Of a stretch of 64,000 nucleotides of DNA, positions 1 through 64,000 are shown piece by piece (position 1 is the first letter of the stretch; every line of letters starts with the position of its first letter). This DNA comes from Copromyces sp. CBS 386.78 (lineage: Eukaryota; Ascomycota; Sordariomycetes; Sordariales; Sordariaceae). The position numbers and the translations under genes were made by a program. Location: positions 62,001-126,000 of the forward strand of contig MU839081.1 in the NCBI GenBank assembly GCA_030685235.1. Reading direction: 5' to 3'. The notes under the pieces were generated by a model that saw nothing but the letters and a program-made list of their open reading frames with translations, did no database searches and was not told the DNA's origin.

Positions 1-22
1 CTAACACCCGTGACTGCTCCAG

Positions 23-545
23 GCTATGACCGCGGGTCACCCTTCAGCTTCAAGCTCGGCGGTGGTCAGGTTATCAAGGGGTTGGTGGACACCTTCTCGC
101 TGTAAAATCCGAAAGCAAGGCGGTGCTAACCATTCGACTCTATAGATGGGACGAAGGCCTTATAGACATGTGCATCGGCGAGAAGCGGACATTGACGGTT
201 CCTCCCAGTTACGGCTACGGCCAGCGCTCCATCGGTCCCATCCCGGCCGGTTCCACCCTGATTTTCGAGACCGAGTTGGTTGGCATTGACGGTGTCCCCA
301 AGCCCGAATCCATCGTCTACAAGAAGGCCGAGGAGGCTGCTTCGACGGTTGAAGAAAAGGTTGCTGAGGCTACCGACAAGGCTGCAGAGAAGATTGCGGA
401 CTCTACCGAGAAGGCCGAGGAGAAGGTCGAGGAGGCTTCTGCCAACGTTGCCGAGAAGGTGGCCAGCGTGGTCAGCGGAGCTGCCGAAGCCGTCAAGACC
501 GTTGTCGCCGACACTGATGATCTCCAGGAACACAACGAGCTCTGA
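23..545 (+). CDS. FKBP-type peptidyl-prolyl isomerase, ER-retained (FKBP22-like), 3' part
   Basis: The gene runs in from the left edge. Bases 1-22 look like the end of an intron (CTAAC branch point, CAG acceptor). One exon follows at 23-80 and the last at 146-545. The intron 81-145 has GT-AG ends and a GCTAAC branch point, and splicing it restores the FKBP core reading VIKGWDEGL. The visible core includes [13 protein letters not shown], the YGYG turn and the [13 protein letters not shown] strand, so it should catalyse prolyl cis-trans isomerisation. The last 85 or so residues are a Lys/Ala/Glu-rich, probably helical stretch with repeated EKVxEA/AEKxA units, ending in HNEL. HNEL is an HDEL-like retrieval signal, which places the protein in the ER lumen. 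N. crassa has an ER chaperone of this architecture (FKBP22). The signal peptide and first half of the domain lie outside the window. Identity is firm; the exact orthologue is inferred. Confidence 0.9.
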
Positions 546-1960
546 GACGTATCAAGTTCATGGTGTTCGATTCTGCGGTACATATGAAACAAACATAGTT
601 GTAGAACCAGCCACATACACCTGCCATTACCTGGACGCGCTGCACGATACCCTACCACCGTGCGCAGGTCTTTGTTGATGTTGCCAGTCCACCCCAGTTG
701 CCCCCAAGGCCCTGGGATGTACGGTGCCTTTCCGTTCAGCCGGAAAAAAGGGGTTGGTAGTTGGTGCACCTACAGCACCCACCATCAACTCGAGGCATGC
801 TTGTAAGGTCGCCCTTCGGTCCTTCTTGTAAAAACGCCGGCGATATAATCCCCAGCTATCACATGTGGTACTCTTCGAATACCCAAGTAGGTTGGAAATG
901 AGAAAGATAAGTGTGCGCGAGGATAACCAGGAATCAATCGACAAGATAATGATGCAGGAGATTGTACTTTGCCATAAGAGACTCTGATAATGGTGAGCTT
1001 CAGCTTGTGTGTAAAGTCCAAACACATCACGGTTGGGTGTCTTTATAGGTTCAAGGCGGTGTCTATAGGTTGTTCTTACCCCTGCATATCCTAGGGTTAG
1101 GTTTTCTGCCGAGGTGACGACCGCGATTTGTGGACCGACTCGTGACAAACTCTTCCCTGACAGAACAGCCGCTGCACGTCTGAAGTAGTAAGTCCCCAGC
1201 GGACGCGACCCGACACCTCAATCGCATAACCGCTCCTACTCATCTCATCGTTACCTTGCGATACTACACCTTCCACTCACTTGGTATTAGTAGTAGGCAC
1301 TTCTGGTGAAGAACTCAACCCCAGCAATTGGTGCGGCGATAAAAAGAAAAAAAAAGGAAAAAAAAAAACCCAAAAAAAAAAAAAAAAAACCATCGCTTGG
1401 CCGAGGCCGACGCAGGCTGTGAGTCCGAAAACAAGGCTTGTCTTCAACCCGAGCAAACTGGAGTATCCCACAAGTGGTGCAATACTAACATGCGCGGATA
1501 CACTCTGCAGGTGAGGACTGCAGATCCAGAAGCATCGCTGCGGCATCAAGCCTTCCAACCCGCTCGCACAAAGCGCTTGATCAAACAGACATTTGCAGCT
1601 TTGTTCGGGGGCTGCCGTCGCTTGCTTCCAGAAAGAAGCGGCAAACACAATCGGTAAAACCCAGACGGAGCAGGGACGGGATTGCGAAGCTCACCGCATC
1701 CGTACCATCACCTATATCCAAGGTCTCTTTCGCTTCACTGACACGTTTTGTTTTTATATGCGGCTTTTGCAACATCAAGAAGTCGACGACCATGTTGCTC
1801 TTGATGATTGTGCACCGGTAAACTCAGTCATGTAGACTTAGTCAACCTGCTTTCAACGCCTTCCTCTGCCGGCTGAGTCTCGCAGTCACCAACTTTTGCT
1901 CTTATATCGAGTGGAAACATTCATCTGTATTTCCGCTTCATCAGCCAACCTCTCACCACC
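546..1960. other. Intergenic region without a supported gene
   Basis: No open reading frame here shows a recognisable domain or plausible splicing. It holds the FKBP 3' flank, an oligo-A tract near 1340-1390 and the promoter and leader of the TRK transporter. I see nothing else. Confidence 0.6.
1340..1390. repeat. Oligo-A low-complexity tract
   Basis: About 50 bases are almost pure A with a few G and C interruptions. Similar A or T tracts recur in other gaps of this window and look like ordinary poly(dA:dT) promoter/spacer sequence. Confidence 0.8.
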
Positions 1961-4280
1961 ATGCATCATAGTGCCGGAAACGAGAGCGCCCCCTCGAGGC
2001 TTCGTGCCATGTTGCCGCCCGTCAACTTCATCAGCATTCACTATGCCTACTTCATCGTCGTCTGCATGTTCGCCTCTCTCATCTTCTGGGGCTCATCCAA
2101 TCCGGCCCATAGCATCAGCTACGCCGATAGCCTCTTCTTAGTTGTCAGTGCCATGACCGAAACGGGGCTAAACACTGTCAACCTAAGTGAGATGACAACA
2201 TGGCAGCAAATCTTACTTTTTCTTCTCATCATATTCGGCAGTGCCATCTGGGTCTCTATCTGGACCGTCCTCGCCCGCAAACATGTCTTTGAGGCGCGCT
2301 TCAAGGACGTGGTCCGCGCCGATCGGCTTCGGAGGGCCAACAGGTTGAGTTCAGTCAGTCTCTCACGCTTGAGATTCATGCCGTCCCAGGGAAGACGATC
2401 ACTGAATGCCATTCCACCGCCGGCCATGACCGAAACCCCTGATCTGGTCAGCAAATCGACATCGAGTCCGGGCAATCTTGATGATTCAATCCTGAACGTT
2501 CACGAACATCACACCCAGTGCACTGGAACCACCAGGTTTTCCGACAAGAACGCGCCGCAACGCCCCCCCACGCTTGCACATATTGCATTCGCCGAAACAC
2601 CACATTCAAACCTCGAGAAACACCCACCAACTGGCATTTCTACGGCGGCGCAATACGGATATCTTGGGAGTATGAACAATGCGGCCCGCAGGATAGGCTC
2701 TCATAGGCAGGAGCCTACGGAAACGGAGAGGGACGAGAAGGGCGACTTTAGCGTGCGCAGTCTTTTCGCTCGCGCGGCAGGCAGAAACGCTCAGTTCCAC
2801 GATCTCTCCCGAGAGGAGCGCCGTGTGCTTGGAGGTTGCGAGTACCGCGCTCTTAGGGTTTTGGCGGTTATCGTACCGCTCTATTTTTTCCTTTGGCAGC
2901 TCATCGGCTGCATTGCGTTGGGCGCCTGGATAAACCACCACCGCCCTGAACCGCCCCTCAGAAACGGCATCAACCCATGGTGGCTTGGGATCTTCAACGG
3001 CGCCTCAGCCTTCAACAACTCGGGAATGTCGCTTCTAGACCTCAACATGATACCATTCCAGGACTCATATTATGTTCTGGTCACCATGGGATTGCTCATC
3101 CTGGCTGGAAATACTGCCTTTCCGATATTTCTCCGGCTGATTCTGTGGGGCCTCCTCAAGGTATTGGCCGGAGCGAACGTGGAGACGGAGTTTCGCGAAC
3201 TGAAAGAAACACTACAGTTCATTCTTGACTACCCCCGTCGAGTATATACGAACCTGTTCCCACAGAGACAGACTTGGTGGCTGGCTTTTATGCTTATCCT
3301 CCTCAACAGCGTCGACTGGGTCGCTTTCGAGCTTTTGAACATCGGCAACCCCGCCGTTGAGTCGCTTTCGAAAGGCTCACGAGTTATCGATGGTCTATTC
3401 CAAGCAGTTGGTAAGCTTTGTTCTGGGTCTTTCTTGGTCGCTTAATGTCGCACAAAATAAAAGCTGACTGCGTGGATAGCTGTACGTTCTGGGGGTTTCT
3501 ACGTGATCGCTATCCCTTCCTTGTACATTGGCGTCCAGGTGTTGTATACCATCATGATGTACATTTCGTGCTTTCCTGTGGTTATAACCCTGAGGCACAC
3601 CAATGTGTATGAAGAACGGTCGCTGGGCATATACTCTGGTGACCCGGTACCACCTGACACCGAATCCGGTTTACATGGGCCTTCAGGAGTAACAGGCCTT
3701 GCTCGTCAAATTAGCCACAGCGGGACGTCAGCCATCGGTCGAGTCTTTCACCATACTTTTACTTGGCATGGGGTCGGTGTGCGCACCCCTTCGACAAACC
3801 CCGCGGCAGATTCCCGTATCAGCTTCATTAGTGTAAGTTTAATCGACCCCATCCTCTGGAGAAGAGCTGACCTCATAATGACTTGCACAATAGCAACAAA
3901 TCCAGGGACAGCTGGCGCACGATATGTGGTGGTTGGGGGTCGCGGTCCTTGTTATCGTTACGATCGAGACAAGCAACTTCTTGGCCGACCCCGTCACTTT
4001 CAGCGTGTTTAACGTGATTTTCGAAGTGGTATCTGCTTACGGCTGTGTTGGGATTAGCGTCGGGCTCCCCAACGCCAACTACAGTTTTGCTGGGGGGTGG
4101 CATACTGCTTCGAAGGTGGTCCTTTGCGCTGTCATGTTGAGGGGACGGCATAGAAACCTGCCGGTAGCACTTGATCGAGCGGTCCGTCTACCCGGAGACG
4201 AGATGCACGAAGAAGAAGAGGAGGACCATCGGCTTCGACGGAGCGTTATCATTTGTGGTGGTGGGTCTGAAGAGGGCTAG
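1961..4280 (+). CDS. TRK-type potassium transporter
   Basis: Three exons, 1961-3410, 3480-3832 and 3894-4280, give 729 residues. Both introns have GTAAG donors and the reading frame joins cleanly. It is a plasma-membrane K+ uptake protein of the fungal TRK/TrkH superfamily. The four selectivity-filter loops can be read in order: TETGLN, NNSGMS, RSGGFY after the first splice, and YGCVGIS in exon 3. Fungal TRK signatures flank them: LPPVNFISIHYAYFI at the start, NVYEERSLGIY, and GRHRNLPVALDRAV near the end. About 200 hydrophilic residues separate the first and second membrane-pore units, as in yeast Trk proteins. The start is the first Met of the frame, just ahead of the conserved LPPVNF segment. 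It is shorter than the roughly 900-residue canonical TRK1, mostly through a smaller loop. The C-terminus is acidic (EEEEEDH). Confidence 0.93.
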
Positions 4281-4824
4281 TGCGTTTTTTTCTTGCCGGT
4301 ACGATTGCTGGCGATTACTTTTTTCTCCCAAAAGTGTTTGACAAAAAGCCCATGGGAATTTTAGTATAAGAGTTTGATACAACTTGTTTGCACTTGGAAA
4401 GCAACCTGCTGAGTGCACTTCTTCGTTAAGACTTAAAAGAGTTACACCTGACGCCGTCACGCTGACACTGTTGGCAGTCAACCCTAACCCCAGTTGTAAA
4501 TGGGAAAAGGGGGCCACGCAGGAGGTCTCGTGACTTGGTGGCTGCTAACGCGACGTTCGGGCAAGACTGGCCCGCCCAAGCGCGTCGCCTTTTGACATGG
4601 TAACCTAACCGTGCCTCCGTGCTTACCTCCCCTCCGTTCTCTTCCAAAACCCAAGGTTGCACCTGCGTGGTCTTTGTTACTTGTAGGTATCATTGCTCAT
4701 GTGCGATCGCCTCATAAAATACCCTACTGGGATATAGTCTTCCTTTCCTCGCACAGCGCCAGATACCCCGGGCGCAAGCCATATCGGAGAAGCATCATTT
4801 GACCCGCGACGCTCACTTACTGAA
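4281..4824. other. Spacer between TRK and DNA polymerase kappa genes
   Basis: Contains the TRK 3' flank and the polymerase promoter. No coding or RNA feature is evident. Confidence 0.6.
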
Positions 4825-6810
4825 ATGCGCTATCACTGCCAGAGTCTCCGCTGCTCACTCGGCATCTACACCATGACCACAAAAGCACAGCCAGACACGA
4901 GCGGAACCGATACGGATGACCCCAGCGGATACACAGAGAATTTGCCGCCTCCACAAGACACCACCAAGGAAAACAGCGAGGATGCAGCTGCTTCACTCAA
5001 GTACAGCCTTCTGGGGCCTTCGCTGCTGAAGGCTGGTCAGGATACCGTTGACCAGTCGAAGGTGTCCGAGATCATCTACAATGCCTCTAGGGGTTCCAAA
5101 TTCTTCAACCGTGAGGAGGCCAGGGACAAGAGTCTTACAGCCAAGATCGACCAGATTCTTAGCCAGAAACGACAGCTGGAGAAACTTGACCTTGGCCATG
5201 AGCTTCGAGTCGCCGACAACCTTATTGCTCAACTGGAGCTGTCGCGGGATCTGTCCCAACACATAGTTCATGTCGACTGTGATGCTTTTTACGCCGCCGT
5301 GGAACAACTGGATCGCCCTGAACTCAAGGACCTCCCTTTTGCCGTCGGCGGGGGGGTCCTCACCACTTGCAACTACATCGCCCGAAAGTACGGCTGCCGC
5401 AGTGGCATGGCAGGCTTCGTCGCCAAGAAGCTCTGTCCCGAGCTCATTTTGCTCCCGATTAATCTCGACAAGTACACAGCAAAGGCCGGCGAAGTGCGCG
5501 AAATCATAGCCGAGTACGATCCCAATTTTGAGAGCGCAAGCATAGACGAGGCGTACCTCAACATTACCGATTATTGTGCTCGACATGCCATGACCGCGGC
5601 CGACGCCGTGGCCAAAATGCGGAGCGAAATCCACCAAAAGACGAGCATCACTGTTTCTGCGGGCATCGCCGCAAATACAAGGCTCGCCAAGATCTGCTCC
5701 AATATGAACAAACCAAACGGGCAATACGTCTTGTCCAACGAACGTGACGCTATCATGGAGTTTATGCGGAACCTTCCATGTCGCAAGGTGAACGGCATAG
5801 GACGCGTGTTTGAGCGCGAGCTTGCAGCAGTGGGAATCCATACACTTGGTGATATCTACTCCAATAGGCAGTACCTTCGTCCACTTTTTGGGGAGAAAGC
5901 CTATGAATTCCTTATTCACTGTTATCTGGGCTTAGGTCGCACGTGCGTAAAGCCAGCAGAGACACATGAGCGCAAGAGCGTCGGCACCGAGAGCACTTTT
6001 CGTGACATGAGCGACCCGACAGAGTTCCGAAACAAGCTGCGTCAGACGTCGGAGGATCTTGAACAAGATTTGCGCCGGGCCGAATGCAAGGGCCGAACTT
6101 TGTGTCTCAAAGTGAAGCTTCACACTTTCGAGGTCCTCACCCGCCAGGCTGTTTTGCCCCGGGCCGTACACCTCGCTACGGACCTGTACAACTACGCGCT
6201 TCCGATGCTTACGAAACTAGAGCAGGAAATCCCAGGCATGAAGCTACGCTTGATGGGCTTGAGATGTACACATCTCGTAAGTACGAAGAAGCCAGATACA
6301 ATGGCATTTTTTGGCCTAAAATCGCGGGGTAATGAACTGCAAGAGTATGCGACCACTTCCGCAAAGAAAACTCCAGACATGGATGGCAGTGAATGGGAGA
6401 AATGGCCCGTGAAAATATCAGCTGTATCGGAAGAGCAAGCAGCCCACGATACAGCGGAAACAAAACTAATGGGGCGATACTCACCCAGCCAAGTTGTCCC
6501 ACACAGAGATGGGAATGAGATCGCGCTTCGTCCGCGAGGGGTCGACGCAGAGCCCCTTGTTGCAGAGCCAGAGTGGTGGGATTGCCCGATTTGCAACAGG
6601 CCGCAGGCAGCGGAAGAAAGGCGTTTCAACAACCACATTGACCTATGTCTCTCGCGACAAGCAATCCGTGAGACCATACAGGAGGAGGCTGCCATGCCGA
6701 CCCCAGAGCGCAAAACCTCAAAGATGGAACCCAAGAAGCCAAAGGAGAGAAAGAGAGGGCGACAAGCTACGACACCCGACCCGAAGCAGAAAAGGCTTTG
6801 TTTTGGATGA
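4825..6810 (+). CDS. Y-family DNA polymerase kappa (DinB)
   Basis: An uninterrupted frame of 661 residues. A second in-frame Met at 4873 has the better start context (CACCATGA) and may be the real start, giving 645 residues. The enzyme is a translesion polymerase that bypasses bulky lesions in the nucleus. An N-clasp region precedes the palm. The catalytic acidic residues are in HVDCDAFY (about D151) and SIDEAY (D241, E242). A helix-hairpin segment KVNGIGRVFERELAAVGI and a little-finger domain follow. Near the C-terminus C587-x2-C590-x13-H604-x3-C608 forms a UBZ4-type ubiquitin-binding zinc finger, as expected for recruitment to ubiquitinated PCNA. A basic tail ends in QKRLCFG, at best a degenerate PCNA-binding motif. 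Family assignment is secure. Confidence 0.94.
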   Translation: MRYHCQSLRCSLGIYTMTTKAQPDTSGTDTDDPSGYTENLPPPQDTTKENSEDAAASLKYSLLGPSLLKAGQDTVDQSKVSEIIYNASRGSKFFNREEARDKSLTAKIDQILSQKRQLEKLDLGHELRVADNLIAQLELSRDLSQHIVHVDCDAFYAAVEQLDRPELKDLPFAVGGGVLTTCNYIARKYGCRSGMAGFVAKKLCPELILLPINLDKYTAKAGEVREIIAEYDPNFESASIDEAYLNITDYCARHAMTAADAVAKMRSEIHQKTSITVSAGIAANTRLAKICSNMNKPNGQYVLSNERDAIMEFMRNLPCRKVNGIGRVFERELAAVGIHTLGDIYSNRQYLRPLFGEKAYEFLIHCYLGLGRTCVKPAETHERKSVGTESTFRDMSDPTEFRNKLRQTSEDLEQDLRRAECKGRTLCLKVKLHTFEVLTRQAVLPRAVHLATDLYNYALPMLTKLEQEIPGMKLRLMGLRCTHLVSTKKPDTMAFFGLKSRGNELQEYATTSAKKTPDMDGSEWEKWPVKISAVSEEQAAHDTAETKLMGRYSPSQVVPHRDGNEIALRPRGVDAEPLVAEPEWWDCPICNRPQAAEERRFNNHIDLCLSRQAIRETIQEEAAMPTPERKTSKMEPKKPKERKRGRQATTPDPKQKRLCFG

Positions 6811-8430
6811 TTACTATGTCCGAACTCCTGAACCAAAGGCAAAGTAAACCTAACCCGGAGTTTGGAAAGAGACGGATTCTGGACATTAGGACTCACCGCG
6901 CAAGGAGACAAAATGGCCTTTTGGAATGCAGGGAAGCTAGCCTTTCAGCACGGATATGTCATCTCTCTGTCAAATCTTCTGTCAATCGGTGCGCGTACGA
7001 CGTGGTTGATACCTGAACCATAACGGTATGGAAGTAAGTGATGGGGTCTATTTAGAAGACCAGTCAGCCGTCTATCCGCAAATCGTTGCATCTCACCCAT
7101 CCATCACGCCGCCACCTTCACACTGAGCGCAACTCGCCTAACGGCTACGAAATCCCTGACGCTCCTCACCAGCAGGCTGTAATCCAGCTATTAAGAAGAT
7201 GCCAACAAATTGACACACATGGCGCAGGACATAAAATGTCAATGGATGAGAGTACAACAACGCGCCTCCTCTTCTCGTGAAGCTATGTGGAAGGCTTCGC
7301 GTTCGTCGGTATGCCTGACTAAGGAGTGAGCCGGAAGTGCACGCAAGGCGTTGGCCGACTTCTACGTCGACGGCAAGTTTGGGCAGTTCGGGGCCAAGTA
7401 GCGTCGGAACATGGAATCGCATGAGCTACTTGGTCCTGACGATTTGACCTGACAAGGGCCTTAGAATGGGCTAGCGAAAACCATGGAAGGCGGACTTGGG
7501 GACTTGCATGAATGGTTTACAAGCTCTGTGGCCCCTAATAGCTAAAAACGCGCTTATGATACACCGCAGACTTAGAAGCGTAAGGGCGGGTGTGTATACC
7601 GGTTATATTGGGTGAGAGTAAAGAGAATAATAGATAGGCCGAAAGCTCCGATATGTTGAGTCCCTAGCATTAGACTTTATCTTCGTTGCCAGATTGCTTA
7701 TTGCAATGCCCAATATCGAACTCTTGAACTCAACACACCTTACCTTCTTTACTAATTCTAACTGGATTTTCTAGTCTAGGAGAGCTAAGTGAACTTGAAA
7801 GTTTCACCACTAACTGCGACTGACGATATGTGCTGCTTGTAGCAACTGAGAAGACTTCTATGACTGTACTGGGGCATAGTTTCTCACACTCATACGGAAA
7901 CTCTACGGCTGAGTAAGTTAAATCTACTATAAATGCACTAGCATCAATACATCTAAATGCTATTTGGAAAACAAATAAGAAAACATGTCTCATTTCAAAT
8001 TTTTGCAAACTTTTTTTTTTTTTTTTTTGTACAAACAAACTTTAGTCGAATACAGAATTCGCTATTATTAGACTAGTCGTTTGTTTACGTTGAGCTTCAG
8101 CAAATAGACGGAGATATATACTCTGAAGCTTTGCTCTTATAGAAGGTTTGTATGAAATGGGAAAGGGTTGCAAATGCAGGGTCTGTTGCCGTTACCCCAA
8201 CACTGCCAAGACTCGACGTTACCTTAGTTGTACATCACTCACTTCTCGGTCGCGGGTCGCGTAAGGTGGCTTTGACTTCCTGCTTCAACTTTCAACTGCA
8301 GTGCTCTAAACATCTTACAACACCACGTCCCAAGCTGACCTGGTGGAAAATTTACAACCGGCCATCCCTGGTCATATGTTTTCCGAACCTACACGGTCTC
8401 GTGTGCCAAAGTTCAACGCGACATCGCGAC
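6811..8430. other. 1.6-kb intergenic region without a supported gene
   Basis: The central part (about 7550-8100) is AT-richer than its surroundings and includes a T run near 8010-8028. The short open frames have no domain, codon bias or splice logic supporting a gene. The right end is the promoter of the cysteine-rich protein gene. Confidence 0.55.
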
Positions 8431-9305
8431 ATGTTCCTCAAGCGCAAACGATCAGAGTCTGAGCTCTCCTTCAGCTCAACCTTGCCGTCCCCACCGGCTG
8501 GAACATCCAACGACCATGGCTTCGACTTGAGCGCAATCGCTTCTGTCATTAATAGCCAGAAATCATTTCCCACGATCCCCTTATCCACGCCATCCCATCT
8601 TCACAGCCGCACCATGAAGCGGTATCGCAACAACCGGCCTTCTGAGGAAGAAGTTCATCGTGCGTCTGCCCAGTTCTTCTCTCCCTCCATCGGACACGGG
8701 ACTAACGCTTACTCGACGCGGTGCCAGAACGGACCCTAAGCTTGCTGTATGCCGCCCAACAGCAACAGCAACACCACGGACAACAACACCAAGCCGCAAG
8801 CCCAGCCTTGAACCCCCATCAGCAGCAGCAACCAAGTACTGTCGACGCCGTAGGGCCGTCTGTCACCCCCCAAAAGCAACAACAAGCCAGCCGCGGTCAA
8901 CAGCGCTCGCTTCATAGCTTCTGGAACCTTCCTGCTGCCCCAGCCACGACAACTCTCTCCCACATGTCTCCTGCAACTTTATCGGACACCTCTGGCAACA
9001 TACTCATAGATACTCCTACGAGCTGTGAGGATTGTGGGGCAGGCCCGAGTGGTAACAGTGGCGGTAGTGGTGGGAACAGTCATGCCATGAGAAGGGAAGA
9101 AGGGGGAGACCACGACGTCGACATGGTGGATGTCTCCACCACCCACGACAGCTCCGGATATGAACAAGGGAACGATGAATACGACAGTAGCTTGTCGCAA
9201 TGCGAAGCTTGTTGGAAGATGGTTTGTTTCAGTTGTTCGATCAGTAATTTGGGCGAACACAGGAGATGTTTGGCATGTGCCGAGAGAAGGGTCTGGGTTG
9301 GATAA
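8431..9305 (+). CDS. Small polyQ, cysteine-rich (zinc-finger-like) protein, function unknown
   Basis: Two exons, 8431-8659 and 8728-9305, give 268 residues. The intron has an ACTAAC branch point, and splicing joins SEEEVH to QRTLSLLYAAQQ in frame. The N-terminus MFLKRKRSESE is basic and nuclear-looking. A low-complexity Gln/His region follows, then a PCNA-box-like QRSLHSFW at residues 135-142, then acidic and Gly/Ser-rich linker. The C-terminal third has CEDC, CEACWKMVCFSC and a final CLAC, a spacing suited to two zinc sites. I recognise this as the kind of small protein conserved among filamentous ascomycetes, but I know no function. Exon structure is well supported; any DNA-replication link rests only on the short motif. 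Confidence 0.75.
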
Positions 9306-10645
9306 AGTGCTATCATCAGGTTATCGGCTTGGGAAGAGACGCACAAAGATACCACCACTATCTTTAACATTGGGTTGGATAAGGCGTTATCAGGGGTCTC
9401 GATGATGGCTGGCTGTTGGTGCATTTGGATCTTGGTTTTTTGTTTTTGCTTATTTTACCTGTTGTTTATATGTTTGCGAGCAGATGGCTCGTCAAGTCTG
9501 GGCCATGCGGCGGCACCCACCAAGGAAGGGTACTCTCGACTACAAGGCAGCAATGGCGATTTTCCGTGCTATTATACAAGAAAACGCGAGTGTAATCCGG
9601 ACTACAACAAGAGAATCACCACTGGGTTATAACCGGACGAGAATCTATCTACACGGCCGACGAACTCAGTGGCAGAGCGGACACCGGCCAACTCTAACTT
9701 CCCGTCTGGCGGTAACACCGTGCCAAGATGACACTGAAAGTGGTTATACCAATGCCATCGTGCCGGATGGATATGCCATAGGGTAGCCCTTTTAAAAATT
9801 CGTCGTGGTTTGCGCCTTAACGAATCTACGACACGCAAAACAAAGCTGGATAAAATAAGATTCGGGATGCCACCTGAACGTTGGTAGCTACTCTGGGAAT
9901 CCCCAGAGGCGGCTCATACGGAATTACAACAGTTACCGCAACGTCTGATGAAGTGGGTGCCTATCATGGCACGCATCCTGGCTCTCGACCTAACACCACG
10001 GAACGGAGTTGTTGAAGGAGACGAGGAAGCAACGTCCCTGGGATGGAACTTCCGCCTGGGGCCTGGGTGGAGTATAAGCCCGAGCAGAGCCGATAAATGA
10101 TGATGTCGATGGCTTCTGTTCCGCTTCAATGTGAAAAAAAAAACCCAACAAAAAACCTCCCAAAAAACAACAACCAGGGTTTCAAGATGAATCACAAGAT
10201 ATACAATGCAGTGATGCGGCGGGTAGGTATGCATGCCATGATGACCTGCCCTGCCCAACTAGCACACCCCGCCTCTCGCCCCCATACTGCCTCTGGCGTG
10301 AGCTCCAGTCTTTCAAAGCTAAGTGGATATGCCTGGTGCCTTTAGCGTGCTTAGCAGCTTTTAGCTTTCCCGTTTAGACGCACTTCTGTGTTTACAGAGG
10401 ACGTCATCCTGCCGGCAATGCGGGGCACAGTAGTAGCAATGATAAATACCTACCGACCCATATCGCCCTCTCCTCCTGGCGATAACGTCTTTACAACACA
10501 CATTCCAGGCATCTTTGCGAGTAGCAATCGTGAAAACCCCTACCGCACCCATTCGTATTGATCTCCCCTTGATTACTGTGTATAAACCGTTCCCATATCA
10601 AGCCCCTACCGCAGGTTCCAACAGGCTTGCAGACTTCGATTGCGT
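9306..10645. other. 1.3-kb intergenic region without a supported gene
   Basis: No frame has a recognisable domain. It holds an A-rich patch near 10132-10170 and the promoter of the MEMO1 homologue. Confidence 0.55.
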
Positions 10646-11780
10646 ATGGCGGCCTCGGCGAGAGACTGGTCCAAGAGCGACGGCGACGGCGACTCCCAAG
10701 AAACGCGACCGGCTAGCCATGCTGGCTCCTGGTACCTGGGTAGTGCTGCCCGGCTGTCCTCCCAACTCGACGAGTTTATGAGTCGTGTCCCAAACAAGCT
10801 GGACGGAAAGGACCTCCCCATCTCAGGTGCTCGTGTGATTATTGCTCCGTCAGGCTCCCCATCCATGATGCAACAGCCCGTCCGCTTTCCGCAAAAGCTA
10901 ACTGGCAACCAACAGGCATGCTGGCTACTCCTACTCTGGGCCATGTGCTGCATGGGCCTACAAAGTCCTAGACCTCGCAAACGTGAAGCGTGTCTTCCTC
11001 CTCGGTCCATCCCACACCTTCTATCTGAAGGGCTGCGCCCTGTCGACGTTCGGAAAGTACAGCACTCCATTTGGGGATCTGGCTGTGGATGGCGAGGCCG
11101 TTGATGAGTTGATGAAAACCAAACAGTTCTCCCAGATCCCAGTTAATTATGACATCCAGGAGCATTGTCTGGAGATGCACCTGCCCTACCTTTGGAAGAG
11201 ACTTGAGCAGACGCTCGGAAGCGACAGTAGCCAGTTCCCACCCATCGTGCCGGTCTTAATCGGAGACTTGTCTGCAGACGGGGAGGAAGCCATTGGCGCG
11301 CTCCTTGCACCATATCTGGCGGACCCCAAGAACGCATTCGTCATCTCATCCGACTTTTGTCATTGGGGAAAAAACTACCGATATCGGCCCCAATTATACC
11401 AAGGCCTCGTTCGTGACCAGGACGCACAGTGGGCGATTCTCAAGATCCAGCCAGCCCTCAAGAACACAGTGGATGGAAGTGAGCCAAAAGACGCCGAGGT
11501 GCCTATCCACCAAGTCATCAAGGCCCTTGATGAGTTGGTGATGGACTCGATCAAGACGGGCGACCACAGTGACTACTACAGCATTCTCAAGGGGACCAAT
11601 AACACGGTGTGCGGCAGACACCCGATTGGAGTTGTATTGGCAGCATTGGAGGAAATGGGCGGCGATCAGTCCGGCGAAATTAGGGGCAAGTTCCAGTTTG
11701 TCCAGTATCAGCGAAGTAACTTGGTTGAGAAGCAGAGCGACTTCAGCGTGAGCTATGTGTCAGCTTACGCTGTTCTCTGA
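10646..11780 (+). CDS. MEMO1-family protein
   Basis: Exons 10646-10848 and 10916-11780 give 355 residues. The intron (GTCAGG donor, GCTAAC branch point, CAG acceptor) joins VIIAP to HAGYSYSG and so recreates the conserved MEMO motif. Family signatures appear in order: SHAGSWY, HAGYSYSGPCAAWAY, LLGPSH, DIQEHCLEMHLPYL, SSDFCHWG and CGRHPIGV. MEMO proteins resemble class III extradiol dioxygenases and carry a conserved His/Asp/Cys cluster. The human protein acts in cell motility and copper/redox handling, and the yeast homologue in invasive growth. The molecular activity here is not established. The N-terminus has about 25 residues more than most family members before SHAGSWY. The chosen Met is the only one in frame upstream. 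Confidence 0.92.
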
Positions 11781-13474
11781 CGCGGGTTTGAAGACGTGAT
11801 GGGCCGATACAGCAAGGAGAAGTGAGCATGAGATGAGCATGGCTGGTTCGTTGAGTTGGGGGAAAGAAGTGTGCGCTCGGCGATACCATCTGTATACCTA
11901 CAACAGCTAGAGTTATGGTCGAGATGAAACAAATTTATGAGAAAGCCAGTCAGGACAGGCTCACAGCCTCGAGATAGGATACAGGATAGGTACACTACAT
12001 TGTCCATGTTCCTGCCGATCTTTTGGTTTGAAACTCGCGATTCAAGCTCGATGCCAAGTCAAAAGATGCCGTTATGCCATGGTCTACATGGGGGCAGCCA
12101 TGCGCGGATCCCTGCTCGAACCCTGTAACCGAAGACGGAACAAGCGGGGCCAGAATCCGACGAATCCGATCGTGGGAATCCACGGCGGCGCATAGATTAA
12201 CAACTCCACCCTCACTCTTGCCAAGCGTCGAGCGTTCCTGAATCTAATCCATGCAAATGCTTGGGTCCCCTGGAAAAAAAAAAAACGTCGACTCTCGTCT
12301 CATCTTTGTGGACATTGTGCTATATTGGGCGTCTCGTCTCGAGGTCGTCCCTTTATTTAATTTTGGAATTTTTCTTTTTCTTTTGTTCTTTTTTCTTGTT
12401 TTTTGGCTTTTTTTGGCTTTTTTTTTTTTTTGGCTAGCACCGTCTCTCAGCGTGCCGGCAAGCAGTTGACTGTTGGTGCACGTAGAGTGTATTACACTAC
12501 TGCCACGTCGCATGGGAAAAAGTCGACATTGGCAAACAACTGGATATCAAAGCCGGATGGACCTTCCTCAACCAACGAACCACCCAACTACAGCTAACCA
12601 ACCAACCAACCAGTCAACCAATCAAAAAGCCAAACTACAAGAACTGCCTAACCCCCAAGCAGGCACACGGTGCTCTCTTACTGTGTACGGCAATATCAAC
12701 AGCGAAGGTCTGCACTTCCATTGCCCATTCGTTGGTGTTGCTGACGGGAGCCCTCGTTTGCTCGCCAACCCACACACAGGTAGTGCACCACATGTACACG
12801 ACGTGTAGATGCATCGAATTGTGGAGTGGTCTACAAGTACTACCGGTAGTGTAAGAGGCTGTGTGGACTCCGAGTCCAGGGAGTAGGTAGCACTAGGCCC
12901 GTTTCGATCGACTCCTGAGAATCCCACGCTGCTTGCTCCCACGCAGTGTTGCCCAGACCTTCACCAGGCGCAGTGCTGCCCCAAAATAACCAAACCCATT
13001 TCAGCTCCAGCAAGTCCGAGGTCCCGTCCCGTCAATCTGCCTTTGTCCCTCTCCTACCAAGCACCCAATTTCCCATTCTTTAGTTTTCTTCCTAGTCGTC
13101 CTCTCTTTCCTGATCTCTAGTACACCATCTTTGGCATCGATATTTTTTTATTTTTTTTTCCTGTCGGCATAACCATTCACCAAGCAAGCATCGTCACTTT
13201 CAAAAAGGACATTACCCACCTATACTTTCATTTCGATTCCGACCCGAATAACATCCATCTCCCCTTTAAGCGCCTGCGCGCGTCTGCCTCCCAAGATGAG
13301 TGTGAGTGTTTCAAAACATGTTCTTCCTCTCACACATCCACCGTTTTGCTACACAACCATGACTCCACCGATACCTTGCTCTGGCCCAGACAATCTCGAC
13401 AGTCCTGTCGTCCCTTCTTCTCACCAATCTTTCTACTTCTTTCACTGCCAACATCTCTGAGTGTATCGCTAACA
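11781..13474. other. Intergenic region with homopolymer tracts and the syntaxin promoter
   Basis: Holds an A run at about 12272-12285, a T-rich tract at 12357-12432 and a T run near 13145-13160. A short CCAACCAA-type repeat lies around 12568-12630. No gene is supported. The last 200 bases include ATGAGT followed by a GTGAGT donor at 13296-13302, which may be an alternative first exon of the syntaxin gene. Confidence 0.6.
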
Positions 13475-15117
13475 ATGGACAACAACCAGTACGGGTTAGT
13501 CTTCCTGGCACGCCGAATACGACGACATCAACGTGCCGTGTTTCTTACTGACATCGGTTACTGTCTAGATACGGCGGAAGAGACCCTTCCTTTGACCAAC
13601 AGGATGGTGCCGCTGGTGCTTATTCCCCGCTTGGCGGAAGGGACCAGTCTCCCGCACCCTATGCCGGAGGAAATTATGGTGGTGAGCTCCAGATGAGATA
13701 ACTGTCGAAAAAAAAATCACACAGCCAGATTGACCATTGCATCTCATCAGGAAACACAATGGAGATGAGCTCAATCAACAACGGAGGCTCCTTTGGCGGT
13801 GACCCGACTGCAATCCTGAACGAGTGCCGAGACATCGACAATGGAATCGAGCAGATCGAGGGAAATCTACGGGAGCTGCGAAGACTGCAGGACCGCTGCC
13901 TCGCCGAGGCTGATTCATCCGCGAGCTCATCGAGCCGGCAACTAGATGCACTCAACACCGAGACCATGGCCTTGTACCGCACCATAACCGATCGCGTCCG
14001 CAAAATCAAGTCGAGCCCCGAGGGCCGCCAGCCCCGAAACCAGGCCCAGGTTGGCCGCGTTGACCGTCGATTGCGACAAGCGATTCAGGACTACCAGGGC
14101 GTCGAGTCCTCATTCCGCAAGAGGATGCAGGACCAGATGGCCCGCCAGTACCGCATTGTGCGCCCCGATGCCAGCGAAGACGAGGTCCGGGCCGCTGTGG
14201 AGGACACTACCGGAAACTCGCAGGTCTTCCAGCAAGCCTTGATGCAAAACAACCGCGTAGGCGAGGCGAGAGCTGTGCTCAGTGCTGTCCAGGACCGCCA
14301 CAAGGCTTTGCAGAGGATTGAGCAGCAAATGGTCGAGTTGGCGCAGCTGTTTGAGCAGTTGAACACGTTGATTGTGGAACAGGACGTCAAGATCCAGGCC
14401 ATTGAGCAGACGAGTGAGGAGGTGGTCGACAATCTCGATAAGGGCAATGAGGAGATTGCAGTGGCAGTTCAGACGGCGCGGGCCACTCGCAAGAAGAAGT
14501 GGATGTGCTTGGGTATCTGCGGTAAGTATTTGCCGATGCAGTGGCCTTCCAGTTCGGTGCTCCAAAAAAAACCATGACTAACCTTTCTCCCTTTAGTGGC
14601 CATTATCGTGGTGATCGTTATCATCGTGGTGGTCTATGTCGTCGTTACCCACCCTCCTGGCGGCGGAAGTAAATCGGAGGAGAATACGAAGCGCGGTCTT
14701 CTGGGACGAAGCGTCAACGATGATTTGCAAATGAACAACGCCCGAGCTATCCAAGTTGCCGCTCCCATGGCTGGCCCTATCTCTCGTATCCACGGACAGT
14801 CAAAGAACGTTGTTCCCGATAGTGCCGACCCGGAGTCTCTGGCCAAGAGGCTCTCGCCGGAACTCCTCAACCGCATCACTTCGCCCTACAAAAAAGCATC
14901 ATCTCAACCAGCGACAAAGGCAAAACGATTTGTGATCACGGACGAAATCCTCGAGTTTATGGAACAGAACAACGCGGTGGCTTCACGCGGTCCCCAAAGG
15001 GCCGGAAAGCGCTTCGTCATCACGGACGAAATTCTGGAAAGCATGAGAGGCGGCAAAGTGGCAGACCACAAACAGTTCGTTCCGGGTCATCATAACGAGG
15101 CGAAGGATGACGAATGA
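13475..15117 (+). CDS. Plasma-membrane Qa-SNARE (Sso1/syntaxin type) with long post-anchor tail
   Basis: Four exons, 13475-13494, 13569-13681, 13751-14521 and 14597-15117, give 474 residues and all phases agree. The N-terminus MDNNQYGYGGRD is Tyr/Gly-rich. An Habc three-helix region follows, then a SNARE motif with the zero-layer Gln in IVEQDVKI (about Q255). The basic RKKK precedes one membrane span (about 295-318, nearly all Ile/Val). It should drive exocytic fusion at the plasma membrane. Sso1/syntaxin-1 proteins normally stop a few residues after the anchor. Here 156 more residues continue on the luminal/extracellular side. They hold Lys-Arg pairs at 333-334, 385-386, 411-412 and 439-440, RIHGQS at 365-370, and two KRFVITDEILExM copies. 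The start could instead be ATG at 13296, spliced to a 5-nt exon at 13490-13494 (MSYGYGG). Confidence 0.93.
14785..14802 (+). other. RIHGQS: pheromone-core-like hexapeptide in the syntaxin tail
   Basis: These 18 bases read RIHGQS in the syntaxin frame, flanked by Ser and Lys. The alpha-type pheromone of Neurospora and Sordaria is QWCRIHGQSCW, so the six central residues match while both Trp-Cys flanks are missing. Whether this is shared ancestry or chance cannot be told from the sequence. Confidence 0.6.
14923..14961 (+). repeat. Tail peptide repeat, copy 1 (KRFVITDEILEFM)
   Basis: First of two 13-residue copies in the syntaxin tail. It begins at a Lys-Arg pair, a possible Kex2 cleavage site. 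The second copy differs at one residue only, but several codons differ at synonymous positions. Confidence 0.85.
15007..15045 (+). repeat. Tail peptide repeat, copy 2 (KRFVITDEILESM)
   Basis: Second copy, 28 residues after the first and again starting with Lys-Arg. Different codons for the same residues (TTT/TTC, GTG/GTC, ATC/ATT, CTC/CTG, GAG/GAA) show it is not a recent DNA duplication. Confidence 0.85.
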
Positions 15118-15859
15118 TCGCTCTCACCTACCTCATCTTTTTTGCGTTATGGCGTTTTTGTCGGCGTTTGGCCATCCGCTCGTCTTGCAACCTCGCAACC
15201 TATATTTTGCGCCTTTTCTCCCTTGCATCTCTGGGGATCAACATGGGTTTGAGGAGTTTAACAGAGGGTGGTTTCTTCGTTTCTACTGTCATTTGTTTTG
15301 CGTTATTCTCTATACGCAATTTGGCCGTTGGATATACAACGGGAGGGATCAGTGGGCCAAATGAGTGGTCGCTTGGATCATACGTCTTGCTTTGAGGAGG
15401 ATCACAAGGCAGAATGTTAGTGTAGGCAGGAGTTGCTGGTAAACTCTGCTCGACCATGCCGTATTCTGGTACCTCTTACTCGCCTCGGAACCTCAGTATT
15501 TAAGCATCCGCCAAGGCGTTTATAATGAACAAGATCTTTAGTTCCAACAGTAACAAGCATCGCAGAAAATGCGAGTATCGTCATGCGTCCTGTAGAACTA
15601 CTGTCGAACTTTGTCGCCAGGCCATTCATGTTATCCTACGACAATATTTCTACGATATGCCAAATCGAAAGCAAGCGTAGTGCGCGGTCATAGCCTGCAT
15701 GCCTTGGTATACACCCTTCTGTTCACATATATGTAGGAACCTGTCAAAAGTGACTGCCTGGATTTGTCAAGTGAGCTCCAAAAGAATCAAGCCCGTTAAG
15801 GTCCTAACAGAGGACCATATACCCCAGGCATGCAAACTCACAGCCCCCCCGCCTCTCAA
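15118..15859. other. Intergenic region between convergent genes
   Basis: The 3' flanks of the syntaxin gene and of the opposite-strand polyQ gene. No gene or RNA is recognisable. Confidence 0.6.
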
Positions 15860-16999
15860 TCAATCTTGAACACCCATATCGTCACCTTCTCCCACCTCGG
15901 CAAGAAGTGCATCGCCTTTCCCGCCACCGCGGCCATCACCCTGGTCAAGGTCGAAGTCTGGGTGATCCATAGAGGATATACGCCGTTGCCTCTCTGAACC
16001 TGCCTCGGCAACCCTTTTTAGCACTCCTATTCGCCTCTCAAAGTCTTGCAGTAGAGTCGGGTATTCTTCAGGTGCAGGGGCCGCCGTCGCAGTTTGCTTG
16101 CCCTTGCCCGTCAGAGAAGAGTGCAGATCACCTTCTGGAGTGGACAGCATTTTCCCGCCGCTGCCCAAACACGACGATGACAACGACCCTGACGATGACG
16201 ACGACGACGAAGGCTCAATGGCTACGCCTTCGATCTTGAGCATCAACGGACCACTATGTAGACTAGGCGATGAAGCCGCAAAGACCCCCCCTGCGGAATT
16301 GGCACTGCCACTGTTGGCTTGATCTTCCATCCGCATCACTTGTGCCGAGACGACTGCCCAGTCGGGAGACAGGCTACTTGCCCATGCCACTTGGAGCCCA
16401 CTGCCGGTCGAGGAGGGCGCCACATCAAGAACCACGGCGCGATCTCTCGACTCCTTGCTGTAGAGTTTTTCATCGTTGTCTGGACTTGGTGTGGAATTCT
16501 GTTCGATTCCTCCACGGTGATGGTACGCTAGTGCGGCGGTGAGGATGTCGGGGTCGTCGTCGGCAAACACATAGTGGACGGTTGGATGATGGATGGTCTG
16601 GCGCTGGGAGGAGTGGGTGCTGGAAGAAACAAGGGTAAAGAGGGGAGAGAACGATGGCTGGGACCCGCCACCTTGTTCTTCCCCCTCCCCTGCTTCTCGA
16701 TGATGATGTTGTTTTTGTTGTTTTTGTTGTTGTTGTTGTTGTTGTTGTTGTTGCTGCTGGCCGATCCCCAGTAACGTGTGCTCCTCAATGCTAGGTGGTG
16801 GTTGAGGAGACGGGGTGTGGGATTGTGCTGACGACAGGCGACGACTTTGAGGTTGTAGCTGGTCTGCCTGTAGGTCGTGCTCTCGCCGTAAACTGGAGCG
16901 ACTTGTCCGACTCGCGACAGATGGTCGGGGACTTGAGGAGGTGAAGTAACGGGCGGCGGCGGCGGAGCCCGGTCGGTTGAAGGAATCTGGTTCGGTCAT
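15860..16999 (-). CDS. Low-complexity polyQ protein, function unknown
   Basis: A single uninterrupted frame of 379 residues. The N-terminus is Ser/Arg-rich, followed by a polyGln run (about residues 80-95) with His after it. A more ordered segment then reads TVHYVFADDDPDILTAALAYH, continues with AVVLDVAPSSTGSGLQVAWASSLSPDWAV, and is followed by LMLKIEGVAIEP. A Ser-rich region and a helical piece, PTLLQDFERRIGVLKRVAEAG, come next, with an acidic, Gly-rich C-terminus. The ordered segment looks like a conserved filamentous-fungal domain, but I cannot name it. There are no membrane segments or signal peptide. The long ORF in GC-rich sequence and domain-like order argue that it is real. Confidence 0.72.
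   Translation of the reverse strand: MTEPDSFNRPGSAAAARYFTSSSPRPSVASRTSRSSLRREHDLQADQLQPQSRRLSSAQSHTPSPQPPPSIEEHTLLGIGQQQQQQQQQQQQKQQKQHHHREAGEGEEQGGGSQPSFSPLFTLVSSSTHSSQRQTIHHPTVHYVFADDDPDILTAALAYHHRGGIEQNSTPSPDNDEKLYSKESRDRAVVLDVAPSSTGSGLQVAWASSLSPDWAVVSAQVMRMEDQANSGSANSAGGVFAASSPSLHSGPLMLKIEGVAIEPSSSSSSSGSLSSSCLGSGGKMLSTPEGDLHSSLTGKGKQTATAAPAPEEYPTLLQDFERRIGVLKRVAEAGSERQRRISSMDHPDFDLDQGDGRGGGKGDALLAEVGEGDDMGVQD
16709..16759 (-). repeat. CAA/CAG trinucleotide repeat encoding polyGln
   Basis: Plus strand reads a TTG/TTT/CTG triplet run. On the minus strand this gives the Gln stretch (with some Lys) of the polyQ protein, and its length is likely to vary between strains. Confidence 0.85.
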
Positions 17000-17692
17000 T
17001 TGTATTTTGTACGTATATGGAGGCGGTTATACAGAGAAAAGGACGAAGGAATGGCGGCGGTTCGTTGTCAGTACGACGACGGAACTGATACCGGGAGACG
17101 GTACTGATAAGTGATGTGTAGAGAGTATGTGGTCGAGTGAGGGTTTTTGGCCGGTTTTAGATGGTATCAAGAATGCTCAAGTAGCCGACACAAAGACTAC
17201 ATGAAAGATTCTAATGGTATGCGCATAGGAAGAAAGGCTCCCAAAGATGTTCTATGCTAGGTTCCTACCTATGAAGGTGACGATGGGTTGTGGTGCTGCT
17301 GGCCAGGTGATGTGCCCAACATGGCCCCGTGCATCCGCAGGTACCTTGAGAGCTATCAGTGGCCTACCACCAAGAGCCACTGTAACAGTGGCTGCAGGGA
17401 TGGAAGACGTTAAGGAGCGGAGACTCCCGTACAGGTGGGTCTTGAGGTGGGGGTGCTGTTGTAGGCCTGTAGGTGCACTTCTGTAAAAGCAGTGGTAGGG
17501 ACCTGGACTCCGTCACAAGACGGAAACAAGATGTAAACTTCAGCTACCTTAGCTACCTTGATCACCACGGTAACCACGCTTGCCAAGGTGGTCGTAAATG
17601 GAAGTGGTTTATTTATCTTAGACAGCCCATAACTCTCAGCCTGGAGGGAAGCTGCAACAATTCCCAATGGTGCCGTGACTAGTACCACCATC

Positions 17693-18195
17693 TCAGGTCT
17701 CGGCGAGCATTTGGCCTTGGGTTGTTTCGGCCAGTGATGTTTCGGTGGCATTGGGGCGGCCATTCCATTCGAATTCTACCCAGACATTGTCAGGCACGGC
17801 GTCCAAATCCAGACGCGAAGAGAAATACACCCGACAACTTACTTTGACGACACATGGGGCACTGGCCTTTGGCAGAGTCCTGTTTGATCCACTCGAGGAT
17901 ACAATGCTGTCATGTTGGTCAGCGAGAGCGCCCGGAACGAGAAAGGGCGGGAAAGAAACAACAAACCATGTGGAAGTTGTGACCGCATTTGCCAGACACT
18001 AGGAACACACAAAAGGTCAGCTGGGTATCCTGTTATCATGTTTGGCGTCTTACACAAGCTGCACTCATCGCCCGGATATTTGCAAGTCGGGCATGTGCCA
18101 TCAAAATGGACCTGGCAGATGCCGCAGACATCGTCTTCCGGGAGATCCCATCGCCAAGTCGCGACGGCGTTCCACTTTTTGATCTTGACCTTCAT
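17693..18195 (-). CDS. apc11: Anaphase-promoting complex subunit 11 (RING-H2)
   Basis: Four small exons on the minus strand: 18195-18054, 17998-17967, 17906-17843 and 17775-17693. They give 106 residues, and all three introns (55, 60 and 67 nt) are GT-AG with consistent phases. The spliced protein starts MKVKIKKWNAVATWRW and carries the full RING-H2 ligand series: CGIC, CPTC, CSLLSGKCGHNFHMHC and CPMC, followed by RQKFEW. APC11 is the catalytic RING subunit of APC/C. It brings E2-ubiquitin to substrates such as cyclins and securin in the nucleus. The protein extends about 21 residues past KFEW, more than in yeast or human. It is divergently transcribed from the sulfurtransferase gene. Confidence 0.95.
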
Positions 18196-19252
18196 GTCGA
18201 TTCTTTTCGTTCGAGTGTTCTTTGTTCGATGCCAGCCTGAGACCTAGGTTCGTAGTTGCTTATTCGGTGCGGGATGATGTGCGATCGGGCGCAACAGTCA
18301 CGGATGTTGCCTATGCGCGTAAAAATACATGTTAGAGGGAGTACTCGATATACTGAACGGCCGATTAACACCGAAACAGGAAACGAACCTGCTGATGTCG
18401 GCGGTTATTGACCCGCTGCGAAATCACAGACCAGTAGAACTACCTTACCTAGAGGTAGGGGTAGCTAGCGCCGTACTAATATAAACAGGCAGGAACCAAT
18501 GCTAAGTAGAGGTACCTATCAATGTGGCCCAAGCTCTCTGAGAACATCTCAAAGGTTTGAATGAAATGTGGGAACCTAAGGTAAGCTCTGTACACTACCG
18601 TGACAGCGCCGAGCCTTCCCCAAAAAGCCTGCACTTTGCACCATTTTGATTGCTGGGGCCTCCTCCACCTGCCTCCATCGCATGAACGGCCAAGGTCCCA
18701 TCCCAAAAGTAATGACAAAGAAAGCAGTCTAAACCCCGCATCCACAATCCTCATCCTCGGGCTGCTGACGAATTTCGGCTTGCTGGGGCCTTGTTTTTTT
18801 TTTTCTTCTTCTTTTTTTTTTTTTTTTTTTTTTTTCTTCTTCCTTCCCCTTCCTCTCCTCAAAGACCTTTTTTTCTTTGCTTGCCAACCCGTAGATTTGC
18901 TAGATATTCAAAGTGACTGCGCGAGACTGCTACCTTACGACCAAGCTCGTTAGGTATCTCTGCAATCAATCCCCAGGCCACACGCAGTCCGGACGTCAGG
19001 AACCAGGCAACGCCAAACCTAAGGTACCTACCTACCTCTCTACCTCTGCGTCTACGTCTACGTCCCTTGCATCGGGCCGTCTGTCGCTTGTCTCGCTCGA
19101 CCTTACTCCAACCACCACGGCACCGCCGACATCGACTGCGGTATCACGGAAATCCCTTATCGCCGCACTGCTTCTTCTCCCTAGCCCGGCGCATCCTCGA
19201 CACAACCTACCATTCCCGACAACAGGTAGACAGCACAAGCAGAACAGTCAAA
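18196..19252. other. Divergent promoter region of apc11 and the sulfurtransferase gene
   Basis: Contains a T-rich tract at about 18797-18850 and short CTACCTACC-type repeats around 19020-19060. No gene is supported. Most of it is presumably leader and promoter for the two flanking genes. Confidence 0.6.
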
Positions 19253-20325
19253 ATGGCTCTCATAGGAGTCCTTAGCCCCCTCCGGGCCTCTATGCGCTCG
19301 ATTGCCGCCAGAGCGGGGGCTGTCCGCTCCTTCTCAAGCTATCTCGTCACCCCCAAGGAGCTGCACGAAGCCCTCAAGAAGGCCCCTCCTTCGCCCATAT
19401 CGTCCGAACCCCGTGTCATTCCTCTATGCGCCTCCTGGTTCCTTCCGAACGACCCCCAAAAGCGCACCGGCCTCGACGTCTTTATCGAAAAGAGAATCCC
19501 CAAGGCACGCTTCTTCGACCTCGACAAGGTCATCGATAGGCACAGCCCTTACCCCCACATGCTGCCCAGCTCCAAGGGCTTCGCCGCTGCCATGAGCGAG
19601 CTCGGCATCCGCCGCGAGGACACTGTGGTTATTTACGACAGCCAGGAGCTGGGCATCTTCAGCGCCCCCCGTGTTGGCTGGACCATGAAGGTCTTCGGCC
19701 ACCCCAAGGTCCACATCCTCAACAACTTCAAGCTCTGGATCGAGGAGGGTCTCCCTACCGAGTCCGGAAATGTCTGGACGATCGAGTGCGGCACATACCC
19801 CATCCCCAAGATGGACGAGGACAAGGTTGCGAGCTTCGAGGAGGTCCGTGAAGTTGCCATTGATTCCAATAAAGAGGGCGCCGAGGGCGTACAGATCCTG
19901 GATGCGAGATCACCCGGTCGGTGGAGCGGCAGGGAGCCGGAGCCGAGAGAGGGTCTGTCATCGGGCCACATGCCTGGCTCTATCAACATTCCCTTCAGCG
20001 CTGTCTTGGACCCCAACACCAAGGCTTTCCTTCCAGCCGACAAGTTGAAGGAGATCTTCACCAAGGCGGGCGTTGATCCCTCAAAGCCCATCATCTCCAG
20101 CTGCGGAACCGGCGTCACCGCCTGCGTCCTCGAAACGGCACTCAACGAGGCGCAATTTGGCTCTCCTGAGAAGAGAAAGGTTTATGATGGAAGCTGGACG
20201 TAAGTGCTTTTGACCGACACGCTGCGTCTCCCCCACTGAATCATGCATCCATGGCTAACTCTGTGTGCAGTGAGTGGGCCCAACGGGTCAAGCCCTCCGA
20301 GTCGCTGATCCAAAAGGTCGAATAA
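19253..20325 (+). CDS. Mitochondrial thiosulfate/3-mercaptopyruvate sulfurtransferase (rhodanese)
   Basis: Exons 19253-20199 and 20271-20325 give 333 residues. The intron phase restores DGSWTEWAQR, the conserved C-terminal rhodanese motif. Two tandem rhodanese domains are visible. The first is inactive-type (PLCASWFLPN...DSQELGIFSAPRVGWTMKVFGH). The second has the active-site loop SSCGTGVTA with catalytic Cys at about residue 284. It transfers sulfane sulfur from thiosulfate or mercaptopyruvate to acceptors such as cyanide or thiols. The first 28 residues (MALIGVLSPLRASMRSIAARAGAVRSFS) are Arg/Ser-rich without acids, a typical mitochondrial presequence. The frame is open further upstream, but this Met starts the targeting peptide and has good context (AAAATGG). 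Confidence 0.94.
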
Positions 20326-20928
20326 GTGCAGAGAAAGGAGCATGAACAGCTCTTGCCTTAAGGGACCGGTTGAGCGAACAGCATGGCGTCGGGTCGTCCT
20401 CTTTCTTTACCTTCTATTGTACATGTTGCCCCTTGCCGATCGAGGCTAGCTTGGACTGCCGGTAGACGAGTGTGCTGCGTGGGCGTGTTGCGCCTGTTGG
20501 GTGGAAAATGAATATTTCATTGGTGGTGTTCCAGGCGTTCGGAGGGAAGCCCTCAAGGTTGTGTAAACATGCATTAAGCGGGTTTTCGAGTCAAACAATT
20601 CCATTGCTTTTGGGGGTGCAAAAGAGAGCGCACTTGGATCGGAGTAACTGTATGAACCTTGCGAGCAGCGTCCCAAGCGGCTGACGTCATTCCTGCTGGT
20701 CTGTCTTTGTTTTGACACATCCCCAATCATGTTATGACAAAGCACATCTCCCTTGGGCCCAAGCTACTTACACAGAACACTGCATAGTGGAGCGACCTGC
20801 ACGTCAAGAGGTATCGTTATGCTCCCCTTGAGACGGGTGCATATCCAGATGTCCGGGAACCTTCGTGTACTCTGGACCACTATGAGACGCAGACTACCGT
20901 ACTGTTCGGATGCTTCAGCACTTGCACC
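20326..20928. other. Spacer between sulfurtransferase and DHH genes
   Basis: Sulfurtransferase 3' flank and DHH gene promoter. Nothing else is recognised. Confidence 0.6.
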
Positions 20929-22308
20929 ATGAAGCGGCTTGCAGCTCCGTTCACGGGACCTTCGACCTTGAAACGGGCACGAATAGGATCACCAGCCAGC
21001 GATGACAGCGGCGAGACCCAAAGAGCCGACTGGCCCGCCAAAATGGAGGAGATCGAAGCGGCGAGACGATTTATCCTTGAGTGGTCCGATCCCAAATCGC
21101 ACTCAGAATTGTTTGAACAGCTGCTGATCCTTAGTAGTGCTACCGCAAAAACCAAAACGCTCATTGTTCCTGACAAGGACGCGGATGGACTCGCCTCTGG
21201 CTCAATACTTCAACAGACCCTTGTTCTTCTTGGCCTGCCCTCAAGTCTTATCACCACTCATCTCGTCCAAAGAGGGAATAACATCCACGACCCTTCGGAG
21301 CGCGCAGCCATGGCAGACTTGTCTCCATCCTACGTCTTCGTCCTGGACCAAGGCTCGCGGCGCTCCTTGCCTGTTGTCGATATCCCGAACCACAGAGCCC
21401 TCATAATCGACCATCACCAGGCTGCCGAGGATGAGTTCCCGTCTGGCTCTCAGCATGTCACTGCCTGCAATTCCCCCCCTGTAGCCACATCTGCCCTACT
21501 AACCTACCTCATATGCCATCCTCTTCACCCTGCCATCGAAGAACAGTGCGCGTGGCTGGCCGTTCTTGGCACGCACGGCGATTTGGGTACAAACTTCAAG
21601 TGGCAACCGCCCTTCCCGGATATGGGTAACGTTCTGAAGCGGTACACACGCAAGAGGCTCAATGATGCCGTCTCTCTCATCAACGCACCGCGACGCACAG
21701 CAGCATACAACGTCCCTGCCGCATGGGAGGCACTTACACAGGCTACTGGCCCGGCCGATCTGCTCGCTAACAAGGCGCTCTGGGCGGCGAGGGCAGAGGT
21801 CAACGCCGAAGTGGAACGGTGCACACACGTCCCGCCAAAGTTTTCGACCGACGGACGCGTGGCGGTCTTGAGGATGAAGAGCAAGGCACAGGTGCACCCG
21901 GTCATTGCGACAAGGTGGGCGGGACATTTGAAGAGTGCTAAGCTTGAGGTGGTGATGGCTGCTAATGATGGGTATCTGGAAGGCAAAGTGAACTTTTCGT
22001 GCAGGGTGGCCAAGTGTGCAAGGGAAAGGCGTGGCGGAAGGGGGGCGGTGAACATTATTGAGCTATTAAACGGCATCGTAGAAGTGGCCGAGGATCCCAG
22101 TCTGAAGGAGAGGCTTGGAGAGTCTTTTGCGAGAGGACATAAGGAGGCTAGCGGGGGCGTCGTGCCAACGAAGGAATTCGAGGAGATGATGGCATTGATG
22201 GGGGTTGGTGCGGGAAGTAGGAAGAAGCTGGATCCAGTGACACCGGTTAAGAAGGAAAACACCATCACTAATTACTTCATCAAGAACGGTGGTTCTCAAA
22301 GACACTGA
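20929..22308 (+). CDS. RecJ-like DHH-family phosphoesterase with C-terminal PCNA-box-like motif
   Basis: An uninterrupted frame of 459 residues. DHH superfamily motifs are in order: DKDADG (82-87), VLDQG (around D140), LIIDHHQ (DHH 161-163) and GTHGDLG (D218). A C-terminal half follows resembling a DHHA1-type substrate domain. These acidic and His residues bind two metal ions in RecJ nucleases, GdpP and polyphosphatases. The RecJ/Cdc45-like branch fits best, because the protein has no membrane or PAS domain. The basic start (MKRLAAPF...LKRARIG) could be nuclear. Near the C-terminus ENTITNYF (443-450) fits the PCNA-interacting consensus except for Glu in place of Gln. A nuclear single-strand nuclease or nucleotidase is the inferred role. 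Convergent with the GMC gene, whose stop lies only 126 bases away. Confidence 0.88.
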   Translation: MKRLAAPFTGPSTLKRARIGSPASDDSGETQRADWPAKMEEIEAARRFILEWSDPKSHSELFEQLLILSSATAKTKTLIVPDKDADGLASGSILQQTLVLLGLPSSLITTHLVQRGNNIHDPSERAAMADLSPSYVFVLDQGSRRSLPVVDIPNHRALIIDHHQAAEDEFPSGSQHVTACNSPPVATSALLTYLICHPLHPAIEEQCAWLAVLGTHGDLGTNFKWQPPFPDMGNVLKRYTRKRLNDAVSLINAPRRTAAYNVPAAWEALTQATGPADLLANKALWAARAEVNAEVERCTHVPPKFSTDGRVAVLRMKSKAQVHPVIATRWAGHLKSAKLEVVMAANDGYLEGKVNFSCRVAKCARERRGGRGAVNIIELLNGIVEVAEDPSLKERLGESFARGHKEASGGVVPTKEFEEMMALMGVGAGSRKKLDPVTPVKKENTITNYFIKNGGSQRH

Positions 22309-22434
22309 TGAGGTCCTGGTGACCCGTGGCAGGTGCCAACATTTGTCGATATGCAAATTTAGAATCTATGTACAGCATCTGAAAACATTACAGCTCAAAC
22401 GACGGGCCGAATTAGGAAGTGAACCATCCCCTTA

Positions 22435-24637
22435 TTACCGCTTGTACTCTGCCAGCTTATACTCCCTCTTGATAGAATCCGCAAGCTAATTCAGAATCCA
22501 GGTTAGCATCAAGACTTGGATAATGGGCAAAACACAGATAGAGCAACTCACTCTTTCGCCGGAGGCATACATAGTCGCTGTGGGAGCACCCGAAATCTGG
22601 AACGGCCAATAGCTGATGTCGGCCACCCTCAAGCCCTTCACTCCATACACCTTCTGTTCGCTGGAGACGACACCCCCAAGCGCGCGGGGCATCATAGCCG
22701 CCGTGCAGCACTGATGGGCGTTTGAGGGATCAATAGCTCCACGGAAGGCCGAGGCTAGCTCACTATCCGCAGTGATGTGCTCCCCAAAGGGTGCCGCCTC
22801 AGCAACCCCCAGTGCTGCCATATCTGGAGCAGTCATCAACTCTCTGTTCTTACGGAACAGCGCAGTGAGGACCTCAATGTCAGCCGGGTCGGTAACGGCA
22901 CGGTAGTCCACCAACGGATTCTCAAGGGGGTTAGTCGAGTTAATAGTCACGGCGCCGCGGCTGAGAGGCTTGTTCAGATAAATGGTCACGCCATCGGCCG
23001 TGTTCCAGTGGAGCGAGCCAATACCGGCCTTTCCAGAATCGAACTGCTCCAGGATGAGCTTTCGTTGGACAGTGTAACCGGCCAGGACGCTCGCATCAAC
23101 CCCCGAAGAGAGCGAATAGGGAGCGGCAGCAGCGCGGGCGTTCGAGACAATCTTCTTGTACGAGGAGGTCGTTTGCGAGAGGCTCATCATGGCAATGTTG
23201 GTGCTGAGCGTGCTCACGATGGTGTAGGCACCCTGCTTCTTGGAATCATAGAGCGCACGTTGTTCGGCAGCGTAGGTGGCGTTGTTGGCAATGGAGCCAG
23301 AGTTGGGAAAGAGGTTGTTGCTTGCGGTATAAGGGACCTTGAGGGTCAGTTGGTCTTGCAAGTTGGATCCAACACCGGGGAGGTCAACAACGACGGGGAT
23401 CTCGTGCTTCTGGAGAAGGTTCTTGGAGCCAATGCCAGACAGTTGGAGGATCTTGGGCGTGTTGAGGGCACCGGCAGCCAAGATGACTTCCTTGGCGGCG
23501 TAGGCGGTTGCGGCCTTTCCGCCAGCCGTGGGCAAGTACTCAACACCAACTGCCGTGGTGCCGCGGAAGATGACTTTGGATACCATGTTCGACGGGAGGA
23601 TATGGTAGTTAGGCCGCGAGTCTTTGACCCGGTCATAATGGTTTCTCTTGGAGTGACTTCGGGTCCTGGTGCTAGCATCGACAGCATGGGGGAACCAATA
23701 GATGCCAAGGTTGTCACCACCGTTGGGGTCCTTGATTGCAGGAAGCCCGACAGACTTGGCAGCATTCCACCAGTTTGCTATCATGATCCCCGTCAGCACT
23801 GTCCGATCTTGCGCTCTCCAGGCCAAAGTTACTTACCGCTTCCAGGATAATAGTAGTTGGGATATGTGTACTGCACAGGCCCGCCGTTGCCTCGGACGGA
23901 CTCATCCCATGAGATATTGGCCGCCTTAGCAAAGCTAGGGTCGGGACGGGTGAAGTTCTCGCTCTTTAGGAAGAAAGGCAGAAACGAGTTCCAGCTCAAC
24001 CCCGGGTTACCAATGGCTCCCCATTTATTATAATCGTCGGCCTTGCCTCTGTTTGTTAGTCAGCAAGCTGATGATGGTCACGCAAAAAATAAAAAAATAA
24101 ATAAAAAATAAAAAAAAATATAAAAAAAATTATAAAAAGAAGGTTTGAAGGTACAAACCTCACAAAGACCATGGCATTGATGGTGCTACCACCGCCGACC
24201 ACCTGGGCAATGGGTGTAAAGACGGAACGGTTGTTGAGGCCCTCCTGAGGCGTTGTCATCAAGTTAGGCCAGAAGTACAGAAAAGGAGCATATGAACCGG
24301 GAACCAAGATGCCATCCTCTCCTTGGTCCAGAGGGCCGGCGTCAATGACAAGAACGGACACTAGCAGCGTGGTTACCATGCACGGACTTGTGTTGTTGTT
24401 TGAGCGGTACAACTCACCATTAGGGTCTTCTGTCAGCCGATCGGCAAGCGTAAGTCCTGCGATACCGCCACCGGCAATGACAAAGGTGTAGTTGCAAATG
24501 GCGGCAGACCAGCTGTCTACTACAGTCGCATGCCGCGGCACCCGCACCGGGGTTGCGTCGATGAGAGATGGGCAAGCAACCAAGAGTGAAACCAGGAGGG
24601 CCCCGAAGGACTTCCCGAGCAGGTCTTTACCAAACAT
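22435..24637 (-). CDS. Secreted GMC-family (glucose-methanol-choline) oxidoreductase
   Basis: Five exons on the minus strand, 24637-24418, 24360-24159, 24048-23837, 23777-22552 and 22485-22435, give 636 residues with all phases consistent. A signal peptide (MFGKDLLGKSFGALLVSLLVACPSL) precedes the FAD-binding AGGGIAGLTLADRL and VLVIDAGP. Further GMC signatures are GGSTINAMVFVRGKADDY, AAGALNTPKILQLSGIG and DLPGVGSNLQDQ. Family members oxidise alcohols or sugars, passing electrons to O2 or quinones; the substrate is not predictable here. At the active site, NAHQCCTAAM supplies the first catalytic His. The second position, usually His or Asn in a segment like ISGHPTAT, reads ISGAPTAT. That may define a subfamily with altered chemistry. 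Intron 2 (110 nt) is longer than its neighbours because of an A/T-rich insert. Confidence 0.92.
24085..24145. repeat. A/T-rich low-complexity insert inside GMC intron 2
   Basis: About 60 bases of nearly pure A and T on the plus strand, expanding the 110-nt intron. Splice sites and the CTGAC-type branch region remain intact. Confidence 0.7.
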
Positions 24638-25874
24638 GTTGTTCGTTTATTCTTTGAGTCTGGGGGAAGTTCCGAGTGAAGACCGCAGGCGTCATGCTGT
24701 CACCGGAGCTCGGGAAGCAGTCTCGCTCTTATACATCGCCAGCCATTGACCGATTTCTCTTAAGGAGATTAAAGCCACAATTGAACCGGGGATGAAGTCG
24801 CAGTAAGGAATCTCCCGAGCTAGGTAGCTTTATTGCAACAGAGGCCAAAGCTGAAGATATGCCGTCCTACTGAATGGTCCCCTCAGAGCTGGCGGACGGG
24901 GTTGCCGCAAGGGTGGCGTGTGCTGTGTAGGTAGCATTGCATAAAAGGCACCACACAACTCTGGTCTTAGCCTCGCTCAGTCGCCCCAGCAAGGGAGTTC
25001 CTTCCGCGGTTCCCATATCGAGGGCTAACCCCTTTGGGAGGCTCTGGGATGGGTGAGATTTCCTCAGACTTATGTAGTCCTGCCGGTGGAGGTTACAGTT
25101 TTCAACAACATGTGGTCCGGAGAAGAGCGACCAACTAGGTAGGAACGGAACCGACAGGCTCGTTCCTGCCGCCGATCCACAATCTTCAACCCTATACTAT
25201 GTATGGGAAAGCCTTGTGGATACACGGGCGGTGCGATTTTGAAGCTGATTCCTTCCCCAGAAGTAGAGAATCTTGAGAGGAATTCCTTTACCAACAGGCC
25301 GGGCTATGACACCAGGGAGATAGAATCTCATCTTCATGACTGAGCCGTGTCTAGAACTCTAGAGATTCTCTTGGGGCGATGAGGACTGTACGTACTCCTG
25401 AGTCTTTCATTAGACATCCACAGAAGTCGACAAAGGCTTTTAAGAGCTTGAGTCTGACAAGCTGTTCCGAACTTTCGGTATATAAACTTATAGCTGATTA
25501 GGAAACTGACAACTTCGTCAACTTCCCATGTGATCATCTGAAATGTCCAAACAGTTGCAGTAGACGCAATTGATCCTTCAGGCTTGGCACAAAAGGTCTC
25601 GATTTATGGGAATGATGGCATGATTCGTGAGACCTCTGATATTCGACCACCTGGGTCAGGAAGTAAAACAGTCGCAAGTGCACTATTCTTACAGACTTCT
25701 GCTTGGCAGGCCAGAAAAAAATCAAAAAAAAAATCAAGACATCACTGCAACAATTGACCGCCTCCAACCCGCCCACAAAACACTTTCCCTTGCCAGCGCA
25801 AACCACCCGGGCCCTCAACATCATTTCTCTTACACAAGACACTAGCGCCTTCTCACTCTCCTATCCACAATCAT
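24638..25874. other. Intergenic region upstream of the GMC gene
   Basis: Promoter of the minus-strand GMC gene and 3' flank of the Asn-rich gene. Short frames show no domain, so no gene is called. Confidence 0.55.
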
Positions 25875-26734
25875 TTACCTTGTCCAAGTCTCCCAAGAAC
25901 TCTTATCCTTCCTAAACAGATTAATACAAACCCACAACGCCACCAACAAAAGCGGCAACGCAACGATCCAAATCATCGCCGTCCTCATCCTCATAATAGC
26001 TCCCCTTCTCCTCTCCCATCTGCTCCTCCTCCCGTTTCCGCCCGAATCGCTCTCCTCTTCGTCCCTTTGCTGCCCTCCCTCACGGTCAGGACGGTCACTG
26101 TAGGCGTGATCGACCCGCTGGGTTCGCGAGAACTGATTCCCGGACTCGTTTCCCTCGTCATACTCCTCGTCTTCGTCATCGTCGGAAAAGGGATGGTACT
26201 GTGGGACGCCGTCGGTTGAGTCACGGTAGGTGCCGTAGAAGGGGGGATGGTTCAGGTTGAGGGCTGGGAGGGACTCGTAATGGAGATGCTGGTCGGGGTT
26301 AGGGGCTGGTGCTGTGGGGCAGGGACGTGTGGCCACGGGAGCGTCTTGGTCGAGGGCATCATTCTGCTTGTTGTTATCGTTGCCGTTGTTGCCACCGTTG
26401 TCATTGCTGCTGTCGTTGTTGTCGGAGGTGTCATTATTGTTGTGGCCGATGGTAGCGTTGGCATCTTGCGTGGCGTTGTTTGACTCTGGCTGGTGAGATG
26501 AAGAGGCCATTGCGTGAGAAGTCTACGAGTTGTGGTTAGTGTACCCAGCACGTGAGAAGTCCAAAGAAATTAATGTTGTACACCGTGCTCAGTTAAGCTT
26601 ACACTTAAAAGCGGTTCGTGCGATGCCCAAGTGTCAGCGTGAACAGAGGACGCATTGGATGGAGAAGAGCTGGACGAGCTGGACGAGCTAGAGCTCGAGC
26701 TCGGCCTTGAATTGGTGATTTCTGGAACCTCCAT
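25875..26734 (-). CDS. Asn/Ser-rich protein with one C-terminal membrane span, function unknown
   Basis: Exons 26734-26603 and 26522-25875 give 259 residues. The intron has a GTAAGC donor and a TAG acceptor and keeps the frame. Exon 1 encodes MEVPEITNSRP, a run of about 12 Ser, then ADTWASHEPLLS. Exon 2 begins with an Asn/Asp-rich stretch. It continues through HYESLPALNLNHPPFYGTYRDSTDGVPQYHPFSDDDEDEEYDEG and an Arg-rich patch. It ends with one hydrophobic span (MIWIVALPLLLVALWVCINLF) and a short basic tail. The layout suits a tail-anchored or single-pass membrane protein with a disordered acidic cytosolic part. The exon-2 Met alone gives a 211-residue version. I do not recognise a family. Confidence 0.68.
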
Positions 26735-27853
26735 ACCATGTATTCAACGCGGGTCGACGGATCGTGATCTTGTTTCCTTCAACTAGAAGTGGTCAGAAAG
26801 AGTCAATGAGCCATTTTCACGACTTGAAGCCGTAGAACCTGGACGCAAGGGCTGTTAGTTCGAGCAAATAATACAAAGGCATACCGTCTAGGCCATAACC
26901 TAACTTGGTCATATTAGGAAATCATACATGAATGGACGGCACTTTGACTGGAGGCCGGGGGTATGGAAGCTCTGTATATGTAAGAAAATGAGTGGCGAGT
27001 CCTCAAGTCTAACAGCATCACTATCTCTCCCGGGGATGCGACATTGGTCGGGTGGGAACGGAAATTCGTCATGCCATAGCTGAGACCTTTGGTCTGGATA
27101 TGCTGGTCTGACAAGTTTCACCAACCAAAGGAAAATGTGAACAGGAATGGGCGATAGGAGATACAAGAACGGCGAAACGTGGAATAGACTACATGACAAG
27201 AGACAGCTACTGGTTGCGATGCTGTGTCACCAAATGGGACTGGATGCAACCAAGCACAACGTTGAGAGCACACAAGTAGCCGTCTAGACTATTTGCTACC
27301 TTCATGGGCTCCACCTGCACCCAACATGCTATGTAAAGCTATTTCATCTTTTGCTACTGCAGCAGATCCGGCCACCCACACAACACTTGCTTGATGCATG
27401 ATGCAGCCATAGCACTATCAACATGCATGAGAAGGTCGGTCTGGATTGGAGCAATACTACTCGGACCTCCAGACACTTGGCAGGTCGTTTTGACGGGATG
27501 ATGGATGGGATTCCAGCTTGGATATACCACTGGGTAATAGGTCTATGAGGGTAGCGAGGCATCCCTTGAGCCGTGGTATACGACCTGTAAGAATCTTCCC
27601 AACTCTGCCAGAAGAGAATGATTATGCGATAAGCGAAAGCAGCCGTGGATATTGAGGAGATTAGCAGCCTCACGATCGAAACACCATGGAGAGGACTACC
27701 GGCTTTGTATATGTGCCGTATGCCTTTGAGCAATCTTCGACACTTGGCGCTTATCACAACAGCCGTTTCGAATGAACTGAGTTGTTTTCTTTGCGCCAAG
27801 TCCTTTCTATGGTGTCTCTGCCTGTCGGATATATGCTCGCCCACGTCGCTTCG
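26735..27853. other. 1.1-kb intergenic region without a supported gene
   Basis: Lies between the 5' end of the Asn-rich gene and the 3' end of the hydrolase gene. The longest frame (minus, about 166 codons) has random-looking composition and no homology I can recognise. Confidence 0.55.
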
Positions 27854-29660
27854 CTAATTTGCTTCTGGTACTGTTGGAAGCTTGTTCAAATGCGGCATTC
27901 CTTGTCTCACAAGATCCTGTATCGGACGTGGAGTTGGACTATCAGGGCTGCAAGTGATTTCCACAATTCGCCGTTCACTTAGAGTGGTTTGACCAGTCCG
28001 CTGGATAGGTTTGTTGTGAGGCGTGGAGGGTACAGCGGCAACACCTCGCGCAACCTGAATGTTCCTGACGACTGAGGAATGAGGAGTGGATACGCTGGGG
28101 GTAATGTAACTGTTCGTGGCTCGAACGTCGACATTGATTGAAGTATGAGGGTCGATCGTGCTAGGCTGAGATGTGTTGGTTTGTACCTTTTTACTTGGTC
28201 TTTGACTTGAGTTTGCTATGGTGCCAACTGGTTTTAATTCAGCTTCTGCTGGTCTCTTCCTGATCGGGCACGCCTTTCCAGATGGGGGAATTGCGGACTG
28301 TCCGTGTTCGCCGGATGCGCTGGTAGCCTGGAAAGGAGAGGGCGGAGATAGAAGAGGCTGTACTTTCGGGACAGCTGCTTCGTTATGCAACCATTTGAGC
28401 ACGTGGTTGGCCACATCGTTGCTGTTTTTCTCTAGGAAGCAAATGTGTCCATTTCCACGAATTCCGTGCTCCTCGAGTCTGTGGTGCTTGACGGTTGTCC
28501 CGGCCTGGCGAAGAAAATGTACCGTTGCCCAGTCCGAGAGACGGTGGAAGCTCGCTTCCGTTGTTACCACGAGTTGGGGGATTCCCACCAGGTTCGTGAG
28601 CTTCCGGGGCTCTGGCCTGGATTCGGTATGATTTCCAACAGGCACCCCAGCAAGGTCTTGTTCGAAGCAGAATTTGCCTTGTCGGCCCCTTTCGAAGAAC
28701 TTGGTGACTGGGATGGGCTCAAAAGCTGGATATGTACCGCCAAACAGCTCCTCGAAGGACTCTGGTGCTGCAACCGGTGGGTCGAACTGCATCGGTATAT
28801 CCGCCAGGCCGTATGGACGCACGCCAGCAGCTCTTGTGAATTTGCTCGTCGGCCTCAATTCTCCATTTTTGTTCTGAAGGGCAGAGCCAAACGGAGGCCC
28901 GAGTGGCTCGACTGCAACGATGGCATGGACGAGGTCAGGGGCCACATCGGCTGCCAGCCAGGCAACGTTGGCGCCACTACCATGGCCGATAAGAATAGCC
29001 GGACGCATCAGAAATCGCAATAGGCTCTCGACAGCCTCTTGAGCGGCTGTCTGGCGCTCGTGGGCATCCATATACATGGGAACTAGTTGGTTGGAGTATT
29101 GATCAAAGATGGGATCGCCCCGGATGCCGCTCTGGGTTTCATCTCCGCTATTAGCCTGAGGATGTCTAGCCATGGTCTTTATTACCACATCTGGAGCGAG
29201 ACTTACTCCTGGCCACTGCGTGTGCTTCTTTGCCACCAGCCACTCTGGATCATTGGCTTTACTGCTAGCCGTGTATAGGTTCTCGATGGTCTGAGGGGTG
29301 ATGACTTTCACTCGTTCGTAATAATCCGAGGCACCGGACCGGCCTTGGAATGGCAGTTGCGGAGCATAGACTCGATGACCGCGCTCGGCGAAGAAAACAG
29401 CCCAGCCCGGCTGACTATCGGGCTTTGTGAGCCACATCTGTCGAGAAATCACACCTGGTTAGCCTAATAAAACAGAATGGCTGGGGAAACAGGTTCCTTA
29501 CCGATCCAGTATGATAGTCTCCGTGAAGGAGGATTATGGGCATGAGACCTTTGTGGTTGACAGTGGGCACCAGCTTTTCGACGCGCATCTGGCCTATGGA
29601 AAACGCGACTCGCTCGCAAGTGGCAGCTGTAGGCGGCGCTTCTTGGTGAGGTTGTGCCAT
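27854..29660 (-). CDS. Alpha/beta hydrolase with long disordered C-terminal extension
   Basis: Exons 29660-29502 and 29437-27854 give 580 residues. Splicing joins ILLHGDYHTGS to MWLTKPDSQPGWAVFF, rebuilding the HG-containing oxyanion loop. The start is the Met of MAQPHQEAP; an upstream GTG is unlikely. The fold is recognisable from RGHRVYAPQLPFQGRS, the nucleophile elbow GHGSGA (Ser within ILIGHGSGANVAWLA) and a catalytic His in RGNGHICFLE. It resembles fungal alpha/beta-hydrolase esterases of unknown substrate. The hydrolase domain ends near residue 400. The last 170 or so residues are Ser/Pro/Thr-rich, with basic clusters (IRKRPAEAEL, RPSKKV) that look like nuclear-localisation sequence. 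No signal peptide is present. The tail is unusual for a small-molecule esterase. Confidence 0.85.
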
Positions 29661-30117
29661 TTCCAGGGAACAAGGGCATGCACGTGTCACGGAATGGTGG
29701 GCCTAACAGACGAACGCAAGCGGTAGTGGTGAATTTGTTCGGTGGTGAGGGAGGGTAAAGAACGAGATTTGATGGAGGAAGTGGTCGGTGTGAGAAGTAA
29801 GGTAGGCACCGAGATGGAGAAATCGAACGCGGTTGGAGCGTCAGGCCACTAAATGACGAATGCTATACAGCTTGTCAAGACCAGGTAGAATAGAAGCAAA
29901 GACTGAAACCAAAGGTACGTAGAGACCAAAAGTAGGGGAAGAAAAGGAGGAAAGCAAAGTGAAAGCATGTTCACACAAGAGTACCTACTCTCGACCCCGT
30001 TCCTTCTCGGCTACAGCATATCCAAGACAAATAAACATTTCCTATTTGCGCCTGACTCCGTCAACACCTTGCATCATTTCCAAAGTCCCCAGATACGGTC
30101 GCTTCCATTGCCAGTAA
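29661..30117. other. Spacer between the hydrolase and chitinase genes
   Basis: Hydrolase promoter and chitinase 3' flank. No gene is recognised. Confidence 0.6.
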
Positions 30118-31380
30118 TCATAGCTCATCCTTCTCATCAGTAACATGTCCCTTTAGCTTCGCCAAACCCTCGTTCAGGGCGGCCAGGTGCTCGTAGTCGG
30201 GGGCATCTTCGCCCAGGCCCCATGCAAAAACGCCTCCCAGCCGGCGCTTCTCCATGATTTTGGGGAACTTTTGCTTGATGGCATCCGGGGTATCGAAGGT
30301 CCACCACAGTGCCTCGGTAGGGTCCCAGTAATAGTAGCCTCCTTGCTCATCATCGTAGACTCCCTGGGTGAGAGCCCTTTCGAAGGAGGCACGGAGATGT
30401 TTTGGCACGTCGTCATGCCAGGAAAAGGCACCCGAGCGACCGAGATCGGCTCCCGATACAGGATCCTCCATCTCGACGGTGGGGCAGCCAATGGGTGAGG
30501 TTTGTGCGCAGGCATCTTGTTCGGTCTTGAAGTATTTGACGTAAAAGGCAAAGCCGAGGTTCAGCTTCTGGGGGGCGGCACCGGCGGCCACGTAGGCATC
30601 GACGGCCCTCAGGCTCAACTCGACACCGGTGTGGTGGTTGGTGACGGTGTCGCGACGGTTCATCATGTCGTAGGTCATGACGTTGAGAAAGTCGACATGG
30701 CGCATGATGCGGGGGACGGTCTCGCGGGTGAAGGCCAGCATGTCGCGGTCTAGACCGGGAACGGCGGCCGAGATGACCTTGTCGGGACCCAGAGCGGCAC
30801 GCAGTTCCTGGAGCAGGATGGGGTAGGCGGCGATCTCCCAGTGCTTGTCCGAGTTGGGGATCTGCTTGTAGTCTTGACCGTTGCCGCCGGGGTACTCCCA
30901 GTCGATATCGACACCGTCAGCGCCAGTAGCCTCGACCATTTTGGCCACATTCTCGGCGAACAGAGTGCGCGTTTCGTCGTTGAGGGCGGCCACGGAGAAG
31001 CCAATGGTGTCTCCCCAGCCGCCAATGGCGATCAAGACCTTTGTGTCTTTGGGGAAGCGGGGGCGGACATGGTCGACGGTGGTGAACAGAGGCCATTCTC
31101 GGTTCAGAGGATCGTTGAAGATGCGGGGGCTCATGAAGGCGAGGGCAACATGGGTAACATGGTCGAGCTGGTCGATTTGGGGCGCCACCGGGTGCTGGCT
31201 GCGATTGCGAGAAGGAGTTAGAATAAATAGTCATGCAGCGGTCGAGTGACGATGAATTGTAACATACCCAGTCAGGTACATGATGGAACGAAGAGGGCGG
31301 CTTGTGGCGGCCATGGCACTGGAGCCCATCATGGCCAGCATCACGGCGCCCAAGACCAGTGGAAGCTTGAGGGAAACCAT
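30118..31380 (-). CDS. GH18 chitinase-like glycosidase with N-terminal signal and C-terminal KDEL
   Basis: Exons 31380-31268 and 31198-30118 give 397 residues. The splice joins MYLTG to QHPVAPQIDQ in frame. A signal peptide (MVSLKLPLVLGAVMLAMMGSSAMA) precedes a GH18 TIM barrel. The catalytic DxxDxDxE motif is DGVDIDWE (132-139, Glu139 the acid), after KVLIAIGGWG. Later strands give VMTYDMMN and GVFAWGLGED. GH18 enzymes cleave beta-1,4-linked GlcNAc by substrate-assisted catalysis. The protein ends TDEKDEL, so it carries a canonical ER-retrieval signal where a cell-wall chitinase would be secreted. It may act on N-glycans or chitin oligomers in the ER; this is inference. Divergent promoter shared with the JIP5 gene. 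Confidence 0.93.
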
Positions 31381-31818
31381 GTATGTCAATGTGCTATGTG
31401 GTGGCCGGTGAATACTAAGGTAGGTAGGTTGCAAAGATGGAAGGAAAGAGTTGCACGAGTGGGTGTGTAGAGGCAAAAGAGAATTCCATTTAGGTAGGTA
31501 GAGATACCTTTAGAGGTATGGTAGTGCAGTGCAGGTCTGGTGGATGTGGTGACGACATTGCATCCATAACAGTGGCTGCTGCAGCTGTTAGTGCTACCCC
31601 CAAAGGTACTTACTTGTGCCTGGCCCTGGCATAAGCGTTTAGGAACTTGCCTGCACGGACCTTGCTAGCTCCGTCAGGGACCTTGATGGTCGCTGTGGGC
31701 GCTAAACCCGGACTGGGCAAGATTGAGAAGAGCGACAAATTCATACATTTGTGGTGTGATTGCACCGGGCAATCTGACCTACAACAACAACAAAACACCA
31801 GCAACAAAGAAACACGCC
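31381..31818. promoter_or_regulatory. Divergent promoter of chitinase and JIP5 genes
   Basis: About 440 bases between two divergent starts. AGGTAGGT and ACAACAACAA short repeats are present; no defined operator is recognised. Confidence 0.5.
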
Positions 31819-33183
31819 ATGCTGGAAAACCTCTGCACCCTGCCGCTCTCGGCGGACCTGTTCACGCAGGTGGTGCACCCCTCCAAGCCTCTGCTTACAG
31901 TCGGCCTCTCCAACGGCCGCGTCGAGACCTTCCGCATCCCAACCAACGACGACAGCGACGACGACGAGGATGAGAACAGCAGCATCACCGGCGGCAAGGG
32001 CGTCATCAAGAGTGTCTGGAGCACCCACCGCCACAAGGGCAGCTGCCGCACTCTGGCCTACAGCACCGACGGCGAGTGTAAGTAGTCTACAAGCTACCCT
32101 ACGCCTTGTTACTACACGCTACCTTACCTTACATGGCCAGCCAGCTAACCACACACTACCCATCCATTCCCAGCCCTCTACTCGGCCGGTACCGACTCCA
32201 TCGTCAAGCACTTCTCTCCCGAGACCGGCGTCGTCGTCTCCAAGATCGGCCTCCCCCCCGTCAACAGCACCAGCAGCCAGAGCGACACCCCAGCCATCCT
32301 CCACACCCTTTCGCCCCAGACCCTGCTGCTCGGCGCCGACTCGGGCTCTCTCTATATCTTCGACCTCCGCGAGAATGGCTCCCTGAACCCCAAGCCCGTC
32401 CGCAAGCATGTCCCCCACTCCGACTACATCTCCAGTCTGACCCCTCTCCCCCCTTCGGCCGAGAGCACCTCTGGTTTCCCCAAGCAGTGGGTTTCTACCG
32501 GCGGCAGCACCCTGGCCGTCACCGACCTGAGACACGGCATCATGGCCACCTCGGAGGACCAAGAGGACGAGCTACTGTGCGCCACCGTCATTCCTACCGG
32601 CTTGGGCCCCAAGGGCATGCGCAATAACGCCGTCATTGCCGTCGGCACTGGCGGAGGTGTCTTGACCCTGTGGGACCGTGGCGCCTGGGATGACCAGCAG
32701 GAGCGCATCTACGTTGCTCCCGGAGAGACCAAGAGAGACGGAGAAAGCCTCGACGCCATTGTTCGTGTCCCCGATGAGCTCGGCTGGGGCAAGAAGGCCG
32801 TGGTTGGCGTCGGTGATGGCACCATCAAGATTGTCGATCTGAAGCGTAGAGAGGTCCAGGCCACATTCCAGCATGACGAGGTTGAGGGCGTTGCTGCTCT
32901 TCACTTCGACTACGACAACAGGCTGATCAGTGGTGGCGGCAGGGTCGTCAAGGTCTGGGCCGAGGCTGGTCCTGCCCAAGAAGAGGAGGAAGAGGAGGAG
33001 GAGGAGGTGGTGGAAGCCCAAGGCGTCAAGCGACCCGCCGACAGCGACGACTCGGATGACCATGACGGGAGCGATAGCGACAGCGACCGCCCCAAGAGGG
33101 AAAGAAAAAAGAAGAAGAGAAAGGGCAGCAAGAAGGGCAAACAGGGTGGTGGCCCTGCCGCCTCGTTCCCAGGTTTGGATTAA
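31819..33183 (+). CDS. JIP5: WD-repeat ribosome-biogenesis protein JIP5/WDR55
   Basis: Exons 31819-32077 and 32174-33183 give 422 residues. The 96-nt intron (GTAAGT donor, CAG acceptor) falls in [14 protein letters not shown], within a WD repeat. The start [36 protein letters not shown] is the typical JIP5 opening. Degenerate WD40 blades continue through [41 protein letters not shown] and [15 protein letters not shown] poly-Glu run follows, then a Ser/Asp stretch and a highly basic C-terminus ([16 protein letters not shown]), a nucleolar-type tail. In yeast, Jip5 (Wdr55 in animals) is needed for pre-rRNA processing of the large subunit. Convergent with qa-x; the two stops are about 450 bases apart. 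Confidence 0.93.
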
Positions 33184-33629
33184 AAGGTTTACAAAACGCG
33201 CTTGTTGGCAATACCCATTTCTTACCACTTGGCCTTTCCACCGCCCATTGCCGGTAGTTCTGGGCATGAAGGTGACCTATCCGAGAGCTGACACACAGGA
33301 CCCGAGTGACAATGAATCAGCAAAACAACCAACCATCTTTACCCCCATCCGACTTTGGACTTCAGACAGCCTGATGAGGTCTTTGTGGTACGGACTCTTG
33401 CATAAATGAAAGTAGGAGCCGGTGTTGTTACAAGTACCGCGCCACCGGAATGCTGGCTCAGTCACGTTTGCGCCAAGGGTGAGTTATCAACCACCTATAT
33501 CCTGTTATGCTTCTGGCTTTAGTATCCCTGCTTTGAGGCCACATCATGGACTGAAAAAATACTTCGTCACTCGTTGATTGAATGGAACATTAAAAAGTAA
33601 AAAGGTTATAATTGATTTTTTACCTCATT
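33184..33629. other. Convergent spacer between JIP5 and qa-x
   Basis: 3' flanks of both genes; the left border of the qa cluster. No feature is recognised. Confidence 0.6.
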
Positions 33630-34793
33630 TCAAGCACCTGGTCGCGTATAGTCCAAAGCACGCACACGCCTCCAAACTTCTTTGACTGTTCTCTCTTGTC
33701 CTTCACGTGCTGTCTCCCCTTCAGACGGCCCTGCTGGCCGGATGGCGAGATATAGCCGGCTACCCAGCTTCACTTCTGGTATCTCTGCCGTTGCCCACTC
33801 TTCAGGCGGATTTGCCGAGGTTATCAGACCTCCCGCTTCCTGAAGGACTGCTACACCTGCCGCAACATCCCTAAAGCCATCCCATTGTTGTTAGCATTTA
33901 CACTCAAGTCGGAGTTGTGAGCAGGTAAAACTGGTGTACTTACCACTCCCAGCAGCCTCCTTCCCACCAAATGTCAAAAGAACCCATTGCCGTGTAAGCA
34001 AGGTCCAGGGTTGCACTGGCTCGGTGTCAGGACTTTGCAGATCTGGACCAACATGACGGATAGCGGATATGATCAAGGCTTACCTCCCCAAGCTTCTGAC
34101 CCCATGTACCATTCCGCCCTTCCCCCCTCGCCCCCCAACCTCGGCAGCCATATTGACGAAGCTCTCTACCTTTCGGTACAAATTCCCGTCCGGCCTGTCC
34201 TTCCGGTCCTTGCCCCATTCACAGCTAAACACACACCCCCCCGGTGCGTTCCTCGGCATCGGCTGCCTCACCAGCGGCAACCGTTGTGTCTCATTGAGCC
34301 AAGCGCCTCGCCCCTTGCAGGCCGTGAAGAGCTGGCCAAGCATCGGCGCGTATATGACTCCTATCACCGGCGCGCCGTCGATGAGAAAGGCGATGGAGAC
34401 GCAAAACATGGGGAAGAGATGCGTGTAGTTGACCGTGCCATCGAGGGGGTCGACAACCCAGGTGGGAGTCGTGGGGGCGACGAGGTAGGGGCGCGTAGGC
34501 TGGGACGATTTCGCGTAGGTCTCTTCACCAATGAAGTGGTGGGAAGGGTAGCGTGTGTTGATGGCATTTTTGATGAAGGCTTCGACATCTTGGTCGGTTT
34601 GCGTCACGATGTCGACGGCCGAATCCTTTTCAGCGTACTCTTGGGTCGTGTGTCTCTCGTCATGGGTGGCATTGTTACTGCTGAACCGCGAGCGGGCAGC
34701 TTCCATGAGGAGGTTACCCGCATCTTTCCCGAGTTGGACGGCAAAGGCGTGGATTTGGTCGAGTTCAGCTTCTGTTATGGGTTTTGACGCCAT
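33630..34793 (-). CDS. qa-x: Inositol-monophosphatase-family protein of the qa cluster (QA-X)
   Basis: Three minus-strand exons, 34793-34084, 34015-33944 and 33870-33630, give 340 residues. Both introns (68 and 73 nt) keep phase. Metal-site motifs of the Mg2+-dependent, Li+-sensitive phosphatases are present: GEE (89-91), WVVDPLDGT (D115, D118) and, after the second splice, EWDVAAG. Members dephosphorylate inositol monophosphate and related sugar phosphates. In Neurospora, qa-x is the cluster member with an IMPase-like sequence. It is quinate-induced but dispensable for the pathway, and its true substrate is unknown. It occupies the same terminal position here, divergent from qa-2 and so sharing its operators. 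Confidence 0.93.
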
Positions 34794-35357
34794 GGCTGCT
34801 GATAATTGGGAACGAATAACGAATCGAAGCTTCTTTCCCAGTTACAAGCACACACGCTGAACCTGAGGCGTTGTTGGTAGAGAAGTCGGCAAGCAGTCAT
34901 TGGTCTCAAGGGAAAAACTGGAAATCAAGGTCGAGTCAAAACATTTCCATTCTCACCTGTTCTGCCACTCCTCGGCATATGCGTTTCCATGTGCTAACAA
35001 GATGGGCAGGGACGGGCCTGATTCCGCTCACGGTACCTTACATTAGAACCGTTGGAAAGCGAAGCATGTTTAGCTTGGCCTTCCGCCGAGTTCATTCGAC
35101 CGACCAGCGTCATCAAGGGTGGTGCTTGGGGCTCCGGCGATCATTAACGCGAGGTCCCGCTTCTCCGGACTGTCTATGATCGTGAGCTCACGTGTTGATG
35201 CCTGGATTGGACAGTGAACACAAGTTCCGTCGTCTCATCAAGTTCAATCAAGTACCGCATACCAGCTCAGCCTGCCACACGCAATGTGATCTTTTACGGT
35301 TCATGATTGTTTATCCAGTTCCCGCGGACGCCAACAGCTTCCTGTCTCTGTGTCAGT

Positions 35358-35373
35358 GGATAATTGTTTAACC
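35358..35373. promoter_or_regulatory. QA-1F operator match GGATAATTGTTTAACC
   Basis: Matches the QA-1F consensus at 14 of 16 positions, with an intact left half-site. Confidence 0.6.
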
Positions 35374-35453
35374 AGCCGACAAGAGGTGGTGTGCGAGTAG
35401 TCGAGGAACTCGGTACACTTTGACGTTATAAGCTGACTGCTTCCCCACCTCTT

Positions 35454-35469
35454 GGGTAAATATTTACCC
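35454..35469. promoter_or_regulatory. QA-1F operator match GGGTAAATATTTACCC
   Basis: A perfect 16-base palindrome that fits the QA-1F consensus at 15 of 16 positions. It is the strongest candidate in the qa-x/qa-2 gap. Confidence 0.8.
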
Positions 35470-35718
35470 ATCTCGTTTGGCCTGAGTAAACCCTGACCCT
35501 TTTCTGGTGGTTCAGGGGTTAATACTAATTAGGTGATGACACTCGATCAATACATACTCTTAATCACCCCACACAATCCAAGCATGTGGTATGAAACCTG
35601 GAGGGTCTCGCTTACAGATCCAGGGTGCAATGAAAGAAGTAAGAAGCAAATCGTTGACTTCTTTTCGAGTGGTTATCAATGCAGTGACGGGCACAATCAC
35701 GGAACCGGAACCGGGGAC

Positions 35719-35734
35719 GGGTAACCACTCATCC
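35719..35734. promoter_or_regulatory. QA-1F operator match GGGTAACCACTCATCC
   Basis: Fits 14 of 16 consensus positions and lies about 240 bases upstream of the qa-2 start. Confidence 0.55.
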
Positions 35735-35972
35735 GCCCGTCCTTCAGATAACTTGTCCGTGTACGAGAGATACGCGAATGATGAGTAAAGGAGCCGTAGA
35801 TAATAACAAAACTCAAACACATCTCGACCGAACCTTCAGCTCCTGGGCTGCTGAGTGCTGCGCGGCATCTTTCAGATATCTTTCTCGTACCTATCTCTCC
35901 AAGAACTCGCACTTTAATCACTCCTCTTCCACAGTCCCATCTGCCCCAACCAGAGGCACGCACCAAGCAATA

Positions 35973-36494
35973 ATGGCATCTGCACGTCGTATCCTCCTCA
36001 TCAATGGCCCCAACCTCAACCTCCTCGGCACCCGGGAGCCCCAAATCTATGGCTCGACCACCCTCCACGAGATAGAGCAAGCAGTCCAGACCCAAGCCTC
36101 TTCGCTAGGTCTCCGTCTTTCAACCTTCCAGTCCAACCACGAAGGCGCCATCATCGACCGTATCCATCAAGCAGCGGGATTTTCCCCGTCTCTACCGCCG
36201 CCAGGTGCCGCAACTACAACCGGAGCAGGAGCAGACCCCGGAATCGGAGAAGAAAAAGTGTCAGCCATCATCATCAACCCCGGTGCCTACACGCACACGA
36301 GCGTGGGCATTCGCGATGCACTGCTGGGGACGGGAATCCCGTTCGTGGAGGTGCACGTGTCGAATGTGCATGCGAGGGAGGCGTTCAGACATCATAGTTA
36401 CTTGAGCGATAAGGCGGTGGCGGTTATTTGTGGGTTGGGGCCGTTTGGGTATAGTGCCGCGTTGGAGTTTGTGGGGAGACATATAAAGTTTTGA
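35973..36494 (+). CDS. qa-2: Catabolic 3-dehydroquinase, type II (QA-2)
   Basis: A single exon of 173 residues, the length of the Neurospora enzyme. It converts 3-dehydroquinate to 3-dehydroshikimate in quinate breakdown and is a dodecameric cytosolic enzyme. Type II signatures are all present: [17 protein letters not shown] with the following Tyr of [43 protein letters not shown] (catalytic His) and [14 protein letters not shown]. The start is the Met of [12 protein letters not shown]. The open frame extends upstream, but only this Met gives the family N-terminus. A Pro/Gly/Ala-rich insert near residue 75-95 interrupts the domain and is variable among Sordariaceae. Convergent with qa-4. Confidence 0.97.
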
Positions 36495-36874
36495 ATTTTG
36501 AGAGTGTCAATGGGATGTTATCTGGATTCATGCCAAAGAGGTCAAAAAGAGGTACCATAGTCGTGAAAAGCAAGGTTTTTGGTCTAATTATTAAAACGCT
36601 ATTCATCCTAGCTTTGTGTTTCAGTCAATTTGTTTACAATCATATTCGGCCCGAGTTGAAGAGGTTAGGAGGAAATCATGACGGGGTAAAAAAAAAAAAA
36701 AACACCGGATCGAAGAAGATTCGGTCAACAACACCTTCCTTACACCACACTCCCAGATTCGAAACCCAATGTACCAAGAGAAAAAAAGAAGACCGCCCAG
36801 ACTTTTGTGTAGTAGTAATCGATGTCAGTCAGTCTATCACGACAAACAAAGAGTAGGAACAACCATTGTTGAAC
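36495..36874. other. Convergent spacer between qa-2 and qa-4
   Basis: 3' flanks of the two genes, with an A run at about 36688-36702. No further feature is recognised. Confidence 0.6.
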
Positions 36875-37954
36875 CTATAACGAAGCAGCGACTCGAGGCA
36901 TCGTCACCAGTGGCCCCTCTACCGGTATCCTCAGGTCCCGTACCAGCTTAGCCCACGAGATGGCGCCTCTCATGGCAAGTTCCTCCGGAACCTCGGGGCC
37001 CTCATCAGACATTCTGCGGTTGAACAGCTCCAAGCTGACCCAGCCCTCAAACCCGATACCATGGAAGAAGGCTCGAGCAACCTCCTTCACGGGCAGATAC
37101 GCTCCGTATTCCGTCTCGCCGTAGAACAGCCTGCAATTACGCGACCAGCTCATTCTCGCCGGCTGCTCTGGGTTGTAGTACGGGTGGCCGGGGAGCAGTG
37201 GCTTGCTCAGTCTCTCGGCGTCAACCACCTGGACGTAGAAGACCTTGGAGACATGCACGCGAGAGACCAAGTTGGCGATGGACTTCCTGACTGCCTCTTT
37301 TGCGTTGGGCGTCCTCCCGGTAGGGGACGTCGGGTCGGCGTAGATACGGCCCAGGATGTTGAAGGTGTCAAGGCAGATGCCAAAGTTGGGGCGGTTGACG
37401 CGCTCTACAATGTCCCAGCAGCGCTCCCAGAGGTCGACACGGGTGCTCCAGCAAAGACTTTCGTAGGCAAAGCGGATAGGGGGTAATGCTCGAGATCCAA
37501 TGTCGGCCACCTTGCAAAGATCCGAGACAATCAGGTCGAGGTCGTCACTGACTTGGTCGGCGGGGAGGAAGTTAGCTGGGATCTGGATGATGTCGGTCTG
37601 GAGCTCATGGGCGAGCTCAATCCATAGTGCTAGCTTCTCCAGACGGCGCTCATGTTCTGTCCTGTCGACGAGACCGTCGTAGTGCATGAAAGGCTGGAGA
37701 CAGACAATCTCCAGTCCCCTGACTTGACACTTCTGGAGAATGTGACGAGCGGCGGCTATTTGGGCTTCGGCAGAAGGACCTTCGGGGGAAGAAGTCTCGT
37801 TGGACAAGTGCTCCGCAACGTCGGCCAGATCTTCATGGAAAAGCTCGATGCCGAGGTAGCCATATCGTTGAGCGGCATCAAGCTTGCTGTCCAGAGAGTG
37901 GCCCGCAAAGCAGCGTCCTAGGGACATGGAGCTAATGGCTAGTTTTGATGGCAT
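36875..37954 (-). CDS. qa-4: 3-Dehydroshikimate dehydratase (QA-4)
   Basis: A single exon of 359 residues, matching the length of N. crassa QA-4. It dehydrates 3-dehydroshikimate to protocatechuate, the exit to the beta-ketoadipate pathway. The sequence has the xylose-isomerase-like TIM-barrel fold: ISSMSLGRCFAGHSLDSKLDAA at the start, YGYLGIELFHEDL, CLQPFMHYDGL, IQIPANF, IRFAYESLCWST, FGICLDTFNILGRIYADP and GWVSLELFNRRM at the end. The last two carry acidic metal ligands. The open frame extends 88 codons upstream of the chosen Met, but that stretch is leader sequence, and MPSKLAISSMS is the family N-terminus. Divergent from qa-3. Confidence 0.97.
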   Translation of the reverse strand: MPSKLAISSMSLGRCFAGHSLDSKLDAAQRYGYLGIELFHEDLADVAEHLSNETSSPEGPSAEAQIAAARHILQKCQVRGLEIVCLQPFMHYDGLVDRTEHERRLEKLALWIELAHELQTDIIQIPANFLPADQVSDDLDLIVSDLCKVADIGSRALPPIRFAYESLCWSTRVDLWERCWDIVERVNRPNFGICLDTFNILGRIYADPTSPTGRTPNAKEAVRKSIANLVSRVHVSKVFYVQVVDAERLSKPLLPGHPYYNPEQPARMSWSRNCRLFYGETEYGAYLPVKEVARAFFHGIGFEGWVSLELFNRRMSDEGPEVPEELAMRGAISWAKLVRDLRIPVEGPLVTMPRVAASL

Positions 37955-38562
37955 GGTAGAGGATTCGACGAAGTGGGTGTAGTTTTTTGATCTGGAGGAG
38001 AGGAGAATAACAGATGTTGTCGGTAGGGGGGGTTCCGCCGTGATAAGATATGATGAGAAGGGTTGATATTGAGGTGGGATACTGTCTTGGAAGAAATGTT
38101 GACCACCACTCGGTGCGCTTAAGGTTACATATATAGTCAAGTGATGAGAAGGTGATCGTATGGTCCCATGGAGCCCGGCAAGCGTTCTCGCGAGCAAGAC
38201 TCGAACGTAACTTTGCAAGCGGCCAACCGTTTTCCGTCCTAAATGTTCAAATGATCATGATAGGGGTATGTATCACGGCAATCCCCCTCCCATCGAAGGT
38301 GTGGAAGACGCCATGGACGAGTGGCTCATTGCAGGTGTTCGGGATGTCATGGCTGCGGTTTGCGCAGAATTGGCCAATAACAGGAACGATTTAACGGATG
38401 TCAGCGGTGAAGTACGGGACGGAAGCCGAAGTTTGCTGAGCGGAATAGAGCATCAACGGACGGGCCGAAGGTAAGCGACCGTATGAGCGTCTCGCACGAT
38501 CAGATGGCGTCGAGTGTTGACGAGCTTGGATGACGGGAGGGAAGAGACATGTTCCCCTTGGG

Positions 38563-38578
38563 TGATAAACACTTAGCC
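38563..38578. promoter_or_regulatory. QA-1F operator match TGATAAACACTTAGCC
   Basis: Fourteen of 16 consensus positions agree. Mismatches are the first base and position 14. Confidence 0.5.
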
Positions 38579-38948
38579 GGCCGTCTCGCAGTTGATAGCC
38601 TCCCGAGACAGGCACCTTGCCGGCCATCCATCTTGTATCGCGGCCAATAGGGGGATATCCAGTCAGAGTACCTCATTTGGGAAGGGACTTTGGCAGATGA
38701 AAACACGGGATACCGAATCCATGTAGGCGTTGTGTAACAACCTATGAGTGAACAGTTAACTGAGTCTCTAATCGGATGGCAAACTTCAGTTAAAGCCGCG
38801 TAAGACCGGTCATACAGTGCTTTTCGTTGGCAAAGGTTGAGACACAGAGAAGGATCGGACGAAGAGGCGGCGATAGCTGGCGTGCCTTGTAAGCGGGACC
38901 CCATTAGAATAATGTCTTCTGGGATGGGAAAGACGTCGACAGGCTGCT

Positions 38949-38964
38949 GGATAAATATTTAAGC
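38949..38964. promoter_or_regulatory. QA-1F operator match GGATAAATATTTAAGC
   Basis: Perfect left half-site and core; 14 of 16 positions agree. About 480 bases upstream of qa-3. Confidence 0.6.
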
Positions 38965-39447
38965 GGTGGGGCCGTTCCGGTTGTTGGGGACGACCTTCCA
39001 GACAGGTACATACCGGTCTTCCGAGGCTGTCGAAGAGAGCTTTCGATTCCTCCTGGATCGCCAAAATCCCCAGTGCATGGCATAGATGGCAAAAGGCAAA
39101 ACGCTCATCCTCAATCTTTTTACTCCAACCGCTCAATACCACTTCGTGGGACGGGGAAATAGAACACTGTTTGGATGACTCCATCCACCACGAATTGCCC
39201 CGTTCGTTACGATGGAGATGCTGCGTCCATTGGACCCTCCCTGTCAACTCCACGCGCCCAAGTAGTATTCATGATGGGGGGATAAATCATAGCCACGCCC
39301 CTTGGCATCTTTTCTCCCGAGACCATCTTGTGAACTCTTCGACCTGTCTTTGGTTTTTGGTTTTGTTCTCCGTCAAGTCTTGTCTCTCCAAGTGACGGTA
39401 ACTTCTCGTCGCCAGATACACCACACAATCAACCGTTACATATCACC

Positions 39448-40569
39448 ATGTCGACATCAACCACCACCACCACCACCACCACCACAACATCGACGACGAC
39501 GGCAACGTCGGCCGTCCAACCCCAAAAGCAAGACACTCTGACTCTCACCAGCACACCCGACATCACCCCCTACACCAAACATGGCTATCTCTTCGGCCAA
39601 AAGCTGACAGCCTCCATGTCCCCCCTCCTCCACTCCATCGTCTACTCGCACCTCTCTCTCAACTGGGCCCAGCTCCGTCTCGACTCCCCCTCCATACCGC
39701 TCTTCCTCCAGCTCGCCCAGCACCCCGACTTCTACGGCGCCTCAGTGACCATGCCCCACAAGGTCGCCATCATCCCGCACCTCGACCACCTGACGCCCGA
39801 ATGCCGCGACGTCGGGGCCTGCAACACCTTGTTCCTCAAAACTGACGAGGCCACGGGCCGCCGCCTGTTCTGCGGCGCCAACACCGACGTCATCGGCGTG
39901 CGCGAGAGCTTCGTGCAGAACGTGGCCGACCCAGCCCGGTGTTACGAGGGCCGGCCGGCGCTGGTGATCGGCGGCGGCGGCGCCGCGCGCTCGGCAGTGT
40001 ACGCGCTGCACAAGTGGCTCGGCGCGACGGGCATCTACCTGGTAAACCGGGACAAGACCGAGGTGGACGCGGTGATTGCCGAGTGCACGGAGCGGGGGTA
40101 CGGCGATCGGCTGGTGCATGTGGCGAGCGTGGAGCAAGCTGAAGCGCTGGAGGGCCCGGGGGCAATAGTCGCTTGCATTCCCGACTTTTCGCCCAAGACG
40201 GAGAAGGAGGTGTTGGCGAGACGCATCATCGATACGTTCCTGAGGAAGGAGGAGAAGGGCGCTATGCTGGAGATGTGCTATAACCCGAGCCCCTTCACCG
40301 AGTTGGGAGCGTTGGCGGAGAAGGAGGGGTGGCAAGTTATTTTGGGTACAGAGGCCTTGATTTGGCAGGGGATTGAACAGGTATGTATCTCGCTCCGTTC
40401 TGATCGTGAACATGTACCTTTGAAGGGTCACTCGCTAATCTTTTTTTCTTCTCTCCGTTTGCAGGACAAGTATTGGACCGGCCGCACAAACGAGGAGCTT
40501 CCCATTCAACAGATCAAGGAAGTCATTGCTGCAAAGTTGGCCGAAGCTTCCAAGTCGCAAGCTAGTTGA
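39448..40569 (+). CDS. qa-3: Quinate/shikimate dehydrogenase (QA-3)
   Basis: Two exons, 39448-40380 and 40465-40569, give 345 residues. The 84-nt intron has a GTATGT donor, a GCTAAT branch region and a TTTGCAG acceptor after a T-rich stretch. It is a multiple of three without a stop, so unspliced RNA would add 28 in-frame residues. The enzyme oxidises quinate to 3-dehydroquinate and shikimate to 3-dehydroshikimate with NAD+. Motifs: SMSPLLHS substrate loop, SVTMPHK with the catalytic Lys, NTDVIG with the catalytic Asp, and the Rossmann [13 protein letters not shown]. The N-terminus begins with a polyThr run from ACC repeats (about residues 5-14), absent from the core fold and probably disordered. 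Convergent with qa-y. Confidence 0.94.
39457..39486 (+). repeat. ACC trinucleotide repeat encoding polyThr in QA-3
   Basis: A microsatellite just after the start codon, likely variable in length between strains. Confidence 0.8.
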
Positions 40570-41106
40570 GATCGAAGAGTTTTTCATATAATGTAAAACA
40601 ACAATGGAAGACGAACAGAGTGGTCGTGCGAATCGTGGTGTGATACCCATGGTGATTAGAAATACCTTCTCCGTCAATCATAATACTGCCAGCTCCAAAC
40701 GTGATATTTCATGTTCATATATCATGAGGTTGGAGTAACGCACCATTGGCAGGTCTTCCCGTCGAATGCAAAGACACCTGTTGCCCACAGTAAACCGAAG
40801 GACTCAGTGTCTCCATCGCCGATGGATAGACAAGATGTGGAGGCCACAATCAAAACACAATATAGCAAAGAGGAAAGAACAGAACTCCGTAGTGTGCTTC
40901 AGGCAACTCCAACTCAATACTTTCGCTTCATAGCTATCATCACATCGTTCTCTTCGACCTCGGGCAAGAAAGTCAAGTAGAATAATTACAACAAAGGTAT
41001 CGCCCACCTCATAAACATAACATCGTTTCCACAACGGTTGGCTGCCGCAGCTCACAACGCGCCTGCCCATATTCAACCACCGTGAAGCTAAGGCAAGCTG
41101 CAGGCC
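40570..41106. other. Convergent spacer between qa-3 and qa-y
   Basis: The 3' flanks of both genes; nothing else is recognised. Confidence 0.6.
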
Positions 41107-42717
41107 TTAGACTGCAGTCTCGCTCTGTGTTACCCTGTCCTTCTCGTCCAACAATGACTCCTCCCGCTCTGGATTCCTGTCCAAGTTGAGCTCGGCCATA
41201 AGAATCTTGTTGGCGTTTTGAACAGGCTTGATTTCGAACAAGCGATCCATGGCCTCGAGCGGGATCGACTTGGTCTCAGGGACGAAGAAGTAAATGAACA
41301 CAATCGAGAGCAGCATGAGCGAGGCGAAGAAAAAGTATACGCCATACTCCATCTTGAGGAACATTTGCGGCGTGAAACGAGAAATGATAAAGTTCCAGAA
41401 CCAGTTGTTGGCCGCGGCTGAAGCCTGGCCCAGCGACCGCGTATTTTGGTCAAACATCTCCGAGTTGATGACCCAGGGAGTACCGTTCCACGAGGGGGTG
41501 TAGAAAGCGGTCCAGAGGTAGAAGAAGAAGATGGCTGCGATACCGCCAGAAGTCAGCTTTGCGTCTTCCGCCTTGGTCGACCCGGGACCAGCAATCTTGA
41601 TGTAGGCTCCGATGAACCACATGCAGAGCGATCCACCAGTCGCACCGATGAAAAGCATCCGGCGGCGACCGACGAGATCGACAAGCCACAGAAGCCAAAT
41701 GATGGTGAGTACCGTCTTAACGACGCCAAAGATGCCCGTGGTCAAGAAGCCAGTGTTGGTACCAGTAATGCCGATGCTCTTGAAAACGGTGGGAGAGTAA
41801 TAGTTGATGGCGTTGATACCGCTGCCGTTCTGCCAGAGGAAGAGCATGCCACCGAGGAAAAAGCGCCACTGGACCTTGCGCTGCTTGAGGGACAAGAACG
41901 GCTTCCAGAAACCCTTGCCGACCTCTCGGGCATACCGTTCCAGATCAGCGTCAATGTACGAAACCTCTTCCACAATGTATCGATCAGTGGGCTCGAGGTT
42001 GCGCATCCAGCACAAGACCTTCATCGCCTCTTCTCTCTTGCCGTTGGCGAAAAGCCACCGTGGCGACTCAGGGATCCAGAAGCTGCCCAAAAACAAGAGA
42101 CCGGCGGGGATGAGCTGGACCGCAAAGGGGATTAGCCACTGCGACCTCGTTGGGGCCATGGTGGTGTTGACGCCGTAGTTGATCCAGAATCCGACAAGAC
42201 CACCAATCTGCCAGCCGAGCTCGTAGATGCCAACAAGACGGCCACGAACAGCGGGTGGGGCAAGCTCCGAGATGTAAATGGGTACCATGTTGGAGGCACC
42301 TCCAACGCCAATTCCGGCCAGCACTCTGCCTGCGATAATGGGAGCAATGCCTCGGCCCTGTCCATCAGCAGCAAGCATAATGGCGGCGCCAATGATGAAG
42401 ACAACGGAGAAGGCGATCAGGGATTTGCGACGGCCCATGAAGTAACTCGTCGCAAAAGCGAAAAGACTGCCAAAGAAGGCGCCGGCTTGGTAGACCGATA
42501 CGATGTTGGACTGAAGCAAGGCGAGAGCACCAGGTGTGTAAGAGGCGAAATCGAATTCCTTGGTGAAGGACGGCAACGCAAGCGTGGTGCCAATGAAGGC
42601 AGAGTCATAGCCGATCATGCAAGAGGCAAAACTGGCGATCGCCGCGCATGTATAGACACGCCAGTTGTAAACGGCCTTTGGCGTTGGCCTGTCTTCCTTG
42701 AGCGCAAGGAGAGTCAT
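41107..42717 (-). CDS. qa-y: Quinate permease (QA-Y), MFS sugar-porter family
   Basis: A single exon of 536 residues with about 12 hydrophobic spans. It imports quinate across the plasma membrane, probably by proton symport, and so feeds the pathway. Sugar-porter signatures appear in order: GYDSAFIGTTLALPSF in span 1, GRRKS after span 2, RVLAGIGVGGASNMVPIYISE, the PESPRWL loop, NGSGINAINYYSPT in span 7, VDLVGRRRML, and the final VPETKSIPLEAMDRLF. The C-terminal tail is acidic and cytosolic. The start Met directly precedes the conserved cytosolic NWRVYTCAA segment. It is transcribed away from qa-1S's 3' end, so its promoter is the 42.7-43.9 kb gap. Confidence 0.97.
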   Translation of the reverse strand: MTLLALKEDRPTPKAVYNWRVYTCAAIASFASCMIGYDSAFIGTTLALPSFTKEFDFASYTPGALALLQSNIVSVYQAGAFFGSLFAFATSYFMGRRKSLIAFSVVFIIGAAIMLAADGQGRGIAPIIAGRVLAGIGVGGASNMVPIYISELAPPAVRGRLVGIYELGWQIGGLVGFWINYGVNTTMAPTRSQWLIPFAVQLIPAGLLFLGSFWIPESPRWLFANGKREEAMKVLCWMRNLEPTDRYIVEEVSYIDADLERYAREVGKGFWKPFLSLKQRKVQWRFFLGGMLFLWQNGSGINAINYYSPTVFKSIGITGTNTGFLTTGIFGVVKTVLTIIWLLWLVDLVGRRRMLFIGATGGSLCMWFIGAYIKIAGPGSTKAEDAKLTSGGIAAIFFFYLWTAFYTPSWNGTPWVINSEMFDQNTRSLGQASAAANNWFWNFIISRFTPQMFLKMEYGVYFFFASLMLLSIVFIYFFVPETKSIPLEAMDRLFEIKPVQNANKILMAELNLDRNPEREESLLDEKDRVTQSETAV

Positions 42718-43883
42718 CTTGACGGGTCTGATGCCGATCGACGATGTAGAATAAGAGAAGGGGGGCCGGTGACGCGACCTCTCCTACAAGGTCGCCAAAG
42801 GAGGTGGATGATGTGAACGAGGAGAGAGGGCTGGCTGTATCCGAGAATATGGTTCCTGAAGTCGGGATGCCTTTCTTTATAGAAAAGGATATCTCAAGGG
42901 GTACGTATGAGTGTTCGACTCATCGATTTGCATAGGAACCCACGCACTAGTCTAGTATTTCCTTCTCCATGGGGAATCATGTCGTTAGCAACCAGACCCC
43001 AGCCGCCCAGTGAGCTAAGATCTGGCTGGTTGGTCTCCCCCGCAAGAGCCACACCAAACCTGCCATTCGGTACAACCAAAATGCAAGCGACCGGCATAAT
43101 CACCGGATCGCAACCCCAGAAAATCAGAGTGCATGGCAACAGTCGAGCCCCAGATGCTGGGCCTCCTCGTGGCAAAGTGACCTGTTCCAGCTCATCGCCA
43201 GCGTCTCAGTGTCCAGCCCATGAGCCTCCCCGCACAGAAGAAGGGAAGCTGATGAGTGTTGAGCCGGTACAGACACCCCGAAGAGGTGGCTGTCCGGTGT
43301 AACCCCTGCTCAACGACAGCCCCACAAACGACGGACGTGCTAGCGCAGAGTTTTGGGAGGGTGTGGATGAATGTATAGCCGGACAACGGCAGACAACGAA
43401 GGTGGTTTGTCTAGCCCCCTTCATCTTCAACCTCTCGAGTCCCTTTACATGAGGCAGCATGACCAGCCACGCTGGTAAACGACGACACCGACGGGCTATC
43501 ACATCCGAGGAGCTGCAGCTCCGTACATAAACGGGAAAGCCATTACCCAGCCAGCGCCTGGCAACTTGATACTCGGCATTATTGAAACTGAAAGGTGTTG
43601 TCAAGGATGCGCATAGGAGGTGGATCGCACACCTCTTTTTCCTCATTCTAATTATCAGCGCCAAGTGTTCCCCTGAGCCGATCGCTTCACCGTGCTGTCG
43701 TGTGTGACGGTGGCCCGTACCCACAACAAAAGCGCCGGCTTCAGGAGCAAGCACGGATCTGGGTTTAGTGCTCCGAGCAGACCTTGTTGCTGTCCACCGA
43801 AACAGGCCCGAGTTTTACCCTGATGCCGACAGCCCGCCCCGGAATTATCAAGGCCATCGGATCCGCATGCCTCTTCCTTTCTT
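42718..43883. promoter_or_regulatory. qa-y promoter and qa-1S 3' flank
   Basis: A 1.17-kb gap without a supported gene. The best QA-1F-like palindrome I can find, GGGAAAGCCATTACCC at 43533, matches only 12 of 16 consensus positions, so no operator is called. Confidence 0.5.
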
Positions 43884-46716
<2,833 letters not shown>

Positions 46717-47728
46717 AATGGCGGCGGTGATGTCTCCAAGTACAGGTAGTTTTGCATTGACGGTAGAGGTAGTCGCATTCTCACATGCGCCATGGCCCAA
46801 AGTTGATCCTTTACCAATGGAAGGTACCTAGAACATCACTCGTCTGCTCGCTCCATTCCTTCCTTGTCGCGTAGGGTCCGGTAGTCAAGGAAATAGCATC
46901 ACCGGGCTGTGTTCAGGTTGTCGGGGGGAGGTGTGTTCGAGGTATTGAAGCTGTGGACGGAAATGAAAGGAGGTGTCCCTCAAAGGAACCCGAAGGCCTG
47001 CAAGGGATCCCGGCCCGGTGTACCTACTGCAAGTAATAGGCAAGATAGGAAGTTACGATTCTAGAACTAAAGGTGAGCACACCAAAACAGTATTTACAGC
47101 CATCTGTCACCACCTATAGCGGGTGTTTCCAGCGAGGTTTTCATTGCGTAAGAGCGGGAGACCCGAGATGTGCAAGAGGATAAAGGATTATCCTCCCAAC
47201 CCTGGCCTCCCGCCATTCCATTTCTCTCCTCTCTTCTTGCAACTCCAACACATGCATCGCTCTGTTTGTCCTTTTGATACAGAGATGCCTCTCAGGTTCG
47301 ACAAGGCTTCAGAGTCAACAAATGTGTCGTTGACTCTCCAAGTACATGTTTTGATTTGAAAAGAAGAAGACGAGTTCACCTACGCGCCCAGCCATCATCA
47401 CGACAGCAAAAGCCGAAGTTCCCCCGCACCGAATTCAATCCCGGATCCACTGCCGTGACGGAGGGGGACCGAAACAATCACTGCCATCCAGCTTCCTCGC
47501 TCACCCTTGACCTGGACAACATGTTGATTATCTCTATACACCTCGGTCTCTACGCAACCGCATTCAAGGCCGCTGTTCCAAAGCCATGGTCGGACTCCCA
47601 GGCACTCGCTACAACGTCGTCATGGTCTGGAGAGGGCCATGAAAAAAAAAAAAAAGACCAGCAAGGGCATCCCATATGCCTGATTAGCAACTCCCCGGAT
47701 ACCTTTACGGATACACAATCATCCCAAC
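46717..47728. promoter_or_regulatory. Divergent qa-1S/qa-1F promoter
   Basis: About 1 kb between the regulatory genes. It carries one operator-like palindrome at 47178 and an A run near 47642-47655. No other gene is supported. Confidence 0.65.
47178..47193. promoter_or_regulatory. QA-1F operator match GGATAAAGGATTATCC
   Basis: Both six-base half-sites (GGATAA and TTATCC) are perfect, and 14 of 16 consensus positions agree. It lies about 550 bases upstream of qa-1F. This fits the known autoregulation of the activator. Confidence 0.7.
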
Positions 47729-50191
47729 ATGCCGCCTAAACGCAAGATGCTGGATGCCGCTGCCGAAGCCAACGCCCATGCCAATGCCAATGCCAATGCC
47801 AATGCCCGTCACACTTCAGCAAACACCAATCCCCGTGTTGCCTCTGCGCCCAACTTAAACACCAGCAACATACCCCATCTCGGCCCTGCCACAACGTCAC
47901 TTGTCGAGCCCGCTCGCTCGAAACGCCAGAGAGTCTCGAGAGCATGCGACCAATGTCGAGCTGCACGCGAAAAATGCGATGGAATACAGCCGGCTTGTTT
48001 CCCTTGTGTGTCGCAGGGCCGGTCGTGTACCTACCAGGCCAGTCCCAAGAAGCGAGGAGTCCAGACGGGCTACATCCGCACTCTCGAACTGGCTCTTGCT
48101 TGGATGTTCGAGAACGTTGCCCGCAGCGAGGACGCCCTCCACAATCTGCTGGTCCACGAAAGTGGCCAGGGCAGTGCTCTCCTGGTCGGCAAAGACTCGC
48201 CTGCTTCAGAACACCTGCATGCAAGATGGGCAAGAAGCCGTGTCAACAAGAGCATCACCCGTCTTCTCTCGGGCCAGGCCGCACGAGATCTGTCTGACGA
48301 CGGCTACTCCCCGCCAGAAGGCATGAATGTTGAGGATTCCGGCGTAAACACAGCCGAACTCCCACATGCCCCTCACTTGTCTTTCTCGGCGCCGAGTACA
48401 GTCGAGACACGCAGTCTACCAGGCGCGGTCCAACCGCATAGTTCGGTGGCCACCCTGGAAAACAGCCTTCAGCCAGATGACAGATCCCAACTACCCGGTA
48501 GCGGCCTAGGAAAGCTGCCGCCTAATCACTGGCGCCTGCTGGACGTATACTTTTCCTGCACGCATTCTTGGCTCCCTATCCTTGAGAAGAAAGATATGTA
48601 CCAAGCATTGTACCAGTATTCTGAACAAGGCTCATTGCTTCCCTCTGCTAATGTCGAGTCTGGCGTTCATGCCGAGCTTTGGAGCGCCCTCGCCCTCGCA
48701 TCCTTCCAGGTTTCCGCTGCTGCTGCTGCTGCTGCTGCGCCGAATTCTGCGGCTCCAACTTCGGCTGCTCATAGCGGCGACTCTGGCATCAATCCTTCGC
48801 CTGCAGACATATTTGGCACAGCTCGAAAGCTCATACCTTCGGAAAGCGGGCCATTTCAGGTTCAGCACTGCAGAGCGCTGTTGCTTCTTTGTCTAGTAAG
48901 CCTTGGACAGGATGACTGGGAATCTGCTTGGTTGTTGGTCGGCTTTGCGGTTCGTGTCCTACTCGTTGTTCGCACCCAGTTATCTCCTGACGATGAACGG
49001 CTACGACCAAGAATGCGTGCGCTGTTCGTCGCGTGCTTCATCATCGATACCATTGTCTCTATGAGGCACAATGTACCGGCCCATCTCAAGCCAGACGATA
49101 TTGCGGATCTGCCGTTGCCTGAAGACGGTCAAGACCAATGGGAGCCCTGGACACCATGTGAGGGCTTAGGAGGTGAACACGCCATGTTGCAGATGTTGAG
49201 GAATCCGGCATATCCTCTAAGCACATTCAACCACATATATGGTGTGACCAAGTTGGTTGCTCTGGAACTCCTACCGAGAATACGAACGTCTTCGCAGAAC
49301 GCTTCCTTGGAGTTCAGGTCGCGGTTGCAGCAAGTCATCGGCCACAATTCTCCCTTCAGTGCCTTCATCCTTTCCCAAGACACAGCATCGGCTTTTGTGC
49401 CAACAGCATACCTTACCCGTACCTTTTATCTATGGGCAGCTGCCTTATCTGAGCCTGCCAACGAGCACTATTCGCATCTTCTGATCGAGACACTTGATCA
49501 GTATAAGAAGCGTTTTGGTACATATGCAATTCCGCCTCTCATCCCTACGCTTCTAGCCTCCCTCCTTTTCTTGAAGGAACAGTCGCACTCTTCACAGCGG
49601 CACCGCAGGGAGTTGGAAGAAGTTTTACCCGCCTACTCCTCATTATGGTCTCGGGTAGGCCGACACAACAATACCGATCTCCAGCCCATCCGACATTTTG
49701 AGCCACCGCCAACTGCAACTGCCATGCCCAATGTTATGGAACATCCTTCCTCAACCTCGACAACTCCGGCCAACGATCGGTTCATGGGGTTACCGAATCC
49801 CAACCCTTACAACAGCAACATGGTCCTAGATACGGTTTCTCAAACGAATGGCCCTCGACACTACGCGTCAATCAATGCACATGGCATGCTCAGTACATAC
49901 CCACCTCCCGCCAACCATTTGAGCGAGGCCTCGGTGGCCCTCGCACATGGAAGTGCTCCTCCTAGACCACCACCGTCATACGTCGATAGTGCAACGAGCG
50001 ATTCTCACCGTCATCATAATCTTGTCCCCATGGCCAACTTTGGATATTCGACGGTAGACTACGACGCGATGGTGGACGATCTAGCGTCGATCGAGTACAC
50101 GGATGCGGTTGACGTTGATACGCAGTTCATGACCAACCTCGGATTTGTCCCAGGGTGTAATTTTAGCGATATCAGCACGTATGAGCATTAG
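47729..50191 (+). CDS. qa-1F: Quinate pathway transcriptional activator (QA-1F), Zn2Cys6
   Basis: A single exon of 820 residues, close to the 816 of N. crassa QA-1F. The GAL4-type binuclear cluster is C73-x2-C76-x6-C83-x6-C90-x2-C93-x6-C100, preceded by basic RSKRQRVSR. A linker and dimerisation helix (YIRTLELALAWMFENVARSEDAL) follow, then the fungal-specific middle homology region (LLDVYFSCTHSWLPILEKKDMYQ, RMRALFVACFIIDTIVSMRHNVPAHL). The acidic C-terminus (VDDLASIEYTDAVDVDTQF) is the likely activation and repressor-contact segment. It binds the 16-base operators found in this cluster and switches on all qa genes when quinate frees it from QA-1S. The N-terminus contains an Ala-Asn repeat encoded by a hexanucleotide microsatellite. 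Confidence 0.97.
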   Translation: MPPKRKMLDAAAEANAHANANANANARHTSANTNPRVASAPNLNTSNIPHLGPATTSLVEPARSKRQRVSRACDQCRAAREKCDGIQPACFPCVSQGRSCTYQASPKKRGVQTGYIRTLELALAWMFENVARSEDALHNLLVHESGQGSALLVGKDSPASEHLHARWARSRVNKSITRLLSGQAARDLSDDGYSPPEGMNVEDSGVNTAELPHAPHLSFSAPSTVETRSLPGAVQPHSSVATLENSLQPDDRSQLPGSGLGKLPPNHWRLLDVYFSCTHSWLPILEKKDMYQALYQYSEQGSLLPSANVESGVHAELWSALALASFQVSAAAAAAAAPNSAAPTSAAHSGDSGINPSPADIFGTARKLIPSESGPFQVQHCRALLLLCLVSLGQDDWESAWLLVGFAVRVLLVVRTQLSPDDERLRPRMRALFVACFIIDTIVSMRHNVPAHLKPDDIADLPLPEDGQDQWEPWTPCEGLGGEHAMLQMLRNPAYPLSTFNHIYGVTKLVALELLPRIRTSSQNASLEFRSRLQQVIGHNSPFSAFILSQDTASAFVPTAYLTRTFYLWAAALSEPANEHYSHLLIETLDQYKKRFGTYAIPPLIPTLLASLLFLKEQSHSSQRHRRELEEVLPAYSSLWSRVGRHNNTDLQPIRHFEPPPTATAMPNVMEHPSSTSTTPANDRFMGLPNPNPYNSNMVLDTVSQTNGPRHYASINAHGMLSTYPPPANHLSEASVALAHGSAPPRPPPSYVDSATSDSHRHHNLVPMANFGYSTVDYDAMVDDLASIEYTDAVDVDTQFMTNLGFVPGCNFSDISTYEH
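47771..47806 (+). repeat. Hexanucleotide repeat (AATGCC) in the QA-1F N-terminus
   Basis: Consecutive GCC AAT codons give an alternating Ala-Asn run before the zinc cluster. Probably length-variable and outside the DNA-binding domain. Confidence 0.8.
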
Positions 50192-50548
50192 TGGCTATGC
50201 GAAGTTTTAATGAAAGAACATGACACAAAAGGACGGATACCCGGGAGCTATTTTCCATCTGATAGACCATGCAGAGAGAGAAGAGGCATGCGGTAGTTTC
50301 GCAGCACAGGATGACCATTACAGTCGAAATCCGTGTCAAACCCACAACAACTAATTAAACATCGGATTATAATATATCAAAATGTCTGCAGTAAGATACC
50401 CATTCGACAGGTTCGTTACTACATCTCCTTGAGTGGCAGCGGATGGATGGAGGAGAGCTGTTTGAGATAGTTGGTAAAAAGTAGGCTGGACCACAACGTT
50501 CTGCAAGGTCTACATAATTTCAAGTTTTAAACCAGCCTTCAACTATCT
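50192..50548. other. qa-1F 3' flank
   Basis: An AT-rich 3' flank up to the tRNA gene; the right border of the qa cluster. No gene is seen. Confidence 0.6.
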
Positions 50549-50655
50549 GGCAAGATGGCCGAGCGGTCTAAGGCGCCACGTTAAGGTTAACCCTTAATCT
50601 CCTCTCAAGAGTTCCGTGGTCCGAAAGGGCGTGGGTTCGAATCCCACTCTTGTCA
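50549..50655 (+). tRNA. tRNA-Leu (anticodon AAG) with intron
   Basis: The acceptor stem GGCAAGA pairs with TCTTGTC. The D arm has box A (TGGCCGAGCGGTCTAAGGC), and the T arm GTGGG-TTCGAAT-CCCAC contains box B. The anticodon stem CCACG/CGTGG encloses TTAAGG, so the anticodon is AAG (50583-50585), reading Leu CUU codons. An intron of 27 nt (50587-50613) lies at the canonical place after position 37. Its CCTTAA can pair with the anticodon loop, as in eukaryotic pre-tRNAs. A long variable arm (TCCGAAAGGGC) fits the type II leucine class. A T-rich run follows and should stop RNA polymerase III. Confidence 0.93.
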
Positions 50656-50658
50656 TAA

Positions 50659-50675
50659 TCTTTTGATTTTTCTTA
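50659..50675 (+). terminator. RNA polymerase III terminator after tRNA-Leu
   Basis: Two T runs (CTTTTG and ATTTTT) lie within about 20 bases after the mature tRNA end. Confidence 0.6.
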
Positions 50676-51201
50676 CGATGTACCATCCAAAATTCCTCTT
50701 TTTTTTTCTTTTTTTTTTCTTCCTCTCGGGAGCTTTCGTCTTCTCGCCTTTCATTGATTGCTTTGGCTTGAAACAAGCTGTTCCGGGTCATAGGGATGTT
50801 GGACATGATGTAATACTTCCGTGTCGTTCATTTCAGTTTTATTTTCTGTATTATATCTTGAAGTTGTTTTTACGTGGTTTCCTATCCGTTTCCATAATGA
50901 AGGATGTGAGAAAGACCTTCAACTTGGCAAACTGCTGCTGTAATTCATGTTCTTACTTTCTAACTTCTTGACCATGTATGTATAAAACTTCCAAGTCTTT
51001 TACAACATGCCGATGTACATAAGTATGACCTAAGAAGGCCTTGTGAAGCCATTCCGACAGCTATACCTAGTTCCTTGATTGGACCGCCATGTTCCATGCG
51101 ACCAACCTATCGCCTACTCGAAAGTAACATCATCCAGTCAACCAGTGTACATCCAGTAGTGATACACGTTTTGGTCACCAGCCAGCATTACTCCCTTCCC
51201 A
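50676..51201. other. Spacer between tRNA-Leu and the TRAX gene
   Basis: T-rich tract at about 50697-50725, then the TRAX 3' flank. No gene is supported. Confidence 0.6.
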
Positions 51202-52405
51202 TCACTCCTCATCCTCACCCGGCTGATCCACCGTTAGATCCGGCACCCAGCCCTGCGGTCGCTCGCTACCACGAATCTTCCGGTCGTATCCCAGCCTCTC
51301 GACCTTCCTCACCGACTGCCGCATAACATCCAGCTTCTTGTCCCACTGTTTCCGATCACCGGCCTTCGTCGGCAGCATCTCGAAGAAGCTACCGAGCTCG
51401 TGCATATCCTCGACAATGGTCCGCTCGTCTTCGGCGCCGGCCATCTTGCCGGTCAAGGCTGTGCTGGTGGTTGCGAAGCGCATCATTTCGCCCGACAGGT
51501 CGAAGACGCCGTAGAAGTAGTCGTCCTCTGTTGTTGACATGATTAGTGGTGCAAGCTTTGACTGGTGCTGCTGTTGCTCGTTCTCTGCTGGCTTGGGGTC
51601 GTTTCCGGTGGCCTCTCGATCGCCCGAGGCAGCAGCAGGTGCCGGAGTGTTGCTAGCATCTGGCATCGGCTCGTCCTTATCCTTTTCCTTCTCCTCTGAC
51701 ACAACAGCGCCCTGCCGGGTAAGCTCCTCCACAAAGGCCGAAAGCTCCCCAGGCTTGAGGAGAGTCTGGGTCTTGAGGTAGTGAGCAAAGGTGAGGGCTT
51801 CGGCAAGCTCCTCGAGACACATCAGAGAGCGAGAGTAGCGGTAACGGTTGATGCCTTGGACGTCTGGGGCCATGACGGCCAGGAGCTTGGAGATTTCGGC
51901 GAGGCGAGAGTCCACTTCGGCTTGAATCTGGGGAGGAAGATCGGGGTTGATGGTGCGGACTCTGATGGCACGGCCATCAGTACTTCAAGAACTTGAGGGG
52001 GTTAATGCGGAGTGTTGGATTATTTACCGTTGAAGAGCAAATATTCTGAAATACATGTCAGCCCAGATCCTTCAATCTGATCCAATGCCGTGCTGCTGCT
52101 CACATTTTCTTGCTGAGTCCGGTAACGTCCCTCGAAACCTTCCCGAGGCGGTCGCGACGATCATGGTGGGCGTCTAGCTCATCGCGTAATTGTTCGAACA
52201 TGGGCGTGTAGGCGTTTCTTACGACGGCCACCTTTGGCTTGGGTGCCGGTCGGGGACCATTGTTGAACCTCTTTTCGTTTCCCTGCCTGTCGCGCTTAAA
52301 CCCAGACATTGTATTTCCGGTTGAGTTGTCAATTGGTTTAGGAGTGCCTTCGGAGACGATTTTGGCACGCTTGGGTGCTGGTGCCTCGTCCATCTTGCCT
52401 TTCAT
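51202..52405 (-). CDS. Translin-associated factor X (TRAX) homologue
   Basis: Three minus-strand exons, 52405-52104, 52045-52028 and 51982-51202, give 366 residues. The middle exon is only 18 nt and the second intron only 45 nt. The spliced junctions read SKKIIFALQRTDGRAIRVRTINPDL, which matches the translin fold. Family signatures: FEQLRDELDAHHDRRDRLGKVSRDVT, RYSRSLMCLEELAEALTFAHYL, DDYFYGVFDLSGEMMRFATT and KVERLGYDRKIRGSERPQGW. TRAX pairs with translin to form the RNase C3PO, where TRAX supplies the catalytic acidic residues. In N. crassa the translin/TRAX complex processes pre-tRNA fragments. The N-terminus (PKRAKI, KRDRQGNEKR) is basic. An Ala/Pro/Glu-rich insert splits the domain near residue 190-250. 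Confidence 0.93.
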
Positions 52406-52712
52406 GTTGGGAACAAACTGAATTCGATGTCACGATGATGACGCCCAAACAGAGATCAAACAACCCCAGGGTGTGTTTGTGCAGAATTGATTTAATTTTG
52501 GGTGCATTGCCCCGCAATTGTCAACAGGCCGCCCCAGAATTTTAGCGCTGTAGGGGTCCCTTATACATGGTAAAGTCCCCCCCACGTCAACATTTATTTG
52601 CAGGTCTTACAGGTCTTTATCTGAATGCCCTGGATGACATCTACTTTCCACAACTCGACATCTCAAAAACACATCACCACCATTGCAAACTTCCAGAACC
52701 TCCCGTTGATCT
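52406..52712. other. TRAX promoter and amidohydrolase 3' flank
   Basis: About 300 bases between two genes on the same strand. No additional feature is recognised. Confidence 0.6.
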
Positions 52713-53696
52713 TCACAACTTGGGCACCTTTACTCCCAAGAGCTTTTCTGCGTTCCCGTACGCAATTGCATTCAACTCGTCCTCATTGACCAACCCACTC
52801 TTTTCCAAATCCTTGATCCACTCGAGACCGATCTCGTTTTTCTGAAAGGGATAGTCGACACTATACAGGATGTGATCCAGCTGCGTGTTCGCCAAGATGC
52901 ACCTTAACGGGTTGAGACTCCAGACGCCGCTGGTGGTAATCCAGATGTTCTCGTCATAGACCGTCTTGAAGTCTCGCTGGAAATCCCCCCATCTGCGACT
53001 CAGGACCTGGATTCGCTCCAACATGAAGGGTATCGTCTCACCCATGTGGCCGATGATAATCTTGAGCTTCGGGTGTCTGTCGAACAGGCCACAAGCGAAC
53101 AGGCGAAGAACATGCAGCGCCGTCTCGGTATGCCATCCCAACCCGCTCGAAGCCATACTCATGGCCGCCCCTTGGGTAAAGTTGCCTTGATAGTGCGGTG
53201 CCATGTCTTGGCTGGCCCATGTCGGGTGAAGGTATATCGGTACGCCGAGCTCCTCGGCAGCCGACCAGAACGGTTTGTATTCAGGCCCGTCGAAGAACTT
53301 GCCGTTATGGTGGTTGTCGACCAGGGCGCCGACGAAACCCAGCTCGGTAATGGCCCGGCGAAGCTCCGCGGCTGCCTGGTCTGGATGACCCATGGGTGCT
53401 ACGGCGAACCCGGCGAAGCGGCCTTTGCTTTGATTTTTGGCATTGATAACACCGGCAAGTTGGTCGTTGGCTGCATGACAGGCGACGGGATTGTCAGAAA
53501 GACCTGGTACGTGGCTGATGACCTGAAGCGCAACACGGCCAGCGTCCATATCACGGAGGCGTAGAGCGCCGAGATCGCAGGCCTTGTCATAAACGCCATC
53601 GACATGCTTGAGTTGTTCCGAGTACTTTGGCTTGAGGTTTTCGGGCACCGCCGAGGAAAAGAAGTGCTCTTCGAGGGCGATAAGAGGAGGCGTCAT
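52713..53696 (-). CDS. Amidohydrolase family 2 decarboxylase-like enzyme (ACMSD superfamily)
   Basis: A single exon of 327 residues, the usual size of the family. The metal site is readable: LEEHFF at the start (Glu/His), PIYLHPTWAS (His), LKIIIGHMGE (His) and SVDYPF (Asp). WGDFQRDFKTVYDENIWITTSG is also typical. Relatives include 2,3-dihydroxybenzoate and gamma-resorcylate decarboxylases, which are Zn/Mn-dependent non-oxidative decarboxylases of hydroxybenzoates. The similarity is closest to that branch, but the substrate cannot be fixed. It lies about 3 kb from the qa cluster, which also produces a dihydroxybenzoate (protocatechuate). A metabolic link is possible but not shown. No operator match was seen in its promoter. 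Confidence 0.9.
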   Translation of the reverse strand: MTPPLIALEEHFFSSAVPENLKPKYSEQLKHVDGVYDKACDLGALRLRDMDAGRVALQVISHVPGLSDNPVACHAANDQLAGVINAKNQSKGRFAGFAVAPMGHPDQAAAELRRAITELGFVGALVDNHHNGKFFDGPEYKPFWSAAEELGVPIYLHPTWASQDMAPHYQGNFTQGAAMSMASSGLGWHTETALHVLRLFACGLFDRHPKLKIIIGHMGETIPFMLERIQVLSRRWGDFQRDFKTVYDENIWITTSGVWSLNPLRCILANTQLDHILYSVDYPFQKNEIGLEWIKDLEKSGLVNEDELNAIAYGNAEKLLGVKVPKL

Positions 53697-54448
53697 TGTT
53701 ACTTGTGGCTATTATTGGTGTATGAGTGGGTTTGGAACTGGATAGGTACTATTACTTCACATCAGAGCCACGACCACCTATTTAAAGTATCACCTACCTA
53801 CTCCAGGTGCTCCTGCGCGTCGGTGTGGGAGGTTGTCGTCATCGTGAGGCGTCCACCTACAAGTAGTGTAGATCTCGGAGCATGGGGAAGAGCGAAACGC
53901 GAAGGTCATTCTTTCTCTTTCAGCTGTACATACCCTCCATTAACGGCTGTCTCGGAACCAAGATTTTGCGACTCTTGGATGCATGTTTTGGAAACCATTA
54001 TCGGAACATGGTTACTTCATTATAATACATATGTGCATCCCGATACAGCGGACAAATAAGTGATGGCAGTACGAGCGAGGTAGGACTGCGAGGGCGTGCG
54101 TGGGCGGCATTTGGTGTCCATGTGATTGATAACTTACACGACAGATGTGTAATTTACCGTATTGAGTATTGAAGTCAACGCCTGCCAAGAAATCTTCTCA
54201 ACCCAAAACGAGAACCTCGCTGGCTACAGGCCCCCTGAGATCTGACACCTATCAACACCAAGCCAGCTTCCACAACGCGCGCTCATCGTCCCAAGCATCC
54301 ATTTCTAGCTGGTCAGCCCATTACCAAAAAGAGACCACTGAAAAACGAAAAAAAAAAAAAACGAAAAAAAAAAAGACCCCTCATGGCCCCTCAACAACCC
54401 ATGAAATGAACCCCTGAACACGATAAGAAACCCGACCAAAACATCAAA
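53697..54448. promoter_or_regulatory. Divergent promoter of amidohydrolase and GPI14 genes
   Basis: About 750 bases with an A-rich tract at 54343-54376. Nothing coding is supported. Confidence 0.5.
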
Positions 54449-55864
54449 ATGGCGACATCACCAGCAGCCCCCAAGGCCGCCAAATCCTCTCTTTTCAATA
54501 CTTTGTTCTCCCGCCCACTCCCCCTCTACCTCTCCGCCTTCCTCCTCCGTGCCATCCTCCTCGTCTACGGCCTCTGGCAAGACGCCAACTCGCCAGTCAA
54601 ATACACCGACATCGACTACCTCGTCTTCACCGACGCCGCCCGCTTCGTGTCCCGCGGCAAATCTCCCTACGCCCGCGAGACGTACCGGTACACGCCCATC
54701 CTGGCCTGGCTTTTGCTGCCCACCACATGGACGGCAGGCGCCCAATGGGGCCCCTTGGCGGCCAAGGTGATCAACGCGGCGTGCTTCAGCTTTGGAAAGG
54801 TCCTGTTTGCGGCGGCCGATTTGGTGGCGGGGTGGTTGATTGAACGGGTGTTGGTTATGGGGACTGGGTTTTCTTCTCCGCAACGAAGGGAGAAGAAGGA
54901 GACTGAGAAGAAGGAAACGGGCAGCGAGACGGGAGCGGGAATGGCCCCATCCCGCGCCCGCGCCTTCGCAGCCATCTGGCTTCTCAACCCCATGGTAGCC
55001 ACCATCAGCACGCGCGGCTCATCCGAAGGACTGCTAGGTGTTCTCGTCATGGCCCTTCTGTGGGCCGTCCTCTCGCGGCGCATCACCCTCGCCGGCCTGC
55101 TTCTGGGATTCAGCGTGCACTTCAAGATCTACCCCTTCATTTACGCGCCCGCGATCGTGTGGTGGATGGATGCTGAACGACTTGACAGAGTTAGAGGCCC
55201 GCCGTCGTCCACCTCACTTTTCAAAAAGATGAAAGACTTCATCACCCTCCCCCGTCTCAACCTAGCCCTAACCTCCCTCGCCACTTTTTTGTCTCTCAAC
55301 TTCCTCATGTACGCCCTCTACGGCCACCCTTTTCTGCACGAGACTTACTTGCATCACGTCACGCGGATCGATCACCGGCATAACTTTAGCCCTTATAACA
55401 CCCAACTCTACTTGTCTTCTTCCGCTTCGGCATCCCCCTTGGCATCATCGCCCGCATCATCAGGCCAGCCCAAAATCGAATCCCTCGCCTTCCTCCCCCA
55501 ACTTCTTTTGTCTACCATCCTCATCCCCCTCGCCCTCGCCAAAAAGGACCTCCCCACCTCTCTGCTCGCGCAAACTTTTGCCTTTGTGACCTTCAACAAG
55601 GTCTGCACGAGCCAGTACTTCCTCTGGTACATGGTGTTTCTGCCCCTGTACCTGCCTCGGTCTTCGTTTTTGCGCAGCAAGAGGATGGGTCTGGCGGCCC
55701 TGGGTCTGTGGGTTCTTGGCCAGGGACTGTGGTTGCAGCAGGGGTTTGAGTTGGAGTTTTTGGGAAGGAGCACCTTCTTGCCGGGGCTGTGGATGGCGAG
55801 CTTGGTTTTTTTTGTGGTGAATTGTTGGATTTTGGGCGTGATTGTTGGTGATGGGGGGAGGTGA
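54449..55864 (+). CDS. gpi14: GPI mannosyltransferase 1 (GPI14/PIG-M)
   Basis: A single exon of 471 residues with multiple hydrophobic spans. It adds the first alpha-1,4-mannose from dolichol-P-mannose to GlcN-PI on the luminal side of the ER during GPI-anchor synthesis. The luminal DxD-type motif is YTDIDYLVFTDAARFVSRGKSPYARETYRYTP (D54, D56), the hallmark of PIG-M. Further signatures are AIWLLNPMVATISTRGSSEG, GFSVHFKIYPFIYAP, HNFSPYN and FNKVCTSQYFLWYMVFLPLYLP. A Lys/Glu-rich cytosolic insert (about 145-170) and a Ser/Ala-rich luminal insert (about 325-345) are lineage additions. It begins MATSPAAP in good context (AAAATGG). The catalytic partner would be PBN1/PIG-X. Confidence 0.96.
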   Translation: MATSPAAPKAAKSSLFNTLFSRPLPLYLSAFLLRAILLVYGLWQDANSPVKYTDIDYLVFTDAARFVSRGKSPYARETYRYTPILAWLLLPTTWTAGAQWGPLAAKVINAACFSFGKVLFAAADLVAGWLIERVLVMGTGFSSPQRREKKETEKKETGSETGAGMAPSRARAFAAIWLLNPMVATISTRGSSEGLLGVLVMALLWAVLSRRITLAGLLLGFSVHFKIYPFIYAPAIVWWMDAERLDRVRGPPSSTSLFKKMKDFITLPRLNLALTSLATFLSLNFLMYALYGHPFLHETYLHHVTRIDHRHNFSPYNTQLYLSSSASASPLASSPASSGQPKIESLAFLPQLLLSTILIPLALAKKDLPTSLLAQTFAFVTFNKVCTSQYFLWYMVFLPLYLPRSSFLRSKRMGLAALGLWVLGQGLWLQQGFELEFLGRSTFLPGLWMASLVFFVVNCWILGVIVGDGGR

Positions 55865-56551
55865 AGGGGGAACATGACAGGTGATGGGATGATGGGAAAA
55901 TCACGGGTTGGAAGATTGTAAATATACGTCTGTCATGTTGAAACTCCATTCACATGGACAAAGCTGTTTATACGAAGACAGCAATGCTGCACTCAATGCA
56001 CTTGTGTTCGATTTCACTATTTCAACATTCATTGGGTGTTTATCCTTTCAGTGAAACAGGTGGGGGAGCGTACCGTTATCAGAGCAGTCCGGACGCCTGC
56101 TTGTTCTTTCAAACCGTTTCAACTGACACAACAACTAACACCGCTTTATAGACAACAGAGGGTTTTATAACGATGACATGCCATATATCTCCACACGGGT
56201 GTAGCCACCTGAGGGTAACATGCTCTCCAAGCCCGGGAATTTAATGATAGATCTGTTGTTATGCCAAGGCACATGTAACGGATATCGGATTCCCATATTG
56301 ACACCGGCGCCGTCCGACCATTATCCCTCATGTTCTAACCCCGACCAAGATCCGCCTTCCCGCTTGCCCGCCTACGTGGCATACCTTGATGTCAGTGGGA
56401 GAGGCCCCAACTCTGGAACCGAAACGCCATGCTTTCGAAAACAAGAACCAAGCCAAACAAAATCAAACCCTCCCATGTAACAGATACTGTGAGATTTTTT
56501 TGCCCCATAAGCTGATCAGAGGGAATCGGTGACAAGCCGCAACAGCAACTC
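55865..56551. other. Convergent spacer between GPI14 and F-box genes
   Basis: 3' flanks of both genes; no gene or RNA is recognised. Confidence 0.6.
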
Positions 56552-58410
56552 TCACGCTGAATGGGACATGGAGACCCCCCCGCTCAGCATGTGATAGTTG
56601 GATAGCTTTAACGATAAAGCTCTGGCCCTGGGGAAGTCGGGATTTATGACTATCCTGCCATCCTTGCTGTAGCCAACCTCGCCAAAAGACTCGGCCAATT
56701 CCTCGAAGCGAATTGAGGGCCGGACGCGGTTGAGTTCGCTCACAATAACGTCGCTCCAGACACCGGAGGCCCAGCCGTTGCGCAGCTGGAAGTATGGATT
56801 TAGCGGGGGAACGGGAGAATCTGAAATACAATGTTAGCGACGAATCACCGGAAAGAGAAGGGTGCCCAAATGAGTGACATACCGAGGTCAACATAGCGGA
56901 TGCGCAGGTACTTCACCGAACTAAGCTTCTCCAAGGAGCGAATACCCGCGAGTACCAAAGCCTCAAACGCCTTGATGAAAAACATGTCTGTTATCCCCGA
57001 CCCAGATTCGTTCCAGTGTGTTACGTTTCGGCAGCAGTTCTTGACCGTAATATCGATCGATCTGAGACGAGGATTTCGGACGTCTTTTAGCCGGTTCGCT
57101 AGGTCGACGAAAAACTGCTTGCAAACCCTTCCCGTGTAAGATATGTGTTCCATGGAAGGTAATGCCGCAGCTTGTGCCAGGGTCGAGCAGAAATGCACTT
57201 TGGTCCTGACTTTGTTGAAGTAGTGAGGAAAGGATATCTCTCGCCGATAATCGCCTTCAATGCAGAGGTTCAGAGTAGACAGGCTCATGGGCCGCCTAAG
57301 GACTTCGGCCATGGTGAGATAGCTCTTAGACTTGGGCTTGCTGTAGGAACCGTGCCATTCCTGCAGGTTGGGGAGAGCCGACATGATGGCTTCCCAGTCT
57401 TCCAGGCTCCTGATCAGGTTCCACTGTCCCTTGCAGATAAGTGTCCGAATGGTTTCGACCTTGGGCATCGCCCTAAGCTGCCCGCGCTCTTCCCGAATCC
57501 AGTGTCGCACTTTCGGCGCTTTCTTTCGTTCGCCACCTTCTAGAGTAAGGACGGAAACCTCGGGAAAGGTCTCGGCGACAAAGTAAAAGGCCTCTTCTAG
57601 GGAGCAATTGTTGGCCGGTAGTATGTAGGTGGCATTGGTCAAGCCATCGGCGGTGACAGTAGGCAAAACATTGGTGTTGGAGACTGCCAAGGGACCATAC
57701 TTTGGCTGGAAGACGGGAAACCAGACCTCGATGTGCTTGACGTAGCAGCGCAGATGCGGGTTCTGGCAGAACCAGGAAAACGAGCTGCGCAATGACTCTA
57801 TCGTGGCCTTGAGCTTGATGTGCCGATATAATCGCTCCTGAATCAAGACCCTCCATACACTGCTGACCAATGATAACTCTGACAGTTCCCTCCGCCTCGA
57901 GTGCCTCAGTGCAGTGCCCCATCGTACAATGGAGCTCTTTGAGGCTGGTGATACGCGAAAGCCGAACAAGTGGTCGAGGATGCATTCGTGGATCTCGGCG
58001 GGAAGATGGTTGAGGTTCACGCCAACGCTTTGGCTCGGTCCAGGCAAAGCACCTGCAGGCGGTTGACAATGGTCGGGCTCGTCTACATCCATCAAGTCCT
58101 CGGCTGGACAAGTGGCCCTTCGCAGAGTAGTAGCACTTCGAGGGTCCGGGTGCGGAAACGGGGTGCTACTTGGACGGGTGGGTGGGACAAAGTCTTGCAG
58201 GCCGACCTGGTCGAGTGGTGGGCTTGACGAACCCGGCGATACCGGGTTTGAGGCTGTGGTCATAATATTGGCCAGCTCGACCGTTGCCTTGCCCTCTTCT
58301 TCTTCTTCATGCAGCGATTGGTCCCTCTCGGTTCTCGGTACGCGGGTGTGCAGAGTCAAGGGCTCGAAGTGCACTTGATCGAGAAGCATTGGGTCGCTGG
58401 GTGGTGTCAT
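56552..58410 (-). CDS. F-box protein, substrate unknown
   Basis: Exons 58410-56883 and 56820-56552 give 598 residues. The 62-nt intron (GTATGT donor, GCTAAC branch point) joins YVDL to DSPVPPLNPYF in frame. The first 130 residues are low-complexity and acidic. An F-box-like segment follows, VNLNHLPAEIHECILDHLFGF...LSELSLVSSVWRVLIQERLYRHIKL (about 131-200). The rest has irregular leucine-rich spacing (LRCYVKHIEVWFP, LSTLNLCIEGDYR, LRSIDITVKNC, VKYLRIRYVDL) resembling a degenerate LRR horseshoe. F-box proteins dock targets on SCF ubiquitin ligases through Skp1. Fungal genomes have many orphan members like this one, and I cannot name the target. Confidence 0.82.
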
Positions 58411-59589
58411 TTTGGAATCTCCGGCGTAGATGGTAGATGCCGTACTAATGCTCTGGTGTCTTCAAGGTCATGACATGTGGGTAAGCGAAGGATACGTCGT
58501 CTGTCTCGCTATGGCCGGAGACGGGGCGCGTAGTGATGGCTGAGCTTTTCACAATGTTAGGAGACGGTATCGGCAGAAAGACGCAGCAAGGTATCCAGGA
58601 GGATATCCAGAATGGTTTCCGGGATGGTGCGTATGGTGGTCGCTGCGGGCGGTATAGTGGGGACGAGAGGAGAGACGAGAGATGAAGGAACGAACGACGG
58701 CGACAAGACAGCGCAGGCGGGTAACGAAGAAGAAAAGAACGAGGGAGCAGCCGGATGAAACAACGGGACTGTAAATCGCCAAGGCTGGAAGGCTGGACTC
58801 GGGAAGAGCCTATCGAGCAACGAGAGGGTTGCTTGGGTCCCGGTCGCGTGCGCCCGTCGGAGATGGAATAATTCGTTCTGCGGGAGGAGCGTAGCGACCG
58901 ACGTACGCACTGATTGAGCACTTCTGAGCCTGTTTATGCGTGTGCTTTGTTGTAGTCTGCGTGCGCTATGGGCCGATCGGTGCGATGGAGGAGGCGCGTG
59001 TCAACAAACCAAAAAGCGGACTGAATGATGACAAGCAGGACACTGCGGCAGGACGGCGGGGGGACAAAAGTCACAGGTTGACGCCGGCACCGCGACAACA
59101 AGAAGGACGGCCAACAAGGGACTTTTGGGACATGGGTTTGTTGACCGGGATTCAAACGGCCAGACCGTTCTGAGAGCTGAGATTGGCGGGTTCTGGATGA
59201 TGGGGTTGGGGGGAAGCGAGCGTCGCTGCCGTGTGGTGTCTGGCTGCAGTGTCTGGCTGGCAGACTGCAAGTTCTAATTGTGCGAAGTGGGTTAGTGCAT
59301 GCTGCCCGGGACAAGAGCGACAGGACCCAACCGAACCAGCCTCGTGGATCTACCTGAACGACGAGAAGTGCCTACTTTGAACAAGGTGAAGAGTATATAC
59401 CGTAGAAGCTCGCGAAACTGGCAAAACGCTAACCTCATTTCGGCGCCGGGCATATAGCAGAAATATGGCAGAAGTCAGCCCAGTTGGCAGGTATGTGTAA
59501 CCCTGTGCAGCTGATATGTTACGGGTATAATACAATATAGAATCTCGGCAGCCTAGGGCGCCTCTTAGTCCCAGCGGTCTCCTCATTTA
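58411..59589. other. Intergenic region upstream of the F-box gene
   Basis: F-box promoter, then about 700 bases of normal base composition with no supported gene. It borders the AT-rich repeat block. Confidence 0.5.
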
Positions 59590-60244
59590 TTTATACTCTA
59601 TAATTCGAAGTCGTCGTCGTCGTCGTACTATTATTATCGCTAAAATGCCCCTAGTCATTCGTAGATAGTAGTAACCCCGCCTTAATAGGGGGGTATTATT
59701 ACTAGCCTCTAATTAAAAGCTTGCTAAGATTCGCCTTAATCCTAATACTAAATTGTATAGCGATTATTAACTTCGTCGCTATTATCCGTATAAGTATTAA
59801 TAACGATCCTATTCGACTGAAAAGAAATTATAGGTTAATTAGCGTACCTATATAATTATTAAGAGCGATTAGAAACGATAAGAGAGGGGTAATATACTAA
59901 TTAAACGTACGATAGGTTTTCGCTTACTTTACGCAAACGCAAATCGAACTCCCGTTCGAAGGATAGCGGTATCGTCTTCGAAATAACTTTAATTATTACG
60001 ACGACCGTTGCTATAACGCGGTATATCGAAAAGTTTACGCTTTCTATAAAATCCTTCTTCGAACTATTATAAATTAATAAAAGTAGCGCAATACGATTTT
60101 ATTTAGCCTAACGAAAGAAGGCAAAATATAATAGCTATTAATAGAGAAGAAATTATACAAAATTTTTTAGACCGCCCATCGTACAAATAAATCGTTAGTA
60201 ATTTAATATTAGTTTCGTCGTCATTCGACTACTCTCTTTATTAA

Positions 60245-61004
60245 AGAGAAAGTCTTTTCGGACAGTCAAAAATGTCTTCCCACACAGTCGCCGCACCCTT
60301 CCCGCGCGCTAAGACACGCTAATGCACCCCAAAAATTTTTGAACTAATCAGATCGCTCGCATCCATTCTGAGTCTCCACGCTCCTATTCTTGGCGTTAGC
60401 AAATCGTACCGCGCCCGCCAAGCCCCCAGATTACAGCCCATTACACATCCTACCCCTACACACGTATCGCTGACAGCCGTGACAATCGCTGACAGCCAAT
60501 CGCTAACAGCCGTAACAGTCACTAACAGCTGTGACAATCGCTGACAGCCGTGACAGCCGTGACAGCCGTGACAGCCGTGACAGCCGTGACAGCCATTGAC
60601 AGCTGTGACAATCGCTGACAGCCGTGACAGCTATAACAGCCGTAACAGCTATTAACAGCTATAACAATCGCTAACAGCCGTGACAGCCATGCGATGTGTG
60701 ACCGTGCCGCTAAGTGCCCTGTAAAGTGCGTTGTAAAGTGGCCAATCTGGGTGCAGATCTGGGCGCACATCTGGGCTGGGCACGTGACATTCTATAAAAG
60801 AATATAATACCCAGATTTCAAGTGTGAAATCTATGAAAGAACACGGCTGCCAAGCTGAGTGTGGAGACTCAAATAGATGTGAACGATCTAATTAGTTCAA
60901 AAAATTTTGGGGTGCATTAGCGTGCCTTGGCGCGCGGGAAGGGTGTAAGTGGGTGGGGCGACTGTGTAGGAAGACATTTTCGACTGTCCGAAAAGACTTT
61001 CTCT
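60245..61004. mobile_element. 760-bp non-autonomous inverted-repeat DNA element
   Basis: The ends are inverted repeats of about 135-144 bases (left 60245-60379, right 60861-61004, the right copy with a roughly 10-base extra piece), beginning AGAGAAAGTCTTTTCGGACA. TATTAA directly repeats on both sides (60239-60244 and 61005-61010), a possible target duplication, though in AT-rich DNA this could be chance. No transposase frame exists inside. The interior has tandem 9-10-base units and a GC-richer unique part. Its base composition is normal compared with the flanks, so it inserted after the surroundings were mutated. Superfamily is undetermined. Confidence 0.75.
60471..60690. repeat. Tandem (TGACAGCCG)-type minisatellite inside the element
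   Basis: About twenty imperfect copies of a 9-10-base unit GACAGCCGT, including five perfect ones in a row. Variant copies replace TGACAG by TAACAG, that is TpG to TpA changes. Confidence 0.85.
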
Positions 61005-62410
61005 TATTAAAATATACCTAAAGATTAGAAATGAATTTAAATTCTTAAATAAATAGTTTAAAAACTTCTATTATCATTTTATTATTACGTAGCGAAAAAT
61101 TACCTATTAAATTTAGAAGCTCCCCGGTAAATTATTAATAAAAGTTAATAATTTTCTTCGGTAAGTAAATAATTTAGTAGGCGGGTATTCGAATAAGGGG
61201 TAATTAATTATAATTTAGTTTTATTAAGCGCAATAGCTAACCGACTATCCTTAATATTCGTATACGATTCCCGCCGTCTTATATTATTAATTTCGATAAA
61301 GTAGCCTTCAATTTCGAATATTTTAATAGCGCTACCTATAATTTTAAAAGTTTATAAACTATTTTTAGTAAAATTATACGAAGTGGTTGGAGTAAGTAAT
61401 AGTATTCTTTCGTTCTTTATATTTTTAGCGATAGTAAATAGCGCTTAAAACCGATTATTATTTTTTATAGAGAGGGGAAAGTCTGTAATAAAGAATAATA
61501 CTTCTATATTAAAAACGTAATAATTTAGTTTAATAAGGAGGTATATTAGAACGAAACCTTTTTTAATATATAATTAGAAGAAGAATTATAGTTAGTTGTA
61601 AGAGAATTAGGGAGAAATATGCTATTAGTAATAGATGTATACCTATTTTACAATTCCTAGAAGGTTAGAAATACTATTAGCTAAATTAACGAATTTATTT
61701 CCTCCTAATTATTAATTATAGTTATAATTCTTAGTAGCTTTACGAATTTATTATAACTGTTAGATATAGCGATTAACTCGTTGTTTAAAACTATAATAAG
61801 AGACGAAACCAAATAATTATAAAATTAATAGTAAGAGGATAACCCGGGTAAACGTTAGATTATCTTTAATAAAAGGGTATTAGTTACTTACGCTATTTCT
61901 CGTTATTATAAAAGGTTATAAACGGATAAAAAAGATATAATTATTAAATCTTTTAAAAATAATAGTATTTCTATCCTTCTAAATAGGTTAGAGAATTATT
62001 TAATTAGTATTAAAGAGATTAATAATAACGATTTGGTTTAGGATAATTAGTAGAGTATAGCTAATATAATTAGCAATAAGATAGGCGAATTGGAAGTTAT
62101 CTTTGAAGATAAAGATAATAAGGGTTTATATTACGATTTCGACGACGAGGAGGTAATAGAGAGGAGGGAGAGGGTAAGGTAGGCAATTCTAGCTAAATAT
62201 AGCTACTATATTGTAAAAGATTTAAAGGCGATATTATACGAAAGAGGCTAATTGCAGTCTGGTAATAAGGGAGATTTGTATATAAGATTGAAGGTATACG
62301 AACTAGTATAATAGAAATAGGTTGAAAGGGAGGCAAATTAGCAATTTCAATAATTAGTAGTTTAAATAATAGTAATTAAGCTTTATCACCCTTATTAATA
62401 GACTCGCCAC

Positions 62411-62482
62411 CTTCAATATTATTACCCTCGCTATCTTTAATATTATTACCCTTACTATCTTCAATATTATTACCTTTATCCT
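62411..62482 (-). repeat. Three 24-bp repeats, coding-like on the minus strand
   Basis: Three near-identical 24-base units. On the minus strand they read an 8-residue repeat of the form GNNIxDSx. The unit length being a multiple of three suggests a relic of protein-coding sequence within the degraded block. Confidence 0.6.
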
Positions 62483-63110
62483 CGTTGTCGTCACAATAAT
62501 AATAATAAATAGTAAAGCCGTTCTACCAAGTACGAACCTTTTAGAGGCGGTTATCCTAGTGACTCTAATATCTACCCAAATTTACAATATAATAACACAC
62601 CTCCTTCCTATCCCTAACCTCGTTCTCGATAAAATAACGGTTAATATTACAAACCTAATTATAATAGGTCTTTTTATTGAAGTCTATAAGGGTAATACCT
62701 TCTAATACGTTAGGAATTAATAGAATTCGAAGGACGAAGAAATATTCGTACCTCTTACGAAATTAACGAGAATTAGGGTAATCGTCAGTTACGTTTGGGT
62801 AGTGAGCGTTAATACTATAAGTTTATTTATATTATATATAAATCCCTTTATTTATTTATAGACAACGTTAATTGCACTAAGTAGGATTCTAGTGTAGGCT
62901 ATAGGGATAGGTGTAAACGGTAGGAGTAGCATATTTGAATAGTGGCATTGTAATAGGGGTGAAAGAGATAGGGGTGAAAGAGGGAAAAAAATTGGGCTAG
63001 ATCCCCCTAGTAAAATAGAAGAAATCCCTCTAGTAAAAGCATAGTAAAAAAGGCCTAGTTAATAAGCTCCCGAATAGAAATATTGCACTCTCACCTTAAT
63101 TTATATACAT

Positions 63111-64000
63111 TTACGTATATAGGAAGCGGGCTGATCCTGCTAGCTCCCTGTACAGATATGCCCAGATGTAGGCACTCAAAGGGGGTTAGCGTTTTGCCAG
63201 TTTCGCGAGCTTCTACGGTAGAGCTTGTAAGTTATTAGGGGACTTTTGGCCGCGGCAACTAAATTTTAGAATTGGGTCGGGTGGAGGGTTCAAATTGTGG
63301 TGTGGATGGCGATCATGGCGGCGGCTGGGGGAGAAATGACCACTCCTCATGCATAGGAAAACTGCTAACAAAATGCCCTTCCAGATGTTAAGAGACTGCA
63401 GGCAGTATGGATGTGATACTAACTCGGGGCTACATGCATTGATGGTGTGGATAATAAGCGACCCTATCGGCCAAGTGGAGAATGGACCATGGGGAACCAA
63501 AAAGTTTAAATGACGATCTTGGAATTCAAACTGCACCTTTTCCACCACACTGTTGAATTGCACCTGTCTGCTACAGTTCTTTGCACCCAAAGAGATGGAG
63601 ATCATCACCAACATGATTTTCCAGGTGGTAAAAAGCCCCAGGACTCTATACAACAGCAAATCCATCGAGACAACAAACAGACGGCACATGCTCACCGCGC
63701 AATATTGACTACACCATTTTGCATAGCATCTACTGTCATGATGTTGCTATTTAAGCCATACAGACATCATGATACATATACGCAATCAAATTCAAACCTG
63801 TCGTGCTGCATCAAAGCCTGCAAAGAGTCGGCACGATTGGAGAACCATGACGATAGCCCCATCTAGCACTTGATGCCATGCATGGCCAAGATACCTCATC
63901 TTGCACAATCCCCGAGAGGGGTTCCAGTACGACAAGAACATAATCACGCCCGGTCCTGTGTACTTTTGTCAATCACCAAGGGCAACTAACCACAAAGACT
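63111..64000. other. Right-hand end, no supported gene
   Basis: Base composition returns to normal. The longest frame (minus, 63213-63695, 160 codons) has no recognisable domain or good start, so it is not called. A gene may begin beyond the window. Confidence 0.45.

Follow-up and report, generated by a model that had tools for sequence, protein, structure and literature searches.

SNAREs are studied as fusion machines that face the cytosol, and their ends on the far side of the membrane are usually considered unimportant. The window, that is the whole stretch of 64,000 nucleotides of Copromyces sp. CBS 386.78 DNA that was analysed, contains a secretory syntaxin gene whose frame runs on well behind the membrane anchor, and this raises the question of what such an extension might be. 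A sequence-only reading had described the syntaxin, its intact SNARE motif, the anchor and an in-frame tail of 156 residues, all of which are confirmed by the gene model and Pfam: four exons on the plus strand (13475-15117) constitute the gene of a 474-aa secretory Qa-SNARE (syntaxin), which forms a single frame after removal of introns 13495-13568, 13682-13750 and 14522-14596, with the stop codon at 15115-15117. The parts of the gene are as follows; P0001 is the Neurospora tetraspora orthologue.

13475..13494, plus strand: exon 1, start codon at 13475 (gene model; P0001 has the same start region)
13569..13681, plus strand: exon 2 (gene model)
13751..14521, plus strand: exon 3, with the syntaxin domain and the larger part of the SNARE motif (gene model, Pfam)
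14522..14596, plus strand: last intron, GT...AG (sequence and gene model)
14597..15117, plus strand: exon 4, membrane anchor core, tail and stop codon (gene model)

The syntaxin domain (PF00804) matches residues 66-208 with 32.8 bits against a cut-off of 26.7, and the SNARE motif (PF05739) residues 259-309 with 46 bits against 26.8; the anchor run, residues 302-318, lies directly behind the SNARE motif, as in a Qa-SNARE. In the AlphaFold model of P0001 the helix is unbroken over 217-319, and the closest proteins with a solved structure are yeast Sso1 and Sso2. Since anchor core and tail are contained in one exon, an isoform bearing the anchor should also have the tail, unless exon 4 includes an undetected intron. 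Converging with the SNARE gene from the minus strand is an open frame (15860-16999, 379 aa) that contains a long Gln tract.

The tail comprises four Lys-Arg pairs, at residues 333, 385, 411 and 439, and the unit KRFVITDEILExM occurs in it twice, as had been read from the letters:

14647..15114, plus strand: tail beyond the anchor, 156 residues, 319-474 (gene model, sequence comparison)
14689..14694, plus strand: KR site 1, residues 333-334, present in nearly every relative sampled
14845..14850, plus strand: KR site 2, residues 385-386, retained in P0001 and in P0002 (Sordaria brevicollis)
14923..14961, plus strand: repeat unit 1, KRFVITDEILEFM, with KR site 3 (residues 411-412)
15007..15045, plus strand: repeat unit 2, KRFVITDEILESM, with KR site 4 (residues 439-440)

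The unit occurs in two copies only, 28 residues apart, which is the spacing of KR sites 3 and 4. The codons of the copies had been said to differ synonymously, and over 13 codons there are indeed 8 synonymous and 2 non-synonymous differences (7.7 synonymous and 31.3 non-synonymous sites); because eight of the ten differences are synonymous, the duplication behind the pair is not recent and the residues have been kept. No second copy of the tail was found elsewhere in the 49.8 Mb assembly, and the tail matches no Pfam family; a known domain was rejected on this ground and because the sole PDB match was meaningless (E 0.48). In the AlphaFold model of P0001 (mean pLDDT 65.5) the tail is mostly disordered, with short helices at both repeats and at 346-349. 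Four or more KR pairs were obtained in 101 of 20000 shuffles of the tail composition; taken alone, the number in the window is thus only moderately unusual, and the weight of the argument rests on comparative evidence.

For this comparison, a whole-protein search, of which the best 120 of 951 relatives were listed, was joined with a search using a profile of 12 relatives, mostly Sordariales, of which the best 120 of 696 were listed, 31 of them new; the 152 rows, including the window, were reduced to 146 (145 listed relatives and the window) by removing six without an intact anchor. P0001, the closest among the matches listed, is 93% identical over the whole protein and 97% over the 316 columns without the tail, and P0002 is 92% identical; all four KR and both repeats are common to these two annotated proteins. 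Conservation had been proposed as a check, and the tail, the KR sites and the peptide units are retained in Sordaria and Neurospora, and a KR within 35 residues of the anchor is found in 139 of the 146 rows, where shuffled tails give 21 on average and never more than 35 (2000 trials). After removal of similar tails, the first set of listed relatives still has a KR near the anchor in 75 of 76 cases, with 11.2 expected. Four rows have only RR at site 1, and three have neither pair, namely P0105 and P0119 (two Colletotrichum, with KAR) and P0158, the end of which looks like intron read-through. In an alignment of 50 chosen relatives R334 belongs to the protein columns that never vary, and K333 is conserved to at least 90%. 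Ahead of site 1 lies an Asn- and Gly-rich linker of 5 to 34 residues in the listed rows, a 4-fold to 7-fold variation in length, which indicates that the site, and not a structure, is what is kept. A chance feature or a local curiosity was rejected, the same tail features being present across the listed relatives, and the finding is broader than the sequence of the window alone could reveal. Within Neurospora and Sordaria the stretch between the repeats is 87-93% identical and the repeats 92-100%, which is only mildly supportive of constraint. In three relatives (P0096, P0117 and P0165) the gene model fuses the tailed SNARE to a PF01875 domain, which is probably a neighbouring gene in those genomes.

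The conserved pair resembles a kexin site in several respects. In 115 rows KR is over-represented (142 against 37.5 expected) and RK under-represented (10 against 37.9), while RR is not enriched (72 against 61.2) and KK is slightly enriched (33 against 20.2). The residue following site 1 is Ser in 52 of 88 non-redundant cases. Kexin is not known to cut ahead of Pro, and Pro never follows KR (0/198), though it makes up 6.8% of the tail residues. A single gene with a P domain was identified in the genome. Its frames, read by eye, contain a catalytic part of subtilisin type and, at the C-terminus, an anchor; judged from these frames it is a kexin-type gene, with the layout of Kex2.

Farther from the anchor, a second feature recurs. 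Arg stands before 47 of 48 distal [FYW]-V motifs, where shuffled tails give 0.9 on average and at most 5; it is part of KR or RR in 34 of the 47 and single in 13. These R-[FYW]-V motifs are spread over 35 rows, or 20 once similar tails are removed, including rows named Sordariales, Coniochaeta, Sporothrix, Gaeumannomyces and Pyricularia. Compared in this way, the FVITDEILE pair is the form that a broader R-[FYW]-V unit takes in Neurospora and Sordaria. Internal repeats occur in ten tails and in none of 2920 shuffled ones, and in nine of the ten the repeat period equals some distance between dibasic sites. They form four sets:

FVITDEILE units: Copromyces window, Neurospora and Sordaria
SLDLDADTLQKIQDAIV-like units: Cercophora scortea and Podospora appendiculata
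LDIENLAFDQNR-like units: Cercophora newfieldiana, Podospora aff. communis and two further relatives
four RFVVDPKFRDGFKGGMGGQLAQR-like units: P0155, of 615 residues

The R-F-V unit is expanded in the FVITDEILE and P0155 sets, and other segments in the other two. In a tree built from the protein parts before the tail, with its root placed at the midpoint, the four sets lie in four separate clades, beside unrepeated rows, some of the joins being modestly supported. P0155, which has the longest array, departs from the dibasic phasing, and most of its units are preceded by a single Arg. Another tail end, R-x-H-x-P, is found in 50 of 146 rows, always in the last 14 residues, for example in Fusarium, Cordyceps and Beauveria. 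The pieces behind site 1 vary between lineages, so that they include no single conserved ligand. In P0146, P0148 and P0153 most repeat units start with KR-EA, RR-EA or KR-EP, as does one unit of P0090, which brings to mind yeast alpha factor and its dipeptide-trimmed starts.

The tail is confined to one of two secretory syntaxins. The second one in the genome, L005, has 336 aa and ends seven residues after the anchor (placed as in P0122), and its 18 listed relatives end 3 to 20 residues after it, in contrast to 49 to 324 in most rows of the tailed branch; in one of them, P0123, a KR stands at the very end, with no residue behind. A tail in all secretory syntaxins was rejected, since L005 and these 18 relatives have no long one. 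At L005:1702-2025 the frame remains open for 107 codons past the TAG stop (NPGGGG...AGEKRFYGGGW), and it is at that stop that the models for P0121 and P0122, both close relatives, end differently. In the tree, 16 of the 19 untailed rows are one group with full support. Pycnora, Cyphellophora and Seirophora, the remaining three, which belong to three non-Sordariomycete classes (Candelariomycetes, Eurotiomycetes and Lecanoromycetes), have no long tail but are placed on the tailed side, as long branches beside Ceratocystis with modest support (80/86). On this thin sampling outside the class, the tail may have arisen within or near Sordariomycetes.

BbSso2a has 411 aa and BbSso1 326 aa in PMC11204939, and FocSso1 has 333 aa in PMC10950013; the tailed Beauveria row, P0063, has the same length as BbSso2a, and FocSso1 is close to the 336 aa of L005. 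From these protein lengths the tailed gene is probably of the FocSso2 type. The tailed rows P0027 and P0143 are named nsyn1, which conflicts with the equation of nsyn1 with Sso1 in PMC10950013, so that the nsyn1/nsyn2 assignment is tentative. According to that paper, FocSso1/FocSso2 of Fusarium oxysporum pair with Sec9 and Snc1 in plasma-membrane fusion, and FocSso2 with GFP at its N-terminus is seen in old hyphal cells, at their plasma membrane, but not at growing tips.

Taken together, these findings suggest that the gene probably encodes a secretory Qa-SNARE joined through the anchor to a peptide precursor that Kex2 processes. Tail-anchored proteins, with which the tailed SNARE shares one anchor toward the C-terminus and cytosolic N-terminal domains, have at most about 30 residues behind the anchor by the definition in PMC8644595; with 156 residues the tailed SNARE is outside this class and, given this length, is probably inserted during translation. 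From known biology, the anchor would place the tail in the secretory lumen, and kexin, in the late Golgi, would cut behind KR; cleavage is predicted with high likelihood. Cutting would leave an ordinary short-tailed t-SNARE and free lumenal pieces, predicted as GLLG...LAKR, LSPE...KAKR, FVITDEILEFM...AGKR and FVITDEILESM...DDE, which would exit the cell at the fusion sites of the SNARE's own carriers; if the localization of FocSso2 in PMC10950013 holds for this gene, they might come mainly from older hyphae. Outside the cell the pieces may act as signal, wall-active or defence peptides, the least certain step, although putative functional released peptides are still reasonably probable.

The claim of a SNARE that is also a peptide precursor is partly supported, by the architecture, by conservation and by the dibasic phasing of repeats in further lineages, the latter being what a peptide precursor predicts. 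At the level of sequence, it is favoured by the KR near the anchor behind a variable linker, the enrichment specific to KR, the Ser and the lack of Pro after KR, the distal R-[FYW]-V, the repeats in four clades, phased in nine of the ten tails, and the mostly synonymous differences between the repeat copies of the Copromyces tail; a kexin-type gene in the genome and a second secretory syntaxin without a tail are further points in its favour. Against it speak the 13 distal motifs with a single Arg, P0155 with its array off dibasic phasing, the three rows without KR/RR at site 1 and the four with RR only, the lineage-variable pieces, the near-equal retention, in Neurospora and Sordaria, of the repeats and the stretch between them, and P0139, whose tail stops without a distal unit; moreover, the roles of tail and SNARE are inseparable in published knock-outs.

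A removable propeptide would account for part of the same evidence: kexin would remove the tail, whose task, for example forcing insertion during translation or holding the SNARE inactive until the late Golgi, would be finished before the cut, the released pieces being waste. Site 1 alone is near-universal (139 of 146 listed rows), the pieces behind it differ between lineages, and the tail exceeds the limit of tail-anchored proteins given in PMC8644595, all of which suits this explanation; it leaves unexplained the distal R-[FYW]-V unit, the C-terminal R-x-H-x-P and the dibasic-phased repeats, and we regard it as unlikely. The tail might instead stay on the SNARE uncut and bind the wall, a lipid or an outside partner, with the basic pairs as contact residues; cleavage is a prediction, and some segments are strongly conserved, QSKIV for one (31 of 146 rows; at most 1 after shuffling). 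This is very improbable, given that the pair is specifically KR and not RK, that Pro never follows it, that KR stands at variable distance in a flexible linker and that it delimits repeats.

That the protein ends at the anchor through an annotation artefact, or that the tail is a neutral, unconstrained read-on with chance KR, is scarcely credible. The KR number of the window would fit it, being only moderately unusual by itself; one exon holding anchor core and tail, the same layout in the gene models of many genomes and the retention of site 1 argue against it. In addition, no intron interrupts anchor and tail in 32 of 37 listed relatives from contigs below 5 kb, as expected of contigs derived from transcripts, though intron loss could give the same picture.

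If the precursor reading is correct, an exocytic SNARE is itself a peptide precursor that connects secretion with peptides outside the cell, and a group of fungal peptides passed over by surveys based on signal peptides comes into view; the sampled relatives with the near-universal putative cut site include Fusarium, Colletotrichum, Pyricularia, Beauveria and Neurospora. It also predicts that any C-terminal tag on the tailed SNARE would be shed; Sso fusions, which could be of the tailed or the untailed branch alike, are described as N-terminal in the reports consulted, explicitly so for ChSso2. A wider view is offered tentatively, as possible rather than probable: in Sordariomycetes one of the two plasma-membrane syntaxins would double as a prohormone-like precursor, whose peptides report or tune exocytosis. 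Every SNARE molecule made would then free peptides en route to the membrane, and the peptide part would diversify via duplication of units while the SNARE part remains constant.

Such a SNARE had been thought undescribed, and no description of one with a cleavable far-side peptide tail was found in the literature searched, mostly outside subscription papers. The fungal SNARE phylogeny of PMC2639358 describes two diverged secretory syntaxins, with no mention of such a tail in its parts on these proteins. Like the Sso1/Sso2 Qa-SNAREs, the tailed protein has syntaxin and SNARE domains and a C-terminal anchor. With Kex2-processed repeat proteins (KEPs), which include the precursors of alpha-type pheromones and ustiloxins, the tails share repeat units separated by KR or RR and expanded independently in different lineages, and the Copromyces tail does contain repeated units bounded by Kex2-type sites, in two copies. 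The N-terminus of the 474-aa syntaxin, MDNNQYGYGGRDPSFDQQ, is hydrophilic and the hydrophobic run found is the anchor near residue 300, so that reading the sequence, rather than running a signal-peptide program, reveals no N-terminal ER signal peptide like that of KEPs. In two KEP surveys (PMC6339444, PMC7329392) a signal peptide is required, and PMC6339444 also drops predicted membrane proteins; by the first requirement the tailed SNARE would be missed. KEPs as surveyed there carry an N-terminal signal peptide, whereas here the units hang beyond a SNARE anchor. SNAREs and kexin-processed precursors are both known; what is new is their fusion, with a site in nearly all the relatives sampled.
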